Part shown: positions 1-64,000 of the stretch, in pieces | Position numbering within the stretch: position 1 is the stretch's first letter | Layout of the letters: every line of letters starts with the position of its first letter | Source: Gallionella sp. | GTDB taxonomy: Bacteria; Pseudomonadota; Gammaproteobacteria; Burkholderiales; Gallionellaceae | DNA length: 64,000 bases | Assembly (NCBI GenBank): GCA_030682375.1 | Contig: JAUXOL010000004.1 | Span: forward strand, 168,618 to 232,617 | Direction of reading: 5' to 3' | Notes under the pieces: model-generated | Seen by the model: the letters and a program-made list of their open reading frames with translations, nothing else | The model's database searches: none | Told to the model about the DNA's origin: nothing | Program-made: the position numbers and the translations under genes

Positions 1-344
1 GTGAAGTTCATCGTGCCGAAGGCGTTCACGCCGGTGGTGCCGACGTAGTAGTTACGGCGACCGGCGCGGGAATACTGACCGCAGCCGACCGGGCCGTGAG
101 AAATGTGGATCATGTCCTTGATCGGGCCCCACACCACGCCCTTGGAACCGGCGTAGGCGCAGCCACGGATGGTCATCACGCCCGGCAAGGATTTGCGGTT
201 CGAGGTGATGCACTTCTTGGACTGTTCGATGGATTGATCGTTGACGGCGAGGTGCTTCTCGCGGTCCTTTCTGGCCTTCTCGGGATAAACCTCAAGCACC
301 TCTTGAATCAGGGCCTGGGTCTCTTCGCGTGTTAATGCAGACAT
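1..344 (-). CDS. nifD: Nitrogenase MoFe protein alpha chain, N-terminal part
   Basis: Subunit of the molybdenum-iron nitrogenase that carries FeMo-co and part of the P-cluster. Only about the first 114 residues are in the window; the gene continues past position 1. The start [20 protein letters not shown] is preceded by a strong ribosome binding site (AAAGGAG). The P-cluster region is recognisable: [25 protein letters not shown], with conserved cysteines in the CAYAGSKG and GPVGCG motifs, followed by [10 protein letters not shown]. It lies 118 bp downstream of nifH on the same strand, as in the usual nifHDK operon. Identity is seen directly in the sequence; the remainder of the operon is inferred. 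Confidence 0.97.
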
Positions 345-412
345 TTCGTTCTCCTTTGACGACCCACCAATATGTGGAGACGTCTATCAGATTTAACTTG
401 CTCGGTAAGGAT

Positions 413-444
413 GGCGGACCGTACCCAACAACCAACGGTCCGCC
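413..444 (-). promoter_or_regulatory. Stem-loop in the nifH-nifD intergenic region
   Basis: A perfect 10-bp inverted repeat, GGCGGACCGT / ACGGTCCGCC, with a 12-nt loop lies 19 bp after the nifH stop. No T-run follows on the minus strand, so it is unlikely to be a simple terminator. Such hairpins between nifH and nifD are known to stabilise or attenuate the nifH transcript so that Fe protein exceeds MoFe protein; that role is inferred here. Confidence 0.7.
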
Positions 445-462
445 GCCCTTGACACCTTGCTA

Positions 463-1392
<930 letters not shown>

Positions 1393-1399
1393 CTACATC

Positions 1400-1414
1400 G
1401 CAAGCACCGTGCCA
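1400..1414 (-). promoter_or_regulatory. Sigma-54 (-24/-12) promoter of nifH
   Basis: TGGCACGGTGCTTGC on the minus strand matches the RpoN consensus TGGCAC-N5-TTGC exactly, with GG and GC ten bases apart. It lies 65 bp upstream of the nifH start codon. Seen directly; NifA/RpoN dependence is established for nifH promoters generally. Confidence 0.9.
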
Positions 1415-1443
1415 CCCGCCACGAAAATACCCAACCGCATGAA

Positions 1444-2346
1444 ATGCAAGAGAAAATAAATTCCGCGCCAGATGCCACGGCGGATGTGGAACACAACAAA
1501 ACGGAAAATTTTGTAGCACTGGCTACAACACCGACAATTTCCCTGCCCCGCTGGGCAAGACTACCGATCAACCGCTGCAACCTGCCTGCCGACATCCTCG
1601 GCAGCCTCACCTTCCAGCGCAGCCCCGCCGCACTCGAACTCGACGGCGTCGCGCAATTCCATCGCGGCCTGTTCGAACTGCTGGACAAGATCGACGATGC
1701 CTCCGAGCGCGCCCGCGCCTTTGCGATGCACATGAATGCCGCGTTCTACCTCGACGAACCGGAACAGGCGGGCTACACCCCGCTGGCAACACACAAAAGA
1801 CAAAAAGCCGACTACCTGCGCATGGTGCGCGGCTGGAGCTTCGATTCGGACGGCCGCGAAGGCGCGGCATTGAAAGGCTGGGTGGAATCGCGCTTCGGCC
1901 TGCTGCCCAGACACCACGGCGGCCCGATACGCGACTTCTCCGGCGAAGCTTATCGCCGCTATCTGGAAATGCGTGCGACCACACTATATGGAACCAACGC
2001 ACTGGAAGCGCAACTCGACCTGCTCTACACCTACTGCCAATACGAACTCGCGCGCCTGCATCCCGACGAAACCCACCTCACCCTGTATCGCGGCGTCAAC
2101 CGCGTGGACGATCACGAAACGCAAACAACGCTGGACGACAAACACCGCGTCGTCCTGTTCAATAACCTGAGCTCCTTCACCGCCAACCGAGAACGCGCCG
2201 ACGAATTCGGCGACTACCTGCTCACCGCGCGCGTGCCGCTAGCCAAAGTTTTCTGCTATTCGAGATTGCTGCCGGGAATGTTGCAGGGAGAGGACGAATA
2301 CACGGTGATCGGCGGGTTGTATGAGGTGAGTATTGCGGCGTATTAA
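1444..2346 (+). CDS. draT: NAD(+)-dinitrogen-reductase ADP-ribosyltransferase
   Basis: Transfers ADP-ribose from NAD to Arg100 of NifH, inactivating nitrogenase when ammonium appears or energy drops. The 300-residue product shows the family signature LPRWARLPINRCNLP at residues 34-48 and the ADP-ribosyltransferase catalytic pattern: Arg in LYRGVNR (about residue 215), the serine motif NNLSSFTANRERADEFGD, and the ExE motif GEDEYTVIGG (E283 and E285). The start at 1444 (MQEKINSA) is the ATG nearest the conserved region, but its ribosome site is weak and residues 1-33 look unconserved, so the true start is uncertain. It is divergent from nifH. No draG glycohydrolase is in this window. A decayed copy of its 3' end lies at 4652-4816. 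Confidence 0.93.
   Translation: MQEKINSAPDATADVEHNKTENFVALATTPTISLPRWARLPINRCNLPADILGSLTFQRSPAALELDGVAQFHRGLFELLDKIDDASERARAFAMHMNAAFYLDEPEQAGYTPLATHKRQKADYLRMVRGWSFDSDGREGAALKGWVESRFGLLPRHHGGPIRDFSGEAYRRYLEMRATTLYGTNALEAQLDLLYTYCQYELARLHPDETHLTLYRGVNRVDDHETQTTLDDKHRVVLFNNLSSFTANRERADEFGDYLLTARVPLAKVFCYSRLLPGMLQGEDEYTVIGGLYEVSIAAY
1512..1527. promoter_or_regulatory. NifA upstream activator site (TGT-N10-ACA)
   Basis: TGTAGCACTGGCTACA is a TGT-N10-ACA site with extra dyad symmetry (TGTAGC/GCTACA), about 98 bp upstream of the nifH -24 box, the distance expected for NifA acting by DNA looping. It lies inside the 5' coding part of draT if draT starts at 1444, so the divergent genes appear to share regulatory DNA. 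Confidence 0.75.
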
Positions 2347-2479
2347 GGCGTAGTTCTATCCCAAATAATGCGTTGAAACAGAAACTCTCCATGTGAGTGA
2401 AAAACAATAGAGGATGTACCACGGCATCCTGAACCTGTCTCCCTTCTACATCCTCATAGCCCCACGCAGGCCTTTTCCT

Positions 2480-2494
2480 TGGCCGGTTTCTTGC
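2480..2494 (+). promoter_or_regulatory. Candidate sigma-54 promoter for the GST / Fe-S protein pair
   Basis: TGGCCGGTTTCTTGC keeps the essential GG-N10-GC spacing and the TTGC of the -12 box, on the plus strand about 163 bp before the GST start. The -24 box is imperfect (CG for AC) and no NifA site at the right upstream distance was found, so this is a candidate only. Apart from this I see nothing in the 311-bp gap 2347-2657. Confidence 0.4.
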
Positions 2495-2657
2495 TCAAAC
2501 TCTCCCCGTAGCGCTCTGCAACTTCGACTGACCACAGTCTGATCCCTGCAACCCCAACATCTGCGGCGTTCACAGACGGCGTATGACGGTTGTAGTCAAT
2601 CCGACATCGCCAGCACTCGTTGTCGAGTCGCGTTCGCAACCATTTCAGGAAAAGACG

Positions 2658-3275
2658 ATGAAGTTCTACATGACGCCCGGCTCGTGCTCGACCGGTATCC
2701 ACATCCTGCTCGAAGAACTGGAGCTGGTGTTCGAGGTGTATCTGGTGAATCTGATGGCGGGCGATCATCTGCGGCCGGAGAATCTGGCGGTGAATCCCAA
2801 GGGCACCATCCCGACGCTGGTGCGCGACGATGGTTCGGCCATCACCGAGTTCCAGTCCATCGCCTGGTGGCTGGCACGCGCTTACCCCAAGGCGAAATTG
2901 CTGCCGGAAGACATCGAGGGCGAGGTGCGCGTGATCGAGACGCTGGACTACGTGGTGGGCACGATCCACGGACAGGGTTACACGCGCATCTTCACCACCA
3001 ACAACTACTCAAGCGATGCAGCGGAGCATGCGGCGATCCAGGCGCGTGGGCGCGAGATCGTAAGCAAGGGGCTTGCGCTGATGGACGGCATGTTGGCTGG
3101 CAAGGAATACGTGGTGGGCAGTTTCAGCATCGCCGATGCGGCGTTGTTCTATGTGGAATTCTGGGCGGACAAGATCAAGCTGGAATTACCGCCCAACTGC
3201 TTGGCGCATTACCAGCGCATGTTGCAACGCCCTGCGGTGCGCCGGGTGTTGATGGAAGAAGGTTACCGGGTATGA
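2658..3275 (+). CDS. Glutathione S-transferase family protein
   Basis: A 205-residue GST-fold protein. The thioredoxin-like N-terminal domain starts MKFYMTPGSCSTGIHILLEE, where the S/C position of PGSCS is the usual glutathione-activating site. The NPKGTIPTLV motif (cis-Pro loop) and ITEFQSIAWWLA (glutathione gamma-glutamyl binding) follow, then an alpha-helical C-terminal domain ending PAVRRVLMEEGY. The start is set by the ATG with AGGAAA upstream; an in-frame extension to 2583 has no family similarity. Its stop overlaps the next start (ATGA), so the two are translationally coupled. GST-like genes recur beside nif genes in proteobacteria, but their substrate there is unknown; a role in protecting or maturing nitrogenase is only inference from position. 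Confidence 0.85.
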   Translation: MKFYMTPGSCSTGIHILLEELELVFEVYLVNLMAGDHLRPENLAVNPKGTIPTLVRDDGSAITEFQSIAWWLARAYPKAKLLPEDIEGEVRVIETLDYVVGTIHGQGYTRIFTTNNYSSDAAEHAAIQARGREIVSKGLALMDGMLAGKEYVVGSFSIADAALFYVEFWADKIKLELPPNCLAHYQRMLQRPAVRRVLMEEGYRV

Positions 3276-4648
3276 ACGAGAAACCTGTACGGACCCGACT
3301 CGACTGGTCGGCCTACGAGAGCTACGGCAGTTTCGGCAGTTTTGATTTCGGCGGTTTCGGCGAAAGCGATGCGGCCGCGCCTGCCACGGGCGGCGGTTAT
3401 GCCAAGGCAGCAGCGGTGTGCATGGGCAAGCGCCATTGCCAGAAAAAAGACAAGGGTGTGATGTGCCCCAGCTTCCGCGTCACCGACGACGAGAAGCACT
3501 CCACCCATCATCGCGCTGTCACGCTCAAGGCGGCTCTCGATGGCGAATTCGGTGCGCATCCTTTCCTGAGTGAAGAACTGTCCGAGGCGATGGAGTTGTG
3601 CGTGAGTTGCAAGGGCTGCAAAAGCGAATGTCCGCACGGCGTGGATATGGCGCTGCTGCGCGTGGAAGCGCTGGCACAGCGTTGGGCGCAACTCGGCCGC
3701 GTGCCGTTGCGCGAACGCTTGTTCGCCTTCACACCCCGCTATGCCAAACACCTGAAACACTTCAACTGGGTGGGCGCGTTGCGCACACGCATGCCGCTGA
3801 TCGCCAAGGCGATGGAGCACTGGCTGGGTATCGCCGCCCGGCGTTCATTGCCGAAGGCGGCGGCCCGCGATTTCATCTCGACGCAAGCGCAGTCGGTCGC
3901 GGTCGCCGAGGGTGCGCGCGAGGTCGTGCTGCTGGTGGATACCTTCTCCAACCATCTCGACCCGCAGATCGCCCAAGCTGCACTGGAAGTGTTGCAAGCC
4001 GCCGGTTACAAGGTGCATGTCGCGCAGCCAGCGGCAGGCGAACGCGCGCTGTGCTGCGGCCGCACTTTCCTTTCCAGCGGCCTGATAGACGAGGCGCGCG
4101 CCGAAGCGACGCGCTTGCTGGATGCGCTGGTGCCGTTCGCCGAACGCGGGCTGCCGGTGATCGGGTTGGAGCCTTCCTGCCTGCTGATGTTGCGCGACGA
4201 GTATCACGCGCTGGGCTTGGGCGAGCGCGTGGCGCCCCTCGCCAAGTCGGCTGTGCTGCTGGAAGAGTTCCTCGCGCGCGAACACGATGCCAAGCGGCTT
4301 CAAATTGCATTCAAGACACTGGACGAGCAAGTGCTGGTGCACGGCCATTGCCACCAGAAGGCGTTCGGCGCGATGTCGGCGATGGCGAAGGTATTGGGGC
4401 TGGTGCCGGGCTTGCAGGTGGAATTCATCGAATCGAGCTGCTGCGGCATGGCAGGATCGTTCGGCATGGAGGCGGAGCATTACGAAGTATCGATGCAAAT
4501 GGGCGAACTCTCATTGCTGCCCAAGGTACGCGCTGCCGATGCCGACACGCTGCTGGTCGCCAACGGCACCAGCTGCCGCCACCAGATCCGCGACGGCGCG
4601 GCGCGCGAGGCGACGCATCTGGCGCAGGTGCTGCAACGGGCGATATAG
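3272..4648 (+). CDS. Fe-S / CCG-domain protein resembling the C-terminal half of FAD-linked D-2-hydroxyacid dehydrogenases
   Basis: A 458-residue soluble protein with two ferredoxin-like cysteine clusters (CMGKRHCQKKDKGVMCPSFR near residues 50-70; CVSCKGCKSECPHGVDMA near 110-127) and two CCG cysteine-rich domains (ALCCGRTF; ESSCCGMAGSFG), the layout of the C-terminal half of YdiJ/GlpC-type dehydrogenases. In those proteins a FAD-binding oxidase domain of roughly 500 residues precedes it; here it is missing and replaced by a short glycine/aromatic segment (YGSFGSFDFGGFG). The start at 3272 overlaps the GST stop. It probably relays electrons between a flavoprotein partner and another carrier, possibly in nitrogen fixation; partner and substrate cannot be read from the sequence. 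Confidence 0.75.
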   Translation: MNEKPVRTRLDWSAYESYGSFGSFDFGGFGESDAAAPATGGGYAKAAAVCMGKRHCQKKDKGVMCPSFRVTDDEKHSTHHRAVTLKAALDGEFGAHPFLSEELSEAMELCVSCKGCKSECPHGVDMALLRVEALAQRWAQLGRVPLRERLFAFTPRYAKHLKHFNWVGALRTRMPLIAKAMEHWLGIAARRSLPKAAARDFISTQAQSVAVAEGAREVVLLVDTFSNHLDPQIAQAALEVLQAAGYKVHVAQPAAGERALCCGRTFLSSGLIDEARAEATRLLDALVPFAERGLPVIGLEPSCLLMLRDEYHALGLGERVAPLAKSAVLLEEFLAREHDAKRLQIAFKTLDEQVLVHGHCHQKAFGAMSAMAKVLGLVPGLQVEFIESSCCGMAGSFGMEAEHYEVSMQMGELSLLPKVRAADADTLLVANGTSCRHQIRDGAAREATHLAQVLQRAI

Positions 4649-4651
4649 TTT

Positions 4652-4816
4652 TTTCCCCGGCTCTGCTACACAGGATTGCTCCCCCACCTGCTGCGGGGCG
4701 AGGATGAGCACACGGTAATCGGCGGGATGTATCGGGTGAGCATCACGACCTACCGAGATGCCCCATGGGAGATGAGGATGGGGCAGCGCCCATCCTCGCA
4801 CGAGCGTTATTCGTAG
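4652..4816 (+). pseudogene. Decayed 3' fragment of a second draT
   Basis: The plus-strand frame from 4652 reads FPRLCYTGLLPHLLRGEDEH and then TVIGGMYRVSITTY, aligning without gaps to the last ~33 residues of DraT at 2346 (VFCYSRLLPGMLQGEDEY, then TVIGGLYEVSIAAY), including the catalytic ExE. There is no start, no upstream part of the gene, and the frame runs on to a stop at 4814-4816 inside the 3' end of era. It is a gene remnant, not a functional gene. The match is visible directly; duplication followed by decay is inferred. Confidence 0.85.
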
Positions 4817-5709
4817 CCCAGCGTGCGCAGCACGCGCGCGTCGTCGGCCCAGCCGCTGCGCACCTTGATGAAGACTTCGAGGTATACCTTGCCGTCGAAC
4901 AGTTTTTCCATATCCAGGCGCGCCTGGGTGGCGATCTCCTTGAGCTTCTCGCCCTTCTTTCCGATCAGCATCGCCTTGTGCGCCTCCTTGTCCACCAGGA
5001 TGGCGGCATGGATACGGCGCAGCTTGCCTTCCATCTTGAATTGCTCGATCACGACGCTGGTCGAGTACGGCAGTTCTTCGCCGGTGAAACGGAACACCTT
5101 CTCGCGCAGCATCTCGGCCGCGAGGAAACGTTCGCTACGGTCGGTGACGTCGTCCTCGCTGTAGATCAACTCGCCTTCCGGCAGATGGCGATACAAGGCA
5201 TCGCGCAACTGGTCGAGTTGCGTGCCCTGCTTGGCGCTGACCGGCACGATCTCTGTGAACTTGAAGTCCTGCGCGACGCGCTCGGCGAACGAGAACAGCT
5301 TGCCCTTGTCCTCGACCTCGTCGATCTTGTTGATCACCAGCAGCACCGGGCGGTTATCCGGCAACAGCTTCAGCACCTCCTGATCGCGCTCGTCGTAGCG
5401 CAACGCCTCCAGCACGTATACCACCACCTGCACGTCGCGCAGGCTGCTGGTGACCACGCGGTTCATGCCGCGGTTCAGCGCATTCAGGTGCTTGGTCTGG
5501 AAGCCCGGCGTATCGACGAACACATATTGCGCGCGCTCGTCGGTGAGGATGCCGTGGATGCGGTGACGCGTAGTCTGCGCCTTGCGCGAGGTGATGCTGA
5601 TCTTCTGTCCGATCAGGTGATTGAGCAGCGTCGACTTGCCAACGTTGGGGCGGCCGACGATGGCGATGAAGCCGCTGCGGAATTCTTCTGGGGTCTGTTG
5701 TTCGGTCAT
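4807..5709 (-). CDS. era: GTPase Era
   Basis: Essential GTPase that binds the 3' end of 16S rRNA and assists 30S subunit maturation. The 300-residue product has G1 [12 protein letters not shown] (residues 17-28), G3 DTPGFQ, G4 NKIDE, G5 VSAKQG and a C-terminal KH domain with the GKKGEKLK loop, ending LRTLGYE. It begins [20 protein letters not shown], 18 bp downstream of rnc in the usual rnc-era order. Its stop region overlaps the draT remnant on the other strand. Confidence 0.98.
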
Positions 5710-5727
5710 GTGTTGTCCTGTGGCGCG

Positions 5728-6402
5728 TTAGCGCACCTTGAGTTGTTGGTAGGCAGCCTGCGCGGCCTGTTGTTCGGCGTTGCGGCGGCTACTGCCCTCG
5801 CCGCGGGTGGTGATCTTCAATCCCGGTATCGCACATTCGACGCAGAAGGATTGCGCATGCGCCTCGCCCTGTATCTCGACGACGCTATAAGCGGGCAGCG
5901 GGATGCGCCGGGCCTGCAGATGCTCCTGCAGCAAAGTCTTGGGGTCCTTGCCCAGGGTCAGCACATCGACCTTGGCCAGATAGGGCACGAACAGTCCGAG
6001 CACGACTTTTTCGGCAGCCTCGAAACCGCCGTCCAGCAACACCGCACCGAACAGCGCTTCCATCGCATCGGCCAATATCGACGGACGGCGGAAACCGCCG
6101 CTCTTGCGCTCGCCCTCGCCCAGCTTCAGGCAAGCCCCCAGATCGAGTTGCTGCGCCAGACCGGCCAGCGTCTCTTCCTTGATCAGGTTGGAGCGCAGCC
6201 GGGACAAATCGCCTTCGTTCAGCTGCGGATAGCCGGTATACAGATGCTTGGCGATCACGCAGCCCAGCACGCTGTCGCCGAGGAACTCCAGTCGTTCGTT
6301 ATGCTCCGGAGCGTAGCTGCGATGGGTCAGCGCTCGCTCCAGCAACTGGGGCTGCGCAAAGACATGCCCCAGTTTTCTGCAGAGTGCGTCCCTACTGGCC
6401 AC
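5728..6402 (-). CDS. rnc: Ribonuclease III
   Basis: Double-strand-specific endoribonuclease that processes rRNA precursors and some mRNAs. The signature ERLEFLGDSVLG, with the metal-binding Glu and Asp, follows ALTHRSYAPEHN; a C-terminal dsRNA-binding domain ends SSRRNAEQQAAQAAYQQLKV. No ATG fits the family start; the GTG at 6402 (VASRDALCRKLGHVF) gives 224 residues, the usual length, and overlaps the stop of the DUF4845 gene by 11 bp. An in-frame ATG at 6462 would add a segment that overlaps DUF4845 further and looks non-native. The start is therefore moderately certain, the identity very certain. Confidence 0.94.
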   Translation of the reverse strand: MASRDALCRKLGHVFAQPQLLERALTHRSYAPEHNERLEFLGDSVLGCVIAKHLYTGYPQLNEGDLSRLRSNLIKEETLAGLAQQLDLGACLKLGEGERKSGGFRRPSILADAMEALFGAVLLDGGFEAAEKVVLGLFVPYLAKVDVLTLGKDPKTLLQEHLQARRIPLPAYSVVEIQGEAHAQSFCVECAIPGLKITTRGEGSSRRNAEQQAAQAAYQQLKVR

Positions 6403-6763
6403 TGGACGGATTGAATTCGAGGTACAGGCTGATATTGGCCACCAGCGGCACCTTGACGGCATAGCTGGCGCTCAATTCCAGGCGACCATCCGCCTTGGAT
6501 ATCGCGATATCGTCGGCACCGATCGCGCGGACGTTTTCGATCGAAGCGCGCTTGGTGAAAGACATCTTGACGGCCCCGACGGCGGCACCCTGCATCTCGG
6601 GGTCGTTGGCGATGGTCACGAGCAGGTTCTTGATCGTCGCATCTTCCATATAGGCCGGGATCAGTTTCAGTCCGATGATGCTGAGCAGGATCAGCACGAA
6701 AGCCCCGAATATGAAACCGGAGAAACTCAACCCTCGTTGTTTTGCTGGCATTGACCTGTTCAT
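6392..6763 (-). CDS. DUF4845 membrane protein
   Basis: A 123-residue protein with an N-terminal transmembrane helix (FIFGAFVLILLSIIGLKLIPAY shortened here: residues about 15-36) and a periplasmic domain (IENVRAIGADDIAISK, VPLVANISLYLEF). This family of unknown function lies between lepB and rnc in many beta- and gammaproteobacteria, exactly as here, but its role is not known. The start MNRSMPAKQRGLSF at 6763 is chosen over an upstream in-frame ATG at 6874 because that extension would overlap lepB. It is translationally coupled to rnc. Confidence 0.85.
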   Translation of the reverse strand: MNRSMPAKQRGLSFSGFIFGAFVLILLSIIGLKLIPAYMEDATIKNLLVTIANDPEMQGAAVGAVKMSFTKRASIENVRAIGADDIAISKADGRLELSASYAVKVPLVANISLYLEFNPSSGQ

Positions 6764-6777
6764 CTTGCGTCCTCCCC

Positions 6778-7581
6778 TCAGTTGATAGACAAACCGATCC
6801 GCTTCAGATCGGAAAAATTCATCCAGATGAAGAATGCCTTGCCGACGATCTGTCGGTCGGGCACGAAACCCCAATAGCGGCTATCGCGGCTGTTGTCGCG
6901 ATTGTCGCCGAGCATGAAGTAATGCCCTTCCGGAACCTTGCAGCGCACCATGTCGTCGTCGTAGCTGCAGTTCTCCTGCCCCTCGAACACGGCCACTGCG
7001 TTCAGGTGCAGCGTCGGCACTTCCGGATTGACCAGCACTTCATGCTTGTGTTCGCCCAGCGTCTCGATGCGCTTCTCGGTATGCACGAAATTCAAGCCGG
7101 TCTCGACGTAATTGTAATCGCCATCCGGCTGCTGGTGCTGCTCCACGCCGTTGATCCACAGGCGCTTGTTGCGATACTCGACGGTGTCGCCGGGCAATCC
7201 GACCACTCGCTTGATGTAGTCCAGCGAAGGATTCTCCGGATAGTGGAACACCATCACGTCGCCGCGCTGAGGGTCGTTGAGCTGCACGATCTTCTTGTTG
7301 ACGATGGGCAGGCGAATACCGTAGGTGAACTTGTTCACCAGAATGAAGTCGCCAACCTGCAGCGTCGGGATCATAGAACCGGACGGGATCTTGAACGGCT
7401 CGACCAGAAAGGAGCGGATGAAGAACACGATCAGGATCACCGGGAAGAAGCTCTTGGCGTATTCGACCCACCATGGCTCCTCGACTCCGGCCTCGCGCTT
7501 GCCCGCCAGGACGAAACGATCCAGCAGCCAGATTCCGCCCGTGGCAACCAGAAGTAAAAACAGTATCAGCGCGAAATCCAT
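6778..7581 (-). CDS. lepB: Signal peptidase I
   Basis: Inner-membrane serine/lysine protease that removes signal peptides from Sec and Tat substrates. The 267-residue protein has two N-terminal membrane segments (residues about 3-20 and 45-63), the catalytic serine in IPSGSMIPTL, the catalytic lysine in DYIKRVVGLPGD, and box E GDNRDNSRDSRYWG. It follows lepA with a 2-bp gap, the classical lepA-lepB operon. Confidence 0.98.
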   Translation of the reverse strand: MDFALILFLLLVATGGIWLLDRFVLAGKREAGVEEPWWVEYAKSFFPVILIVFFIRSFLVEPFKIPSGSMIPTLQVGDFILVNKFTYGIRLPIVNKKIVQLNDPQRGDVMVFHYPENPSLDYIKRVVGLPGDTVEYRNKRLWINGVEQHQQPDGDYNYVETGLNFVHTEKRIETLGEHKHEVLVNPEVPTLHLNAVAVFEGQENCSYDDDMVRCKVPEGHYFMLGDNRDNSRDSRYWGFVPDRQIVGKAFFIWMNFSDLKRIGLSIN

Positions 7582-7583
7582 CG

Positions 7584-9377
7584 TTATTTATCCTCGACTC
7601 GCAGGATCGCCAAAAAGGCCTCCTGCGGAATTTCCACGTTGCCCACCTGCTTCATGCGCTTCTTGCCGGCCTTCTGCTTCTCCAGCAGCTTCTTCTTGCG
7701 CGAAATGTCGCCGCCGTAGCACTTGGCCAGCACGTTCTTGCGCATCGCCTTGACGTTCTCGCGCGCGATGATATTGGAGCCTATGGTCGCCTGGATCGCC
7801 ACATCGTACATCTGGCGCGGGATCAGCTCGCGCATCTTGGCCGCAACCTCGCGCCCGCGATACTGGCTGTTGGCGCGGTGCACGATCACCGCCAGCGCAT
7901 CGACCTTGTCGCCGTTGATCAGCATATCCACCTTGACCACGTCGGCCGGGCGATACTCCTTGAACTCGTAGTCCATCGAGGCATAGCCGCGCGAAACCGA
8001 CTTCAGCCTATCGAAGAAATCCAGCACGATCTCGCCCATCGGCATCTCGTACACCAGCTTCACCTGCTTGCCGTGATAGTTCATGTCGATCTGTACGCCG
8101 CGCTTTTGCGTACACAGCGTGATCACCGAGCCGACGTATTCCTGCGGCATGTACAGATTCACCGTGACGATGGGCTCGCGTATCTCCTCGATCTTCGACG
8201 GATCGGGCAGCTTGGACGGGTTATCCACCATCAGCACCGTGCCGTCGCGCAGCACTACCTCGTAGACCACGGTAGGCGCAGTGGTGATGAGATCCATGTC
8301 GAACTCGCGCTCCAGCCGTTCCTGCACGATCTCCATGTGCAGCAGACCGAGGAAGCCGCAGCGGAAACCGAAACCCAGCGCCTGCGACACTTCTGGCTCG
8401 TACATCAGCGCCGCGTCGTTGAGCTTCAGCTTCTCCAGCGAGTCGCGCAGCGCCTCGTACTGGTTGGACTCGACCGGGAACAGGCCGGCGAACACTTGCG
8501 GCTGCACTTCCTTGAAACCGGGCAGCGCCGCGGCGGCAGGCTTGACCTGATGGGTGATGGTGTCGCCGACCTTGGCATCCTTCAGCTCCTTGATACCGGC
8601 GATCACGAATCCTACCTGCCCGGCAGACAGCGAGTCGCGATCCTGAGCCTTGGGCGTGAACACGCCGATATGCTCGGTCAGATGCTGCGCGCCGGTGGCC
8701 ATGAACAGGATCTTTTCCTTGGGCTTGAGCGTGCCGTTGACGATGCGCACCAGCATCACCACGCCGACGTAATTGTCAAACCACGAATCGATGATCAGCG
8801 CCTGCAACGGCGCTGTGGTATCGCCCTTGGGCGGCGGCACCTTGACGATCAGCGATTCCAGCACATCTTCCACGCCGAGTCCGGTCTTGGCGGAGCAATG
8901 CACTGCATCCTGCGCGTCGATGCCGATCACATCCTCGATCTCGGAGATGGCGTTGTCGGGATCGGCAGACGGCAAATCGATCTTGTTCAGCACCGGCACA
9001 ACTTCCACACCGAGATCTAGCGCGGTGTAACAGTTGGCCACGGTCTGCGCCTCGACGCCCTGAGAAGCATCCACGACCAGCAGCGCACCCTCGCAGGCGG
9101 ACAGCGAACGCGACACCTCGTAGGAAAAGTCGACGTGGCCGGGAGTGTCGATCAGGTTCAGGTTATAGACCTGACCGTCGCGCGCCTTGTAGCTCAGCGC
9201 CGCAGTCTGCGCCTTGATGGTGATGCCGCGCTCGCGCTCGATGTCCATCGAGTCGAGCACCTGCGCTTCCATTTCGCGGTCGGACAAGCCGCCGCACAGG
9301 TGAATGATACGATCGGCCAGCGTGGACTTGCCGTGGTCGATGTGGGCGATGATGGAAAAATTGCGGATATGTTGCAT
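7584..9377 (-). CDS. lepA: Elongation factor 4 (ribosome back-translocase)
   Basis: Translational GTPase that acts on stalled or mistranslocated ribosomes. The 597-residue product has G1 AHIDHGKST, the [13 protein letters not shown] switch I region, G3 DTPGHVDF, G4 NKIDLP, and the LepA-specific C-terminal domain containing [20 protein letters not shown]. It starts [20 protein letters not shown]. It lies downstream of mucD but is separated from it by a 365-bp repeat-containing gap, so it may have its own promoter. Confidence 0.99.
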
Positions 9378-9465
9378 GAGGACCTAAATAAAACGCCTGA
9401 ACCGGCTAGTTCGCAAAGCGCGAATTCTAGCCGATTTGGGCGTGGTTCGCTGAACCGTGAACGGA

Positions 9466-9592
9466 ACCTCGAAGAACCGTAGCGAGCGGCTTGAGTGCAA
9501 GCCTGTCCTGAGCCAAGTCGAAGGAGCGCACGGAGCTTTGCATGGCCATTCGACTAAGCTGGCAGACAACACCAGCCAAGTCGCTGGTCAGC
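9466..9592 (+). repeat. Dispersed intergenic repeat, copy A (with inserted 24-nt unit)
   Basis: Reads ...ACCGTAGCGAGCGGCTTGAG... through GCACGGAGCTTTGCATGGCC, CGACTAAGCTGGCAG and ending AAGTCGCTGGTCAGC. A second copy lies inverted at 22843-22935 and a 27-nt fragment at 36814-36840. Relative to copy B it has an additional 24 nt at 9502-9525. The end can fold (GCTGG...CCAGC). It fills part of the 365-bp mucD-lepA gap 9378-9742; the rest holds a GGCGGC-AAA-GCCGCC hairpin near 9661-9675 but no gene. Confidence 0.85.
9502..9525 (+). repeat. 24-nt unit inserted in repeat copy A
   Basis: Begins CCTGTCCTGAGCC and ends GTCGAAGGA. It is absent from the homologous place in copy B (22843-22935), where GTGCAAG is followed directly by GCGCACGG. 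The same unit with few differences is found in frame inside tilS at 27778-27801. Confidence 0.8.
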
Positions 9593-9742
9593 GCAGCGAC
9601 CAAGACATACCTTGTGGGTAGGCGCGGAAGCGAGCACCGCGCAACGCCGCGAGCGAATGGGTGGCGGCAAAGCCGCCGGGCACCCACCGGCCCACCCCTT
9701 GCGGGTGAATCGAGCCGCGCAGTAGGTTATTCAAGGTTTCCT

Positions 9743-11137
9743 TTACTTCTCGTCGAGGCGGATCGCCACATACGTGGCGGCATCTTCGCGCCGCACCAGC
9801 AGCGCGACATTGCGCCCCTTGGGTACCTGCTTGAGGATATCGTTGAACTGCGCCAGCGAACGGATCGGCATGTTGCCTATCGCCAGCAGCACATCACCAT
9901 GCTGCAATCCGGCAGCGCGTGCCGCCGAGCTCTTGACTTCCTCGACCAGCAAGCCGCCGCCGACCTGCAACTCCTGCGCCTGCTCGCGGGTCAGCTCGCT
10001 GACCGCGATGCCCAGTCGGGCGATCATCTCGGCCACATCGTCTTCCAGCTTCTTCACCGCCTTCGCCAGCTTGCCCTCCTCGGGCATCTCGGCGATCACC
10101 ACAGCCACCTGCTTCACCTCGCCCTTGCGCCACAGTTCCACGGCGGCTTTGCTGCCCGGCTTGGTTGCGGCGACGATGCGCGGCAGGTCGGCGGAACTGA
10201 TAACCGCCTTGCCGCCGAACTTGAGGATCACGTCGCTGGCCTCGATCCCTGCCTTGTCGGCCGGCCCGTTCTTCTCGACCGAGCTGATCAGCGCACCCTC
10301 GGGCTTGCTCAGACCAAACGACTCGGCCAGCTCGCGGGTCAGCTCCTGTATCGTCACACCGATTCGGCCGCGCGTGACCTTGCCGGTGCTGCGCAGCTGG
10401 TCGGACACCTGGATCGCCACGTCGATGGGGATCGCGAACGACAGGCCCATCGAGCCGCCGGAGCGGGTATATATCTGCGAGTTGATGCCGACCACTTCGC
10501 CGTTCATGTTGAACAGCGGCCCGCCCGAATTCCCGGGGTTGATCGCCACATCGGTCTGAATGAAGGGCACGAAGTTGTCCTGCGGCAGCGAGCGCCCCTT
10601 GGCGCTGACGATGCCGGCCGTCACGCTGCTGTCGAAGCCGAACGGCGAACCGATCGCGATCACCCATTCGCCGACCTTGAGTTTGTCGGGCTCGCCCAGT
10701 CTGACCTTGGGCAGGCCGGTCGCCTCGATCTTCAGCAGCGCGACATCGGTGCGCTTGTCCGAACCGATGACCCTGGCCTTGAACTCGCGCTTGTCGGTCA
10801 GGCGCACGGTGATCTTGTCGGCGCGATCGACTACATGCGCATTGGTCAGCAGATAACCGTCCTCGCTGATCAGGAAGCCGGAACCCAGCGACTGGGACTC
10901 CTGCTCGCGCGGCATTTGCGGTGCGAAGCGGCGGAAGAACTCGAAGAACGGATCGCCCTCCGGGATACCGGGTATCCCCTGTGCCTGGCGGACGATCTGG
11001 GTGGTGCTGATATTGACCACCGCCGCTCCCTGCTTCTCGACCAGCTCGGTGAAATCGGGCAGTTCTCGGGCCTGCGAAGACACCGGCAAGACCAGGCTCA
11101 GCGACAATAAAACGAGACCAGAAAATTTTCTCAGCAT
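9743..11137 (-). CDS. mucD: Periplasmic serine protease DegP/MucD with two PDZ domains
   Basis: Periplasmic protease-chaperone that degrades misfolded envelope proteins. The 464-residue precursor has a signal peptide (MLRKFSGLVLLSLSLVLPVS, cleaved near SSQA), the catalytic triad His in TNAHVVDRAD, Asp in RTDVALLKIE and Ser in NPGNSGGPLF, and two PDZ domains (GRIGVTIQELTREL and LGIAVSELTREQAQEL). The ATG at 11137 has the strong site GAGGAGG; the ATG-like start at 11164 lacks one. It ends the rpoE-rseA-rseB-rseC cluster, so it is likely part of the sigma-E regulon. MucD is preferred to DegP because of the cluster context. Confidence 0.96.
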   Translation of the reverse strand: MLRKFSGLVLLSLSLVLPVSSQARELPDFTELVEKQGAAVVNISTTQIVRQAQGIPGIPEGDPFFEFFRRFAPQMPREQESQSLGSGFLISEDGYLLTNAHVVDRADKITVRLTDKREFKARVIGSDKRTDVALLKIEATGLPKVRLGEPDKLKVGEWVIAIGSPFGFDSSVTAGIVSAKGRSLPQDNFVPFIQTDVAINPGNSGGPLFNMNGEVVGINSQIYTRSGGSMGLSFAIPIDVAIQVSDQLRSTGKVTRGRIGVTIQELTRELAESFGLSKPEGALISSVEKNGPADKAGIEASDVILKFGGKAVISSADLPRIVAATKPGSKAAVELWRKGEVKQVAVVIAEMPEEGKLAKAVKKLEDDVAEMIARLGIAVSELTREQAQELQVGGGLLVEEVKSSAARAAGLQHGDVLLAIGNMPIRSLAQFNDILKQVPKGRNVALLVRREDAATYVAIRLDEK

Positions 11138-11176
11138 GCCATCCTCCTCATAGTGAAAAAACAATACGAATCTTCC

Positions 11177-11617
11177 TCAATCTTCTCGCCATTGCCGCAC
11201 GATGTGCGGCAGCTGGCGGGATTGCATCGAATCCAGCCAGCGCGACAGGAGAAAGCCGAAAATCAGCCCCGCAGCGGCGCCCACCGCCGCATAACCGTCG
11301 CGCTGAACGGCATCCTGCGCCATCGCGTTACCGAGCGCGGCGCCGGCCACCAGCAATGCCAGCGGCAACAGATAGACCAGACCGATACCGCGCAGCACAG
11401 CGCCATCAGCGACCGACACCACGACCTGGTCGCCGACCGCCGCACCGATAGGATTGTCCACCTGGAATTGACGCGATTCGCTGCAGAACGCCTTGGACAG
11501 CTTTACCGTACCGCAGCCTTTTCCGTTGCATTGACCGCAACTACTTGTCTGCGCAGACTCGACGAAGGCGACCTGGCCCTCGATCCGCACCACCGTCGCC
11601 CTGGTTTCCAGCGTCAT
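11177..11617 (-). CDS. rseC: RseC/MucC family envelope-stress protein
   Basis: Inner-membrane protein of the sigma-E cluster thought to tune sigma-E activity and, in some species, redox processes. The 146-residue product has the cysteine cluster SSCGQCNGKGCG (residues about 25-36) and two adjacent membrane helices (IGLVYLLPLALLVAGAALG and YAAVGAAAGLIFGFLLSR). It overlaps the end of rseB by four bases (ATGA), indicating coupled translation. Confidence 0.9.
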   Translation of the reverse strand: MTLETRATVVRIEGQVAFVESAQTSSCGQCNGKGCGTVKLSKAFCSESRQFQVDNPIGAAVGDQVVVSVADGAVLRGIGLVYLLPLALLVAGAALGNAMAQDAVQRDGYAAVGAAAGLIFGFLLSRWLDSMQSRQLPHIVRQWRED

Positions 11618-12573
11618 TGCGCGCCGTTATGACGCAAAGAATCAGCCACTTGCATCACAGTACGGGCCGGAACTTCGCCGACCACGGTGACCAGATTTCC
11701 ATTCGCGATCTTGTGGTAGAGGTTCATCGCTCCGCGACTGGACAAGCCGTTGGCATCGTCCTCGTCGCTGTCGTCCGGCTCGATGAACACGGAGATCGCG
11801 CTCAGCCCGTCGGAAAAGACCAGCTGCGTCACCGGAGCATGCCTGCCGCGCATCGGACGCTGGATCTCCATGGTCTTCCTGAATCCGGCCGGCAACGCAT
11901 CCACGACCCAACCGCTGTTCACCGGCACGCCAGCCGCCGCAGGCGACGGCTCGTCATGCAGACGAGATATCTTCGAAGGTGCCGACTTCAGCCAGGAGCG
12001 GTCGACGCCTGCGCCGATCTGCAACTGGGTGAAAGTATGCTGTTCGACCGTCTTTTTCTTGTCGTCCAGCACCGACGCTTTCAGCAGCAAGCCTGAAGCA
12101 TTATGCGCCCATAGCTTGTGGGTATAACGCAGATTGTCTCTGGGCTGGAACAGGATGACCTGGGCATCGTAGCCCGAAACCCGCTCCACGCCGACCTGGC
12201 TGGCCTGATAGTTCGCGCCCAGTGCCGACAACTGCTCCGGCAGCAGCGAGGGGAACTTGCCGCGCCCCTGGCTGCTGGCGCGCACCATCTTGTGGTTGTG
12301 ATATTCCCAGACATGCCCGTTGTGGCGAATGATCTCGCGCTTGGGCCCATCCAGAGACTCCAGCTTCTCATACTCGCCATCCGACTCGACCACATGGATG
12401 ATGCGCGAAGTCTCCACGCGGCCATCGTACTGGTAGACGAACACACCGCTGTAATCGGTCTGGTGACCGGCAAAGGCCACGGTCTTGAGCCAGTCCAGGC
12501 TGACCTGGCGACCTTCCGCATAGGCATTGCCGACGACCAGCAGCAACCCGATAACCGCGACGCGCATCTTCAT
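11614..12573 (-). CDS. rseB: Sigma-E negative regulator RseB/MucB
   Basis: Periplasmic protein that binds the anti-sigma factor RseA and shields it from proteolysis, probably by sensing lipoproteins or lipopolysaccharide. The 319-residue precursor begins MKMRVAVIGLLLVVGNAYAE, a clear signal peptide, followed by the MucB N-terminal domain (DYSGVFVYQYDGRVETSRI) and the C-terminal domain. A GTG two codons upstream (12579) would overlap the rseA stop and is an alternative start. Confidence 0.93.
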   Translation of the reverse strand: MKMRVAVIGLLLVVGNAYAEGRQVSLDWLKTVAFAGHQTDYSGVFVYQYDGRVETSRIIHVVESDGEYEKLESLDGPKREIIRHNGHVWEYHNHKMVRASSQGRGKFPSLLPEQLSALGANYQASQVGVERVSGYDAQVILFQPRDNLRYTHKLWAHNASGLLLKASVLDDKKKTVEQHTFTQLQIGAGVDRSWLKSAPSKISRLHDEPSPAAAGVPVNSGWVVDALPAGFRKTMEIQRPMRGRHAPVTQLVFSDGLSAISVFIEPDDSDEDDANGLSSRGAMNLYHKIANGNLVTVVGEVPARTVMQVADSLRHNGAQ

Positions 12574-12575
12574 CG

Positions 12576-13070
12576 TCACTTGGCCTCGGGGCTGTAGGAT
12601 ACGGTGCGGATGAAGGAGGCGCCGCCGCTCATGTCAGCACTGGGCGAGAACTCCTGGTGTGCCATCAGGTAGTCGCTGGCCTTGGGCTGGATCTGCGCGC
12701 TGGCCGGACGCAATCCGCCTTGTTGCATCGCCAGCTGCGGAGCGGCTTCCGGACTGATCTGCAGCGACATCCAAGCGACTACGCCTACCGCCACCAGAGA
12801 TGCCGCTGCGGACAGGGCGAACGCGCGCACCTTCTGCTTAGTCGCACGGATACGAGGCGCCAGCACGACCGGCTCGTCGCGCATGCGTTCCCTCACCTTC
12901 GCGCTCAAGTCGCTATGAATATGTTCGGGCTGACGCAATGCATCCCCGATCAGGTGGTAGAGCTCCCAGTCCTTGTGAGTATCGGAGCCGCGCCTGATAT
13001 CGTCGAACAGGCTTCCCGCCTCGTCCTCGAACAATTCGCCGTCCATCAATGCCGATATTTCCTGTTTCAT
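12576..13070 (-). CDS. rseA: Anti-sigma-E factor RseA/MucA
   Basis: Single-pass inner-membrane anti-sigma factor that holds RpoE inactive until cleaved during envelope stress. The 164-residue product starts MKQEISALMDGELFEDEA, the typical RseA N-terminus that binds sigma-E, and has one membrane helix (AFALSAAASLVAVGVVAWMSL, residues about 86-106) and a periplasmic tail. The ATG at 13070 has AGGTGG upstream, formed by the last codons of rpoE. Confidence 0.93.
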   Translation of the reverse strand: MKQEISALMDGELFEDEAGSLFDDIRRGSDTHKDWELYHLIGDALRQPEHIHSDLSAKVRERMRDEPVVLAPRIRATKQKVRAFALSAAASLVAVGVVAWMSLQISPEAAPQLAMQQGGLRPASAQIQPKASDYLMAHQEFSPSADMSGGASFIRTVSYSPEAK

Positions 13071-13072
13071 GT

Positions 13073-13672
13073 CTACCACCTGTTGCCTTTACTGGTTTCT
13101 AACAACGGGCGCAGGTTCTCAGCCACTGCCTCCCGCGCCCGGAAAATCCTCGATCGCACCGTGCCGATCGGGCAATTCATCACACTGGCGATCTCTTCGT
13201 AACTCAACCCTTCGATCTCGCGCAACGTCAGCGCGCTGCGTAAATCCTCCGGCAACTGCTGCAGCGATGCCTGCACCACATTGACCACCTGTTTGCTCAT
13301 CAGTTCGTTTTCCGGCGTACTGACCTCATGCAACAGGCTGGCATCCTCGAACGACTCCGCGTCGTCCGTATCGTAAAGCGTGGTCGTCGGCGGACGCCGC
13401 TTGCTCGCAAGCAAGTGATTCTTCGCGGTATTGATGCCGATACGGTACAGCCAGGTATAGAACGCACTTTCGCCGCGAAAGCCCGGCAAGGCGCGATACG
13501 CCTTGACGAAGGCGTCCTGCGTCACGTCTTCCGCCTCGGCCGGATCGCGCACGAACCGGGAGATCAGCCGCCCCAACCTGCGCTGGTATTTCGATACCAG
13601 CAAATCGAAGGCATGCTTATCGCCGCGCTGAACCCGCTCCACCAAAAGTTGATCGACTTCCCGATCTGCCAT
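13073..13672 (-). CDS. rpoE: RNA polymerase sigma-E factor
   Basis: Extracytoplasmic-function sigma factor for the envelope-stress regulon. The 199-residue product has region 2 (AFDLLVSKYQRRLGRLISRF; DAFVKAYRALPGFRGESAFYTWL) and region 4 (LPEDLRSALTLREIEGLSYE with the helix-turn-helix EEIASVMNCPIGTVRSRIFR). It heads the rseABC-mucD cluster and is divergent from nadB, an order conserved in many beta- and gammaproteobacteria. A candidate autoregulatory promoter lies at 13775-13802. Confidence 0.98.
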   Translation of the reverse strand: MADREVDQLLVERVQRGDKHAFDLLVSKYQRRLGRLISRFVRDPAEAEDVTQDAFVKAYRALPGFRGESAFYTWLYRIGINTAKNHLLASKRRPPTTTLYDTDDAESFEDASLLHEVSTPENELMSKQVVNVVQASLQQLPEDLRSALTLREIEGLSYEEIASVMNCPIGTVRSRIFRAREAVAENLRPLLETSKGNRW

Positions 13673-13774
13673 CCCTGAATATTCCGATTATCGTTTTGAC
13701 TGCCGCTTGATTCGCGGGCCGCCAGTATAACCGCTCAGCTTCGTCTGCGTCAGCATGGCCGGTAACGCGCTGAA

Positions 13775-13802
13775 TGCGACCCGACAATGCCGAATTAGTT
13801 CC
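13775..13802 (-). promoter_or_regulatory. Candidate sigma-E promoter of rpoE
   Basis: On the minus strand GGAACTA is followed after 16 nt by TCGCA, close to the sigma-E consensus GGAACTT-N16-TCnnA. The implied start point leaves a leader of about 95 nt before rpoE. Autoregulation of rpoE is established in other proteobacteria; this particular site is inferred from the match. Confidence 0.45.
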
Positions 13803-13814
13803 ATCCCTCGCAAA

Positions 13815-13832
13815 CGCCTCCTTTAGGAGGCG
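13815..13832. other. Small perfect stem-loop upstream of nadB
   Basis: CGCCTCC-TTTA-GGAGGCG, a 7-bp stem with a 4-nt loop, followed on the plus strand by GCTCTTTT. It looks like a short rho-independent terminator or leader hairpin, 40 bp before the nadB start. No gene precedes it on the plus strand, so its role is unclear. Confidence 0.5.
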
Positions 13833-13872
13833 GCTCTTTTGCTATAGTTCCAGCTTGGAACACTCCTTGGAC

Positions 13873-15459
13873 ATGCATGTGCTCAAATTCAATACGCTGA
13901 TCATCGGCAGCGGCCTCGCCGGCCTGACGCTGGCCCTCAAACTGGCCGACACCCAACGGGTGGGACTGATCACCAAGAAAGGCTTGCTGGACGGCGCCAG
14001 TAGCCGGGCACAGGGCGGCATCGCCGCCGTGCTGTCCGGAGAGGACACGCTGGATGCGCATATCCGGGACACGCTCACCGCCGGTGCCGGCCTGTGCGAC
14101 GAGGCGGTCACGCGTCATGTCGTCGAACACGGCAAGGCCGCAATCGACTGGCTGATCGATCAGGGCGTGGCCTTCACCCGCGACGAGGCCAGCGACATGG
14201 GCTACCACCTCACCCGCGAAGGCGGACACAGCCAGCGCCGCATCATCCACGCGGCGGATGCGACCGGGCAAGCCGTGCAGGAAACACTGGCCGCAAAAGT
14301 GCTGCGGCACCCGAACATCACCGTGCTGGAGAAGTACATCTCGGTGGATCTGATCACCGGGAGGAAGCTGGGGCTGCCCGATAATCGCTGCTACGGCGCC
14401 TATGCGCTGGACTGCCTCAGCGACGAAGTCGTCACCATCGCCGCGCAGGACACCATTCTGGCGACCGGCGGCAGCGGCAAGGTCTACCTGTACACCACCA
14501 ATCCGGACACGGCGACCGGCGACGGCATCGCGATGGCCTGGCGCGCAGGCTGCCGCGTCGCCAACATGGAGTTCATCCAGTTCCATCCGACCTGCCTGTA
14601 CCACCCGCATGCCAAGTCGTTTCTGATCAGCGAAGCGGTGCGCGGCGAAGGCGGCATCCTGAAGCTGCCCGACGGAACCCGCTTCATGCCCGCCCACGAC
14701 GAACGCGCTGAACTCGCACCGCGCGACGTGGTGGCGCGGGCAATCGACTTCGAGATGAAAAAGCACGGCCTGGATTGCGTGTATCTGGACATCTCGCACC
14801 AGTCGGTCGAGTTCCTGCAGGAGCACTTCCCGACCATCTACGCGTATTGCCTCAAACTCGGCATCAACATCAGCAAGGAGCCCATCCCCGTCGTTCCCGC
14901 GGTGCATTTCACCTGCGGCGGCGTCATGGCCGATTTGCGCGCGCGCACCGACGTCGAGAACCTGTATGCAGTCGGCGAGACCGCCTACACAGGGCTGCAC
15001 GGCGCGAACCGGCTGGCGAGCAACTCGCTGCTGGAATGCCTGGTGTTCGCCGATGCCGCGGCGCGCGACATCCTCGACAAGCCGACCCGCCCGCTGCCTC
15101 CCCTGCCCGCCTGGGACGAGAGCCGCGTCACCGACGCGGACGAAGAGATCGTCATCTCGCACAACTGGGCGGAGCTGCGTCACTTCATGTGGGATTACGT
15201 CGGCATCGTGCGCACCAACAAGCGACTGCAACGCGCGCAGCACCGAATCCGGCTGCTACAGGGCGAGATCGACGAATACTACGCCAACTTCCACATCAGT
15301 CCGGATCTGCTGGAGCTGCGCAACCTGGTGATGAACGCGGAACTGATCGTGCAAAGCGCGCTGCTGCGCCACGAGAGCCGGGGCCTGCACTTCAGCAAGG
15401 ACTATCCAGAGATGCTGGCCGACCCGCAACCCACGATACTCACCCCGAAATCCCGCTAG
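13873..15459 (+). CDS. nadB: L-aspartate oxidase
   Basis: FAD enzyme that oxidises L-aspartate to iminoaspartate, the first step of NAD biosynthesis; quinolinate synthase NadA completes the step but is not in this window. The 528-residue product has the FAD-binding N-terminus [16 protein letters not shown], the [10 protein letters not shown] motif, the active-site region [20 protein letters not shown] split here as [10 protein letters not shown] and HAADATG, FHPTCLY and the C-terminal FAD motif [20 protein letters not shown]. The start [12 protein letters not shown] at 13873 fits the family. Its last 4 bp overlap the convergent ygfX-like gene. Confidence 0.97.
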
Positions 15460-15860
15460 GCGTATCTCAGACGAACGCACAACTCGCGAAATGCATCGCG
15501 CTCCAGCGCATCCGGAAAAAGAACCCGTGCGACTGACCGGCGTTTGCCCTCCGGCCTGATGCGCAGCACCACGAACCAGGGAGTGACGACGCTACCGCCC
15601 GCCACCTGCCCGGTCAGCACGGAACCGTCGCGGGCGATGATTGTCGCTGCACCGCCCTCCCCGACGGACAGACTGCACCATGAAGCGGGAAGCATCAGGA
15701 ACGCATCTCGTGCCAGATGAAAAGCCAGGCTGACCAGCACCGGCAAGAGCAGAACCAGCCTGACCAAAGGCGGCATGGCACTGACGCATACCGCCAGAGC
15801 GGCGATCAAGTGGGACGACAACAACAGGACGAGGAGACGCGGCGAAGGATGAATCGCCAT
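15456..15860 (-). CDS. YgfX/CptA-like small membrane protein
   Basis: A 134-residue protein starting [18 protein letters not shown], with two closely spaced membrane helices (residues about 8-25 and 30-47) and a cytoplasmic beta-rich domain ([56 protein letters not shown]). This matches the YgfX/DUF1434 family, often near nadB/rpoE and described in E. coli as a membrane toxin (CptA) acting on FtsZ and MreB. Family call is from architecture and context, so only moderately sure; the usual antitoxin partner SdhE is not seen. Confidence 0.6.
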
Positions 15861-15879
15861 TCCGGATACCGTTTCGGGA

Positions 15880-17142
15880 TCAGAACACGAAGATCGCGGC
15901 CAAGCCCAGCAGCACCAGCGCCACGAGTGAAAACAACAGCAAGCTGCCAACACGATGAGGCAAGGCAGGCTGGGACAACGGAGTAGCGGGACGAACCGGC
16001 GACACCGGCTCAATCGGTCGCGAAGGCGCGGCCTTGGGAACCTTGACGGTCTGGGCGCTGCGATTGATCTCCTCCATGCTGGGACGAGCCAGCTTCAGCG
16101 TCTTGGACAGCTGATCCACCTCATCCGGCGTGGCGGTCATCGCGGCCAGACGCATCGTCGCCGCCCCCGAGTCGAACGCCTGCGACAGCTTCGCCGCCGA
16201 ACTCGCGCCCACATCCTCTTCGACATCGACGTTGCGGCTTCCGGTCACCGCGATCGCATCCGGTAACTTCTTCTCGCCCCCGGCCGGAGCCTTGGACACA
16301 TCCAGCGGCTGGCCCGAGCGCGGCAAGGTATCGCGGCAGGCGCGCAGATCGGCGGCGAAGTCCTTGGCGTTCTGGTAGCGATCATCCACCGGCTTGGCCA
16401 GAGCCTTGGCAACGATGTAATTGAGCATCTCGGGCACGCCCGGATTGAGCACGTTGGGCGGAGGCGGCGCCGCATTCAGCGTCTGGTACATGATGGCGTT
16501 GACGTTCTCGCCGTTGAAAGGCGCCTGTCCGGTCAGCATCTCGTAGAGCATCACGCCCAGCGAGAAGATATCCGAGCGCTGGTCGATGTTCTTACCCATC
16601 ACCTGCTCGGGCGACATGTATTTGGGCGATCCCAGTACCATGCCGGTCTGGGTGCGCACCGCCGACGAGGCCATGCGCGCGATGCCGAAGTCGGTGATCT
16701 TCACATGCCCGTCGCGCACCACCATGATATTGGACGGTTTCACGTCGCGATGCACGATCTCATGTTCGTGCGCATAGGCGAGACCCAGCGCCACCTGCGC
16801 GACGATATCCAGCACCTGATCGACCGGCAGCTTCCCACCGTCGTTCATGATGTCGCGCAGCTCCCGGCCTTCCAGGAATTCCATCGCGATATAGGCGACG
16901 TCGGCGCTCTTGCCCACGTCGTAGATGGTCACGATGTTCGGATGATTGAGTCGGCCTGCCGCCTTGGCTTCCTGATAGAAGCGGCCCTCGTATTCTTCCT
17001 TTTCATCCAGCGCCAGACCGAGGTTGATGGTCTTGATCGCGACTACGCGGTCGATCAGCGGGTCCTTGGCCTTGTAGACCACGCCCATCGCGCCCTGTCC
17101 GAGCTCGCCGAGCACCTCGTAGCGCCCCAGCTGGCTAATCAT
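15880..17142 (-). CDS. Tail-anchored eukaryotic-like Ser/Thr protein kinase
   Basis: A 420-residue Hanks-type kinase. The kinase domain spans about residues 7-265: glycine loop GELGQGAMGVVYKA, lysine in VVAIKTINL, catalytic loop HRDVKPSNIMV, DFG motif ITDFGIARM, and activation segment ending GSPKYMSPEQ. A low-complexity linker follows and the protein ends with one hydrophobic helix (SLLLFSLVALVLLGLAAIFVF) at the very C-terminus, so the kinase faces the cytoplasm with no extracytoplasmic sensor. It lies 36 bp downstream of a class III cyclase gene on the same strand, suggesting joint expression. Substrates are unknown. Confidence 0.93.
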   Translation of the reverse strand: MISQLGRYEVLGELGQGAMGVVYKAKDPLIDRVVAIKTINLGLALDEKEEYEGRFYQEAKAAGRLNHPNIVTIYDVGKSADVAYIAMEFLEGRELRDIMNDGGKLPVDQVLDIVAQVALGLAYAHEHEIVHRDVKPSNIMVVRDGHVKITDFGIARMASSAVRTQTGMVLGSPKYMSPEQVMGKNIDQRSDIFSLGVMLYEMLTGQAPFNGENVNAIMYQTLNAAPPPPNVLNPGVPEMLNYIVAKALAKPVDDRYQNAKDFAADLRACRDTLPRSGQPLDVSKAPAGGEKKLPDAIAVTGSRNVDVEEDVGASSAAKLSQAFDSGAATMRLAAMTATPDEVDQLSKTLKLARPSMEEINRSAQTVKVPKAAPSRPIEPVSPVRPATPLSQPALPHRVGSLLLFSLVALVLLGLAAIFVF

Positions 17143-17178
17143 GATTTCCGTCCGTATGAGTCTTCATCGCCGCGATGC

Positions 17179-18453
17179 CTACTGGCCGCAAAAACCCGGC
17201 ATGATGCGCACCGTCTTGCCCGACTGGATATCGACGGTCTGAGTAGAGATGCCGCCGCTGGGGTGGCTGACGATCACGGTATGCTTACCGGGCACGACCG
17301 CCAGTGTCAGCTGCGCCGTTGCCCCAGTCTTGCCCTTTTGCGAACCGTCCACGAAAACCTGCGCGCCATCCTTGCAGCTGACAGACAGGAACCCGTCCGG
17401 CCCTCTATCGACGGTATCGAACAGCCCCCCCATGCTCGTCGCTGCGGGTGCCGCGGTTTTCTTGTTCTCCGTCTTGCTGTTCGACAACTTTTTCTCGGCG
17501 GCCTTTTTCTCGGCTGTTTTTTTGTCGGCCAGACTCTGTGAGGCATCCTTCTTCTGGAGCGGCGCTGGTTCCGCGCGCGCTGACACGTCTTTTTTCGCCT
17601 GCTCCTCAGAAACAGCAGCCATGACAGCCGACACCGGCTGAACTGCAGCTTCCCGAGCATCGCCCGCCTCGTCCGACCCCGACAGCGTCACCGCCAGCCC
17701 GACGACCAGCAACAATCCGACACCGATACCGGCATAGATGATGCGCAGCTTGGGCTCAAGCTGAACAACGCGAGCGATCAGCGGAGCGGCGACCGCATCC
17801 AGCCGCGATGCCGCAGCATCCCACGCGGCCCCGATCCGCACCAATGGGGAAACGGATTCGACAGCCGGTCCTGCGCCAACCGCAGTCGCACCCTTGGGCG
17901 CCAGCTCGCCCGGATAGCCGATCGCATAGACCTCGTGCTCACGCACATGCTTGTCGGTACGCGAACCCTGATAGTGGAACATCTCGGCATATTGGCTGGA
18001 AAGGCGCGAAACGGCGTCGAAGTAAGAGCGGGACACCAGCACCTGGCCTGCATCCGCAAAACCCATCACGCGTTGCGCGACATTAATGCCGTCTCCGACG
18101 ATATTCGGCTGTCCGTTGATATCGCGGACCAGACGCACCGGACCGAGATTGACCCCCATACGCACCAGCAGCGGATTGTCGGAACCCGGATCTTCTTTTT
18201 CCAGCAGACTCTCGCGCAGGCTCAGTGCCGCCTTGAGTGCGTCTTCCACGTCGCCGAGAAAATTGATGGCAGCCCCGTCCCCTGTATCGAGGATGATGCG
18301 ATCGGCGACCGGCACGTCGCGTATCGCCTCGGAAAGATAGCTATTGAAGCGATCTTTCAGCGAAATCTGCCCAGCAACCGACTTCTTGGAATATTCGACG
18401 ATATCCAGGAAGAAAACACTGCACATGATGGTTTTGTTGCCTCGGTCTTCCAT
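17179..18453 (-). CDS. Class III nucleotide cyclase with transmembrane helix and C-terminal PEGA-like domain
   Basis: A 424-residue protein. The N-terminal cyclase domain (residues about 8-175) has both metal aspartates, in VFFLDIVEYS and LDTGDGAAINF, and the transition-state Asn/Arg in VGDGINVAQRV. The usual base-selecting lysine before GDG is replaced (ILDTGDG), so nucleotide specificity is uncertain. A membrane helix (LRIIYAGIGVGLLLVVGLAV, about 232-252), a lysine/alanine-rich linker and a PEGA-like beta domain (VSCKDGAQVFVDGSQKGKTG) follow. The cyclase domain is N-terminal and cytoplasmic; the PEGA domain would be periplasmic. It precedes the Ser/Thr kinase in an apparent operon. Confidence 0.88.
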   Translation of the reverse strand: MEDRGNKTIMCSVFFLDIVEYSKKSVAGQISLKDRFNSYLSEAIRDVPVADRIILDTGDGAAINFLGDVEDALKAALSLRESLLEKEDPGSDNPLLVRMGVNLGPVRLVRDINGQPNIVGDGINVAQRVMGFADAGQVLVSRSYFDAVSRLSSQYAEMFHYQGSRTDKHVREHEVYAIGYPGELAPKGATAVGAGPAVESVSPLVRIGAAWDAAASRLDAVAAPLIARVVQLEPKLRIIYAGIGVGLLLVVGLAVTLSGSDEAGDAREAAVQPVSAVMAAVSEEQAKKDVSARAEPAPLQKKDASQSLADKKTAEKKAAEKKLSNSKTENKKTAAPAATSMGGLFDTVDRGPDGFLSVSCKDGAQVFVDGSQKGKTGATAQLTLAVVPGKHTVIVSHPSGGISTQTVDIQSGKTVRIMPGFCGQ

Positions 18454-18521
18454 TCAGGCTTCCATTACTATGCTATCGGTTATTTTTGGGCATGAATCAA
18501 CGGCGCAGATTCTAGTGACTG

Positions 18522-19466
18522 TCAGCGTTTTGCACCAGCTTTAGTTTGCCCCGGCCTTCCGCGCGACGGCGTCCTTGGACGCCCCGTTGCGACGCGGGGG
18601 GTGCGCACATTATTCACCGGCGGCTTGCGGACGACACGGGGTGCTTCATCGGCATCCTCGGCGGTCATCCCGACCCAGTCGAGCACCTGTGCCACCTCGC
18701 CCTCGCCCAACTCGGCGGTCATGCCGCGCTTCAAACGCGGCGGCAGGTTGATCAATCCGAAACGCACCCGGATCAGACGGCTGACCGGCAAGCCCAACGC
18801 ATCGAAGCTGCGCCGGACCACCCGGTTGCGCCCTTCCTTGAGCATCACGCGATACCAGTGATTGAATCCCTCGCCGCCCTCGTCCTCGACCTTTTCGAAC
18901 TTGACGGCTCCATCGTCGAGTTCGACCCCTGTCTTGAGCAGAAGCGCCATCTGCTCTTCGGTCATCGTGCCCTGTACGCGCACCGCATACTCGCGCTCGA
19001 CTTCGAAACGCGGATGCATCAGGCGGTTGGCCAGATCGCCTGAGGTCGTGAAGATCAACAGGCCGCTGGTGTTGAAATCCAGCCGTCCGATGGCGATCCA
19101 CTTCTGCCCGCGCAGCTTGGGCAGCTTGTCGAACACGCTGGCGCGCCCTTCCGGATCGTCGCGACTGACGATCTCGCCTTCCGGCTTGTGGTACAGCAAT
19201 ATCCGCGCCGCATGCTCGCGTTCGCCGACGCGTATCGTGCGGCGCTCGGTCTTCACCAGATCACCCGCCACGACACGCATGCCCAGCGTCGCCGGCTCTC
19301 CGTTCACGCTGACGCGCCCGGCGGAGATCCACTCTTCCATTTCGCGACGCGAGCCGAAGCCGGCCTGGGCGAGCACCTTCTGCAGCCTCTCGCCGAGATC
19401 CTTCTCTTCCGTTACAACGTCCTCGACGGGACGCTCGTCCGGATTGCGCCTGTTCTTCTTGATCAT
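18522..19466 (-). CDS. rluB: 23S rRNA pseudouridine synthase RluB family
   Basis: Converts a uridine of 23S rRNA helix 89 (position 2605 in E. coli) to pseudouridine. The 314-residue product has an N-terminal S4 RNA-binding domain ([20 protein letters not shown]) and the RsuA-family catalytic motif [15 protein letters not shown] with the nucleophilic Asp, then [10 protein letters not shown]. The C-terminal tail is basic and proline-rich ([20 protein letters not shown]). The ATG at 19466 overlaps the recR stop (ATGA); an in-frame extension to 19895 is antisense-like sequence over recR and rejected. Confidence 0.93.
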
Positions 19467-20056
19467 GCCATCACCTCGCGTCGCTCCAACACGGCCTGCG
19501 CCAGTGTGCCACTGTCTACCTGCTCCAATTCGCCGCCCACCGGGAGCCCGCGCGCGATACGCGACACCTTCAGTCCCTGTGCACGCAACAGGCTGGTCAG
19601 GTAATGCGCAGTCGCATCGCCCTCGACGGTGAAGTTGGTCGCCAGGATCACTTCGCTCACCTGCTCCCGCGCACGCTTGAGCAAACGCTCGAAATGCAGC
19701 TCTTTCGCGCCTATGCCGTCCAGCGGCGACAAGCGCCCCATCAGCACAAAATACATGCCCCGATAGCACTGCGTCTGTTCCATCATCAGCAGATCGGCCG
19801 GCATCTCGACCACGCACAACACCTCCGCATCTCGTTTGGAGGAAGCGCACAGCTCGCACACCTCGAGCTCGGAAAAATTGTTGCATTTGCTGCAATGCTG
19901 GATGTTGCTGGCCGCTTTCTCCAGCGACTGCGCAAGACGCAATGCACCGGCGCGGTCGCGCTGCAGCAGATGATAAGCCATACGTTGCGCGGACTTCGGC
20001 CCGACGCCGGGCAGGCAGCGCAGCGCGGCAATCAGCTCTTCCAGATGCGATGGCAT
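19463..20056 (-). CDS. recR: Recombination protein RecR
   Basis: Zinc-finger/TOPRIM ring protein of the RecFOR pathway, loading RecA on gapped DNA. The product starts [30 protein letters not shown] (helix-hairpin-helix), has the zinc finger [16 protein letters not shown] and a TOPRIM domain ([15 protein letters not shown] ... [19 protein letters not shown]). 197 residues, the family length. An extra ATG codon at 20059 is an equivalent alternative start. It is in the dnaX-ybaB-recR arrangement conserved across bacteria. Confidence 0.97.
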
Positions 20057-20093
20057 CATCGCCCGACCCCGAATGTATTGCCGTAAACGCTCA

Positions 20094-20420
20094 TCAGAAC
20101 GGCAGCTTCATGCCGGGCGGCAAGCCCATGCCTGAGGTGAACGCGCCCATGCGCTGCGACGTGGTGGCCTCGGCCTTCTTCATCGCATCGTTCAGCGCCA
20201 GCACGATCAGATCTTCCAGCATCTCCTTGTCGTCGCCCAGTACGCTGTCGTCCAGCGATACGCGACGCACTTCGTGCCCGCAGGTCATCAACACCTTGAC
20301 CATGCCGGAACCTGACTGGCCCTCGACCTCGACGGTCGCCAGTTCGGCTTGCGCCTTTTGCATGTTCTGCTGCATCTGCTGTGCCTGTTTCATCAGGCCA
20401 CCCAAGCCACCCTTCATCAT
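20094..20420 (-). CDS. ybaB: YbaB/EbfC nucleoid-associated protein
   Basis: Small DNA-binding protein of 108 residues that coats the nucleoid in other bacteria. It begins [24 protein letters not shown], the coiled dimerisation helix, with the family motifs [20 protein letters not shown] and [17 protein letters not shown], and ends [11 protein letters not shown]. It lies 15 bp after dnaX and 34 bp before recR. Confidence 0.96.
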
Positions 20421-20435
20421 TTGCTGCTTCCTTTC

Positions 20436-22064
20436 TTACTGTATCGGTTTAATCGTATCGGCGATCACGACAGCATCCAGCTCGGACTGCGCGTCGCGCA
20501 CGAAGCCGTCCAGGCCGATAGCGTCGTCCGCCTGTTGCTGCCTGAGCTGTTTCGTCTGCTGCTCGACCACCGCCGGTGTCGCCGCCTCGATCTTGCCCAA
20601 CGTTATCGTCAGCCTGACCGGCTTGGCAAAATACTCGGTCAGCGCCGCCTGCAGGCGGTCGACCGCCATCTTGGTCTGCAGATGTTTGTGCTCCTGCGAC
20701 AGACACAATGCGACCTCACCATCGTTCAACTGCTCCAGCACCGAATGCTTGGCCAGTTGCTGCGCCATCCCCTGTACGTTCAACTGCGCCAGCAGCACGC
20801 CCCAATCCGGCCTTCCGCCCGATGGAGACGCGGCCATGACAACGGGCTCGCGCCGCACGGATGGCACGGGTTCGGCCGCGGAAGACTCCGCCGTGGCGAC
20901 CGGGGAAACGGCCGCTTGCGGCGCCGCCGCCCGTGGCGCCTGTGGCTGTACCGGTGACTGCGGCGCGGCAACGGCCCTGGACGGTGCGAACGACAGCATA
21001 CGCAGCAGCGTCATCGAAAAACCGGCATATTCGTCGGGCGCGAGATCGATCTCGTCGCGACCGTGGATCGCAATCTGGTAGTACAGCTGCACCTGCTCGG
21101 GCGTCAGCGCCTGCGCCAGCTCCAGCAGGCGCGCGCGCTCCGGCTCGTCGTCGGCGATCGCCTGCGGCACGGTCTGCGCCAGCGCGATGCGATGCAGCAA
21201 CGTCGCCAGCTCCTGCAGCGCCGCGTCGAACGCCACGCTGCGCGAGGCCATACTGTCGGCGATCCCGACCAGCGCGAGGCCGTTGCGGTCGCACAACGCC
21301 GCCAGCACATCGAACAGATAACCGTGATCGATGGAGCCCAGCATCGTCCGCACCACGGCTTCCTCGACCTTGCCCGCGGAGAACGCGATCGCCTGATCCA
21401 TCAGACTCAACGCATCGCGCATGCTGCCTGCCGCCGCGCGCGCGACGAGCGCCAGCGCACCGGCCTCGAACGCGATCTGCTCCTGCTCCAGCACATGCTG
21501 GAGGTGACCGGCGATCAGCACCGGCGGCAATTGCTTCAGGTTGAACTGCAGACAACGCGACAGCACCGTAACCGGGATCTTCTGCGGGTCGGTGGTGGCA
21601 AGGATGAACTTCACATGCGACGGGGGCTCTTCCAGCGTCTTCAGCATCGCGTTGAACGCCGATTTCGACAGCATGTGCACTTCGTCGATGATATAGACCT
21701 TGAAACGACCGCTGGTAGGCGCATACAGCGCGCTCTCCAGCAATTCTCGCATGCTGTCGACCTGGGTGTTCGACGCCGCATCCAGCTCGATCAGATCGAC
21801 GAAACGCCCGCTATCGATCTCGCGGCAGGCACTGCAATCGCCGCAGGGCGTTGCAGTGATGCCGGTTTCGCAATTCAGAGACTTGGCAAAGATGCGCGCG
21901 ATCGTGGTCTTGCCCACACCGCGCGTGCCGGTGAACAGATAGGCGTGGTGCAGCCGATTCTGCGACAGCGCATTGCTGAGCGCCTTGACGACGTGCTCCT
22001 GCCCCGCCAGTTGCGCGAAGCTCTTGGGACGCCATTTGCGCGCGAGGACCGTGGTAGCCGACAA
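20436..22064 (-). CDS. dnaX: DNA polymerase III subunits gamma/tau
   Basis: Clamp-loader ATPase of the replicase. The 542-residue product has LARKWRPKSFAQLAGQEHV, Walker A GTRGVGKTT, a zinc site CGDCSACREI, DEVHMLS (DExH box) and sensor-1 LATTDPQKIPVTVLSRC, domain III, then a linker rich in A/P/V (PQSPVQPQAPRAAAPQAA) and a C-terminal tau domain. I did not find a convincing A-rich slip site for programmed frameshifting to gamma. Confidence 0.97.
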   Translation of the reverse strand: MSATTVLARKWRPKSFAQLAGQEHVVKALSNALSQNRLHHAYLFTGTRGVGKTTIARIFAKSLNCETGITATPCGDCSACREIDSGRFVDLIELDAASNTQVDSMRELLESALYAPTSGRFKVYIIDEVHMLSKSAFNAMLKTLEEPPSHVKFILATTDPQKIPVTVLSRCLQFNLKQLPPVLIAGHLQHVLEQEQIAFEAGALALVARAAAGSMRDALSLMDQAIAFSAGKVEEAVVRTMLGSIDHGYLFDVLAALCDRNGLALVGIADSMASRSVAFDAALQELATLLHRIALAQTVPQAIADDEPERARLLELAQALTPEQVQLYYQIAIHGRDEIDLAPDEYAGFSMTLLRMLSFAPSRAVAAPQSPVQPQAPRAAAPQAAVSPVATAESSAAEPVPSVRREPVVMAASPSGGRPDWGVLLAQLNVQGMAQQLAKHSVLEQLNDGEVALCLSQEHKHLQTKMAVDRLQAALTEYFAKPVRLTITLGKIEAATPAVVEQQTKQLRQQQADDAIGLDGFVRDAQSELDAVVIADTIKPIQ

Positions 22065-22075
22065 GTTACACCGTG

Positions 22076-22606
22076 TCAGAAATGGTAGGCAAAACGAATC
22101 TGGCTGAAATTGATGCCTTGGTTAGGCTGCTTGATGCCGCCGTTGGACAGGTGCTGATAACGGTATGCGAGATCGAACTGCTGACGCTCGCCGAAGCGCA
22201 CGCCGACACCGAGATGGTCGCCGAACTGGAACGCACTGCCGAACTTCCGATTGGCATAGATGAACGTCGGCGCGATCATGTGGAAGCCGATTGCCGCCTC
22301 CGCATAGGGCGCAAAGCTGCCCAGGTTCTTCTGCTGCAGCCTGAACACCGGCGTGATGCCGATATCGGTGATGGTCTGGTTGTTGCCGACGGAGCTGTTG
22401 CCGCGCCACGTTCCGATGGATGCTTCCCAGGAACCGGTCACCAGCCAATTTCCGTCGGTGAACCACTGCTTGTCCCAGTCCCAACCGGCGCCGATGCGCG
22501 CCATGTCGGCCGAATCGCCATTGCCGTATTCAACGGAAACCGTGTCCAGAGCGTACAGACTGCCACTGAACAGCAACCCACCCATCAGCAAAGCAAGCTT
22601 CTTCAT
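22076..22606 (-). CDS. pagL: Lipid A 3-O-deacylase PagL
   Basis: Outer-membrane beta-barrel enzyme that removes the 3-O acyl chain of lipid A. The 176-residue precursor has a signal peptide (MKKLALLMGGLLFSGSLYAL), repeated amphipathic strands and a C-terminal Phe (RFAYHF). The active-site strand RYQHLSNGGIKQPNQGINF keeps the catalytic His and Ser of the HxSN motif; the third residue, Glu in Pseudomonas PagL, appears as Gln here (PNQG). It begins 30 bp after the SRP RNA and ends 11 bp before dnaX. Activity is therefore likely but the Gln should be noted. Confidence 0.85.
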   Translation of the reverse strand: MKKLALLMGGLLFSGSLYALDTVSVEYGNGDSADMARIGAGWDWDKQWFTDGNWLVTGSWEASIGTWRGNSSVGNNQTITDIGITPVFRLQQKNLGSFAPYAEAAIGFHMIAPTFIYANRKFGSAFQFGDHLGVGVRFGERQQFDLAYRYQHLSNGGIKQPNQGINFSQIRFAYHF

Positions 22607-22635
22607 CGCACTCTCCAGCGTTCACCCAAAAAGGA

Positions 22636-22731
22636 GGCGAGCCTTACCCCCGGCACTTGCGGCAATCAGCTATGGCTGCTTCCTTCCGGACCTGACCAGG
22701 TTTGCTGCACCACAATGCGGGGAGACCCGCC
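22636..22731 (-). ncRNA. ffs: Signal recognition particle RNA (bacterial small type, 4.5S)
   Basis: The minus strand contains the invariant SRP core GGTCAGGTCCGGAAGGAAGC within a self-complementary hairpin whose ends pair (GGCGGGTCTCC... with ...GGTAAGGCTCGCC). The 96-nt length fits the 4.5S class without an Alu domain. It binds Ffh and targets nascent inner-membrane proteins. The position next to dnaX is common in beta- and gammaproteobacteria. Exact ends are estimated from pairing. Confidence 0.95.
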
Positions 22732-22842
22732 AATTCGTACGACAGCTCGCCAAACCTACTGCGCGCCCCGATTGCAGCTTTGCGCGGTGCTCGAAATCCG
22801 GGGCCGCGTAGCGGCATACCTTAAATACATTCCGGTTTCTGT

Positions 22843-22935
22843 GCTGACCAGCGACTTGCTGGCGTTTTCTGCCAGCTTAGTCGATTGGCCATGCTTTAGC
22901 TCCGTGCGCCTTGCACTCAGGTCGCTCGCTACGGT
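22843..22935 (-). repeat. Dispersed intergenic repeat, copy B
   Basis: Inverted copy of the element at 9466-9592, reading on the minus strand ACCGTAGCGAGCG...GTGCAAGGCGCACGGAGCT...CGACTAAGCTGGCAG...AAGTCGCTGGTCAGC. It lacks the 24-nt unit of copy A. It fills the gap between ffs and the fumarase gene; I see no gene in this 228-bp gap. Confidence 0.85.
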
Positions 22936-22960
22936 TTAGCGAGCTGTCTATTGTTACTTG

Positions 22961-24484
22961 TTACATCGCTCGAACCGGGATCATCCCGATACGCTTGCGC
23001 CATTCCGCCGGACCAGTGTCGTGCACAGAACATCCCCGCACATCGACCGCCACCGTCACCGGCATGTTCTCAACTTCAAATTCGTAAATCGCCTCCATTC
23101 CCAACTCCGGGAACGCGACGACTCTTGCACTGCGTATCGCCTTCGAAACCAGGTAAGCCGCGCCGCCCACAGCCATCAGATAGACCGCACCGTGCTTTCT
23201 GATCGAGTCGATCGCGTCCTTGCCGCGCTCGGCCTTGCCCACCATGCCGATCAGGCCGGTCTGCGCCAGCATCGTCTCGGTATACCCGTCCATGCGCGTC
23301 GCGGTGGTCGGCCCGGCAGGCCCTACGACTTCGTCGCGCACAGGATCGACCGGCCCGACATAATAAATGAAGCGACCGGTAAAATCCACGCCGGGAGGCA
23401 GTTTTTCGCCGCGCCCCAGCATTTCCGCGATGCGTTTATGCGCGGCGTCGCGCCCGGTCAGCAGCTTGCCGGACAATAACACGGTCTCGCCCGGCTGCCA
23501 GTGCGATATTTCTTCGCGCGTGACCGTATCCAGATTCACCCGCCGCGCATTTTCGGCCGGCTGCCAGTCGATATCCGGGTAATCCTCAATCTTCGGCGGC
23601 TCGAACGACGCGACGCCGGAACCGTCCAGCTCGAAATGCACATGCCGCGTCGCCGCACAGTTGGGGATGATCGCCACCGGCTTCGACGCCGCGTGCGTCG
23701 GATAATCGAGTATCTTCACGTCCAGCACCGTGGTCAGCCCGCCCAGCCCCTGCGCGCCTATACCCAAAGCATTCACCTTGTCGCACAGCTCGTTGCGCAG
23801 TTCCTCCAGACGGCCCTGCGGCCCGCGCGCCTTCAGTTCCGCCATGTCGATCGGCAGCATCAAGGCCTGCTTGGCCAGCAGCACCGCCTTCTCTGCGGTG
23901 CCGCCTATTCCTATGCCCAGCATTCCCGGCGGACACCAGCCTGCGCCCATCTCCGGCACTTGCTGCAACACCCACTCGACGATGTCGTCGCCGGGGTTGA
24001 GCATCCCCAGCACCGCCTTGTTCTCCGAGCCGCCGCCCTTGGCCGCGATCTCCACTTCGACCTTGTCACCCTGCACCAACTCGACATGCACCACCGCCGG
24101 CGTGTTGTCGCCGGTGTTCTTGCGCCGCCCGGCCGGGTCGGCGACCACGGAGGCGCGCAGCGTATTGTCCGGATCGAGGTAAGCCTTGTGCACACCGGCG
24201 TTGACCATGCCGACGATGTCCATGTCCGCCTCCCAGCGCACCGCCATGCCGACCCGGACGAACGCGACGACGATGCCGGTGTCCTGGCAGATCGGCCGAT
24301 GTCCCTGCGCGCACATCCGCGAATTCGCCAGTATCTGCGCCATCGCATCTTTCGCCGCCGGCGACAGCTCGATGCGCCATGCATCGGCCAGCGCGCGAAT
24401 GAAATCCGCCGGATGGTAGTAGGAAATGAACTGCAGCGCGTCCGCGATGCTGTCGATGAAATCTTGCTGCCGAATGATGGTCAT
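22961..24484 (-). CDS. Class I (Fe-S) fumarate hydratase
   Basis: Interconverts fumarate and malate in the TCA cycle with an oxygen-sensitive 4Fe-4S cluster. The 507-residue single chain has the alpha (TtdA-like) domain with cluster cysteines in RPICQDTGIVV and IIPNCAATRHVHF, and the beta (TtdB-like) domain with GPAGPTTATRMDGYTE and GCSVHDTGPAEW. The start MTIIRQQDFIDSIADALQF fits the family; an in-frame extension to 24541 does not. A tartrate dehydratase role is less likely given the fused single-chain form. Confidence 0.93.
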   Translation of the reverse strand: MTIIRQQDFIDSIADALQFISYYHPADFIRALADAWRIELSPAAKDAMAQILANSRMCAQGHRPICQDTGIVVAFVRVGMAVRWEADMDIVGMVNAGVHKAYLDPDNTLRASVVADPAGRRKNTGDNTPAVVHVELVQGDKVEVEIAAKGGGSENKAVLGMLNPGDDIVEWVLQQVPEMGAGWCPPGMLGIGIGGTAEKAVLLAKQALMLPIDMAELKARGPQGRLEELRNELCDKVNALGIGAQGLGGLTTVLDVKILDYPTHAASKPVAIIPNCAATRHVHFELDGSGVASFEPPKIEDYPDIDWQPAENARRVNLDTVTREEISHWQPGETVLLSGKLLTGRDAAHKRIAEMLGRGEKLPPGVDFTGRFIYYVGPVDPVRDEVVGPAGPTTATRMDGYTETMLAQTGLIGMVGKAERGKDAIDSIRKHGAVYLMAVGGAAYLVSKAIRSARVVAFPELGMEAIYEFEVENMPVTVAVDVRGCSVHDTGPAEWRKRIGMIPVRAM

Positions 24485-24643
24485 GGAATGAGCGGATGAA
24501 ATATGCGGGGCGATTATCTGCAGCAACCCTGCCAGCGTCAATTCGAATCGGCTCCCGGCATCAGTCGCGAGCCGCCGCGCCTATTGACCGCATGTCCGCG
24601 AGTGCGTAGGGTACCGGCTGTTTTGAACAGCAGGAATATTGTC

Positions 24644-26263
24644 TTGGCGAACATCAGCAAATTTACCGACAAATGGGTACTAGTCATAGACGACATGGAG
24701 GGAATGCGCTCGCAACTGCGCATGTCGCTGACCAACTCGGGATTTGCGAAACTCCACATCGTGGCGAACATCAGGGAAGCGCTGGAACGCATGGCGAGCA
24801 ATCGCTACGACGTCATCCTGTGCGACTACTCGCTCGGGGACAGCACCGACGGACAGCAGTTTCTGGAACATCTGCGCACCAACGACCTGATCAGCCGCAA
24901 CACCATCTTCGTGATGATCACCGCCGAGCAGGCCTACGAAAAAGTGGTCGCCGCCTCCGAATGCGCTCCCGACGACTACCTGCTGAAGCCCTTCACCGCA
25001 GGGCAGTTCAATGCGCGGCTGGAGAAACTGCTGGAACGCCAGGAATATTTCGCCGGCATAGACAAAGCCGCCGATGCCAAGGACTGGACCCGCGTCATCG
25101 CCGAATGCGACAAGGCGCTGCCGGCCCGAAACAAATACTTCATCGAGCTGTGCAAGACCAAGGCCGCGGCGCTGATGCACAGCAACCGTCCCCAGGAAGC
25201 CGCCGACCTGTATCGCGAAGTGCTCGCACTGCGCCCGATAGGCTGGGCCAGGCTGGGGCTGGCGCGCGCACTGGCGATGCAAGGCAAGAAGGACGAAGCG
25301 CAGCAGCTTTCACAGGAGATATTGGCCGACTCCCCGCAATTCATGGCCGCCTACGATTTCCTCGGCGGATTGCTGTCCTCGTCCGGCGACAAGAAAGCCG
25401 CGCTGGATGTGCTGCAGAAGGCGCGTGCAGTCTCGCCGGGCACGATGAACCGCATACGGGAACTGAGCACCCTGGCGGTCAGCACGGGACAACCCGAGCT
25501 GGCGGAATCCGTGATGCGCCAGACGCTGCAGAAACACAAGTTCTCGCCGGTGCGCCAGGTGCAGGATTACGCGATACTCTCCAAGGCGCTGGCGAACCAG
25601 GGCAAGGCCGATGAAGCGCTGAACGTCGTCGCAGATGCCCGCAAGGACTTCCGCGACGAACACAGCCAGGTCATCCTGGCGGTCACCGAAAGCGTGGCCC
25701 ATCGCGCCGCCGGCAACGACGAACAAGCCGAAGCCGCACTGGCCAAGGCCATGGCCGGAGACATCAACCAGCTCCCGGCCGAGACGGTCACCGCGATAGC
25801 CGATGCCTGCTTCGCGCTGGGCAAGGAGGACGAGGCCAACAAGTTCCTGCGCCACGCGATCCAGAACAACCCGGAAGACGCGTCGATCAGGAACAAGGTT
25901 CACGACGTGCTGATCGCGGCCGGAAAGGAAACCACCGAAGCCGATGCGATGATCGAAGACAGCACCCAGGAGATCATCCGCATCAACAACGAGGGCGTGC
26001 GCAAGGCCGAGGCCGGACAATTCGACGAGGCGGTCGAACTGCTGTGCGAGGCCGCCGACCGCCTGCCGAACAATCTGCAGATCGTCGGCAACGCCGCCCT
26101 GGTGATCGCGCTGAGCCTGGTAAAGAAAGGCAACGATCCGCAGATGCTGGCACGGTGCCTTCGCTACCGCGATGCCATCGTCAAGAAAACGCCCGACTAT
26201 CCGAAGATCGCCCAGATCGACAGCCAGCTCAGGCTGCTGCAACCGGCAAGAAGCGGCCAATGA
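24644..26263 (+). CDS. Response regulator with TPR repeats
   Basis: A protein of about 539 residues: an N-terminal receiver domain (acidic pair VLVIDDMEGMRS, phospho-acceptor Asp in VILCDYSLGD, Thr in MITAEQ, Lys in YLLKPF) followed by some ten TPR-like helical repeats (for example ADLYREVLALRPIGWARLGLARAL and AEAGQFDEAVELLCEAADRL). No DNA-binding or enzymatic output is visible; output is likely by protein contacts. No ATG lies before the domain: a TTG at 24644 with AGGAA upstream is chosen, a TTG at 24623 is possible. Its stop overlaps the start of a histidine kinase gene. Confidence 0.85.
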   Translation: MANISKFTDKWVLVIDDMEGMRSQLRMSLTNSGFAKLHIVANIREALERMASNRYDVILCDYSLGDSTDGQQFLEHLRTNDLISRNTIFVMITAEQAYEKVVAASECAPDDYLLKPFTAGQFNARLEKLLERQEYFAGIDKAADAKDWTRVIAECDKALPARNKYFIELCKTKAAALMHSNRPQEAADLYREVLALRPIGWARLGLARALAMQGKKDEAQQLSQEILADSPQFMAAYDFLGGLLSSSGDKKAALDVLQKARAVSPGTMNRIRELSTLAVSTGQPELAESVMRQTLQKHKFSPVRQVQDYAILSKALANQGKADEALNVVADARKDFRDEHSQVILAVTESVAHRAAGNDEQAEAALAKAMAGDINQLPAETVTAIADACFALGKEDEANKFLRHAIQNNPEDASIRNKVHDVLIAAGKETTEADAMIEDSTQEIIRINNEGVRKAEAGQFDEAVELLCEAADRLPNNLQIVGNAALVIALSLVKKGNDPQMLARCLRYRDAIVKKTPDYPKIAQIDSQLRLLQPARSGQ

Positions 26264-26871
26264 ACGAACTGTACGCCGCCGTCATCCACGACGTGAAGAA
26301 CCAGCTCGCCGAACTGGCGCTGCGTCTGGGAGATCGTGCCAATGCGCAACAGGAAATGAACATCGCAATGAATGCGGCGCGGCGCCTGACCGAGATGCTG
26401 CTGGCGATCCGGCAGGAGTCGGAGCAGCTCAGCGTCACCCCCGACTCGGTAGACACCGCAGACTTCCTGTCCATCCTCGCGGCGGAATACCGCGAACTGT
26501 TCCCGGCGCTGACGATCGATATCGACACCGCGCACGCCCCGGCCTTCGCCTTCTTCGACGATGCGCTGGTGCGCCTGGCATTGTCCAATGCCTTGCACAA
26601 TGCCTGCCGTAGCGCCAAAAGACACGTCAAGCTCGCCGCACGCGAACAGGACAGGATGCTGGTGCTCGAAGTCGCGGACGACGGCCCGGGATTCCCGGAC
26701 GCCATGCTGGCGAACATGGGCGACACACCGACCTCCGCCAGCAGCCGCGGCACCGGACTGGGGCTGTATCTGGCGAGAAAGATCGCGGAACTGCACGAGC
26801 TGGAAGGACGCTGCGGACGGATAGAACTGAGCAACAACGGCGGCGCGGTGTTCCGGATGTTCCTGCCCTGA
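26260..26871 (+). CDS. Minimal cytoplasmic sensor histidine kinase
   Basis: Only 203 residues: a dimerisation/phospho-acceptor helix with the H-box VIHDVKNQLAELAL near residue 10, then an HATPase_c domain with N-box ALSNALHNACRSAK, G1 VADDGPGFPD and G2 SSRGTGLGLYLARKIAE. It has no sensor, PAS or membrane domain. The ATGA overlap with the response regulator-TPR gene indicates a cognate pair; input may come through the TPR protein. Complete by all kinase boxes, so it is not a truncated remnant. Confidence 0.88.
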   Translation: MNELYAAVIHDVKNQLAELALRLGDRANAQQEMNIAMNAARRLTEMLLAIRQESEQLSVTPDSVDTADFLSILAAEYRELFPALTIDIDTAHAPAFAFFDDALVRLALSNALHNACRSAKRHVKLAAREQDRMLVLEVADDGPGFPDAMLANMGDTPTSASSRGTGLGLYLARKIAELHELEGRCGRIELSNNGGAVFRMFLP

Positions 26872-26883
26872 CGGCAAACCTCG

Positions 26884-28242
26884 CTATTCCCCTGCTGTCG
26901 CCACCAATTCGACCGCGATAGCGGCCTCGCCCTCCCCGGCTTGATACTCCGCCGCCACAGCGACACCCACCACGCACACCAAGTCGTCGCCGCAATAAAC
27001 CAGCGGCAAACGCTCGCGCCGCCAAGGCGGCACGCCATTTTCCTGCAGCAGGTTCTTCAGGCTGCGCTTTGCGGCGTTCGGATGCGGGCGTAGAGTCTCG
27101 CCGCCGTTGCGCAAGCGTAGCGTGACCGGCGCGCGGCGCAACTTCTCCGCGCCGATCCCCGCTCCCATCGTCTCGCCAAAACTCAGACGAACGCCGAGTG
27201 TCGGCCAGTCCAGCTCAGCCTCGCCGTTCCACGGCAACGCCAGCCCGCGCTCGAACTCACCCAGTGCGGGGGACACATAGGCATGTCCCTGATAGCGATG
27301 CACCTGCCAGTCGCCGTATTCGATGCTCACAACGGCATCCTGCCGCGCGTCGCACAGTTGCCGCAGCATGTCATCGAGTTGCGCGGCCTGCGGCATCGCC
27401 GCACCTTGGCGATGCAAAAAATAGCGCAGCAGGTTCTTTGCGCGCGGCGGCGTCAGCGCGCGCAACGTGGCGACGTTCAGCGCATCCTCGCGCATCGCTC
27501 CCTCGGCATCGATTCGCGCCAGATCGTCGAGCATCTCGCTCGCCTCGGCGAAATGCCGGGCGCTGCGCGCCAGCGTGACGCGACATGCAGGGAAGCGATC
27601 CTCCAGCAGAGGCAATGCACGGTGGCGCAGGAAATTGCGCGGATAACTGTCGTCGGCGTTGCTCTCGTCCTCGACCCAGCGCAACTCGTGTTCGCGCGCG
27701 TATTCGAGCAAGGTTGCACGGGGTATGTCGAGCAAGGGACGGATGGTCGCCGGATGCGTACCGCCAGGCAGCACAGGCCCTTCGACCTTGCTCAGGACAG
27801 GCATCGCCGCGACGCCGCGCACGCCCGAACCGCGCAGCAGCTGCAACATGAGCGTCTCGGCCTGGTCGTCGGCGTGATGCGCCAGTGCGACGAAGTCGCA
27901 GGACTGACGCGCAAATGCGGCATGGCGCAGCTTGCGCGCGGCGGCCTCGATGCCGTGCTCGCGCAGCGGTGCGATGTCCACATGTTCGATATTCAGAGGG
28001 ATATCCAGCTTGGCGCAGAGCCCGGCGCAGAAGTCCGCCCAGGCATCGGCGTTCGAGCTGATGCCGTGGTGGACGTGCGATGCAGAAAGACGCCACGAGA
28101 ACCGCGGCGCAAGACGGTGCAGCAGATGCAGCAGTACGACGGAATCCATCCCGCCGCTGAGCCCGGCCAGGATGGCGCTGCGCGGTGGGATCATCGGCTC
28201 AAGTTGTGCAGCAATCCGGCCGGCAAGATCGCGGCGGGTCAA
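26884..28242 (-). CDS. tilS: tRNA(Ile)-lysidine synthase
   Basis: ATP-dependent enzyme that modifies C34 of tRNA-Ile(CAU) to lysidine, essential for decoding AUA. The 452-residue product has the PP-loop ILAGLSGGMDSVVLLHLL, the HHADDQAETLMLQLLRGSGVRG motif split here as ALAHHADDQAETLML and LLRGSGVRG, and the two C-terminal domains. An in-frame 24-nt repeat at 27778-27801 encodes the extra residues PVLSKVEG just after GVRGVAAM, in a loop beside the conserved domain, so the gene stays open. Confidence 0.95.
   Translation of the reverse strand: MTRRDLAGRIAAQLEPMIPPRSAILAGLSGGMDSVVLLHLLHRLAPRFSWRLSASHVHHGISSNADAWADFCAGLCAKLDIPLNIEHVDIAPLREHGIEAAARKLRHAAFARQSCDFVALAHHADDQAETLMLQLLRGSGVRGVAAMPVLSKVEGPVLPGGTHPATIRPLLDIPRATLLEYAREHELRWVEDESNADDSYPRNFLRHRALPLLEDRFPACRVTLARSARHFAEASEMLDDLARIDAEGAMREDALNVATLRALTPPRAKNLLRYFLHRQGAAMPQAAQLDDMLRQLCDARQDAVVSIEYGDWQVHRYQGHAYVSPALGEFERGLALPWNGEAELDWPTLGVRLSFGETMGAGIGAEKLRRAPVTLRLRNGGETLRPHPNAAKRSLKNLLQENGVPPWRRERLPLVYCGDDLVCVVGVAVAAEYQAGEGEAAIAVELVATAGE
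27778..27801 (-). repeat. 24-nt dispersed unit in frame within tilS
   Basis: On the coding strand this unit begins CCTGTCCTGAGCAAGG and ends TCGAAGGG, and the bases after it repeat CCTGT, so removing it restores AAM-PVLPGG without a frame change. It is the same unit as at 9502-9525. It adds eight residues to TilS. Confidence 0.75.
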
Positions 28243-28274
28243 AAGGCCCCCTTAACTCCGCACCGGCCCCGCGC

Positions 28275-28300
28275 AGGGGCACGGCGCGCCGTGCCCCTAC
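28275..28300 (-). repeat. GTAG-headed REP element at the accA stop
   Basis: Reads GTAGGGGCACGGCG then CGCCGTGCCCCT on the minus strand: the 24 bases 28275-28298 are a perfect palindrome. The TAG of the GTAG head is the stop codon of accA. It can also act as the accA transcript-end hairpin. Related elements lie at 47887, 49245 and 52137. Confidence 0.75.
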
Positions 28301-29262
28301 AGTGCAAGTTCCTTGAACTTGCCATAACTCATCACTTTATTGAATCGATCCTGCAACAGGTTGGCGACCGGCTTGTTCTGCGCTTGCTTGAGCGCCTCCT
28401 GCAAGGCCTTCTTCACCGTCTGCATGGTTGCGGCGTAGTCGCGATGCGCGCCGCCCAGCGGCTCGGCAACGATCTTGTCCACCAGCCCCAGCGTCTTCAG
28501 GCGAGTCGCGGTGATGCCCAGCGTCTCGGCGGCATCCGCGGCCTTCTCCGCGCTCTTCCACAGGATGGAGGCGCAACCTTCAGGCGAAATCACCGAGTAG
28601 GTCGCGTATTGCAGCATCAGCATCGCATCGCCGACCGCGATCGCCAGCGCGCCGCCGGAACCGCCCTCGCCGATCACGGTGCAGATGATGGGCACGCGCA
28701 GCTCGGCCATCTCGTACAGGTTGCGGCCGATCGCCTCGGACTGGCCGCGCTCTTCCGCGCCGACGCCGGGATAAGCGCCAGGCGTGTCGATGAAAGTCAT
28801 GATGGGGATGCCGAACTTCTCGGCCAGCTTCATCAGGCGCAACGCCTTGCGGTAGCCCTCTGGACGGGGCATGCCGAAGTTGCGCAGGATCTTCTCCTTG
28901 GTGTCGCGCCCTTTCTGGTGGCCGATCACCATCACGCTCTGGCCGTTGAAGCGCGCCAAGCCGCCGACGATGGCCTTGTCGTCCGCATAGGCGCGGTCGC
29001 CGTGCAGTTCTTCGAAATCGGTGAACAGGTGCTCGACATAGTCCAGCGTATAGGGTCGCTGCGGATGGCGCGACACCTGCGATATCTGCCAGGGCGTGAG
29101 CTTTGCATAGACATCCTTGGTCAATGCCTCGCTCTTCTTCGACAGCCGGTTGATCTCGTCGGCTATGTCCAGCGCGGAGTCGTCCTGCACATAGCGCAGC
29201 TGCTCGATCTTGTCTTCCAGCTCGGCGATGGAGCTTTCGAAATCCAGAAATGACACTTTCAT
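28297..29262 (-). CDS. accA: Acetyl-CoA carboxylase carboxyltransferase subunit alpha
   Basis: Alpha half of the carboxyltransferase that forms malonyl-CoA for fatty-acid synthesis. The 321-residue product begins [22 protein letters not shown] and has the conserved [25 protein letters not shown] split here as [13 protein letters not shown] and [30 protein letters not shown] (in part: [15 protein letters not shown]), and [15 protein letters not shown]. Its stop codon lies within a REP element. Confidence 0.98.
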
Positions 29263-29298
29263 ATTTGTATTCCCTGCTAAAAATGCGGCGCGATGATA

Positions 29299-30837
29299 CT
29301 ACAAACCGAAGAAACGTCTGACAGTCGCGAGTACTTCGTTATGGCGATTGTCTATCTCCCTGTGCAGGGTCTCCTCGTCCAGATTCTGCAATGCGCTGTC
29401 CAGTTCGGCACGGCGCGTCACCAGCACATGCGCGATCTCTTCGGCGATGGAAGGGCGCGCCAGCATGACTTCCTCGAAGGCGTCCTTGTCGAGGCGATAG
29501 CATTCCACATCTGTTCTGGCCACCACCGTGGCGGCGCGCGGCGAGCCGGTCATCAGGCTCATCTCGCCGAAGAAATCGCCCTTGCTCAGCACGTTCAGGC
29601 TGCGCTTCTCGCCGTTAGCCGCCTCCAGCAACACTTCCGCATCGCCGCTGATGATGATGAACAGCCAATGCTGCGCGGGCGTACCCTGCTTGGCGATGGT
29701 ATTGCCCTTGGCGAACGGCGCATATCGGAGCCGCTCGGCCAGCTTGAGCAACTCGTCCCCCGTCAGTTGTGCGAACAGTTCGACGCGCCTGAGCGTCCTG
29801 ACGCGTATCGTCAGTTCGCGCTGATGCAGCGCCTCTTCATGCTTCTCGTTGTCCTTGATGTAGTGGACGTTCTGCTCCTCGACAGCCAGCTTGATCCCAG
29901 CGCGCTCCAGCGCGGTATAGATGTGCCAGCGCACCGCACCGTCGGTCGGATCGTCCACGGCCAGATCGGTCAGCCAGTAGCGCAACGCATAACGCGCGCA
30001 GCCCTTGTCGATCTCCATCAGCACGCAGCTCGGCGCAGGCTTCTTCGCGACATTGTTGATCTCAGCCTGATGAACCGCGTTCTCCACCGCATTGATCACC
30101 CGGGTCGGGGTGGTCTTCAGGTTGACGTTGAACCATACCCAGCGCCGCCACTGCACCGGCTGGTCGCTGCGCCGCCCCAGCACCAGAAACTTGTTCTTCA
30201 TCAGCTGGCTGTTCGGAAACACCACGGTCTCCCAGTTGCGCGTCTCCACCAGCGTCGAGCGCCAACGGATGTCCACCACCCGTCCGGTGATGTCGTCCAC
30301 CTTGATCCAGTCGCCGATCTCGATGGAATTGTCCAGTTGCAGGGCCAAGCCGCCGAGGATGTTGCCCAGCGTATCCTGCATCGCGAACGCTACGACCGCG
30401 GTTATCATCGCCGAGGTCGCGACGATGCTGCCCAGATCCAGCCCGGCGTAGCGCAAGCGCACCAACCCCCAGGCGATATAACCGATGATGACGAAGATGT
30501 CTTCCGCGATGCGCGGCGGCGTGATCCGAACCAGCGGCAGCACGATGCGGAACATCAGCAGTCCCCACAGTCGGATCACCGCGATGCCGGCCCCGATCAG
30601 CCCGGCCTCGTGCAATGCCGTGGCGGCGGCTGTGAATTCCAGCGCGTGAACCAAGCTGCCGACGAATTGGACGGCCAGGCAGGCCATGAAGAACATCAGC
30701 GTGTTCAACACGCTCTTGCGGTCTTCCCGGTGAAAATGCAGCAACAGCGTGACCAGAGCGATGGTCATCACCAGCACCGGCAACGACTCCTCGCGCCAGA
30801 AATACTGCATCGCCGTGTTCCAGAAAGACATGCTCAC
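29299..30837 (-). CDS. MscS-type channel with cyclic-nucleotide-binding domain (bCNG family)
   Basis: A 512-residue inner-membrane protein: about four transmembrane helices, an MscS pore-and-beta domain (AFAMQDTLGNILGGLALQLD, WRSTLVETRNWETVVFPNS) and a C-terminal cNMP-binding domain at about residues 345-475. The phosphate-binding cassette DFFGEMSLMTGSPRAATVVA keeps both Glu and Arg, so nucleotide binding is likely. Such bacterial cyclic-nucleotide-gated MscS homologues open on ligand and respond weakly to tension. A class III cyclase is encoded 11 kb away. Ligand identity is not readable from the sequence. Confidence 0.9.
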   Translation of the reverse strand: MSMSFWNTAMQYFWREESLPVLVMTIALVTLLLHFHREDRKSVLNTLMFFMACLAVQFVGSLVHALEFTAAATALHEAGLIGAGIAVIRLWGLLMFRIVLPLVRITPPRIAEDIFVIIGYIAWGLVRLRYAGLDLGSIVATSAMITAVVAFAMQDTLGNILGGLALQLDNSIEIGDWIKVDDITGRVVDIRWRSTLVETRNWETVVFPNSQLMKNKFLVLGRRSDQPVQWRRWVWFNVNLKTTPTRVINAVENAVHQAEINNVAKKPAPSCVLMEIDKGCARYALRYWLTDLAVDDPTDGAVRWHIYTALERAGIKLAVEEQNVHYIKDNEKHEEALHQRELTIRVRTLRRVELFAQLTGDELLKLAERLRYAPFAKGNTIAKQGTPAQHWLFIIISGDAEVLLEAANGEKRSLNVLSKGDFFGEMSLMTGSPRAATVVARTDVECYRLDKDAFEEVMLARPSIAEEIAHVLVTRRAELDSALQNLDEETLHREIDNRHNEVLATVRRFFGL

Positions 30838-30861
30838 CCCTCTTGTTTCGTGGCCGACATT

Positions 30862-31872
30862 CTACACCAGCGAATGTGCCGCCAGCCGCCGCGGCCAATG
30901 CCAGAATGCCCAGGCGTCGGCACGCGTCAACCGGACACGGCGCAGGCCTTGCTCGCCCAGGACATCGAGCTGCACTCGCGCTATCTCGCCGGAGCGCAAC
31001 GCCTGCCACAACGGCTGCATGAAACCGGTTTCGAACTCCTGCAAGGCAGCGCGCCAGCCGTCCAGATCGCCGCATTGCAGCGCGTTGCGCAGTCCCGTCC
31101 ACACCCACAACTGCTCGCCTTCTGCCGCGTCCGCCTGCCACTGTGCAGGCCAGCTCGCAAAGTTCACGCCTGCCGCCGCGGCAAACATTTCCGCCAGCGT
31201 CTCGTCCGAAACGACCCCGGCATAACGACAGGGCGACCGGACCTCGGCCGCTCCGTTGCCCCACAACCACAGGCTGTTTATCGCGAGATCGCCGCGCTCA
31301 TCCCTGGCCTCGTTCAGCGGATGGGCATGCAACAGCATCTGCATCTCGTTGAACGATTGCTGCCAGCGCGCGCCCTCGGCTCCCTCGGGCAACAACCCGC
31401 GGATATCGCGCCCGCCTGCCTGAGACAACGGCACGGTACGGATGTCCGGCTGAGCGCCCAACCGCAGATACCAGCGTTGCGGATGAGGCGCTGCGAACAT
31501 CATCCCCTGCCCGGCGAAATGTTCGTTCAGCGCCGCGCATAACTGCGCCGCCTCGTCCTCCGACACATCGGCAAGCGGCAGCAATACCAGTTGAGTGCGG
31601 CGCAACTGCATATGCGCCGGATCGGCGCGCAGCCAGCATCCCTCTCCCATCCCATCGACTGCCGCCGACACTGCGGCGACCGGCGTGCCGCTGTAGCCGG
31701 GCTCGAAGAACAGATCGCTCAACACCGCCTCCAGCGACTCGGCCTCACGCATCTCGTGAGCACCGCGCGCCAGCATGCGTTCCAGCGCAGGCAACACCAG
31801 CCCCGCCGCGACCTCGGCTGCGATGTTTTCGGGAAGGAATAAATCGGGAACGATCAGATGGACGCTACGCAT
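30862..31872 (-). CDS. Conserved betaproteobacterial protein, phosphoglycerate-mutase/RpfE-like annotation family
   Basis: A 336-residue protein starting MRSVHLIVPDLFLPENI. Conserved-looking segments are VDGMGEGCWLRADPAHMQL, APHPQRWYLRL, FNEMQMLLHAHPLNEARDE and INSLWLWGNG. Proteins with this pattern in betaproteobacteria are often named phosphoglycerate mutase or RpfE-like regulator, but I see no alkaline-phosphatase-fold metal motif to support an enzyme. No signal peptide or membrane helix. The start at 31872 is preferred over 31965, which lies among the divergent lolC leader. Confidence 0.6.
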   Translation of the reverse strand: MRSVHLIVPDLFLPENIAAEVAAGLVLPALERMLARGAHEMREAESLEAVLSDLFFEPGYSGTPVAAVSAAVDGMGEGCWLRADPAHMQLRRTQLVLLPLADVSEDEAAQLCAALNEHFAGQGMMFAAPHPQRWYLRLGAQPDIRTVPLSQAGGRDIRGLLPEGAEGARWQQSFNEMQMLLHAHPLNEARDERGDLAINSLWLWGNGAAEVRSPCRYAGVVSDETLAEMFAAAAGVNFASWPAQWQADAAEGEQLWVWTGLRNALQCGDLDGWRAALQEFETGFMQPLWQALRSGEIARVQLDVLGEQGLRRVRLTRADAWAFWHWPRRLAAHSLV

Positions 31873-31981
31873 AGCGGCAATTCTATCATCCGCATGCGCA
31901 TACTCCTGCCAACCCGAGTTCCTACGGAGGCTGCCTTGTGGCACACTGACGCCCGTTTCCGCCAACCACCTGCCTATTACC

Positions 31982-33226
31982 TTGCGCCCCTACGAACTCT
32001 TCATCGGTCTGCGCTACACCCGTGCGAAGCGCCGCAACCATTTCATCTCGTTCATTTCGCTGATCTCGATGCTGGGCATGGGGCTGGGTGTGATGGCGCT
32101 GATCGTGGTGCTGTCGGTGATGAACGGCTTCCAGAAGGAGATACGCGAACGCATGCTGGGAGCCTCTCCGCATCTGGAGGTGGTCGCCGACGGCGGACGC
32201 ATGTACGACTGGCCTGCCGTGCTGGAACAGGTGGCGCGGCATCCGCAGGTCGCCGCTGCCGCCCCCTATGTCGCGGGTCAGGGCATGCTGTCGTTCGGGC
32301 AAAGCGTGCAGGGGGTGATGGTGCGCGGCATCGATCCGGCGCGCGAGACGGCGATCACCGAGCTGTCGAGCAAGATCAAGGCTGGCGCGCTGGAAGATTT
32401 GCGCGACGGCGAATTCAACATCGTGCTGGGCTCCGATCTGGCGCGCGCGCTCGGCGTGAAGCTCGGCGAGAAGGTGATGCTGATAGCACCTCAGGGCCAG
32501 ATTACGCCGGCGGGGATGATGCCTCGCCTGAAGCAGTTCCGCGTGGCCGGCATCTTCGAGATCGGCATGGCACCTTACGACAGCAGCCTCGCGCTGATCC
32601 AGATGAACGATGCGCAGAAGCTGTTCCTGCTGGGCGACGCGGTGACCGGCATCAGCAGCAAGCTGCACAACATCGACCTCGCACCGCGCATCGCGCAGGA
32701 GTTGCAGAGCGAGTTGCCGCCGGAGCTGTATGCGAACGACTGGACGCACCAGAACAGCAACTACTTCCGCGCCGTGCAAATCGAAAAGAAGATGATGTTC
32801 ATCATCCTGTCGCTGATCGTCGCGGTGGCCGCGTTCAACATCGTCTCGACGCTGGTGATGGCGGTCACCGACAAGCAGGCCGACATCGCGATCCTGCGCA
32901 CACTGGGCGCATCGCCGCGCAGCATCATGAAAATATTCATCGTGCAGGGCGTGGTGATCGGCGTGATCGGCACACTGTCCGGCAGCCTGGCTGGCATTGC
33001 GCTGGCGCTGAACCTGGACGTGGTCGTGCCGTTCATCGAACAGACGCTGGGGGTGCAATTCCTCGCCAAGGACGTGTACTACATCACCGAACTGCCGTCC
33101 GACCTGCGCTATTCGGAGGTCGCGCTGATTGCGGCGATGTCGTTCCTGATCAGCCTGCTGGCGACGCTGTATCCGAGCTGGCGCGCAGCCCGAACCAATC
33201 CGGCGGAGGCGCTGCGCTATGAATAA
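31982..33226 (+). CDS. lolC: Lipoprotein-releasing ABC transporter permease LolC/LolE
   Basis: Inner-membrane permease that extracts lipoproteins for LolA-mediated transfer to the outer membrane. The 414-residue product begins at a TTG ([21 protein letters not shown] in the frame), the family start; no ATG is near. First membrane helix [20 protein letters not shown], then a periplasmic MacB-like domain, and three C-terminal helices of the FtsX family ([60 protein letters not shown]). It overlaps lolD by 8 bp. A single LolC/E gene implies a homodimeric LolF-like permease unless a second gene lies elsewhere. Confidence 0.92.
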
Positions 33227-33965
33227 GCCCATGGAAATCGAGAACAGGAAAAACGAGGCCGAAGGCCGAAGTTTCGAGGAACGGCCAACGGGAAACGTGA
33301 TCTCCTGCCGGGCTTTGAACAAGACCTTCACTATCGGCAAGCAGGACGTGCCGGTGCTGCGCGGCGTCGACCTCGATGTGGCGCGCGGCGAACGGCTGGC
33401 TATCGTCGGGGCATCGGGTTCCGGCAAGAGCACACTGCTGCATCTGCTGGGCGGGCTGGACGACGCCAGTGGCGGCAGCGTGGAGATACTCGGACAGGAC
33501 GTGCAGAAAATGAACGAAACGCGGCGCGGCGAGTTGCGCAACCGCTCACTGGGATTCGTCTACCAGTTCCATCACCTGCTGCCGGAATTCACCGCGCTGG
33601 AGAACGTCGCGATGCCGCTGCTGATCCGCGGCATGCAGCGCGCTGAAGCCGCGCCGCTCGCCGCCGCGATGCTGGAACGCGTCGGACTGGCGCATCGCCT
33701 CGACCACCTGCCTTCCGAACTGTCCGGCGGCGAACGCCAGCGCACCGCGGTCGCGCGCGCGCTGGTCACCGAACCGGCCTGCGTGCTGGCGGACGAACCG
33801 ACCGGCAATCTCGACCGCAACAGCGCGGAAGCCTTGTTCGAACTGATGCAGCAGCTCAACGAGCAGCTAGCCACCAGCTTCATCGTCGTCACCCACGACC
33901 GCGAGCTGGCCGGACGCATGCAGCGCCGCTTGCAACTGGTGGATGGGGTGTTGCAGGAGCTCTAG
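33219..33965 (+). CDS. lolD: Lipoprotein-releasing ABC transporter ATPase LolD
   Basis: Cytoplasmic ATPase partner of LolC. The 248-residue product has Walker [11 protein letters not shown]-loop [17 protein letters not shown], signature LSGGERQR, Walker [12 protein letters not shown] and the H-loop VVTHD. Residues 1-26 ([20 protein letters not shown] onward) are longer than in typical LolD and hydrophilic; a GTG ([11 protein letters not shown]) at 33297 is a possible shorter start. Confidence 0.95.
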
Positions 33966-34117
33966 CGCTTTCGGAACCGGAAAAACTCGTGTATCGACAG
34001 GTGCGTTTTCCCTAGGTTAATTTAAGGATTCGCTGATGTTTTTCGCAGAGAGGAAGGCGCACTATGCACTCACACGTTTCTCCTCCCTGAGCGTGGTCTT
34101 AACAAGGTTAAGACATT
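33966..34117 (+). other. lolD 3' untranslated region, possible small RNA
   Basis: A 152-bp stretch without a reading frame between lolD and a strong terminator. It contains AT-rich segments (GGTTAATTTAAGG) and a small inverted repeat (CTTAAC-AAG-GTTAAG at 34098-34112). Together with the terminator it has the layout of a 3' UTR-derived small RNA, but nothing proves independent transcription. Confidence 0.3.
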
Positions 34118-34686
34118 GCCCCCGGCCCCCTCTTACTGCCGGGGGCTTTTTTTAGCCTATGCACCCTCGCCCGCCAGCGCAACACCACCGCGACGCGCCA
34201 CACGATACGCACTACCAGGTAACCGGCGATGGACAGGCTCAAGGCGAGCAGCGGCAAGCCGAACAGCAGCGGCTCGCCGAGCGCGGCCAGCCATTCCCAC
34301 AGCACATCGAACCAATTGTCCCAATGCATCTCCGGGAAGGGGGGCGGCTCCATGATCATGCCGTTGGATGCGCCCATCGCCCGGCTGCCCAGTTCGTACG
34401 CGAGCACGTACAGCGGCACGATGGTAAAGGGATTGCTATAGGCCGTAACGACCGCTGACAGCGGCAGATTGACGCGCAACAACACCGCAAGCAGCACCGC
34501 AGAGATCACCTGGAACGGCCCGGGAATCAGGCCGCAGAACAGTCCGACCGCCACGCCGCCGGCCACCGAGCGGCGATGCATATGCCAGAGATCGGGATGA
34601 TGCAGCCAGCGGGAGAACGGCCTGAGCCAGCGATGGTTTCTCAGCGTTTCATGGTGCGGCAGGAATTGGCGGAAGAATTTACGCAT
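34108..34686 (-). CDS. DUF2062 membrane protein
   Basis: A 192-residue protein starting MRKFFRQFLPHHETLRNHRW. The DUF2062 core RRSVAGGVAVGLFCGLIPGP is followed by membrane helices (QVISAVLLAVLLRVNLPLSA; PLLFGLPLLALSLSIAGYLV). Function is unknown. Its C-terminal codons (KKAPGSKRGPGAMS) are the complement of the lolCD terminator, so the tail may be a run-on of an ancestral shorter gene. Confidence 0.85.
   Translation of the reverse strand: MRKFFRQFLPHHETLRNHRWLRPFSRWLHHPDLWHMHRRSVAGGVAVGLFCGLIPGPFQVISAVLLAVLLRVNLPLSAVVTAYSNPFTIVPLYVLAYELGSRAMGASNGMIMEPPPFPEMHWDNWFDVLWEWLAALGEPLLFGLPLLALSLSIAGYLVVRIVWRVAVVLRWRARVHRLKKAPGSKRGPGAMS
34118..34153 (+). terminator. Rho-independent terminator after lolCD
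   Basis: GCCCCCGGC and GCCGGGGGC form a 9-bp G/C stem with an 11-nt loop, followed by seven T residues. It lies inside the last codons of the convergent DUF2062 gene. Confidence 0.9.
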
Positions 34687-34873
34687 GGCGGCATTCTACC
34701 AGTCAGGCTGCTGCGGCTATCGATGTCACAGACATCCGTAATATGTAAAAAATTGTATCGAGGATGAACTCGCTTCGCAGTCCCCTGTCTCTTGTCGGGT
34801 TTCGCGATATCCGGCGATGATGCGAAAATGGCATCTCGCCACAACCAACATTAACCGACAAAGTCCACCATCC

Positions 34874-35779
34874 ATGCTGTCAGCCTCGCTCAAGCGCTAC
34901 GCCTATCTTTCCATCGCGGCCGCCCTGTCCACCATCCTGCTCAAGGGCCTGGCCTGGTGGATGACCGGTTCGGTCGGCCTGCTGTCCGATGCGCTCGAAT
35001 CCTTCGTCAACCTGGCAGGCGCGCTGATGGCGCTGGCGATGCTGTCGCTGGCGATGGAGCCGGCCGACGAGAACCATGCGTACGGACACGGCAAGGCGGA
35101 GTATTTTTCCAGCGCGTTCGAAGGCTTCCTGATCCTGGTCGCCGCCGGCAGCATCGCCTATGCGGGCATCGATCGCCTGCTCCATCCGCAAGCCATCGAA
35201 TCGGTCGGCATCGGTCTGGCCGTCTCGGTGGTGGCCTCGATCATCAATCTGGTCACAGCCCGCACGCTGATGACCGTCGGAAAAAAACACAACTCGATCA
35301 CGCTGGAGGCGGATGCCCACCACCTGCTCACCGACGTTTGGACATCGGTGGGCGTGATACTCGGCGTCGGCCTGGTATGGCTGACAGGCTGGCTGTGGCT
35401 GGACCCGGTCATCGCGCTGCTGGTTGCGATCAATATCGTCTGGACCGGCTGGCAGCTGCTGCAGCGTTCCGCCTCCGGACTGATGGACACGGCGATCCCG
35501 GAAGAGCACATCCGCGCTATCGAAGTCGTGATGGAAGGCTATCGCGCACAGGGGCTGGACTACCACGCACTGCGCACGCGCCAGGCCGGCATGCGAGCCT
35601 TCGTCTCGCTGCATGTGCTGGTTCCCGGCGCATGGTCCGTTCAGCAAGGCCACGACTGGCTGGAACGGATCGAGGCCGACATCCGCGGCGTCGTGCCCTG
35701 CTGCCATGTGACGACCCATCTGGAACCGCTGGAAGACCCCGTGTCGCTGTCCGACGAGTCGCTGGATCGCCCGGTTTGA
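34874..35779 (+). CDS. Cation diffusion facilitator family metal exporter
   Basis: Six-helix proton antiporter for divalent metals (Zn, Fe, Mn, Co) of the inner membrane. The 301-residue product starts [20 protein letters not shown]; metal sites are visible in [11 protein letters not shown] (helix 2), [11 protein letters not shown] and [13 protein letters not shown] (helix 5), plus a cytoplasmic C-terminal domain ([28 protein letters not shown]). The helix-2 and helix-5 patterns (D-x3 and D-x3-D) are of the FieF type, so iron/zinc efflux is plausible; the metal cannot be fixed from the sequence. The ATG at 34874 is chosen over 34817. Confidence 0.9.
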
Positions 35780-35841
35780 AGCCGTCCCGAATGCCATGAA
35801 CTGATTTATCCCCGAACCGTTCTCTAACCGAAGGAAATATC

Positions 35842-36252
35842 ATGACCACCAGAAAGATCGCCCTCGCCCTGCTGTTGATCGCCGGCGCTGCCCCCGCACT
35901 GGCCGAGACGCCACGCGACTTCGTCGCCAAATACGCGACCGAAGCCGGTGCCGGATTCAAGCCCTCCGCCGCGCGCGGCAAGAGTTTCTTCGCCAGGGAG
36001 TTCGGCGTATCCAAAGACATGCCGAGTTGCACTACCTGCCATACCAAGGACATGAGTGCGACAGGCAAGCATGTCATCACCGGCAAGGTCATCGAACCGC
36101 TCTCCCCGGCGGCCAACCCGGAACGTTTCACCACTGCCAAGAAAGTAGAAAAGTGGTTCAAGCGCAACTGCAATGAAGTGCTCGGACGCGAGTGCACGCC
36201 GGCCGAAAAGGCCGACTTCATCCAGTTCGCCATCGAAGGAGGCAAGGCATGA
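35842..36252 (+). CDS. DUF1924 / SHP-like monohaem cytochrome c
   Basis: Periplasmic class I-type cytochrome of 136 residues with a signal peptide (MTTRKIALALLLIAGAAPAL, cleaved after ALA) and one haem motif CTTCH. The family resembles the oxygen-binding sphaeroides haem protein SHP. It is followed with a 4-base overlap by a dihaem cytochrome, the SHP-DHC pairing known in other proteobacteria; the cytochrome b561 that often accompanies them is absent here. Confidence 0.88.
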   Translation: MTTRKIALALLLIAGAAPALAETPRDFVAKYATEAGAGFKPSAARGKSFFAREFGVSKDMPSCTTCHTKDMSATGKHVITGKVIEPLSPAANPERFTTAKKVEKWFKRNCNEVLGRECTPAEKADFIQFAIEGGKA

Positions 36253-36734
36253 AGCGGCTGGCAATAGTGTTGCTGCTGACATTGGGCATGAATGCGGCCC
36301 ATGCGGACGGCAGGAAGATGGCGGTTCCGGAAAATGCCAAATGGAAGGAAGAATGCAGCAGCTGCCATATCGCCTATCCGCCGAATCTGCTGACTGCGGA
36401 AGACTGGCAAAAAATGATGGGCGGACTGAACCAGCATTTTGGCGCGAATGCCGAACTGGATGCGAAAGACCGCAAGGACATCCTCGAATTCCTGAAGAAG
36501 AACGCCGGTAACGGGCCACGCCATAGCGCCGCCAGCCTGCGCATCAGCGACACGCCCTGGTTCAAGCGCGAACACCGCTCGGTCTCGCCCAAGGAATGGG
36601 TACATCCCGAAGTGAAGAGCAAGTCCAATTGCTCGGCCTGCCATAAGGACGTCGCACGCAATCTCTGGTCAGAACACGACGTGCGCATGCCCGGCGGAAA
36701 GCGCTGGGAGGAAAAGGAAGGCGACGACGATTGA
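36249..36734 (+). CDS. Dihaem cytochrome c (DHC family)
   Basis: A 161-residue periplasmic protein with a signal peptide (MKRLAIVLLLTLGMNAAHAD) and two haem motifs, CSSCH (ECSSCHIAYPPNLL) and CSACH (NCSACHKDVAR). In the DHC family it reduces the SHP protein encoded just upstream. The tail is acidic (WEEKEGDDD). A terminator-like hairpin follows at 36772. Confidence 0.9.
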   Translation: MKRLAIVLLLTLGMNAAHADGRKMAVPENAKWKEECSSCHIAYPPNLLTAEDWQKMMGGLNQHFGANAELDAKDRKDILEFLKKNAGNGPRHSAASLRISDTPWFKREHRSVSPKEWVHPEVKSKSNCSACHKDVARNLWSEHDVRMPGGKRWEEKEGDDD

Positions 36735-36771
36735 TCGCCCCCCCCCATTCGTTCTGATTCTTCATCCGACC

Positions 36772-36791
36772 GGGGCGTAGCGATACGCCCC
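36772..36791 (+). terminator. Probable terminator after the SHP-DHC cytochromes
   Basis: GGGGCGTA-GCGA-TACGCCCC, an 8-bp stem with a 4-nt loop, 38 bp after the dihaem cytochrome stop and followed by GATTTCAT; the T-run is poor. Confidence 0.6.
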
Positions 36792-36813
36792 GATTTCATA
36801 AGCACATCCAGAT

Positions 36814-36840
36814 ACCTCGAAAAACCGTAGCGAGCGGCTT
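36814..36840 (+). repeat. Dispersed intergenic repeat, fragment C
   Basis: ACCTCGAAAAACCGTAGCGA then GCGGCTT, 27 nt matching 9466-9492 with one mismatch. Only the left end of the element is present, directly before comEC. Confidence 0.7.
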
Positions 36841-36856
36841 TGCGCTATTCTGGCGC

Positions 36857-39247
36857 ATGGTCGTCTTCGCGGTTTCCTTCACACTGGGCGTGTGGTGGCT
36901 GCAGCAACAGCCAGCGCTGCCTGACCTTGTCTGGGCCTGGCTGCTGCCCGGACTGTTGCCTGCGCTGCTGATTCCTCGCCGCACTCGATTCCTTCGCATT
37001 CTCCGCCCCCTCCTGATTGCGCTGCTCGCCTGCGGGCTCGGCTTTTACCACGCCGCATGGCAGGCCGAACACCGATTGTCATCCGCCCTGCCGGACGAAT
37101 GGCAAGGACGTGACATCGCCGTCACCGGCGTCGTCGCGGAGCTGCCCCGCAGCCATGAGCGCGGGTTTCGCTTCCGTTTCGACGTCGAGCAGGTGCTGAC
37201 GCGGGTGCCCGGACAAGAGTTTTTCGTACCGCAGGCCACTGTGCCCCGCCATATCTATCTCAGCACCTATTCCGACGCCAAAGCTCCGCCGCTTGCACCC
37301 AAGGCCGGCGAACGCTGGCGCTTCACGCTACGCCTGAAGCAACCGCATGGCACCGCCAATCCCGGCGGTTTCGATTTCGAGGCATGGATGCTGGAACGCG
37401 ACCTGCGCGCAGTCGGCTATGTACATACATCCAAAAAGCTTATGGCCGGGCACCCGAAAGGCGACAACGCGCGGCTGGACGAACTCGCGAATGGGTTCGG
37501 CTATCGCATCGAACGTTGGCGCGAGAAGGTGCGCGACGAATTCTCCGCCACGCTGGGCGGCGCGCCCTACGCCGGGGTATTGAGCGCGCTGGCGATAGGC
37601 GACCAGAACAGCATCCCTGCTCAGCAATGGCAGGTGTTCACGCGCACCGGCGTGAACCACCTGATGAGCATATCCGGCCTGCATATCACGATGCTTGCCA
37701 GCCTCGCGTTCGCCATCGCTTACTGGCTGTGGCGGCGCAGCGTGCGGCTGACGTTATGGCTGCCGGCGCGCAAGGCGGCCGCGCTCGCCGCGCTGCTGAC
37801 GGCGATAAGCTATGCGCTGCTGTCCGGCTACGCCGTGCCGGCACAACGCACCGTGTACATGGTCGCGGCGGTGACCGTGGCACTCTGGCTGAACCGCAAC
37901 TTCTCGCCCGGACAGATACTCGCAATCGCGCTGCTGAGCGTACTGATCCCCGACCCTTGGGCAGTGATCTCGGCCGGATTCTGGCTGTCGTTCGGCGCGG
38001 TCGCACTGATCCTGTACGTCACCGCGCACCGCATCGGCCGCCCGTCGCTCTGGCAAGAATACGCGACGGTGCAATGGGCGATGACCGTCGGCCTGACGCC
38101 GTTGCTGCTCGCGCTGTTCCAGCAGGTGTCGCTGGTCTCGCCGATCGCCAACGCATTGGCGATCCCGCTGGTCAGCCTGATCGTCGTGCCGCTGGCACTG
38201 CTCGGTGCAACGCTGCCGACCGAAGTCCCGCTGTGGCTGGCGCATATCGCGATGGACGGGACGATGCGCTTCCTCGAAGCCTTGAGCGCGATGCCGCAGG
38301 CGGTATGGACGCAGCACGCCCCGCCCGCATGGAGCATCGTCGCCGCGGTGCTGGGCGCGTCGTGGCTGCTGCTGCCGCGCGGTTTTCCGGCACGCTGGCT
38401 GGGGCTGACGATGATGCTGCCGATGTTCCTGAACGCGCCTGCACCACCGGCGGACGGCACATTGCGCCTGGTCGTATTCGATGTCGGTCAGGGACTCGCC
38501 GTCGCCGCCCAGACCCGCGACCACGCGCTGCTCTACGATGCCGGCCCGGACTTTTCCGGCGAGGCCGACAGCGGCAACCGCATCCTCGTGCCGGCGCTGC
38601 GCGCGCTCGGCATCGAACGACTGGACGGCATGGTGCTCAGCCACAACGATCTCGACCATATCGGCGGCGCCGCCTCTGTGCGGCAAGCCATGCCGGTCGG
38701 ATGGCTGTCGTCCTCGCTCCCGGACGGGCATCCGCTACGCCAGCAAGACGACCGGCTCTGCGCCGATGGGCAGAGCTGGGAATGGAACGGCGTGCGCTTC
38801 GACGTGCTGCACCCCGGTGCGACGGAAACCGTTTACGACAAGAGGCGCGACAACGAACTGAGTTGCGTGTTGCGTATCGGTATCGGCGACCAGAGCATCC
38901 TGCTGGCAGGCGACATCGAGAAGAACGGCGAAAGGCGCCTGCTCAAGCAGCATGGCGGCGAGCTGCACACCACGCTGCTGGTCGCGCCTCACCACGGCAG
39001 CAAGAGCTCGTCCGGCCTGGATTTCGTCGCTGCGACGCTGCCCGACCATGCGGTGTTCACCGCAGGATACCGCAACCGCTTCGGCCACCCCCACGAAGAA
39101 GTACAGCAACGCTACGCCGACAGCGGCGCGCAATTGCTGCGTTCGGACGAAGACGGCGCGATCCTGATCGAGATGGATGCGCAGCGCCTGACACTGGAAC
39201 GCTACCGCAGGACACACCGACGCTATTGGACGCACATACCCGATTGA
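36857..39247 (+). CDS. comEC: ComEC/Rec2 DNA internalisation protein
   Basis: Inner-membrane channel for single-stranded DNA during natural transformation. The 796-residue product has N-terminal membrane helices with a DUF4131 domain, the competence domain (VNHLMSISGLHITMLASLAF within helix-rich 240-500), and a C-terminal metallo-beta-lactamase-like nuclease domain (VFDVGQGLAVAA, LSHNDLDHIGGAASV, LLVAPHHGSKSSSG). Complete and of family length. No other competence genes are in the window. Confidence 0.95.
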   Translation: MVVFAVSFTLGVWWLQQQPALPDLVWAWLLPGLLPALLIPRRTRFLRILRPLLIALLACGLGFYHAAWQAEHRLSSALPDEWQGRDIAVTGVVAELPRSHERGFRFRFDVEQVLTRVPGQEFFVPQATVPRHIYLSTYSDAKAPPLAPKAGERWRFTLRLKQPHGTANPGGFDFEAWMLERDLRAVGYVHTSKKLMAGHPKGDNARLDELANGFGYRIERWREKVRDEFSATLGGAPYAGVLSALAIGDQNSIPAQQWQVFTRTGVNHLMSISGLHITMLASLAFAIAYWLWRRSVRLTLWLPARKAAALAALLTAISYALLSGYAVPAQRTVYMVAAVTVALWLNRNFSPGQILAIALLSVLIPDPWAVISAGFWLSFGAVALILYVTAHRIGRPSLWQEYATVQWAMTVGLTPLLLALFQQVSLVSPIANALAIPLVSLIVVPLALLGATLPTEVPLWLAHIAMDGTMRFLEALSAMPQAVWTQHAPPAWSIVAAVLGASWLLLPRGFPARWLGLTMMLPMFLNAPAPPADGTLRLVVFDVGQGLAVAAQTRDHALLYDAGPDFSGEADSGNRILVPALRALGIERLDGMVLSHNDLDHIGGAASVRQAMPVGWLSSSLPDGHPLRQQDDRLCADGQSWEWNGVRFDVLHPGATETVYDKRRDNELSCVLRIGIGDQSILLAGDIEKNGERRLLKQHGGELHTTLLVAPHHGSKSSSGLDFVAATLPDHAVFTAGYRNRFGHPHEEVQQRYADSGAQLLRSDEDGAILIEMDAQRLTLERYRRTHRRYWTHIPD

Positions 39248-39396
39248 GCCCGCTCAGTACGCTACCGTACAGAGCGCATGGGAAGTCCGGCTGAGAATGC
39301 AATTCAAATTCATTGCAACTGCTGATTGTGCGGCATTTTTCAATTCCGCCGGCATATTCGGGCGGTCGTTGATCAACCTCTTTATCCAAGGTCATC

Positions 39397-40341
39397 ATGC
39401 GCAACCTGACCGGTTTTATAATCGCCACCTGCTGTTTGATGTGGATACCCCTGCAAGCGCAAGCTGCCGAGAGGGGCCATGCATCCGCTGCCGCACCGGC
39501 ATCAAAAACAGCAAAAACATTCCGCGATTGTCCGAGTTGCCCCAGGATGGTGGTCATCCCCGCAGGACGATTCGATATGGGTTCGCCCGATTCCGAAGAC
39601 GGTCGAGCCGACGACGAAGGCCCGGTGCATCCGATAAAAATCGCCGCCTTCGCCATGAGCAGAACCGAGATCACCCGGGGCCAGTTCGCGGCATTCGCAA
39701 AAAATGCCAAATACCGTGCCGGCGACGAATGCTGGACGCTCGAAGAAGGCAAGGTCGAAGCCCGCGAGGGCAGCTGGTTCGAACTGACTTACGGGCAGGA
39801 TGACAATGACCCGATAGGTTGTCTCAGCTGGAACGATGCCCAGGCCTATACGAAATGGCTGTCGCGCATGACCGGTAAAAAATATCGCCTGCCGACCGAG
39901 GCCGAATGGGAATACGCCGCCCGCGGACACACCCGCACCGCTCGCTACTGGGGAGACAACCCCGATGCTGCGTGCGCATATGCGAACGGCGCGGATCAAA
40001 CCGCACAGGAACAGATACGCGGCGCATCCTCCTGGTCGGTACATGAATGCACGGACGGCTTTGCCTATACCTCGCCGGCAGGCAATCTGAGGGCCAATCC
40101 ATTCGGACTGCACGACATGCTGGGGAACGTTTGGGAATGGACAGAGGACAGCTATCACGACAGCTATACCGGCGCGCCAAGAGACGGTAGCGCATGGCGG
40201 GGAGACGGCGCGAAACGCGTGCTTCGCGGCGGCTCATGGAACAACTCCCCCCGAAATATGCGCTCCGCCGTTCGCAATGGCTATAAGCCCGAACTCCGCT
40301 ACAGTTTCTTCGGGTTTCGCATCGTCAGGAAACTTCCATAA
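39397..40341 (+). CDS. Secreted formylglycine-generating-enzyme-like (SUMF1) protein lacking the catalytic cysteines
   Basis: A 314-residue protein with a signal peptide (MRNLTGFIIATCCLMWIPLQ, cleaved after AQA) and a full FGE-sulfatase fold: VVIPAGRFDMGSPDSEDGRA, EITRGQFAAFAKNAKY, CLSWNDAQAYTKWLSRMTGK, RLPTEAEWEYAARG, GLHDMLGNVWEWTEDS, RVLRGGSWNNSPRNMRSAVR, FFGFRIVR. The C-terminal segment has no cysteines at the copper-binding pair of true formylglycine-generating enzymes, so it is probably one of the many divergent family members of other function. It lies 23 bp before a beta-barrel-like gene. Confidence 0.88.
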   Translation: MRNLTGFIIATCCLMWIPLQAQAAERGHASAAAPASKTAKTFRDCPSCPRMVVIPAGRFDMGSPDSEDGRADDEGPVHPIKIAAFAMSRTEITRGQFAAFAKNAKYRAGDECWTLEEGKVEAREGSWFELTYGQDDNDPIGCLSWNDAQAYTKWLSRMTGKKYRLPTEAEWEYAARGHTRTARYWGDNPDAACAYANGADQTAQEQIRGASSWSVHECTDGFAYTSPAGNLRANPFGLHDMLGNVWEWTEDSYHDSYTGAPRDGSAWRGDGAKRVLRGGSWNNSPRNMRSAVRNGYKPELRYSFFGFRIVRKLP

Positions 40342-40364
40342 CCCGAAGCAGGGGGATATCTCTT

Positions 40365-41435
40365 ATGCAGCCACATTTTTCCAGCTCATCCAGAATGCAT
40401 TCCTTTGAGCACAGACCTGTTCGGTCTTCCGGACATTCGACAGGCCTGCTATTGGCTGCCACGCTGCTCTTTTCCATGGGGAGCATGGGTGCAGAACAGC
40501 CGGTTACACCGACAGAGACGACGGTTCCACAAACCGAAAAATCGGATAGCTTCGATTCTCTGGAAGATCCGCGCAATTATTTGTCGGGGAGAATCACCCA
40601 CTTCGTCAGCGAAATCGATCGCTTCTTCGGGGGAGATCGTCATTATCAGGAGAGCAATCCCAGTGTCATTCAGTTGAGCGTCACCCGGTCAGACGGATAT
40701 GGCGGCGCGCGCGCATTCGATCTGGCCGCCAGACTCAATTTGAGATTACCCGTTACCGAAGGAAGGCTGCGCCTGTTGCTGGAAACAGACCCGGAGAAAA
40801 ACGCGACCACCGGGCAAGCGCCCGCACAAGGCAATGTGGTCCAGCCCAACAAAGTCGTGGCCCCCAAGAGCCTTGCCGTGGCATTACGCCTCGCCGCAGA
40901 AGCAGAAGCCGCAGAAGAGAAAGCAAAGACCTGGCACTTCAGCACGGATGCCGGGATCAAGTTTCCGATCCCGGTGCAGCCTTTCGCGCGCGCACGCGGC
41001 AGCTTTTCGAATCTGATGGGCAACTGGCGGGTTAATGCGGCGGAATCCGTGTACTGGTTCAGCAAGTTGGGTGCGGGCGAAACCACTCAACTCGACCTGG
41101 AACGTATTTTCAGCGATACGTTCATGTTTCGCGCTTCCACCAATGCAACATGGCTCAATGAAAGGCATAACCTCGACCTGCGTCAGGATCTATCGCTCTA
41201 TCACACCATGGACGATCGCACCGCCTTGCTGTATCAGGCGAGCGCGATGGGCGTCAGCAAGCCGCAGTTTCAGGTAACGGATTATGTTGCGTTGATCGAT
41301 TATCGCTACCGAATGCATCAGAAATGGCTGTTCTTCGAATTCAGCCCGCAGCTGCATTTCCCCAAAGAGCGAAACTACAAGATAAGCCCCTCGCTCACCA
41401 TGCGCATTGAGATCTTGTTTGACGATTCAAGATAA
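40365..41435 (+). CDS. Predicted outer-membrane beta-barrel-like protein, unknown
   Basis: I do not recognise the family. The 356-residue product has a hydrophobic segment about residues 27-45 (TGLLLAATLLFSMGSMGAEQ), probably a late signal peptide, then an acidic stretch (TETTVPQTEKSDSFDSLED) and many alternating beta strands ending in basic or aromatic residues (FDLAARLNLRLPV, LRLLLETDP, RALLYQASAMGV, LIDYRYRMHQKWLFFEFSP, PSLTMRIEILFDD), typical of an outer-membrane barrel. An AGGGGGA site precedes the ATG. Paired with the FGE-like gene. Base composition is lower in GC than the neighbours. Confidence 0.6.
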   Translation: MQPHFSSSSRMHSFEHRPVRSSGHSTGLLLAATLLFSMGSMGAEQPVTPTETTVPQTEKSDSFDSLEDPRNYLSGRITHFVSEIDRFFGGDRHYQESNPSVIQLSVTRSDGYGGARAFDLAARLNLRLPVTEGRLRLLLETDPEKNATTGQAPAQGNVVQPNKVVAPKSLAVALRLAAEAEAAEEKAKTWHFSTDAGIKFPIPVQPFARARGSFSNLMGNWRVNAAESVYWFSKLGAGETTQLDLERIFSDTFMFRASTNATWLNERHNLDLRQDLSLYHTMDDRTALLYQASAMGVSKPQFQVTDYVALIDYRYRMHQKWLFFEFSPQLHFPKERNYKISPSLTMRIEILFDDSR

Positions 41436-41625
41436 CCTCGAAGAGGCTCGACTCATCTTCCTGACGATTCCAGTTCTTCTACGCCAGCGCGCAACAAAAT
41501 AACGAGTTACATCCCCCTGTTTTTTATACTGTTTGCTGTCTTGTTTTCCTTATTAGCTAACTGAGGTTCGCCACGTTCGAGCGTCTTTGCTATCATTCCC
41601 CCAAACACACTGGGAGGATAGACCG

Positions 41626-42246
41626 ATGGCAACGCGCAAGACCAACTCCAAACCCGACCTGTCGCAAGACAAGGTAGACAAAATCGGTCAGGCCGCCGCC
41701 CAGTTGCACCGTCTGCTGAAGGAACTGGGACACTCCAAGGGGCTGGAACGCAGCGCCGCGACGATGCCCGACGCCCGCGAACGCCTGAGTTTCATCGACC
41801 AGACCATGCACGAAGCCTCGGAGAAGACCATCAGCGCGGTCGAGAACTCCCTGCCGCTGACCAAGTCCACGCGCAAGACTTGTGCCCGCCTGAGCAAGAA
41901 GCTGTCGGGAGCGGAGGACCTCGCGCACCACGCGCTGGTGCAGGAAACGATCTCTGAGCTGGGTGAAATCGCCGCCGCCGAAGATACCTTGCACCGCGAC
42001 CTGATGCAGATCATGGAGGCGCAGGAGTTCCGCGACGTCGCGGGCCAGATGGTCAACAAGATCCTCGTCGCGGCGGTGGACATCGAGAAGATCCTGCTCG
42101 AAATCCTGCGCGAATACGCCCCCAACCACGACGACTCGCTGATCTCGAAGGAAGGCCTGACTGCCGGCCCATCCGTCAAAAAAGGCAAAGGCGAAGTCAC
42201 CGGGCAGGACGACGTGGACGACCTGCTGGCCTCGATGGGATTCTGA
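41626..42246 (+). CDS. cheZ: CheY-P phosphatase CheZ
   Basis: Stimulates dephosphorylation of CheY-P to terminate the chemotaxis signal. The 206-residue product is largely helical; the active-site region EAQEFRDVAGQMVNKIL holds the conserved Asp and Gln, and the C-terminal CheY-binding tail QDDVDDLLASMGF is intact. The ATG at 41626 has the site GGGAGGA. No cheY, cheA or flagellar gene is adjacent, so it stands alone. Confidence 0.93.
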   Translation: MATRKTNSKPDLSQDKVDKIGQAAAQLHRLLKELGHSKGLERSAATMPDARERLSFIDQTMHEASEKTISAVENSLPLTKSTRKTCARLSKKLSGAEDLAHHALVQETISELGEIAAAEDTLHRDLMQIMEAQEFRDVAGQMVNKILVAAVDIEKILLEILREYAPNHDDSLISKEGLTAGPSVKKGKGEVTGQDDVDDLLASMGF

Positions 42247-42292
42247 TACCCCAGAGATCTGATACCGGCTTTAACCGCGACTGGAGTCATGT

Positions 42293-42733
42293 ATGGAACA
42301 ACAGACATGGACCAAGATGATGAGCGTCGGAAATGCCTTTCTGGACGCCGATCACAAGAAGCTGCTGGGCATGATAGCGGAGGTCGAGAATGCGATGCGC
42401 GCGCAGGACACCGCCACCTTCTCACGGACGCTGCAGATGTTCGAAGAAGCCGTCCGCATGCATTTCAGGAACGAGGAGCTCATCGCGAAGATGATAGGCC
42501 ACCCGTTCGAACAGCACATGCAGGAGCATCAGTACGTCTTGAACGAGCTTCAGCAGATGGAAGCCGAATTGATAGACATGCACGGCAGATGGTCGGAGAG
42601 CGCCTCCACCCATTACTTCATCTTCCTTAGCAGCTGGGCAAGCGAACACATCAGGGAGGACGACATGCTGATGAAATCGGCGCTGCAAACCCATCCTTAC
42701 GACTTCCGGCCTGACGACATCATGGAAGCCTGA
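42293..42733 (+). CDS. Bacteriohemerythrin
   Basis: A 146-residue single-domain non-haem diiron oxygen-binding protein. Metal ligands are seen in FLDADHKKLLGM (His21), RMHFRNEE (His/Glu), HPFEQHMQEHQ (His pair) and SEHIREDD (His, Asp). Starts MEQQTWTKMMSVGNAFLDAD. It lies 46 bp after cheZ; oxygen sensing or delivery is the general family role. Confidence 0.92.
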   Translation: MEQQTWTKMMSVGNAFLDADHKKLLGMIAEVENAMRAQDTATFSRTLQMFEEAVRMHFRNEELIAKMIGHPFEQHMQEHQYVLNELQQMEAELIDMHGRWSESASTHYFIFLSSWASEHIREDDMLMKSALQTHPYDFRPDDIMEA

Positions 42734-42780
42734 AACACCCTGCTGCACCCATAAACGAGAAACCAGAACCCCAAAACAAA

Positions 42781-42803
42781 ACGGAAGCCTTATGGGCTTC
42801 CGT
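42781..42803. terminator. Hairpin terminator between hemerythrin and pntB
   Basis: ACGGAAGCC-TTATG-GGCTTCCGT, a 9-bp stem with a 5-nt loop. On the minus strand it is followed by TTTTGTTTTG, a good terminator for pntAB; on the plus strand TAAAGTTTG follows, weaker. Confidence 0.85.
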
Positions 42804-42851
42804 TAAAGTTTGTATCGCATCGGTGCAATCGCCGCGATGCGCCCCGCCCGG

Positions 42852-44273
42852 CTAGGCTTTCAGCGCAACCAGAACCTCGTCCAGCATCTTCTTGGCATCG
42901 CCGAACAACATGCGGTTGTTGTCCTTGTAGAACAGCGGATTATCCACGCCCGCATAGCCGGCGGCCATGCTGCGCTTCATCATGATGGAGGTCTTGGCCT
43001 TCCACACTTCCAGCACCGGCATGCCGGCGATGGGGCTGGTCGGATCATCCTGGGCGGCCGGATTCACGATGTCGTTGGCGCCGATCACGATGGCGACATC
43101 GGTATCCGGGAAGTCCCCGTTGAGTTCGTCCATCTCCATCACGATGTCGTAAGGCACCTTGGCTTCGGCCAGCAACACGTTCATGTGACCGGGCATGCGG
43201 CCGGCGACCGGGTGTATGCCGAAACGCACGTTGACGCCTTTCTCGCGCAGCAACTGGGTGATCTCGTACACCGTGTGCTGCGCCTGTGCCACCGCCATGC
43301 CGTATCCCGGCACGATGATCACGTTCTTTGCTTCACGCAGCAGTTCTGCGGTCTCGGTCGCATTGATAGCCACCACTTCGCCTGCCGGTTGCGCATCGCC
43401 GCCGAACTTCTTGACAGGGGTGCCGCCGCCGAATCCGCCCGCGATGACGCTGATGAAGTTGCGGTTCATCGCGCGACACATGATGTAGGAAAGAATCGCG
43501 CCGCTGGAGCCCACCAGCGCGCCTACGACGATCAGCAGGTCGTTGTTCAGCATGAAGCCGGTCGCCGCCGCCGCCCAGCCGGAATAGCTGTTCAGCATGG
43601 ACACCACCACCGGCATATCGGCGCCGCCGATGGCCATCACCATGTGGATGCCGAACAGCAGCGCGATCACGGTCATCACGGTCAGCGCGATCATGCCCGC
43701 ACTGATGGTTTCGGCGTGCAGGAACTGGTAGCCGAACGCGATGACGACCAGCAGGCCGATCAGGTTCAGGAAGTGCCGTCCCGGCAGCAAGAGCGGCTTG
43801 CCGCCGATCTTGCCCGACAGTTTGCCGAAGGCGATGAGGGAACCTGAGAAGGTCACCGCACCGATCAGGATGCCGACATAGACTTCGATCTCGTGGATCG
43901 CCTTCTCGGCACTGGACAAATTCAATGACGACATCGGGTCGATGTAATTGGCGAAACCCACCAGACAGGCGGCGAGACCGACCAGGCTGTGCATCAGCGC
44001 GACCAGTTCCGGCATCTGCGTCATCTGAACCTTGCGCGCGGCATAGAGCCCGATGCTGCCGCCCACCACCATCGCGCCTATGATCCACGGGATTCCTGCC
44101 ATCGTGACGCGCGGGCCAAACACCGTGGCCAGCACGGCGATGGTCATGCCTATCATGCCGTAGAGATTGCCGCGCCGCGAAGACTCAGGGCTGGACAGAC
44201 CGCCCAGGCTGAGGATGAACAGAATGATTGCGCCGATATAAGCAACCGTTGCCAAGCTTGCAGACATATTCAT
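42852..44273 (-). CDS. pntB: NAD(P) transhydrogenase subunit beta
   Basis: Proton-translocating transhydrogenase subunit carrying the NADP domain (dIII) and most membrane helices. The 473-residue product starts [20 protein letters not shown], has about nine helices and the NADP-binding C-terminal domain ([65 protein letters not shown]). It follows pntA by 6 bp. It supplies NADPH, for example for biosynthesis or nitrogen fixation. Confidence 0.97.
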
Positions 44274-44279
44274 TTATCC

Positions 44280-45860
44280 TTATTTGCGGAACATCGACAG
44301 CATGCGTCGAGTCACGGCGAAGCCGCCGAACATATTGACCGCAGTGAGCGCGATACCCGCCACCGCCAACCAGCGTATCCATTCATCCGGCCTATCCAGC
44401 CCGAGCTCCAGCGGCGGCGCGATCTGCACCAGTGCGCCGATGGCGATGATGCTGCTGATCGCATTGGTGACGCTCATCAACGGGGTGTGCAGCGCCGGCG
44501 TGACATTCCACACCACCATGTAACCGACGAAACAAGCGAGCACGAACACAGTGAAGTGTCCAAGGAAGGCCGCGGGCGCGTAAGCGCCGACGAGCAGGAA
44601 CAGCAGTGCGGCGACGCCGAATATTGCAGCCGTTTTTCCTGCCGAGGCCGGTGCACCACCAGTGCCGTGACCATGCGCGGCAGGCGCTACAACCGGCTTG
44701 GCCGCAGCCGGTTTAGCCGCCGGCAGTTTCGGCGCAGGAGCCGGCCAGGTGACTTCGCCGTTCTTGATCACCGTCAGGCCGCGGATGGCATCGTCTTCCA
44801 TATTGACGTCGATGATGCCGTCCTTGGTCTTGCACAGCTCCTCGGTCAGGCGGAACAGATTGGTCGCATACAACGAGGAAGACTGCTTGGCCAGACGCGA
44901 ATTCAGGTCGGTGTAACCGACGATGGTCACACCGTGCTTCACCACCGCCTGACCGGGCTCGGTCAGTTCGCAATTGCCGCCGCGTTCCGCCGCCATGTCG
45001 ACGATGACGCTGCCCGGCTTCATGCTCTGCACCATCTCCGCGGTGATCAGCCGGGGTGCGGGCTTGCCGGGAATCAATGCGGTCGTGATGATGATGTCCA
45101 CTTCCCTGGCCTGCTTGGCGTACATCTCGCGCTGGGCCTGCTGGAAGCCCTCGCTCATCACCTTGGCATAGCCGCCGCCACCGCCGCCTTCTTCCTCGTA
45201 TTCGACTTTCACGAACTCGCCGCCCAGCGACTTGACCTGATCGGCCACCTCGGCACGGGTGTCGTTGGCGCGCACGATAGCGCCCAGACCGGCGGCTGTA
45301 CCGATCGCAGCCAGTCCGGCCACGCCCGCACCGGCGATGAACACCTTGGCCGGCGGAACCTTGCCCGCAGCCGTGATCTGGCCGTTGAAGAAGCGGCCAA
45401 ACACGTTGGCGGCCTCGATCACTGCGCGGTAGCCGGCGACGCCGGCCTGCGAGGTCAGCGCGTCCATCTTCTGGGCGCGGCTCAACATGCGCGGCAGCGC
45501 GTCGATGGCCAGCACTGTGGCTTTCTTCGCTGCCAGCTGTTTCATCAATTCCGGGTTTTGCGCAGGCCAGACGAAGCCGATCAAGACACCGCCTTCGCGC
45601 ATCAACTCAACCTCGGCACTCGTCGGAACGGCCACTTTGAATACGATGTCGGATGCGGACCACAGGGCCGCAGCACCGTTAATGATTTCGGCACCTGCCG
45701 CGCGGTAGGCCTCGTCACTGCAATTCGCCGCCTCTCCGGCGCCGGACTCGACCGCAACCTTGAAACCCAGCTTGACGAGCTTCTCCACGACTTCCGGTAC
45801 CGTCGCAACCCGCTTCTCCCCTGCGGCTGTTTCGCGGGGAATTCCTATCATTAGCGCCAT
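44280..45860 (-). CDS. pntA: NAD(P) transhydrogenase subunit alpha (fused)
   Basis: A 526-residue fused alpha subunit: the NAD domain dI (IGIPRETAAGEKRVATVPEV, FIAGAGVAGLAAIGTAAGLG, RVITAEMVQSMKPGSVIVD-like segment in positions about 265-285, VDMAAERGGNCELT) followed by an alanine/proline linker and a C-terminal membrane part of about four helices ending AVTRRMLSMFRK. It is the single-polypeptide form as in enterobacteria, not the split PntAA/PntAB form of many alphaproteobacteria. Confidence 0.97.
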   Translation of the reverse strand: MALMIGIPRETAAGEKRVATVPEVVEKLVKLGFKVAVESGAGEAANCSDEAYRAAGAEIINGAAALWSASDIVFKVAVPTSAEVELMREGGVLIGFVWPAQNPELMKQLAAKKATVLAIDALPRMLSRAQKMDALTSQAGVAGYRAVIEAANVFGRFFNGQITAAGKVPPAKVFIAGAGVAGLAAIGTAAGLGAIVRANDTRAEVADQVKSLGGEFVKVEYEEEGGGGGGYAKVMSEGFQQAQREMYAKQAREVDIIITTALIPGKPAPRLITAEMVQSMKPGSVIVDMAAERGGNCELTEPGQAVVKHGVTIVGYTDLNSRLAKQSSSLYATNLFRLTEELCKTKDGIIDVNMEDDAIRGLTVIKNGEVTWPAPAPKLPAAKPAAAKPVVAPAAHGHGTGGAPASAGKTAAIFGVAALLFLLVGAYAPAAFLGHFTVFVLACFVGYMVVWNVTPALHTPLMSVTNAISSIIAIGALVQIAPPLELGLDRPDEWIRWLAVAGIALTAVNMFGGFAVTRRMLSMFRK

Positions 45861-46067
45861 GCGGCTTTCCTCTTGACTGTTGACGTTGTTCTGAAAAATC
45901 CCCGCGTGAACGGGATGGATTTTTCTACAAGGATATCTGATGGATTATATACGACCTCTTTTCCCAACTGCGCAGCATTGTTGGCTCAATATCCGTGCGG
46001 CAACTCTCGGCATTGCGTCATACATCACGGCAAAGGCGACTCGGGGCATTCGGTATAATGCCGCGCC

Positions 46068-47882
46068 ATGTCCTCCATACACCTGCTCCCCGATTTACTC
46101 ATCAACCAGATCGCCGCCGGCGAGGTGATCGAACGCCCTGCCTCCGCGCTGAAGGAGCTGATGGAGAACAGCCTCGACGCGGGTGCGACCGACATCGCGG
46201 TGCAGCTCGAAGGCGGCGGCGTGAAGCTGCTGCGCATACGCGACAACGGCCGCGGCATCGCCAAGGACGAACTGGCGCTGGCGCTGATGCGCCACGCCAC
46301 CAGCAAGATCGCCAGCCTGGACGACCTGCAGCGCGTCGCCAGCATGGGCTTTCGCGGCGAGGCGCTGGCCAGCATGGCGGCGGTCGCGCAACTAACGCTA
46401 TCCAGCCGCACCGCGGAAGATGCGCACGGCTGGAAGGTCGAGGCCATCGACGGCCATATCAGCGAGCCCATCCCGTCCAGCCAGCCGCAGGGCACGACCA
46501 TCGAACTGCGCGAGCTGTATTTCAACACCCCGGCGCGGCGCAAGTTCCTGAAGACCGACTCCACCGAATTCGCCCACTGCGACGAAACGTTCAAGCGCAT
46601 CGCGCTGTCCCGCCCCGATGTCGCCTTCTCGCTGCAACACAACGGCAAGACGATCTGGCAACTGCCCGCGCAGACTATCGTGGAGCGCATCGCCGCAATT
46701 TTAGGCAACGACTTCGGCGAGGCCGCCGTGTCGGTGGAACGCCAGGCCGCGAACCTGTCGCTGCAAGGTTTGGCCGCCCTGCCCGCCTATTCGCGCAGCT
46801 CACGCGACGCGCAATACTTCTTCGTCAACGGCCGCTTCATCCGCGACAAAGTCGCCAGCCACGCGCTCAGACAAGCCTATCAGGACATCCTGCACCACCA
46901 GCGCCACCCCGCCTTCGTGCTGTTCCTCGACATGCCGCCGGAACAGGTGGACGTGAACGTCCACCCCGCGAAGAGCGAAGTGCGTTTCCGCGAGAGCCAG
47001 GGCATACACCAGTTCCTGTTCCACACGGTGCAGGAGGCCCTCAGCTCTCCGATGAAAGACAGCGTTCCGCAACAAACCGACGCCGCGGCGAACGACGAGT
47101 CGGCCGCGCCCTCGCCGCACCCGTCCTACACGCTGCAACAGCAGGGCATCGCATTCGGCGCAGCCCAACGGCAGGCGACCTACCGGCTGTGGGAAACGCA
47201 AACAGCCGAGAAGGGGGAAGGGGAAAGGGAGAAGGGTAAAACCGAGCCCGCTTTTGACGTTACCCTTCCCTCTTCCCCCTTCCCTCTTCCCGCCCAAGAG
47301 CACCCGCTCGGCTACGCCCTAGGCCAGCTCTCCGGCGTCTACATCCTCGCGCAGAACGCGCAGGGGCTGATCGTCGTCGACATGCACGCCGCGCACGAGC
47401 GCATCGTCTACGAACGCCTGAAGGCCGCACTCGACAACGAACGCATCGCCGCGCAGCCGCTGCTGATCCCGGTCAGCTTCTACGCCGAACCGCTGGACGT
47501 CGCGACCGTGGAGGCGGAACAGGAGACATTGCACAGACTCGGCTTCGACCTCGCCCCGCTGTCGCCCACCCAGCTCGCGCTGCGCGCGATGCCGACGATG
47601 CTGAAACAGTCCGAGGCCGAGACGATGGCGCTCGAAGTGCTGCGCGAACTGCGCGAATACGGCGCGTCGCGCGCGCTGACCGAGCGCCGCAACGAATTGC
47701 TCGCGACGATGGCCTGCCACGCCTCGGTGCGCGCGAACCACGCATTGAGCATCACCGAGATGAACGCGCTGCTGCGCGAGATGGAACAGACCGAACGCGC
47801 CGACCAGTGCAACCACGGCAGGCCGACCTGGTTCCAGATGACCATGGGCGACCTGGACAAGATGTTCATGCGCGGGAAATAA
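46068..47882 (+). CDS. mutL: DNA mismatch repair protein MutL
   Basis: Mismatch-repair ATPase, 604 residues. N-terminal GHKL domain: ENSLDAGATDI, RDNGRGI, SMGFRGEALASM, GTTIELRELYFNTPARRKFL (in parts). The C-terminal endonuclease motif is DMHAAHERIVYE (canonical DQHA-x2-E-x4-E with Met for Gln), with ACHAS and CNHGRPT, so it is the nicking type found outside enterobacteria. The interdomain linker holds a purine/pyrimidine inverted repeat at 47211-47290 that encodes EKGEGEREKGK and PSSPFPLP. Confidence 0.97.
   Translation: MSSIHLLPDLLINQIAAGEVIERPASALKELMENSLDAGATDIAVQLEGGGVKLLRIRDNGRGIAKDELALALMRHATSKIASLDDLQRVASMGFRGEALASMAAVAQLTLSSRTAEDAHGWKVEAIDGHISEPIPSSQPQGTTIELRELYFNTPARRKFLKTDSTEFAHCDETFKRIALSRPDVAFSLQHNGKTIWQLPAQTIVERIAAILGNDFGEAAVSVERQAANLSLQGLAALPAYSRSSRDAQYFFVNGRFIRDKVASHALRQAYQDILHHQRHPAFVLFLDMPPEQVDVNVHPAKSEVRFRESQGIHQFLFHTVQEALSSPMKDSVPQQTDAAANDESAAPSPHPSYTLQQQGIAFGAAQRQATYRLWETQTAEKGEGEREKGKTEPAFDVTLPSSPFPLPAQEHPLGYALGQLSGVYILAQNAQGLIVVDMHAAHERIVYERLKAALDNERIAAQPLLIPVSFYAEPLDVATVEAEQETLHRLGFDLAPLSPTQLALRAMPTMLKQSEAETMALEVLRELREYGASRALTERRNELLATMACHASVRANHALSITEMNALLREMEQTERADQCNHGRPTWFQMTMGDLDKMFMRGK
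47211..47290. repeat. Purine/pyrimidine inverted repeat in the mutL linker
   Basis: A purine arm (AAGGGGGAAGGGGAAAGGGA then GAAGGGTAA) and a complementary pyrimidine arm (TTACCCTTCCCTCTTCCCCC then TTCCCTC) flank about 20 bp. It lies wholly in frame in the variable linker. A related purine-rich tract is found at the end of arnC. Confidence 0.7.
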
Positions 47883-47886
47883 ATTC

Positions 47887-47956
47887 GTAGGGGCGCGATT
47901 CATCGCGCCCTTGCCTGATAAATGAAATACAAGGGCGCGATGAATCTCGCCCCTAC
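47887..47956. repeat. REPIN: two inverted GTAG-headed REP elements
   Basis: GTAGGGGCGCGATTCATCGC then GCCCTTG is followed after 16 bp by its near-perfect inverted copy ending CGCCCCTAC (27-nt arms). It lies between mutL and the transporter gene. The GTAG head and internal palindrome are typical of REP elements moved by RAYT transposases. Confidence 0.85.
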
Positions 47957-47961
47957 AAAAA

Positions 47962-49227
47962 ATGCCTCCTTCCATCTTCCGCATCGCCTTCGCCAGCTTC
48001 ATCGGCACCACCATCGAGTTCTACGATTTCTACATCTACGGCCTCGCGGTGGCGATGGTGATCGGGCCGGTGTTTTTCCCGAATGACGATCTGGCGGTGC
48101 AGGCACTGAACGCATTCCTGACGTTCGGCATCGCCTTCCTCGCACGCCCCTTGGGCGCGCTGCTATTCGGCCATTTCGGCGACAGGGTGGGAAGGAAAAC
48201 GACGCTGGCGGCATCGCTGCTGGTGATGGGCGTGTCGACGACGCTGATCGGCGTGCTGCCGAGCTACGAGATGGTGGGCTGGGTCGCACCCGCGTTGCTG
48301 TGCCTGCTGCGCTTCGGCCAGGGCATCGGCTTGGGCGGCGAATGGGGAGGCGCGGCGTTGCTGGCGGCGGAATATGCGCCCGAAGGCAGGCGCGGCTGGT
48401 TCGGCATGTTCCCGCAACTGGGGCCGCCGGTCGGATTTTTGCTGGCGACCGGCAGCTTTTTGCTGCTGTCGTTCGGACTCGACGACGCAGAATTTCGCGA
48501 CTGGGGCTGGCGCATCCCCTTCCTCGCCAGCGCCGTGCTGGTCATCATCGGCCTCTACGTACGCCTGAAACTCGCCGAGACGCCGGTGTTCGCGCAGGCC
48601 TTGAAGTCCCACCAGCCGCCGAAGCTGCCGCTGGCCGAGCTGTTCGCGCATCACACGAAACCGCTGATTCAGGGCGCACTGGTGATGGTGGTGTGCTACG
48701 CGCTGTTCTACATCTCCACGGTGTTCGCGTTGAGCTACGGCGTCGCCACGCTACACATCCCGCGCCCGCAATTCCTCGGCATGCTGTGCGTCGCCGTCGT
48801 GTTCATGGCCGCGGCCACGCCGCTCGCGGCCATCGCGGGCGACCGCTACGGACGCCGCCCGGTGCTGATCGTCGCGGGCAGCGCGGCGCTGTTGTCCGGA
48901 TTTCTGCTCGCACCCATGCTGGGCAGCGGCTCGATGTGGCAGATCACCGCGTTCCTCTCCATCGAACTGTTCCTGATGGGCGCGACGTTCGCGCCGATGG
49001 GCGCATTGCTGCCCGAGCTGTTCCCGACATCGGTGCGCTACACGGGTGCGGGTGCGGCCTACAACCTCGGCGGCATCCTCGGCGCATCGCTCGCGCCCTA
49101 TATCGCGCAGCAACTGGTGCTGCACGGCGGCCTTGCGTGGGTCGGCGGCTACGTCTCCGTCGCCGCCGCGATCAGCCTGCTGGCCGCGCTGACGCTGCGC
49201 GAAACGCGCGACAGGGAATTAACATGA
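47962..49227 (+). CDS. MFS transporter, metabolite:H+ symporter (MHS) type
   Basis: A 421-residue inner-membrane protein with 12 predicted helices. It starts [27 protein letters not shown], the MHS family start, and has the loop 2-3 motif [10 protein letters not shown] and the repeat [10 protein letters not shown] in the second half, plus [20 protein letters not shown]. Members carry shikimate, proline/betaine, alpha-ketoglutarate or dicarboxylates; the substrate here is not evident. The 5' gap is a REPIN. Confidence 0.9.
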
Positions 49228-49244
49228 ATCCGAAAGCACTGACC

Positions 49245-49303
49245 GTAGGAGCGAGCCCTGCTCGCGAACGAGAAAATCAATCGCACGCAGGGCGTGCTCC
49301 TAC
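49245..49303. repeat. REPIN, GTAGGAGC subtype
   Basis: GTAGGAGCGAGCCCTGCTCG then CGA, and the inverted partner that reads GTAGGAGCACGCCCTGCGTG then CGA on the minus strand, about 13 bp apart. The two heads are identical and each contains its own palindrome. It fills the gap between the transporter and miaA. Confidence 0.85.
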
Positions 49304-49306
49304 CAG

Positions 49307-50242
49307 ATGAAAACTCTGCCTCCCGCGATTTTCCTGATGGGCCCCACCGCCAGCGGCAAGACCGGCGTCGCGGTGGAGCTGGTGCAGCGCCTGCCGGTGG
49401 AGCTCATCAGCGTGGACTCCGCGCTGGTGTTTCGCGACATGGACATCGGCACCGCCAAGCCGGACGCCGCGACGCTCGCCCGTGCGCCGCATCACCTGAT
49501 CGACGTTATCAGCCCCACCGAAGCGTATTCCGCCGCGGCCTTCCGCCACGACGCGCTGCGGCTGATGGCGGACATCACCGCCAGAGGCAAGATACCGCTG
49601 CTGGTCGGCGGCACGATGCTGTATTTCAAGGCGTTGCGAGAAGGGTTGAGCGAGTTGCCGCAGGCCGATGCAGCCGTGCGCGCCGAACTCGACGCCGAGA
49701 TCGCGCAACACGGTATAGAGCATCTGCATGCAGAACTCGCCAAGGTGGATGCAGAGACCGCCGCCCGCCTCGCCCCTGCCGACACGCAGCGCATCCAGCG
49801 CGCGATGGAAATCTACCGCCTCACCGGACAACCGATGTCCGTATTGTTCAAGCAGCAGACACAGCATGAGCTGCCCTACGACGTCACCTCCATCGCACTG
49901 GTGCCGGGCGAACGCAGCGTGCTGCACCAGCGCATCGCCACGCGCTTCCAGCAGATGCTCAAGGATGGATTGATCGAGGAACTACGAGCGCTGCGCGACA
50001 AATATCCGCTGCACCCGGACATGACCTCGATGCGCTGCGTCGGCTACCGCCAGGCCTGGCAATACATGGACGGCGAGATAAACGAAGGCCAGCTGATGGA
50101 GACCGGCATCGCCGCGACGCGCCAGCTGGCGAAACGCCAGCTCACCTGGCTGCGGTCTATGCCGGACAACATCGAGATCGATTGCCTGTGCGACGATTTG
50201 CCCAGCCGGGTCGGCGACGCGCTGCGCACAGCGACAAGCTAG
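49307..50242 (+). CDS. miaA: tRNA dimethylallyltransferase
   Basis: Adds a dimethylallyl group to A37 of tRNAs reading UNN codons. The 311-residue product has the P-loop [64 protein letters not shown] and the C-terminal [15 protein letters not shown] motif. In many proteobacteria miaA lies downstream of mutL; here a transporter gene is inserted between them. It begins 3 bp after the REPIN, with no obvious promoter of its own. Confidence 0.97.
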
Positions 50243-50281
50243 ATTGACAGAAAGCCGGCAAGCGCTTTCCGCGATCGGTCT

Positions 50282-51139
50282 TTAATCGTAGTCACTCCGG
50301 TCCTGCTGATTGATGTCGCAGGCGATACCGGCCTCGACGGCGATCATATCCACCACAGCATCGACCGGCATGCGCAGCAGATCGGCGATATCCTTGTAGT
50401 CGTCCGGCAGCGCCGGATCGTCCCATCCCTTGGACGAATGGCGTACCAGGTTGGTCGCCAGCACGACGTTGCGCACGCGCGGCAGGTGCGCGCAGGAATC
50501 GTTCATCAGCGTCAGCAGCAGTTGCGGCAGCTCCCACAGTTCGGCGATCACGCGCTGCAGTTCGAACATGGTGAAACCGAACACCCGCGCCTGGATGACG
50601 CGGGTGCGCACCGTCGGCTCCTGCAACCTGAGCTCCTCGACTTCCAGCATTTCGTCCGGCGCATAGCACCACATCAGTATCTCGGCGATGTCGTGCAGCA
50701 GCGCCGCGATGCGCACTTCTTCGTAGTGCAGGTCGTGCAGGCGCACGGCCCAGTCCTTGGCGTATTCGGAGGCGAGATGGGAGCGATGGATGGTGCGCAA
50801 CAGATGCAGCAGTGCCGGCGTCTTGTGTTTCAGCGCGTCTTCGATCAGCGGCGCGGGCGGCACGTGCTTGAACACCGGTTCGATGCCCAGCATCAACAAA
50901 GCCTGCTCTACCTGGATGACTTCGGTGGTCTGTATCTTGTGTTTGTGCTGCTGCAGGTAACGCAGCAGCTTGACGGTCATGATGGGGTCGCGTGCGATGA
51001 TATTGGCGACGCTGATCGCGGTCAGCTTCTCGTCGTCGAGACGCAGCTCTTCCAGGTCGCGCGCAGTCTGCTTCAGCACCGGCAAGTCCGCCCGCGTCAG
51101 TATCGCAACCCAGTAATCTATTCCCCTAGCTTCCGACAT
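50282..51139 (-). CDS. HDOD domain protein
   Basis: A 285-residue cytoplasmic protein with one HDOD domain (about residues 15-220: ANIIARDPIMTVKLLRYLQQ, ALLMLGIEPVFKH, RIAALLHDIAEILMWCYAP). HDOD is related to the HD phosphohydrolases and here keeps LLHDIAE, a partial HD motif. These proteins commonly act as signalling adaptors with c-di-GMP or chemotaxis; no fused output domain is present. Confidence 0.88.
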   Translation of the reverse strand: MSEARGIDYWVAILTRADLPVLKQTARDLEELRLDDEKLTAISVANIIARDPIMTVKLLRYLQQHKHKIQTTEVIQVEQALLMLGIEPVFKHVPPAPLIEDALKHKTPALLHLLRTIHRSHLASEYAKDWAVRLHDLHYEEVRIAALLHDIAEILMWCYAPDEMLEVEELRLQEPTVRTRVIQARVFGFTMFELQRVIAELWELPQLLLTLMNDSCAHLPRVRNVVLATNLVRHSSKGWDDPALPDDYKDIADLLRMPVDAVVDMIAVEAGIACDINQQDRSDYD

Positions 51140-51237
51140 TGCCTCTCCCTAGCCCCGAAACCTGCTCCAGCAGGCTCTTATGGCTCGCGAATATACCTGT
51201 AATCGCGGAGCTTGCACAATGGAATAAAGGACCGCGT

Positions 51238-52131
51238 CTATGCCACCGCCAACTTGCCGATGCGCCCCTCGATTTCGCGCAGCGAAATCTCCTTGCGCGG
51301 CAAGGCGGCGACGTTCAGACCGGCGAGGTACTGGCGCAGCGATACCAGCTCGTAGCCCTGCGCCTGCCAGCCCGCGAGCAGTTGCTCGAACACCGGCATC
51401 CACTTGCCGCCTTCCAGTTCGGCATGCAGCGTGAACACATGACCGTAGGGCTGCTCTGCTTCAGTCATGCGCAACACATGCTGTGCGATATTGTCGAGCG
51501 TGATGCCGTCGCGGTTGATCAGTTCGTCCAGCGTCGGCAGCGTGGTCGGCAACTGCGGGCAGTTGACGATCTCGGCATTCCAGGTCGGGATACAGGGTTG
51601 CGTGCCGCGCGTATCCGAACTATAGGACAGGCCGAGATGCTGCATCATGCGCAACGCATGGCGGTTCGTCTGCCAGCCTGCGGCGGCATGGGCATGCGGC
51701 TTCTCGCCGAAGATTTCGGTGTAGCGATCCACTGCCAGTTGCAGTTCGCGCCGTGTCCACGCCTCGTCCTTGTCGGCCACATGATCCTGCCAGCGAATAT
51801 GATCGTAGCAATGCACGCCGGTCTCGAAACCCGCATCGCGCACCGAGCGCATGATGTCAGCGCACTTCCGTCCGATGTCCGGCGCGGGCAGCAGCGTGCC
51901 GTACAGCAGCGTCTTGATGCCGTAATGCTCCACCACCGACATGCGCGACACCTTGGACAAATAACCTGGACGGAACACGCGCTTGATTGCGCGGCCCATG
52001 TGATCCGGACCCAACGTGAAGAAGAAAGTCGCCTGCGCGTGGTGGCGCTGCAACGTTTCCACCAGACGCGGCACGCCCTCGCGGGTGCCGCGATAGGTGT
52101 CGACGTCGATCTTGAGAGCGAGTTGTTTCAT
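51238..52131 (-). CDS. arnD: 4-deoxy-4-formamido-L-arabinose-phosphoundecaprenol deformylase
   Basis: NodB-type polysaccharide deacetylase that removes the formyl group before L-Ara4N transfer to lipid A. The 297-residue product begins MKQLALKIDVDTYRGTREGV, with metal-binding DVDT and the region GVHCYDHIRWQDHVADKD, and ends TAEQPYGHVFTLHAELEGGK within the NodB fold. Located with the two halves of arnA and arnC in the same order as the pathway; a REPIN separates it from the decarboxylase gene. Confidence 0.92.
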   Translation of the reverse strand: MKQLALKIDVDTYRGTREGVPRLVETLQRHHAQATFFFTLGPDHMGRAIKRVFRPGYLSKVSRMSVVEHYGIKTLLYGTLLPAPDIGRKCADIMRSVRDAGFETGVHCYDHIRWQDHVADKDEAWTRRELQLAVDRYTEIFGEKPHAHAAAGWQTNRHALRMMQHLGLSYSSDTRGTQPCIPTWNAEIVNCPQLPTTLPTLDELINRDGITLDNIAQHVLRMTEAEQPYGHVFTLHAELEGGKWMPVFEQLLAGWQAQGYELVSLRQYLAGLNVAALPRKEISLREIEGRIGKLAVA

Positions 52132-52136
52132 ATGTG

Positions 52137-52195
52137 GTAGGGGCGTGATTCATCACGCCCTAAGGAGACCTGGGCGCAATAAATCGCGCCCCTAC
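52137..52195. repeat. REPIN between arnD and the arnA decarboxylase gene
   Basis: GTAGGGGCGTGATTCATCAC then GCCC, and inverted GTAGGGGCGCGATTTATTGC then GCCC on the minus strand. Arms are less alike than in the mutL REPIN, so this is an older or mixed copy. Confidence 0.8.
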
Positions 52196-52197
52196 AA

Positions 52198-53238
52198 TCA
52201 ATCGACCAGGCCACGCGCCTCGGCGATCTGGGTGCGGTAGGCATCGAAGATCTTGCGCAGCGTGTCGGCCATGGTCGTGGTCGGTTTCCAGCCCAGCTCT
52301 TCGCAGGTGTTGGTGATCTTCGGCACGCGGTTCTGCACGTCCTGGTAGCCCTTGCCGTAGTAGGCATCGGAAGTGGTTTCGACGATCTTCACCTTCTTCG
52401 CGGACTCGGCATATTCCGGATATTCGTTCGCCAGCTTCAGCATCATGTCGGCCAGGTCGCGGATCGCGAAGTTGTTGGTCGGGTTGCCGATGTTGTAGAT
52501 CTTGCCGGTAGCGACGCCGTTCTTGTTCTCGATGATCTTCATCAGCGCGTCGATGCCGTCGTCGATGTAGGTGAAGGCGCGTTTCTGGTGGCCGCCGTCG
52601 ACCAGGCTGATGTTGTTGCCGCGGATGATGTGGCCGAGGAACTGGGTCACCACGCGCGAGCTGCCTTCTTTCGGCGTGTTGATCGAATCCAGACCTGCAC
52701 CGATCCAGTTGAACGGGCGGAACAACGTGAAGTTCAAGCCTTCCATGCCGTAACCCCAGATCACGCGATCCATCAACTGCTTGGAGTTGGAATAGATCCA
52801 GCGCGGCTTGTTGATCGGGCCGCACACCAGCTCGGAATTGTCCGGATCGAACTCCTCGTCATGGCACATACCGTAGACTTCGGAAGTGGACGGGAACACC
52901 AGGTGTTTGTTGTACTTCACAGCCGCGCGCACGATGGGCAGGTTGGCCTCGAAGTCCAGTTCGAACACGCGCAGCGGCTGCTTCACGTAAGTGGCCGGCG
53001 TGGCGATCGCCACCAGCGGCAGGATCACGTCGCACTTTTTGACGTGGTACTCGACCCATTCCTTGTTGATGGTGATGTCGCCCTCGAAAAAATGGAAGCG
53101 AGGCTTGCCGATCAGGTCGGTGATGCGGTCGGTGCTCATGTCCATGCCGTAGACTTCCCAGTCGGTGGTCTCGAGGATGCGGTTGGACAGGTGGTGACCG
53201 ATGAAGCCGTTCACGCCGAGGATCAGTACTTTTTTCAT
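52198..53238 (-). CDS. arnA: UDP-glucuronate decarboxylase, stand-alone ArnA C-terminal domain
   Basis: Oxidatively decarboxylates UDP-glucuronate to the UDP-4-keto-pentose, the first step of the L-Ara4N pathway. The 346-residue short-chain dehydrogenase has VLILGVNGFIGHHLSNRILE (NAD-binding), the Ser/Thr-Tyr-Lys site (PSTSEVYGM; RWIYSNSKQLMDRVIWGYG), FRPFNWIGAGLDSI and a bound-sugar region. In E. coli this is the C-terminal half of one ArnA protein; here it is a separate gene. It lies 9 bp after the formyltransferase gene. Confidence 0.93.
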   Translation of the reverse strand: MKKVLILGVNGFIGHHLSNRILETTDWEVYGMDMSTDRITDLIGKPRFHFFEGDITINKEWVEYHVKKCDVILPLVAIATPATYVKQPLRVFELDFEANLPIVRAAVKYNKHLVFPSTSEVYGMCHDEEFDPDNSELVCGPINKPRWIYSNSKQLMDRVIWGYGMEGLNFTLFRPFNWIGAGLDSINTPKEGSSRVVTQFLGHIIRGNNISLVDGGHQKRAFTYIDDGIDALMKIIENKNGVATGKIYNIGNPTNNFAIRDLADMMLKLANEYPEYAESAKKVKIVETTSDAYYGKGYQDVQNRVPKITNTCEELGWKPTTTMADTLRKIFDAYRTQIAEARGLVD

Positions 53239-53247
53239 TTCACTTCC

Positions 53248-54171
53248 TTAACAATTGAATTCAAATCTTGTATCGCCGTGCTTGACGGCAAATTCCGCCG
53301 CGCTCATCTCGACGCCGTCCAGCTCGAAGCGCACCACGCGCAACACGCCGCTGCCGCAGATCGCATAGGCCTTGTCTTCTTTCACGTAGAAGGCCGGCTT
53401 CTCCTTGCCTGCCGCCGTGCATTTGGTCACCAGCGTCTGCAGGATGCGCACAGGCTTGCCCATCAGCATCGTCGTAGCACCCGGATACGGCGGCGCAACT
53501 GCACGCACCAGATTATGTATTTCCAGCGCCGACTGCGACCAATCGATGACGCCGTCTTCCGCCTTGCGTCCGCCGAAATAAGCGCCCTTGCTCAAATCCT
53601 GCTTCTCGGCTCTGGCTGTGCCTGCCAGCAATGCGGGCAACACATTATTCAATGCGATCTCCGCCGCCACCGTCACCTTCTGGAATACTTCATGCGCAGT
53701 ATCGTTCGGCAGGATGGGCACTGCCTGCTGCGCGACGATATCGCCGTTGTCCGGCTTCTCCGTCATGTAATGCAGCGTCGCACCCGTTTCCATTTCGCCG
53801 CGGATTATCGCCCAATTCACCGGCACGCGGCCACGGTATTTCGGCAGCAGCGAACCGTGCATATTCAGCGCGCCTTGCTTCGGTATCTCCAGCAGGTCGC
53901 GCTTGAGCATCTCGCGGTAATAGAACGAGAAAAAAAAGTCCGGCTGCAATGCGCGTATCTGTTCGACGATTTCCGGCGTATTCGGATTGTCCGGGGTAAT
54001 GACCGGGATGCCGTGAAGTTCCGCGAGCTTTTGCACGCTGTCGAACCAGATGGTTTCCTTCGGGTTATCGCGATGCGTCACCACCAGCGCGACATCCACG
54101 CCATGCGCCAGCAGCACGCTCAAGCATCGGTAGCCTACGTTATGGTAGGCAAAAACAACCGCCTTGCTCAT
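53248..54171 (-). CDS. UDP-L-Ara4N formyltransferase, stand-alone ArnA N-terminal domain
   Basis: Transfers a formyl group from 10-formyltetrahydrofolate to UDP-Ara4N. The 307-residue protein starts MSKAVVFAYHNVGYRCLSVL, has the formyltransferase active site LNMHGSLLPKYRGRVPVNWA (Asn and His) and the catalytic Asp in EKPDNGDIVAQ, with a C-terminal OB-like domain. It overlaps arnC by 4 bp. Together with the next gene it makes the two halves of ArnA. No arnB aminotransferase or arnT transferase is present in the window. Confidence 0.92.
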   Translation of the reverse strand: MSKAVVFAYHNVGYRCLSVLLAHGVDVALVVTHRDNPKETIWFDSVQKLAELHGIPVITPDNPNTPEIVEQIRALQPDFFFSFYYREMLKRDLLEIPKQGALNMHGSLLPKYRGRVPVNWAIIRGEMETGATLHYMTEKPDNGDIVAQQAVPILPNDTAHEVFQKVTVAAEIALNNVLPALLAGTARAEKQDLSKGAYFGGRKAEDGVIDWSQSALEIHNLVRAVAPPYPGATTMLMGKPVRILQTLVTKCTAAGKEKPAFYVKEDKAYAICGSGVLRVVRFELDGVEMSAAEFAVKHGDTRFEFNC

Positions 54172-55268
54172 TCCTGGCTGTCCGAAAACAACGAGGGATG
54201 CTCAGGCTCGGCAGGCTTGGCTTTTTTCTTCCGAGGCTCCGCAACAAAGGGATCGGGCTCTCCGGCGACCGCGGCAACCGCAGCTGGCTTGCCCCTTCTC
54301 CCTTCACCCTTCACCCTTCCGTCTTTGCCCTTCTCCTGTTGTTCGAGCACAGCCTCGACCAGATAACGCGGCCTATGGCGCACCTGCTGGTAAATGCGGC
54401 CTATGTATTCGCCCAGCAGGCCGATACCGAACAGCGCGATGCCGATCAGGAAGAACATCAAGGCGAACAGCGTGAACAGCCCTTCCGCCTCCGGCCCGAT
54501 GATCAGGCGGCGCACGACCAGCAGCACGAAGAACAATGCTGAGAACACCGAGATCAGCATGCCCATCATGGAGAACATCTGCAACGGCACCAGCGAGAAG
54601 CCGGTCATCAGATCGAAGTTCAGGCGGATCAGGCTGTACAGCGAATACTTGGATTCGCCCGCGGCGCGTTCCTCGTGGCCGACAACCACCTCGGCGGGGT
54701 TGCGCGCGAAGGTATAGGCCAGCGCCGGAATGAAGGTATTGACCTCGCGGCAGGAGTTGACGGCATCGATGATGTTGCGGTCGTAAGCGCGGAACATGCA
54801 GCCCTGGTCGGTCATCTTGATGCGTGTGATGCGCTCGCGCAGCCCGTTCATCGCGCGCGAGGCGATATGCCGCCAGGTGCTGTCGTTGCGCTGGCGACGG
54901 ATGGAACCGACATAGTCGTGTCCATCGTCCATCTTCGCCAGCAGCAGGCCGATATCTTCGGGCGGATTCTGCAGGTCGGCGTCCAGCGTCACCACGCGCT
55001 GCCCGCGGCTCTGCTCGAAGCCGGCCATGATCGCCATATGCTGGCCGAAGTTGCCGTTGAACAACACCACGCGTGTCACATCCGGGCGCTGCTGGAACTG
55101 TTCGCGTAGGATGGCGGCGGAGCGGTCGCGGCTGCCGTCATTGACGAACACGACCTCGTAGCCTATAGCTAGCTTGTCGAGCGCGGGATACAGGCGATCG
55201 AACAGGGCCTGCAGGCCTTGCTCCTCGTTATAGACGGGAATGACGACGGAAAGCTGGACGGTATTCAT
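54168..55268 (-). CDS. arnC: Undecaprenyl-phosphate 4-deoxy-4-formamido-L-arabinose transferase
   Basis: Membrane GT2 glycosyltransferase that puts Ara4FN on undecaprenyl phosphate. The 366-residue product starts MNTVQLSVVIPVYNEEQGLQ, has the GT2 acidic motifs (VVFVNDGSRDRS, VVTLDADLQNPPED) and two C-terminal membrane helices (FSMMGMLISVFSALFFVLLV; FTLFALMFFLIGIALFGIGL). After the last helix comes a long hydrophilic tail (about residues 320-366; EKGKDGRVKGEGRRGK..., ...EPRKKKAKPAEPEHPS) not typical of ArnC. Part of the tail is coded by a purine repeat at 54291-54336. Confidence 0.92.
   Translation of the reverse strand: MNTVQLSVVIPVYNEEQGLQALFDRLYPALDKLAIGYEVVFVNDGSRDRSAAILREQFQQRPDVTRVVLFNGNFGQHMAIMAGFEQSRGQRVVTLDADLQNPPEDIGLLLAKMDDGHDYVGSIRRQRNDSTWRHIASRAMNGLRERITRIKMTDQGCMFRAYDRNIIDAVNSCREVNTFIPALAYTFARNPAEVVVGHEERAAGESKYSLYSLIRLNFDLMTGFSLVPLQMFSMMGMLISVFSALFFVLLVVRRLIIGPEAEGLFTLFALMFFLIGIALFGIGLLGEYIGRIYQQVRHRPRYLVEAVLEQQEKGKDGRVKGEGRRGKPAAVAAVAGEPDPFVAEPRKKKAKPAEPEHPSLFSDSQE
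54291..54336 (-). repeat. Purine-rich tract in the 3' end of arnC
   Basis: On the coding strand GGAGAAGGGCAAAGACGGAA then GGGTGAAGGGTGAAGGGAGA then AGGGG, a tandem of GAAGGGT-type units that encodes EKGKDGRVKGEGRRG. Related in composition to the mutL linker repeat. Confidence 0.6.
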
Positions 55269-55461
55269 GGCGCAGCATTCTACCGCACGGGACGTGGTTC
55301 GCGAAGTTCGCTGCGCAGCAACGCTTCGCCGGTGCACGGCGCAACAAAGTCAGGCAATCCACTATCCGGCAAGCTGGATGTGGAATTGACACCACCGTAC
55401 CCCTACTTGATTCCTGCCACGGATTCCCCATACTGGAAACGCCACAAGACCGGAGAACGTC

Positions 55462-56268
55462 ATGTCATCTATCCGCCCCCCCACCGTCGCAGGACTGTTC
55501 TACCCTGCCGATCCAGACGACCTGTCGCGTTATGTGCGCCAATTGCTGGCCGATGCCAGACCGCCTGCCCTGACGCCGAAGGCTCTGATTGCGCCGCATG
55601 CCGGATACATCTATTCCGGCCCGGTCGCCGCCAGCGCCTATGCCACGCTCAAGCCTATCGCCGACCGCATCCGCCGCGTGGTGCTGCTCGGCCCTACCCA
55701 CCGCGTCGCGGTACGCGGTCTGGCGCTGCCCGGCACGGACGCCTTCGATACGCCGCTGGGGCGGGTGACCGTGGATGCGGCAGCCGCGCAAGCCATCGCA
55801 CATTTGCCGCAGGTGACCATCAGCCCGCAGGCGCATGCGCAGGAACATTCGCTGGAGGTTCATCTGCCGTTCCTGCAAAGCATACTGACGGATTTCAAAC
55901 TGCTGCCGCTGGCCGTCGGCATGGCCACGCCGGAAGAGGTCGCCGAGGTGCTGGAGACATTATGGGGCGGAGAGGAGACGCTGATTGTAATCAGCTCAGA
56001 CCTGTCGCATTACCTGCCCTACGCCGCCGCACTAAGCACGGATAGACAGACCATGCAGGACATCCTGCATCTGCGCCAGCCGATAGACCACGAGCAGGCC
56101 TGCGGCGGCACGCCGATCAACGGACTGATCCTGTGCGCGCGCCATCGCCACCTCACACCGCACCTGCTAGACCTGCGCAACTCCGGCGACACCGCCGGCC
56201 CCCACGATCAGGTGGTCGGCTATGCCGCGCTCGCCTTCACCGAAGGAGAACAGCATGACCGACAGTAA
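55462..56268 (+). CDS. AmmeMemoRadiSam system protein B (MEMO1 family)
   Basis: A 268-residue MEMO1-type dioxygenase-fold protein: MSSIRPPTVAGLFYPADPDD, the metal-like His in LIAPHAGYIYSGPVAASAYA, VVLLGPTHRV, EHSLEVHLPFLQSIL and ISSDLSHYLPYAAAL. Grouped with AMMECR1 and a radical SAM protein in a conserved but uncharacterised system; the radical SAM gene is not next to it here. The start has AACGTC before ATG; 14 bp overlap with the next gene. Confidence 0.93.
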   Translation: MSSIRPPTVAGLFYPADPDDLSRYVRQLLADARPPALTPKALIAPHAGYIYSGPVAASAYATLKPIADRIRRVVLLGPTHRVAVRGLALPGTDAFDTPLGRVTVDAAAAQAIAHLPQVTISPQAHAQEHSLEVHLPFLQSILTDFKLLPLAVGMATPEEVAEVLETLWGGEETLIVISSDLSHYLPYAAALSTDRQTMQDILHLRQPIDHEQACGGTPINGLILCARHRHLTPHLLDLRNSGDTAGPHDQVVGYAALAFTEGEQHDRQ

Positions 56269-56815
56269 CGACACCGAACAGGATCGCGGCAAGGTGCTGC
56301 TAGATATCGCGCGCGGCGCCATCGCCGAGGCGCTGGGCGCCTCGCCCCGCCCTCGGCCGAGGTTAGACTGGCTGAACGAACCGGGCGCGACCTTCGTCAC
56401 CTTGACGCAGCACGGCGAACTGCGCGGCTGCATCGGCTCACTGCAGGCGCACAGGCCGCTGGGCGAGGATGTCTGGCACAACGCCCGCGCCGCAGCTTTC
56501 GACGACCCGCGCTTCGCGCCGCTACAGGAGGATGAACTGGGCATCACCCGCTGCGAGGTCTCGCTGCTGTCGCCCGCCGAGGCGATGACATTCAGCGACG
56601 AACAGGATGCGCTGGCGCAACTGCGTCCCGGCATCGACGGGGTGATCTTCGAATACGGCCGCTACCGCAGCACCTTCCTGCCCCAGGTGTGGGAGCAGCT
56701 ACCCGACCCGCGCCAGTTCATGACTCACCTCAAGCGCAAGGCAGGTCTGCCGGACAGCTTCTGGGACACGAACGTCAGATTGTCGCGCTATACCGTGAGC
56801 AAATGGCGCGAATAG
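56255..56815 (+). CDS. AmmeMemoRadiSam system protein A (AMMECR1 family)
   Basis: A 186-residue AMMECR1-domain protein with the signature LRGCIGSLQAHRPLGEDV, FDDPRFAPLQEDELGITRCE and YGRYRSTFLPQVWEQLPDPR. Function unknown; partner of the MEMO-like gene just upstream. The ATG at 56255 follows GAAGGAGAACAGC; an in-frame ATG at 56222 would overlap the upstream gene further. Confidence 0.92.
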   Translation: MTDSNDTEQDRGKVLLDIARGAIAEALGASPRPRPRLDWLNEPGATFVTLTQHGELRGCIGSLQAHRPLGEDVWHNARAAAFDDPRFAPLQEDELGITRCEVSLLSPAEAMTFSDEQDALAQLRPGIDGVIFEYGRYRSTFLPQVWEQLPDPRQFMTHLKRKAGLPDSFWDTNVRLSRYTVSKWRE

Positions 56816-56870
56816 CAGACATGAAACAACCGTGTAACGCGCGTCGGCTCCCCAACTGTGCGCTGCGGCG

Positions 56871-57857
56871 CTACCGCTTACCAGCCGGATCGATGGGTGC
56901 GTATCTCGCCAAGTGTTCGGCGACCTTCCTGTCCAGGTCGGGCCGCCAGGATTCCGGCATCACCGAAAGCACCGCGCTTCCGATGCGATCAATTTCGGCG
57001 AGCTGAACCGGATCGGTGGCACTCGCCTTTGCGGCGTTGTTCCACAGATATATCTTGGCCAGGTGCTCGGGTTTCAGCGCGCCCGTTTCCGGCGAGACTT
57101 CGGCGTTGGCATAGAGGGTGGCGACAGGCAGGTAAGCCGGAGCATAACCCTCGCTCGCCGCAGTCTCCAGCCAGAACAGCGCGGCATTCAGGTCCGGCGC
57201 ACCGCCCTGTCCTTCGGCCAGCATCACTCCCAGGCGGTATTGCGCCTCGCGGACGCGCCTCTCAGCTGCCATCTTGTACCAGCGGCGCGCGGCGGCCATA
57301 TCCTGAGGTACATCCGTCCCTGCACGGTAATAGTCGGCCAGCTTGAGCATCGCGGGCGGCGAATCGGACTGCGCTGCCTGAACGCATAGCTCCAGCCCGT
57401 GGCGCGAGTCCTTGTCCATGACCTTGCCTTCGACGTACAGACCTCCGGCGGAGCACAGCGCATAGGCGATGCCGTTGGCCGCCGCCTTGCGGTACCAGGC
57501 CTCCGCCGCCTTGCCGTCAACCGCTCGGCCTATGCCGTTCGCAAGACAGTCGCCGAAGAACTGCTGCGCGGCGGGAATGTCCTTGTGCGCGGCTTTATCG
57601 AACCAGCCGCAGGCCGCAACCGGGTCGGCTGATCGTCCCCAGCCTTCGCGATGGAACAGCCCCAGCGTGAATTGCGCCAGCGGATTCTTCGCGGCGTGCC
57701 GGGCATACAGCACGTAAGCCTTTTTGTAATCTCCCGCCGCCAGCGCTTGCTGTGCGGGCTGGAGTTCGGCGTCAAGCCGTTTGCCTGCCAGCGCATTCGG
57801 CGTCAGGGCAAGCAACAAGAGAATCGCAAAAACGTTATGCACCTTTGTCATATTCAT
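56871..57857 (-). CDS. Sel1-repeat periplasmic protein
   Basis: About 328 residues with a signal peptide (MNMTKVHNVFAILLLLALTP, cleaved after ALA) and at least five Sel1 repeats of about 36 residues (AQFTLGLFHREGWGRSADPV; AQQFFGDCLANGIGRAVDGK; ALCSAGGLYVEGKVMDKDSR; AMLKLADYYRAGTDVPQDMA; AQYRLGVMLAEGQGGAPDLN). These helical repeats bind proteins. The start could be three codons further upstream (57866) or at 57851. No partner is evident; the neighbour is the tail-collar-like gene. Confidence 0.87.
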   Translation of the reverse strand: MNMTKVHNVFAILLLLALTPNALAGKRLDAELQPAQQALAAGDYKKAYVLYARHAAKNPLAQFTLGLFHREGWGRSADPVAACGWFDKAAHKDIPAAQQFFGDCLANGIGRAVDGKAAEAWYRKAAANGIAYALCSAGGLYVEGKVMDKDSRHGLELCVQAAQSDSPPAMLKLADYYRAGTDVPQDMAAARRWYKMAAERRVREAQYRLGVMLAEGQGGAPDLNAALFWLETAASEGYAPAYLPVATLYANAEVSPETGALKPEHLAKIYLWNNAAKASATDPVQLAEIDRIGSAVLSVMPESWRPDLDRKVAEHLARYAPIDPAGKR

Positions 57858-57921
57858 TTTTGTCATATCGGGAAATTCCGTCTTCCCGCGGCGGGAAGAC
57901 GGATGGTTGAAGCGCCAATGC

Positions 57922-58722
57922 TTAGTTGCGCGTCGGGTAAATGCCGTTCACGGCGATGTAGTAGTTCAGCACCAGGGACGGCTGCATCAGCACTACTTCC
58001 TGACTGCTGCCGGTCGGGTCTGTGACGCCGGCCAAAGTAGCGGTGCCGCCGAGGGTAGTGGTGGGCGTGCCGGTGAAATTGCCGACCGTGAGACCGCTGC
58101 TGTCGATGCTGGCAGCGTTCATCGCAACGGTCGGGGCGGCATCGGAATAAATCCTGACCGTTGCGGCCGTCGTCGCCAAAGATTTGCCTGTCGGATCGTT
58201 CCCTGTGGTTCCTCCAGACGATGCCTTAAGAGCCAGACTCCCGGTCACACTGGCCGACAGGCCGCTCAACGTGGTGGTGGCGGTCATCTTGCTGGTGTTC
58301 ACGGAGACGGTGCTGAGGGTGTGGTTGTGCGCGGGCATTTGGGCCGCGGTCAGAATGGTCGTCAACGCTCCGTAAGTCTCCCCGGCATTGAACTGCGGCA
58401 GGCCAGGCCCCCTGCCGGAACCCATCACGACGCGGCCCCGCAGATCCGGAATGCCGAAAGTGTTTGTTCCGTTGCCGCCGTAGGTGGTGCCGACCAGCGA
58501 ATACAACGCCGCATTCTGGCTGATCGGCAGCAACCTGCCGTCGGCCACGGCATACACACCGCCGCCGAAGTCACCATTCAGGCTGACCGCGGCCATGATG
58601 CAGATGCTGGAAACCAGCGGCTCGGCGGGACAGGCATGGCTGGCGGGACTCCATGCGGCGCTGCCGATCAGGCCAGCTCCCACGGCGAGGGACAAGAGGT
58701 TTTTCTTGAAAGCGGTTTTCAT
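57922..58722 (-). CDS. Secreted tail-collar (microcystin-dependent-protein-like) domain protein
   Basis: A 266-residue protein with a signal peptide (MKTAFKKNLLSLAVGAGLIG, SASHA cleavage region) and an N-terminal Tail_collar domain (GRLLPISQNAALYSLVGTTY, NTFGIPDLRGRVVMGSGRGP, ILTAAQMPAHNHTLSTVSV) followed by a Thr/Ser/Ala-rich beta region and the terminal motif MQPSLVLNYYIAVNGIYPT. The same domains occur in phage tail fibres and in MdpB-like cell-surface proteins. No other phage genes are near, so a domesticated surface protein is likely. 276 bp of AT-rich non-coding DNA follow upstream (58723-58998) containing a min terminator. Confidence 0.85.
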   Translation of the reverse strand: MKTAFKKNLLSLAVGAGLIGSAAWSPASHACPAEPLVSSICIMAAVSLNGDFGGGVYAVADGRLLPISQNAALYSLVGTTYGGNGTNTFGIPDLRGRVVMGSGRGPGLPQFNAGETYGALTTILTAAQMPAHNHTLSTVSVNTSKMTATTTLSGLSASVTGSLALKASSGGTTGNDPTGKSLATTAATVRIYSDAAPTVAMNAASIDSSGLTVGNFTGTPTTTLGGTATLAGVTDPTGSSQEVVLMQPSLVLNYYIAVNGIYPTRN

Positions 58723-58943
58723 TATTGTTCTCCCTGAACGTATGGTTATGACGCCGGCTCATTCCGACGAACCGCGAGTCTAATTTCCAATTCATTGATA
58801 TACAACAGAAAAAACGGCCTATATATTTCCCGAAAGTATCTATATATATTTTGAAAAAGCCTATATATTTTTGCCTGCACATACCTTGCCGCAAGCAACC
58901 AAGGTGCGGCGCTTTATACGTCTATGCTCCGACGCAAATGCAA

Positions 58944-58969
58944 AGGGCCACCCCGGAAAGGGTGGCCCT
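58944..58969 (-). terminator. Terminator of the minCDE operon
   Basis: AGGGCCACCC-CGGAAA-GGGTGGCCCT, a 10-bp stem with a 6-nt loop 29 bp after the minE stop; on the minus strand it is followed by TTTGCATTTG. Confidence 0.85.
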
Positions 58970-58998
58970 GGTCTTTGAATTACCCCGGTCTGAAATGA

Positions 58999-59277
58999 CT
59001 AGTTGCGCGCGTTTTCCGGCAGGGTGATGTTCAGTTCCAGCACTTCGTAATCGCCGTGCTTTTCGAGCTGGACCTTGAAGCTGTCGCGGTCGATGTGGAT
59101 ATATTTCGCGATCACTTCCAGCAATTCTTCCTGCAGCGCCGGCATGTAGTCCGGGGTGGCTGCGCCGCGCCCCGCGCGTTCGTGGGCGAGGATGATTTGC
59201 AAACGTTCCTTGGCGACGGAGGCGGTCTTCTTTTCGGTGCCCCGCAGGTAGTCGACCAGGCCAGAGATCATGGACAT
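58999..59277 (-). CDS. minE: Cell division topological specificity factor MinE
   Basis: Stimulates MinD ATPase and drives pole-to-pole oscillation. 92 residues starting [20 protein letters not shown], with [20 protein letters not shown] (MinD-contact helix) and the dimer domain ending [13 protein letters not shown]. The start is one base after the minD stop; an ATG two codons later is possible. Confidence 0.95.
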
Positions 59278-59278
59278 G

Positions 59279-60091
59279 TTAGCGGCCTCCCAGCAGACGT
59301 TTGAAGAACCCCGTTTTTTCGGCGGTGAGGAAGCGCATCGGCACTTCCTCGCCCATGAAGCGGGCGACGACGTCCTGATAGGCCTCGGCCACGTCGCTCT
59401 TCTCCAGATGGATCGCGGGTGTGCCGGAGTTGGATGCCTGCAGCACGGATTCCGATTCCGGGATCACGCCGAGCAACGGGATGCGCAGGATTTCCTGGAT
59501 GTCCGTCACGGACAGCATTTCACCGTCATCGACGCGCTTGGGATTGTAGCGGGTCACCAGCAGGTGTTCCTTGATCGGCTCCATGCCCTCGACCGCCCGC
59601 TTGGACTTGGCCGCGAGGATGCCGAGGATGCGGTCGGAGTCGCGCACCGACGACACTTCCGGGTTGGTCACCACCAGCGCCTCGTCGGCGAAATACATCG
59701 CCGTGAACGCGCCGGACTCGATGCCGGCCGGGGAATCGCACACGATACAATCGAAAGTCTCCTTCAGTTCGTTCAGGATCTTCTCGACGCCTTCGAGGTT
59801 GAGCGCGTCCTTGTCGCGCGTCTGCGAGGCGGGCAGGATGTACAGGTTGTCGCAGTTCTTATCCTTGATCAGCGCCTGCTTCAGCGATACTTCACCGTTG
59901 ATGACGTTGATGATGTCGTACACCACACGACGTTCGCAGCCCATGATGAGATCGAGGTTGCGCAGGCCCACATCGAAGTCGATGACAACTGTCTTGTTGC
60001 CGCGCAGGGCGAGACCGCTGGAGAAGCTGGCGCTGGTGGTGGTCTTGCCCACACCGCCCTTGCCGGAGGTAACTACGATAACTTTAGCCAC
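59279..60091 (-). CDS. minD: Septum site-determining ATPase MinD
   Basis: Deviant-Walker ATPase, 270 residues, that recruits MinC to the membrane. Walker [15 protein letters not shown] at residues 10-23, switch [12 protein letters not shown], and the C-terminal membrane-targeting amphipathic helix [13 protein letters not shown]. 83 bp downstream of minC. Confidence 0.98.
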
Positions 60092-60174
60092 GTTTTTCGA
60101 TTCCTGAAAAAGATGCGCGATTCTACTTCTGCATAACGCTTGCGGAAGAGCCGAATAGGCCGGATTTACCGGCC

Positions 60175-61020
60175 TTATTCCGGCAGGGGATCGAAAATCA
60201 GACGCGTGCCGTCGAGGCGTATCTGGGCCGGTTTGCCGCGCACATTTTCCGGCACGCCGTTTTCGAACACCTGGAAGCAGCCGGCGATGGAAATCAGCTC
60301 CGCCTCCAGCTTGTGCACGAAAATGCGGGCGCTCTGATTGCCGTGAGCTCCGGCGATCGCACGACCGCGCAGCGGTGCGTAGATGTGGATGTCCCCGTCG
60401 GCGATCAGTTCCGCTCCGGCGTTGACGATGGCGAGCACGACCAGATTCGCGTCCTTGGCGTAGATGCGCTGGCCGGTGCGCACCGGCTTGTCTATCACCA
60501 TGGTCGGCTGCAGAGCAGGCGCTGTCGGGGCGCTATCCGGCTGAGGCGCGGCAATATCGCTATCGATGGATGGCTCGGATGCGCCCTCATCCGTTGGCGT
60601 TTCCAACCCCGGCAGTTCCGGTTGTTGCGTCGGCGGAGGCAAGGGGGATTCCTGCGGCGTTTCAGGTTCCGGGGCTTCCGGCTGCGCCGGTGCACGACGA
60701 GCCTGAATCTCCGGGAATAGCCCCAAACCGGCCTGCACGGCAGCCTCGCGCTGCTCCATCGAACCGCCGAGGACGCCCGCAGCCCACATGCCGTGGGTGC
60801 GCATGAACGACACCAGAGCGGCCAGGTCAGGCGTGACGCCGGAATCGGCGATGGCATTCAGCCCCAGGACGACCGGCGTGTTGGTAAAAAAGTCGGGGGT
60901 CTGGGTCAGGCGCGTTTCCAATTCGCTCTTGAATCTGTCCATGTCGGTCGTATTGACGTGAAGCACGAACAAAGGAAAGTTGGCGTTCTTGATTTTGAAA
61001 GCAGGTTCTTCGCGGATCAT
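60175..61020 (-). CDS. minC: Septum site-determining protein MinC
   Basis: Inhibitor of FtsZ assembly. The 281-residue product has an N-terminal domain (FKIKNANFPLFVLHVNTTDM), a long acidic, Pro/Gln/Glu-rich linker (about residues 117-180; EAPEPETPQESPLPPPTQQP) and a C-terminal beta-helix (VRTGQRIYAKDANLVVLAIV, GDIHIYAPLRGRAIAGAHGN) with the MinD-contact RGRAIAG loop. The start MIREEPAFKIKNANF at 61020 is chosen over 61074; no clear ribosome site is present. Confidence 0.94.
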   Translation of the reverse strand: MIREEPAFKIKNANFPLFVLHVNTTDMDRFKSELETRLTQTPDFFTNTPVVLGLNAIADSGVTPDLAALVSFMRTHGMWAAGVLGGSMEQREAAVQAGLGLFPEIQARRAPAQPEAPEPETPQESPLPPPTQQPELPGLETPTDEGASEPSIDSDIAAPQPDSAPTAPALQPTMVIDKPVRTGQRIYAKDANLVVLAIVNAGAELIADGDIHIYAPLRGRAIAGAHGNQSARIFVHKLEAELISIAGCFQVFENGVPENVRGKPAQIRLDGTRLIFDPLPE

Positions 61021-61253
61021 TTTCAGGGAGAAGTTACGGATCGCCGGACACAGGAAGTGCGGCATCCCTCGCATTTTAGCACTTGTGACAAACTACGCCG
61101 AGCCGGGCGAACCGATCAAGGCCATCCTAAGGCGTACAAAACCGGACGTCCTCCTGCAAAGAAATCCGAACTCCTGTGCGAAATCCTCTGAACAACGAGT
61201 AAACAGGCTCAACGAGTTACGATTCAGCCACACCCGATTGTTACATTCCGGGC

Positions 61254-62948
61254 TCAGAATCCCCTGCTGATTTCAATCCAGCCACGGATGGACGATGCAT
61301 TGCCGGCCAGCGCCGGGGAAGGCCCGACTCGACTGGCAATGCATGCCCTGACGCCCCATCGATCGGCGCTTGTCCAGTTAAAGCCGATGCCGGCGCCGTT
61401 CAGCGACGCAGTGTTCGCACCGGCCACCCATGGATTCCTGTTGACCGTCACATCGGCGCTATCGAGGAATGCGGTGGCCTGCCACCCCTGCGCCAGCTCA
61501 TGTCGCAGTTCGAGGTTCAAGACATAACCGGCATCTCCGGAGACCGCACCCATATCGTAGGCACGGACAGTGGATGCTCCGCCCACGCTCAGCCTTTCCG
61601 AAGAATCCAGATTGCGCTTCGTCCACTGTCCGTAGACGGCGAAATACAGGGTGTTCGTATCGTTCAGCCGCTGCAGACGAGTATAGCTCGCATCCCATTT
61701 GGTGAAACCGCCTTCCGTCTGCCCAGCCGCTGCATCCGCCAGGCGCGCCGCAGCGTTATCGAAACCGACGTTCCCCGAGATCAGATCCAGCTTCCAAGTA
61801 TTGATGCCGCCGGACAGCAAAGAGTCCCGCAGGTCTCCGTTCAGGCTCACCGTCCAACCGCGCAGGCTGCGATCGGTCTGGATGTTGCCCACATCGATGC
61901 GGTCTTGCAGCTGCTTCTGGCTGTATTCCAGCAGGCCATACAGATTGACGTCGCTGCTGCGCACCATCGGGTGCTTCAGCCACAGGCTGCCTATCCTTGC
62001 CGTACCATGCCCTTGCAGCGCGGCCAAGGTATCGCCCAGCGAATAACTCAGCGCAGAATAGGCAGCACCGGCATGGGTCCCCTGCCCGTTCAGCAGGATG
62101 TCATAGGATGCCTTGCCGTAGCTCAAGCCGCTGCCTGAACTGAGTACCGTCAGGCTCACAACATCCCCGTGACGGGCTGAATTGATCAGATGCACCGACC
62201 CGCCCAGACGCACCTTGCCGGTATAGCGGTTACCGTAATTGTCCAGCAGGACGTTACCGGCGACAGCAGCGACATGCTCCACATCCACTTCCATATCCGA
62301 GGTGCCGACCGCCGCTCCCGGCTTCAATGTCGCACTGACTGAGACGCCAGGCACATCGGAGAGCAGCAACAGCGGCCTGTCCTGTTTCTCCTGACTGATG
62401 ACCTGCCCGCTCTGCAATGCTGCCAATGTCGCCTTGAGCAAATCATCGCCCACCTCGCTGCGATTCACGATCCCGATCTTGCCGTATTGCGCCTCGATCA
62501 CCTGCACCCTCACCACACCGTCGCGGATGGCCTGCGCCGGGATGACCGCACGCGCCAGCGGATATCCGCGACTACGGTAATGCTCGGTAATCCTGGCCAC
62601 CGCATCTTCCAACTGAGAAAGGGATAACTTCTGCCCTTCCGCATTCGCCACCAGTGCATGCAGAGTTGCGATATCGAACAGCGTATGGCCGACGATCTCG
62701 ATGCGTTTTACCTCGAAAGGTGCGGTTTCCGGGAGTTTTGCCCTATCCTTCTGCTCCACCGTCAAGCCGGTCTCGCCGGAGGAAGGCAAGGCAGGCCGGG
62801 CGGGCTTGATCTCCTGCAGTATGGAACCTGCATCCGGTGTCGCAGCCTGCACATCCAGCGGAACCAGCGCTGCCAACAGGACAACCAGCAAGGGTTTCAT
62901 GGCCTTAGCCGGAAAAATGGAATAGCTCATCGTTTTATTCTTATTCAT
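61254..62948 (-). CDS. Two-partner secretion outer-membrane transporter (TpsB, FhaC/ShlB type)
   Basis: Outer-membrane pore that exports the adjacent TpsA protein. The product of about 564 residues has a signal peptide after a short basic start (AKAMKPLLVVLLAALVPLDV, cleaved after QAA), a POTRA pair (FEVKRIEIVGHTLFDIATLH; GVVRVQVIEAQYGKIGIVNR), and a barrel domain with VLLDNYGNRYTGKVRLGGSV and VGGASTVRAYDMGAVSGDAG, the conserved loop-6 (VRGY-like VRAYD) motif. It ends SIRGWIEISRGF (terminal Phe). The start ATG at 62948 overlaps the tpsA stop by 8 bp; starts at 62960 and 62930 are possible. Confidence 0.92.
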   Translation of the reverse strand: MNKNKTMSYSIFPAKAMKPLLVVLLAALVPLDVQAATPDAGSILQEIKPARPALPSSGETGLTVEQKDRAKLPETAPFEVKRIEIVGHTLFDIATLHALVANAEGQKLSLSQLEDAVARITEHYRSRGYPLARAVIPAQAIRDGVVRVQVIEAQYGKIGIVNRSEVGDDLLKATLAALQSGQVISQEKQDRPLLLLSDVPGVSVSATLKPGAAVGTSDMEVDVEHVAAVAGNVLLDNYGNRYTGKVRLGGSVHLINSARHGDVVSLTVLSSGSGLSYGKASYDILLNGQGTHAGAAYSALSYSLGDTLAALQGHGTARIGSLWLKHPMVRSSDVNLYGLLEYSQKQLQDRIDVGNIQTDRSLRGWTVSLNGDLRDSLLSGGINTWKLDLISGNVGFDNAAARLADAAAGQTEGGFTKWDASYTRLQRLNDTNTLYFAVYGQWTKRNLDSSERLSVGGASTVRAYDMGAVSGDAGYVLNLELRHELAQGWQATAFLDSADVTVNRNPWVAGANTASLNGAGIGFNWTSADRWGVRACIASRVGPSPALAGNASSIRGWIEISRGF

Positions 62949-64000
62949 TTTGTTGACCATATCGAACCGGCAATCTCATACCGCCGTTCATGATGCGCAA
63001 CGTCGGCCCCCCCCTGTTGAAGTTCATCGCAACGTTCACCACCTCGCGATGTTCGGATTCGGCCTGCTCGTTTTCGACGCCATCGTTTTCGGTCGTATTG
63101 CTCTGGGCCGTATTGTTCTGGGTCGTATTGCCTGCACTGTTACCGGGCATATCGCTCCGGATCGGGTTATCCTGTTTCGCAGGGGCCGTACCAGCTACCC
63201 GGCTGATTGTGATCGTGGGAGAAACCGGCACAACGACGCTGCCCGCCAACACCTGTGAGACCACCTGCGTCGCCGCGTTCTGGGCCTCCACCGGCGCTGC
63301 CGAGGCATTGATCGTCAGCGCGCCATCGACGAAGTTCAACGCGTAGTTGCCGCTGGCCAGACCGCCCGGCGTAATGGTGTAGCTGCCGACAGCCGTCGCC
63401 CCTTGGCTCGTGCCTCCGTAGGTCAGCGCACCGCCCAGAACGGCCTCCGTCTCACCCGCTACAAATCCGGCATAGGTCACTCCGTTTCCGCCCGCATACG
63501 CCGCCCCGTCATGGAACTTGGTATCCGCATTCGCCGCGACCGTCAGCCCTTTCGGCGTGATGTCCGCGGTGGTGTTGGCCTGGTCGATGATGGTGTAGTT
63601 ACCGGCATCGGTACCGCCGTAGCTGCTGGCGAGCGTGACGGTCTTGCCGTTGCCTGCATTCTTGTCCACAAACGTACCCGTCGCACCGACGGTCACCGCA
63701 TCGCCGCCGACCAAGCCAGTCAGCACCGCACCCGCGGCACTCACTGTTGCCGCCGTCGTGCCGTCGTAGACTTTGTTGCTCGCGACGATGCCGCTGACCG
63801 ACATCGCTTTCGGCGTGATGTTCGCCGTCGTGCTCGCCTGGTCGGTGATCGCGTAGTTGCCGGCATCCGCCCCGCCGTAGGTGCTGGCGAGCGTGACCGT
63901 CTTGCCGTTGGCCACGTTCTTGTCCGAGAACGTGCCGGTCGCGCCCACCGTCACCGTGTCGCCGCCGACCAGACCGGTGAACACCGCGCCCGCAGCGTTC
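62941..64000 (-). CDS. Two-partner secretion exoprotein (TpsA) with MBG/YDG repeats, C-terminal part
   Basis: Large surface or secreted protein cut by the window end; about 353 C-terminal residues are visible and the frame stays open to 64000. It consists of tandem YDG/MBG repeats with an 86-residue (258-bp) period: GLVGGDTVTVGATGTF, GKTVTLASTYGGADAGNYAI, ITPKAMSVSGIVASNKVYDG, then a shorter MBG unit (GGLASGNYALNFVDGALTIN) and a low-complexity tail rich in Asn, Gln and Thr (NTTQNNTAQSNTTENDGVEN). Such repeats are known in filamentous-haemagglutinin-like adhesins. Stop codon overlaps the tpsB start, so the two are coupled and TpsA is first in the operon. Confidence 0.85.
   Translation of the reverse strand, partial: NAAGAVFTGLVGGDTVTVGATGTFSDKNVANGKTVTLASTYGGADAGNYAITDQASTTANITPKAMSVSGIVASNKVYDGTTAATVSAAGAVLTGLVGGDAVTVGATGTFVDKNAGNGKTVTLASSYGGTDAGNYTIIDQANTTADITPKGLTVAANADTKFHDGAAYAGGNGVTYAGFVAGETEAVLGGALTYGGTSQGATAVGSYTITPGGLASGNYALNFVDGALTINASAAPVEAQNAATQVVSQVLAGSVVVPVSPTITISRVAGTAPAKQDNPIRSDMPGNSAGNTTQNNTAQSNTTENDGVENEQAESEHREVVNVAMNFNRGGPTLRIMNGGMRLPVRYGQQNE

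Follow-up and report, generated by a model that had tools for sequence, protein, structure and literature searches.

How did eight additional residues come to lie within the TilS protein of a Gallionella sp., and what kind of DNA encodes them? The window, by which we mean the whole stretch of 64,000 nucleotides that was analysed (contig JAUXOL010000004.1, positions 168,618 to 232,617), belongs to a genome of 2.78 Mb whose TilS groups with those of the Gallionellaceae. A first-pass annotation had proposed that a 24-nt unit, seen elsewhere as the same unit, is inserted in frame within tilS and is followed by a repeat of its own first bases. We confirm the in-frame unit and the adjacent repeat at the positions given below, and the copies elsewhere are real but not identical: a second one in the window, lying between two genes that we take from their translations to be lepA and a DegP-like gene, matches the tilS unit at 21 of 24 positions. 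The relevant features are as follows.

26884-28242, minus strand: tilS, encoding tRNA(Ile)-lysidine synthase; a full-length ORF of 452 aa in which the Pfam domains ATP_bind_3, TilS and TilS_C are all matched
27760-27819, minus strand: low-confidence TilS loop that holds the unit, residues 142-161, pLDDT <50 in an AlphaFold2 model
27778-27801, minus strand: 24-nt unit CCTGTCCTGAGCAAGGTCGAAGGG, a CCTG tag plus a 20-nt imperfect palindrome; in frame, encoding PVLSKVEG (TilS residues 148-155)
27773-27777, minus strand: CCTGT, a repeat of the unit's first five bases, directly after the unit on the coding strand
7584-9377, minus strand: lepA (presumed), neighbour of the second unit copy
9502-9525, plus strand: second unit copy, CCTGTCCTGAGCCAAGTCGAAGGA, intergenic
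9743-11164, minus strand: DegP-like gene (presumed), neighbour of the second unit copy

The eight residues fall in the sole internal segment of TilS predicted with a pLDDT below 50 (AlphaFold2 with 40 sequences, mean pLDDT 80.9), and comparison with a solved structure shows the E. coli protein to be shorter by exactly eight residues at this site. Rfam gave no match at the tilS unit. Elsewhere in the window, between tilS and the adjacent gene that we take to be accA, a weak Rfam match to RsmY (28275-28413, minus strand; 22.9 bits against a gathering score of 57) is probably due to chance.

The unit is abundant far beyond chance. Its core can be written CCTGAGC-N2-3-GTCGAAGG, and the Gallionella genome holds 13 exact cores, four with the three-nucleotide spacer (CCTGAGCNNNGTCGAAGG) and nine with the two-nucleotide spacer (CCTGAGCNNGTCGAAGG); the reversed-pattern control gave none for either form. 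Across a same-genus set of 76 genomes there are 1219 matches to the N2-3 core as against one for the reversed pattern, with the core found in 61 of the 76 and copy numbers ranging from 0 to 84 per genome. Further afield, in a sample of Pseudomonadota, the core occurs in 60 of 397 genomes and 42 of 232 genera (seven reversed matches), the highest copy number being 119 units in one genome. A pattern scan also recovered the 24-nt unit in 34 stretches of IMG/VR viral contigs (L320-L353), where the copies may be phage-borne or may reflect host contamination. In genomes outside the class, units were also seen as close inverted pairs that resemble REP doublets (L213, L234 and L235).

Many of these copies lie in genes other than tilS. 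Among the 13 exact genomic copies, six fall within Pfam-supported ORFs or at their ends (tilS, an HSP70 chaperone, the 3' end of glyQ, a fructosamine-kinase family gene, an RTX-repeat protein and an SH3-domain protein), while the unit-spanning ORFs of four others (L305, L309, L311 and L313) have no Pfam match; one further copy, a single mismatch away from the core, lies in a Wzy_C_2 protein. From 30 copies in the genus, one per genome, eight unit-spanning ORFs were run against Pfam and all eight gave domain matches: DNA polymerase I, cysteinyl-tRNA synthetase (cysS), oligopeptidase A twice, arginyl-tRNA-protein transferase, HsdM and two repeat proteins. The first-pass annotation had suggested a search for peptides encoded by the unit in all frames, and the reading frame does indeed vary from gene to gene, with several frames in use; five of the six frames of the 24-nt unit are free of stop codons. 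For HSP70 and oligopeptidase A, comparison with the nearest solved structures revealed no clean eight-residue gap.

Occupied and empty versions of the same site can be compared directly. As had been predicted, some close relatives lack the eight residues: TilS proteins P0010, P0012, P0013 and P0014, at 81-84% identity, are without them, and the eight residues are present once or twice in P0002-P0007, P0011 and P0016. The unit-less loops of the relatives at this level of identity start PVLSGG, PLSGG or PVRSGG, and since PVLSGG is the form in P0010 and P0013, the CCTGT that follows the tilS unit may be native target sequence, as judged at the protein level. At the DNA level we examined three clean pairs, one in tilS and two in polA. 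The tilS genes of G010 and G003, sisters on the TilS tree (support 100/100), differ by exactly 24 nt in flanks that are identical at 258 of 276 bases; exact 24-nt indels likewise separate the polA genes of G082 and G084 and of G078 and G004. The polA indels sit in the linker between the 3'-5' exonuclease and polymerase domains, where unit-bearing proteins exceed the E. coli Klenow fragment, which has no such residues, by exactly eight. The 24-nt unit is therefore precisely present or absent in orthologous genes, as well as being dispersed. All three empty sites have CC at the junction, read on the strand where the unit starts CCTG, which leaves the boundaries of the insert free to shift by at least two bases; these pairs show no target duplication longer than CC. 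From the 71 genomes that gave a polA match, 30 loci were fetched: their linker segment is 31-33 aa long in 27, 41 aa in two and 50 aa in one, the last because the unit lies there inside a GTAG-type repeat. In the polA gene of G074 (L383) the unit is enclosed by a GTAGGAGCGG..CCGCGA-type REP in the exonuclease-polymerase linker. A second polA linker, between two exonuclease domains, is highly variable across the 30 loci (L354-L383) and contains many stretches that resemble translated palindromic repeats, for example PSPLQGEG and SDLAGVVGQPSQMASSSIR.

The tilS site itself is more than an occupied or an empty position. We parsed the loop in 119 of 120 listed TilS proteins (from 5840 matches; one was dropped) and counted leading units: 63 loops have none, 43 have one, 11 have two and two have three. 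In the tilS gene of G012 three 24-nt units stand in tandem. Among the listed proteins, what remains of the loop after removal of the units is 11-14 aa long in 41/63, 27/43, 7/11 and 1/2 of these classes, respectively, and many of the loops outside this range hold other repeats, as judged by eye. TilS loop length thus rises in eight-residue steps, which suggests slippage after entry. Within the Gallionellaceae clade, 46 distinct TilS proteins (53 parsed minus seven duplicates) comprise 11 that bear the unit, nine with other short repeats and 26 with neither, these labels having been set by eye before the tree was built. On a TilS tree of these 46 tips with the loop removed, the unit needs nine changes to account for its 11 bearers and the presence of any repeat needs 15; a single clade of unit-bearers is rejected (p-AU 3.5e-48). 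The tree is compatible with gain, loss and allele transfer. The eight residues are not a conserved part of TilS in distant lineages: the unit is present in none of the 52 loops that could be parsed from more distant TilS genes (65 loci, 13 unparsed).

The first-pass view of a unit inserted in frame holds. The site as a whole records more than one event: the TilS loop is a hotspot that several repeat families have entered recurrently, and in it the 24-nt unit forms tandem arrays. The tilS loops of L060 and L069 hold GTAGGTCGGG- and GTAGGAGCGG-type palindromes, those of L035, L036 and L068 hold CCCTCTCCC..GGGAGAGGG or close forms, that of L145 has its units as an inverted pair and that of L064 combines the unit with a ATTCCCGC..GCGGGAAT-like repeat. 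In the fetched DNA, CCCTCTCCC..GGGAGAGGG occurs 16 times and ATTCCCGC..GCGGGAAT four times, neither being found reversed; the counts are weak for short GTAG strings (22 against six and 31 against 16 reversed) and stand at one against zero for an element in L043 and L062. A comparison of L061 (G020) with L035 (G017) shows approximately 60 extra nucleotides inside a CCCTCTCCC..GAGAGGG palindrome that is intact in L035, that is, a repeat nested within a repeat.

The anatomy of the unit resembles that of a REP, with a conserved 5' flank and an imperfect hairpin, the support for this coming from the form with a 2-nt loop. Taking 84 exact copies together, the pair immediately outside the core (-1/+1) is Watson-Crick in 57 as against 30 expected, a value reached in none of 500 shuffles, although the 84 include a few orthologous pairs and the shuffle test ignores relatedness; the 57 pairs are T-A in 25 cases, C-G in 24 and G-C in eight. 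Pairs farther out show no clear excess over shuffles in the same 84 copies. The signal belongs to the 2-nt-loop form (42/54 against 21 expected, 0/500 shuffles), while covariation is absent from the 3-nt-loop form, to which the tilS unit of the window belongs (15/30 against 13.5 expected, 121/500 shuffles). A conserved tag is found on the 5' side of the unit and none on the 3' side, the 5' flanks of the 84 exact copies reading CCGTTCG, GCCTG, GCTCA and similar. Among 27 inexact 2-nt-loop copies the outer pair takes most of the changes (9 and 19), with only 0-2 changes per position in the TGAG/CGAA core; TGAG opposite CGAA would give two G.A mismatches. Inexact copies of the 3-nt-loop form have changes throughout the core, 25 of these loci having been chosen by inexact match (reversed control five). 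The folding energy of the tilS unit is no better than that of shuffled sequences (z of 0.37 as DNA and -0.46 as RNA), which leaves a stable hairpin unsupported.

We think it probable, on balance, that the eight TilS residues are encoded by one copy of a dispersed REP-like repeat, which likely entered a loop of predicted disorder as a single 24-nt insertion. A trans-acting enzyme would copy the repeat to new places in single-stranded form. The mobility of the unit, its mechanism and its effect on the protein are what we infer. After entry, expansion and contraction in 24-nt steps, likely by slippage, would have given the range from zero to three units. Three circumstances likely allow the unit to persist in genes: its length is divisible by three, only one of its six frames contains a stop and the target loops tolerate additional residues. 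For TilS the consequence is likely neutral, and the added loop length is probably harmless. A more ambitious version of this reading is that the unit represents a mobile element of 22-24 nt, about the smallest DNA movable as a unit, which would need no Y1 transposase, insert precisely at CC, be recognised through a hairpin whose tandem G.A mismatches are conserved and have spread over classes of the Pseudomonadota, with loops growing by eight residues and the TilS of Gallionellaceae as a living record; this we put forward as a tentative possibility.

One candidate for such an enzyme is a RAYT (Y1 transposase, PF01797) encoded in the same genome, with the unit as its classical REP. The design of the unit resembles that of the E. 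coli REP as described in PMC8266576, and the source genome has three Y1 matches. Two of the three Y1 genes (L030, G000:C5; L032, G000:C15, outside the window) are flanked by GTAG palindromes in the classical REPtron layout, and the GTAG repeats around them are similar in kind to the other repeats of TilS loops; the unit itself has no GTAG tag. Over the 76 genus genomes, unit copy number is weakly correlated with Y1 count (Spearman 0.31, p 0.006), but presence and absence are not associated (Fisher p 0.76): Y1 is missing from six genomes with at least 10 units, and the unit from 11 that have Y1. Beyond the genus, PF01797 at E<=1e-3 went undetected in 13 of 22 unit-bearing genomes (a subset of the 26 with eight or more units), and these include the genome with 119 units, which has no candidate. 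We fetched 96 Y1 loci, 72 from the genus (one gene twice, out of 167 genus matches) and 24 from nine other genomes. Exact units are slightly in excess in the 72 genus loci (5 against 2.04 expected, four of the five in one genome) and are absent from the 24 non-genus loci; the nearest lies 503 nt from a genus Y1 match, and no fetched genus locus has exact units on both sides. With up to two mismatches allowed, 11 units appear in the 96 loci (reversed control zero), the closest measured being 153 nt (L273, G016) and 246 nt (L271, G026) from the Y1 match. In both of those loci, though, it is GTAG REPs that flank the Y1 gene on both sides as inverted repeats, and the unit is a single extra copy beside or within them; no Y1 gene among the 96 loci has units as paired flanks. 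In none of these loci does the unit have the look of a cognate REP for the Y1 gene, and we consider movement by a same-genome RAYT unlikely.

Other accounts concern the history of tilS itself. Homologous recombination could have carried tilS alleles between lineages after one or a few insertions and so produced the scattered distribution. The 11 unit-bearing genes agree in position after the AM codons, in orientation and in frame, and tails such as NVCAGSIV are common to L064, L143 and L145; an agreement of this kind could reflect either allele transfer or one old insertion with many losses. Against transfer, the interiors of the units differ among lineages, and the unit also occupies unrelated genes (polA, an HSP70, cysS and oligopeptidase A), polA having two 24-nt insertions of its own, so that we regard transfer as the source of the pattern as rather doubtful. 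The tandem arrays of up to three units, and the CCTGT direct repeats on both sides of the unit, would also fit a local minisatellite born in tilS by tandem duplication and altered by slippage alone. As an origin this is refuted by dispersal, since the genome holds the exact core in 12 further places and the genus in hundreds, and we give it very little credence; slippage remains the likely source of copy-number change in tilS. Least probable of all, to the point of being scarcely credible, is a functional TilS motif under selection: although 11 of 46 clade proteins have it, close relatives and 52 of 52 parsed distant loops do not, and the site is predicted to be disordered. The dispersed REP-like repeat is our preferred reading.

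On that reading, the series of zero, one, two and three units at a single gene site would be a natural record of apparently mobile DNA turned into protein, and one that lies outside Rickettsia. The presence of several unrelated short repeat families in one loop, one of them nested, indicates that tolerant loops may serve as landing sites. It also raises the question of how repeats of approximately 24 nt spread in genomes without a Y1 transposase.

A literature search, which covered few subscription papers and figures, did not find the unit's DNA strings or its encoded peptides; among the matches listed, no title dealt with repeats of this kind, whether in tilS or in Gallionellaceae. The first-pass annotation had called this a rare view of a short element entering protein-coding DNA. 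Entry of a dispersed element into the TilS loop, with empty sites in relatives, is supported by our data; there are precedents in Rickettsia RPEs and intragenic REPs (PMC2229807; PMC3733652). The RPEs are described there as short palindromic repeats inserted in frame in many conserved proteins, and according to a review they are Rickettsia-specific and 105-146 bp in size. Our unit is like them in its in-frame insertion in conserved proteins with orthologues that lack it (the tilS and polA pairs), and differs in its size of about 24 nt, its 24-nt tandem ladders and its range across the Pseudomonadota. The MITEs Correia/NEMIS and ERIC, which are non-autonomous, are reported to form in-frame fusions with genes (PMC2229807), and with MITEs given as 70-300 bp with terminal inverted repeats (PMC3733652), the unit is far smaller. 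Tandem minisatellites share with tilS the head-to-tail copies at one locus, up to three here, and dispersal excludes them as the whole account.

The closest parallels are with REPs. Intragenic GTAG and CGTC REPs are on record, among them copies in genes for DNA polymerase I and for tRNA pseudouridine synthase; in two Xanthomonas species recB holds one at nearly the same point (PMC3733652). E. coli REPs are reported to require conserved stem mismatches and the 5' tag GTAG (PMC8266576). Like the GTAG REPs and REPINs that go with RAYTs (TnpA_REP), the unit has a conserved 5' flank, what looks in the 2-nt-loop form like an imperfect palindrome with conserved mismatches, and close inverted pairs (the L213, L234 and L235 doublets); unlike them, it is tagged CCTG, CCGTTCG or similar, and many of its carriers have no Y1. 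The likeness is one of design and not membership. The CGTC-tagged REPs (families 1-4, Di Nocera 2013, including dRS3, RPE-4 and RPE-6) are, in the account of PMC3733652, mostly alphaproteobacterial, without a dedicated transposase and in part intragenic, with a terminal CGTC, TGTC or CCTC motif, stems of 8-9 bp that nearly always start A-T, a loop of 4-5 and a tail CCA. In the tilS unit and other CCTG-tagged copies the letters ahead of CTGAGC are TGTC, which has been reported as a variant of CGTC, although many copies have other letters there; the 13 of 22 carriers without Y1, the one transposase type sought, may provide a second likeness; the tilS unit differs in its internal mismatches and in having no A-T start, and some alphaproteobacterial copies (ATCCT..AGGAT) come nearer to the CGTC REP stem. 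The unit may be a member of a family drawn in the consensus figures of PMC3733652. It is best filed with the protein-coding REP-like repeats, among which it is unusual for its 24-nt in-frame steps, its multi-family hotspot and its want of an evident transposase.
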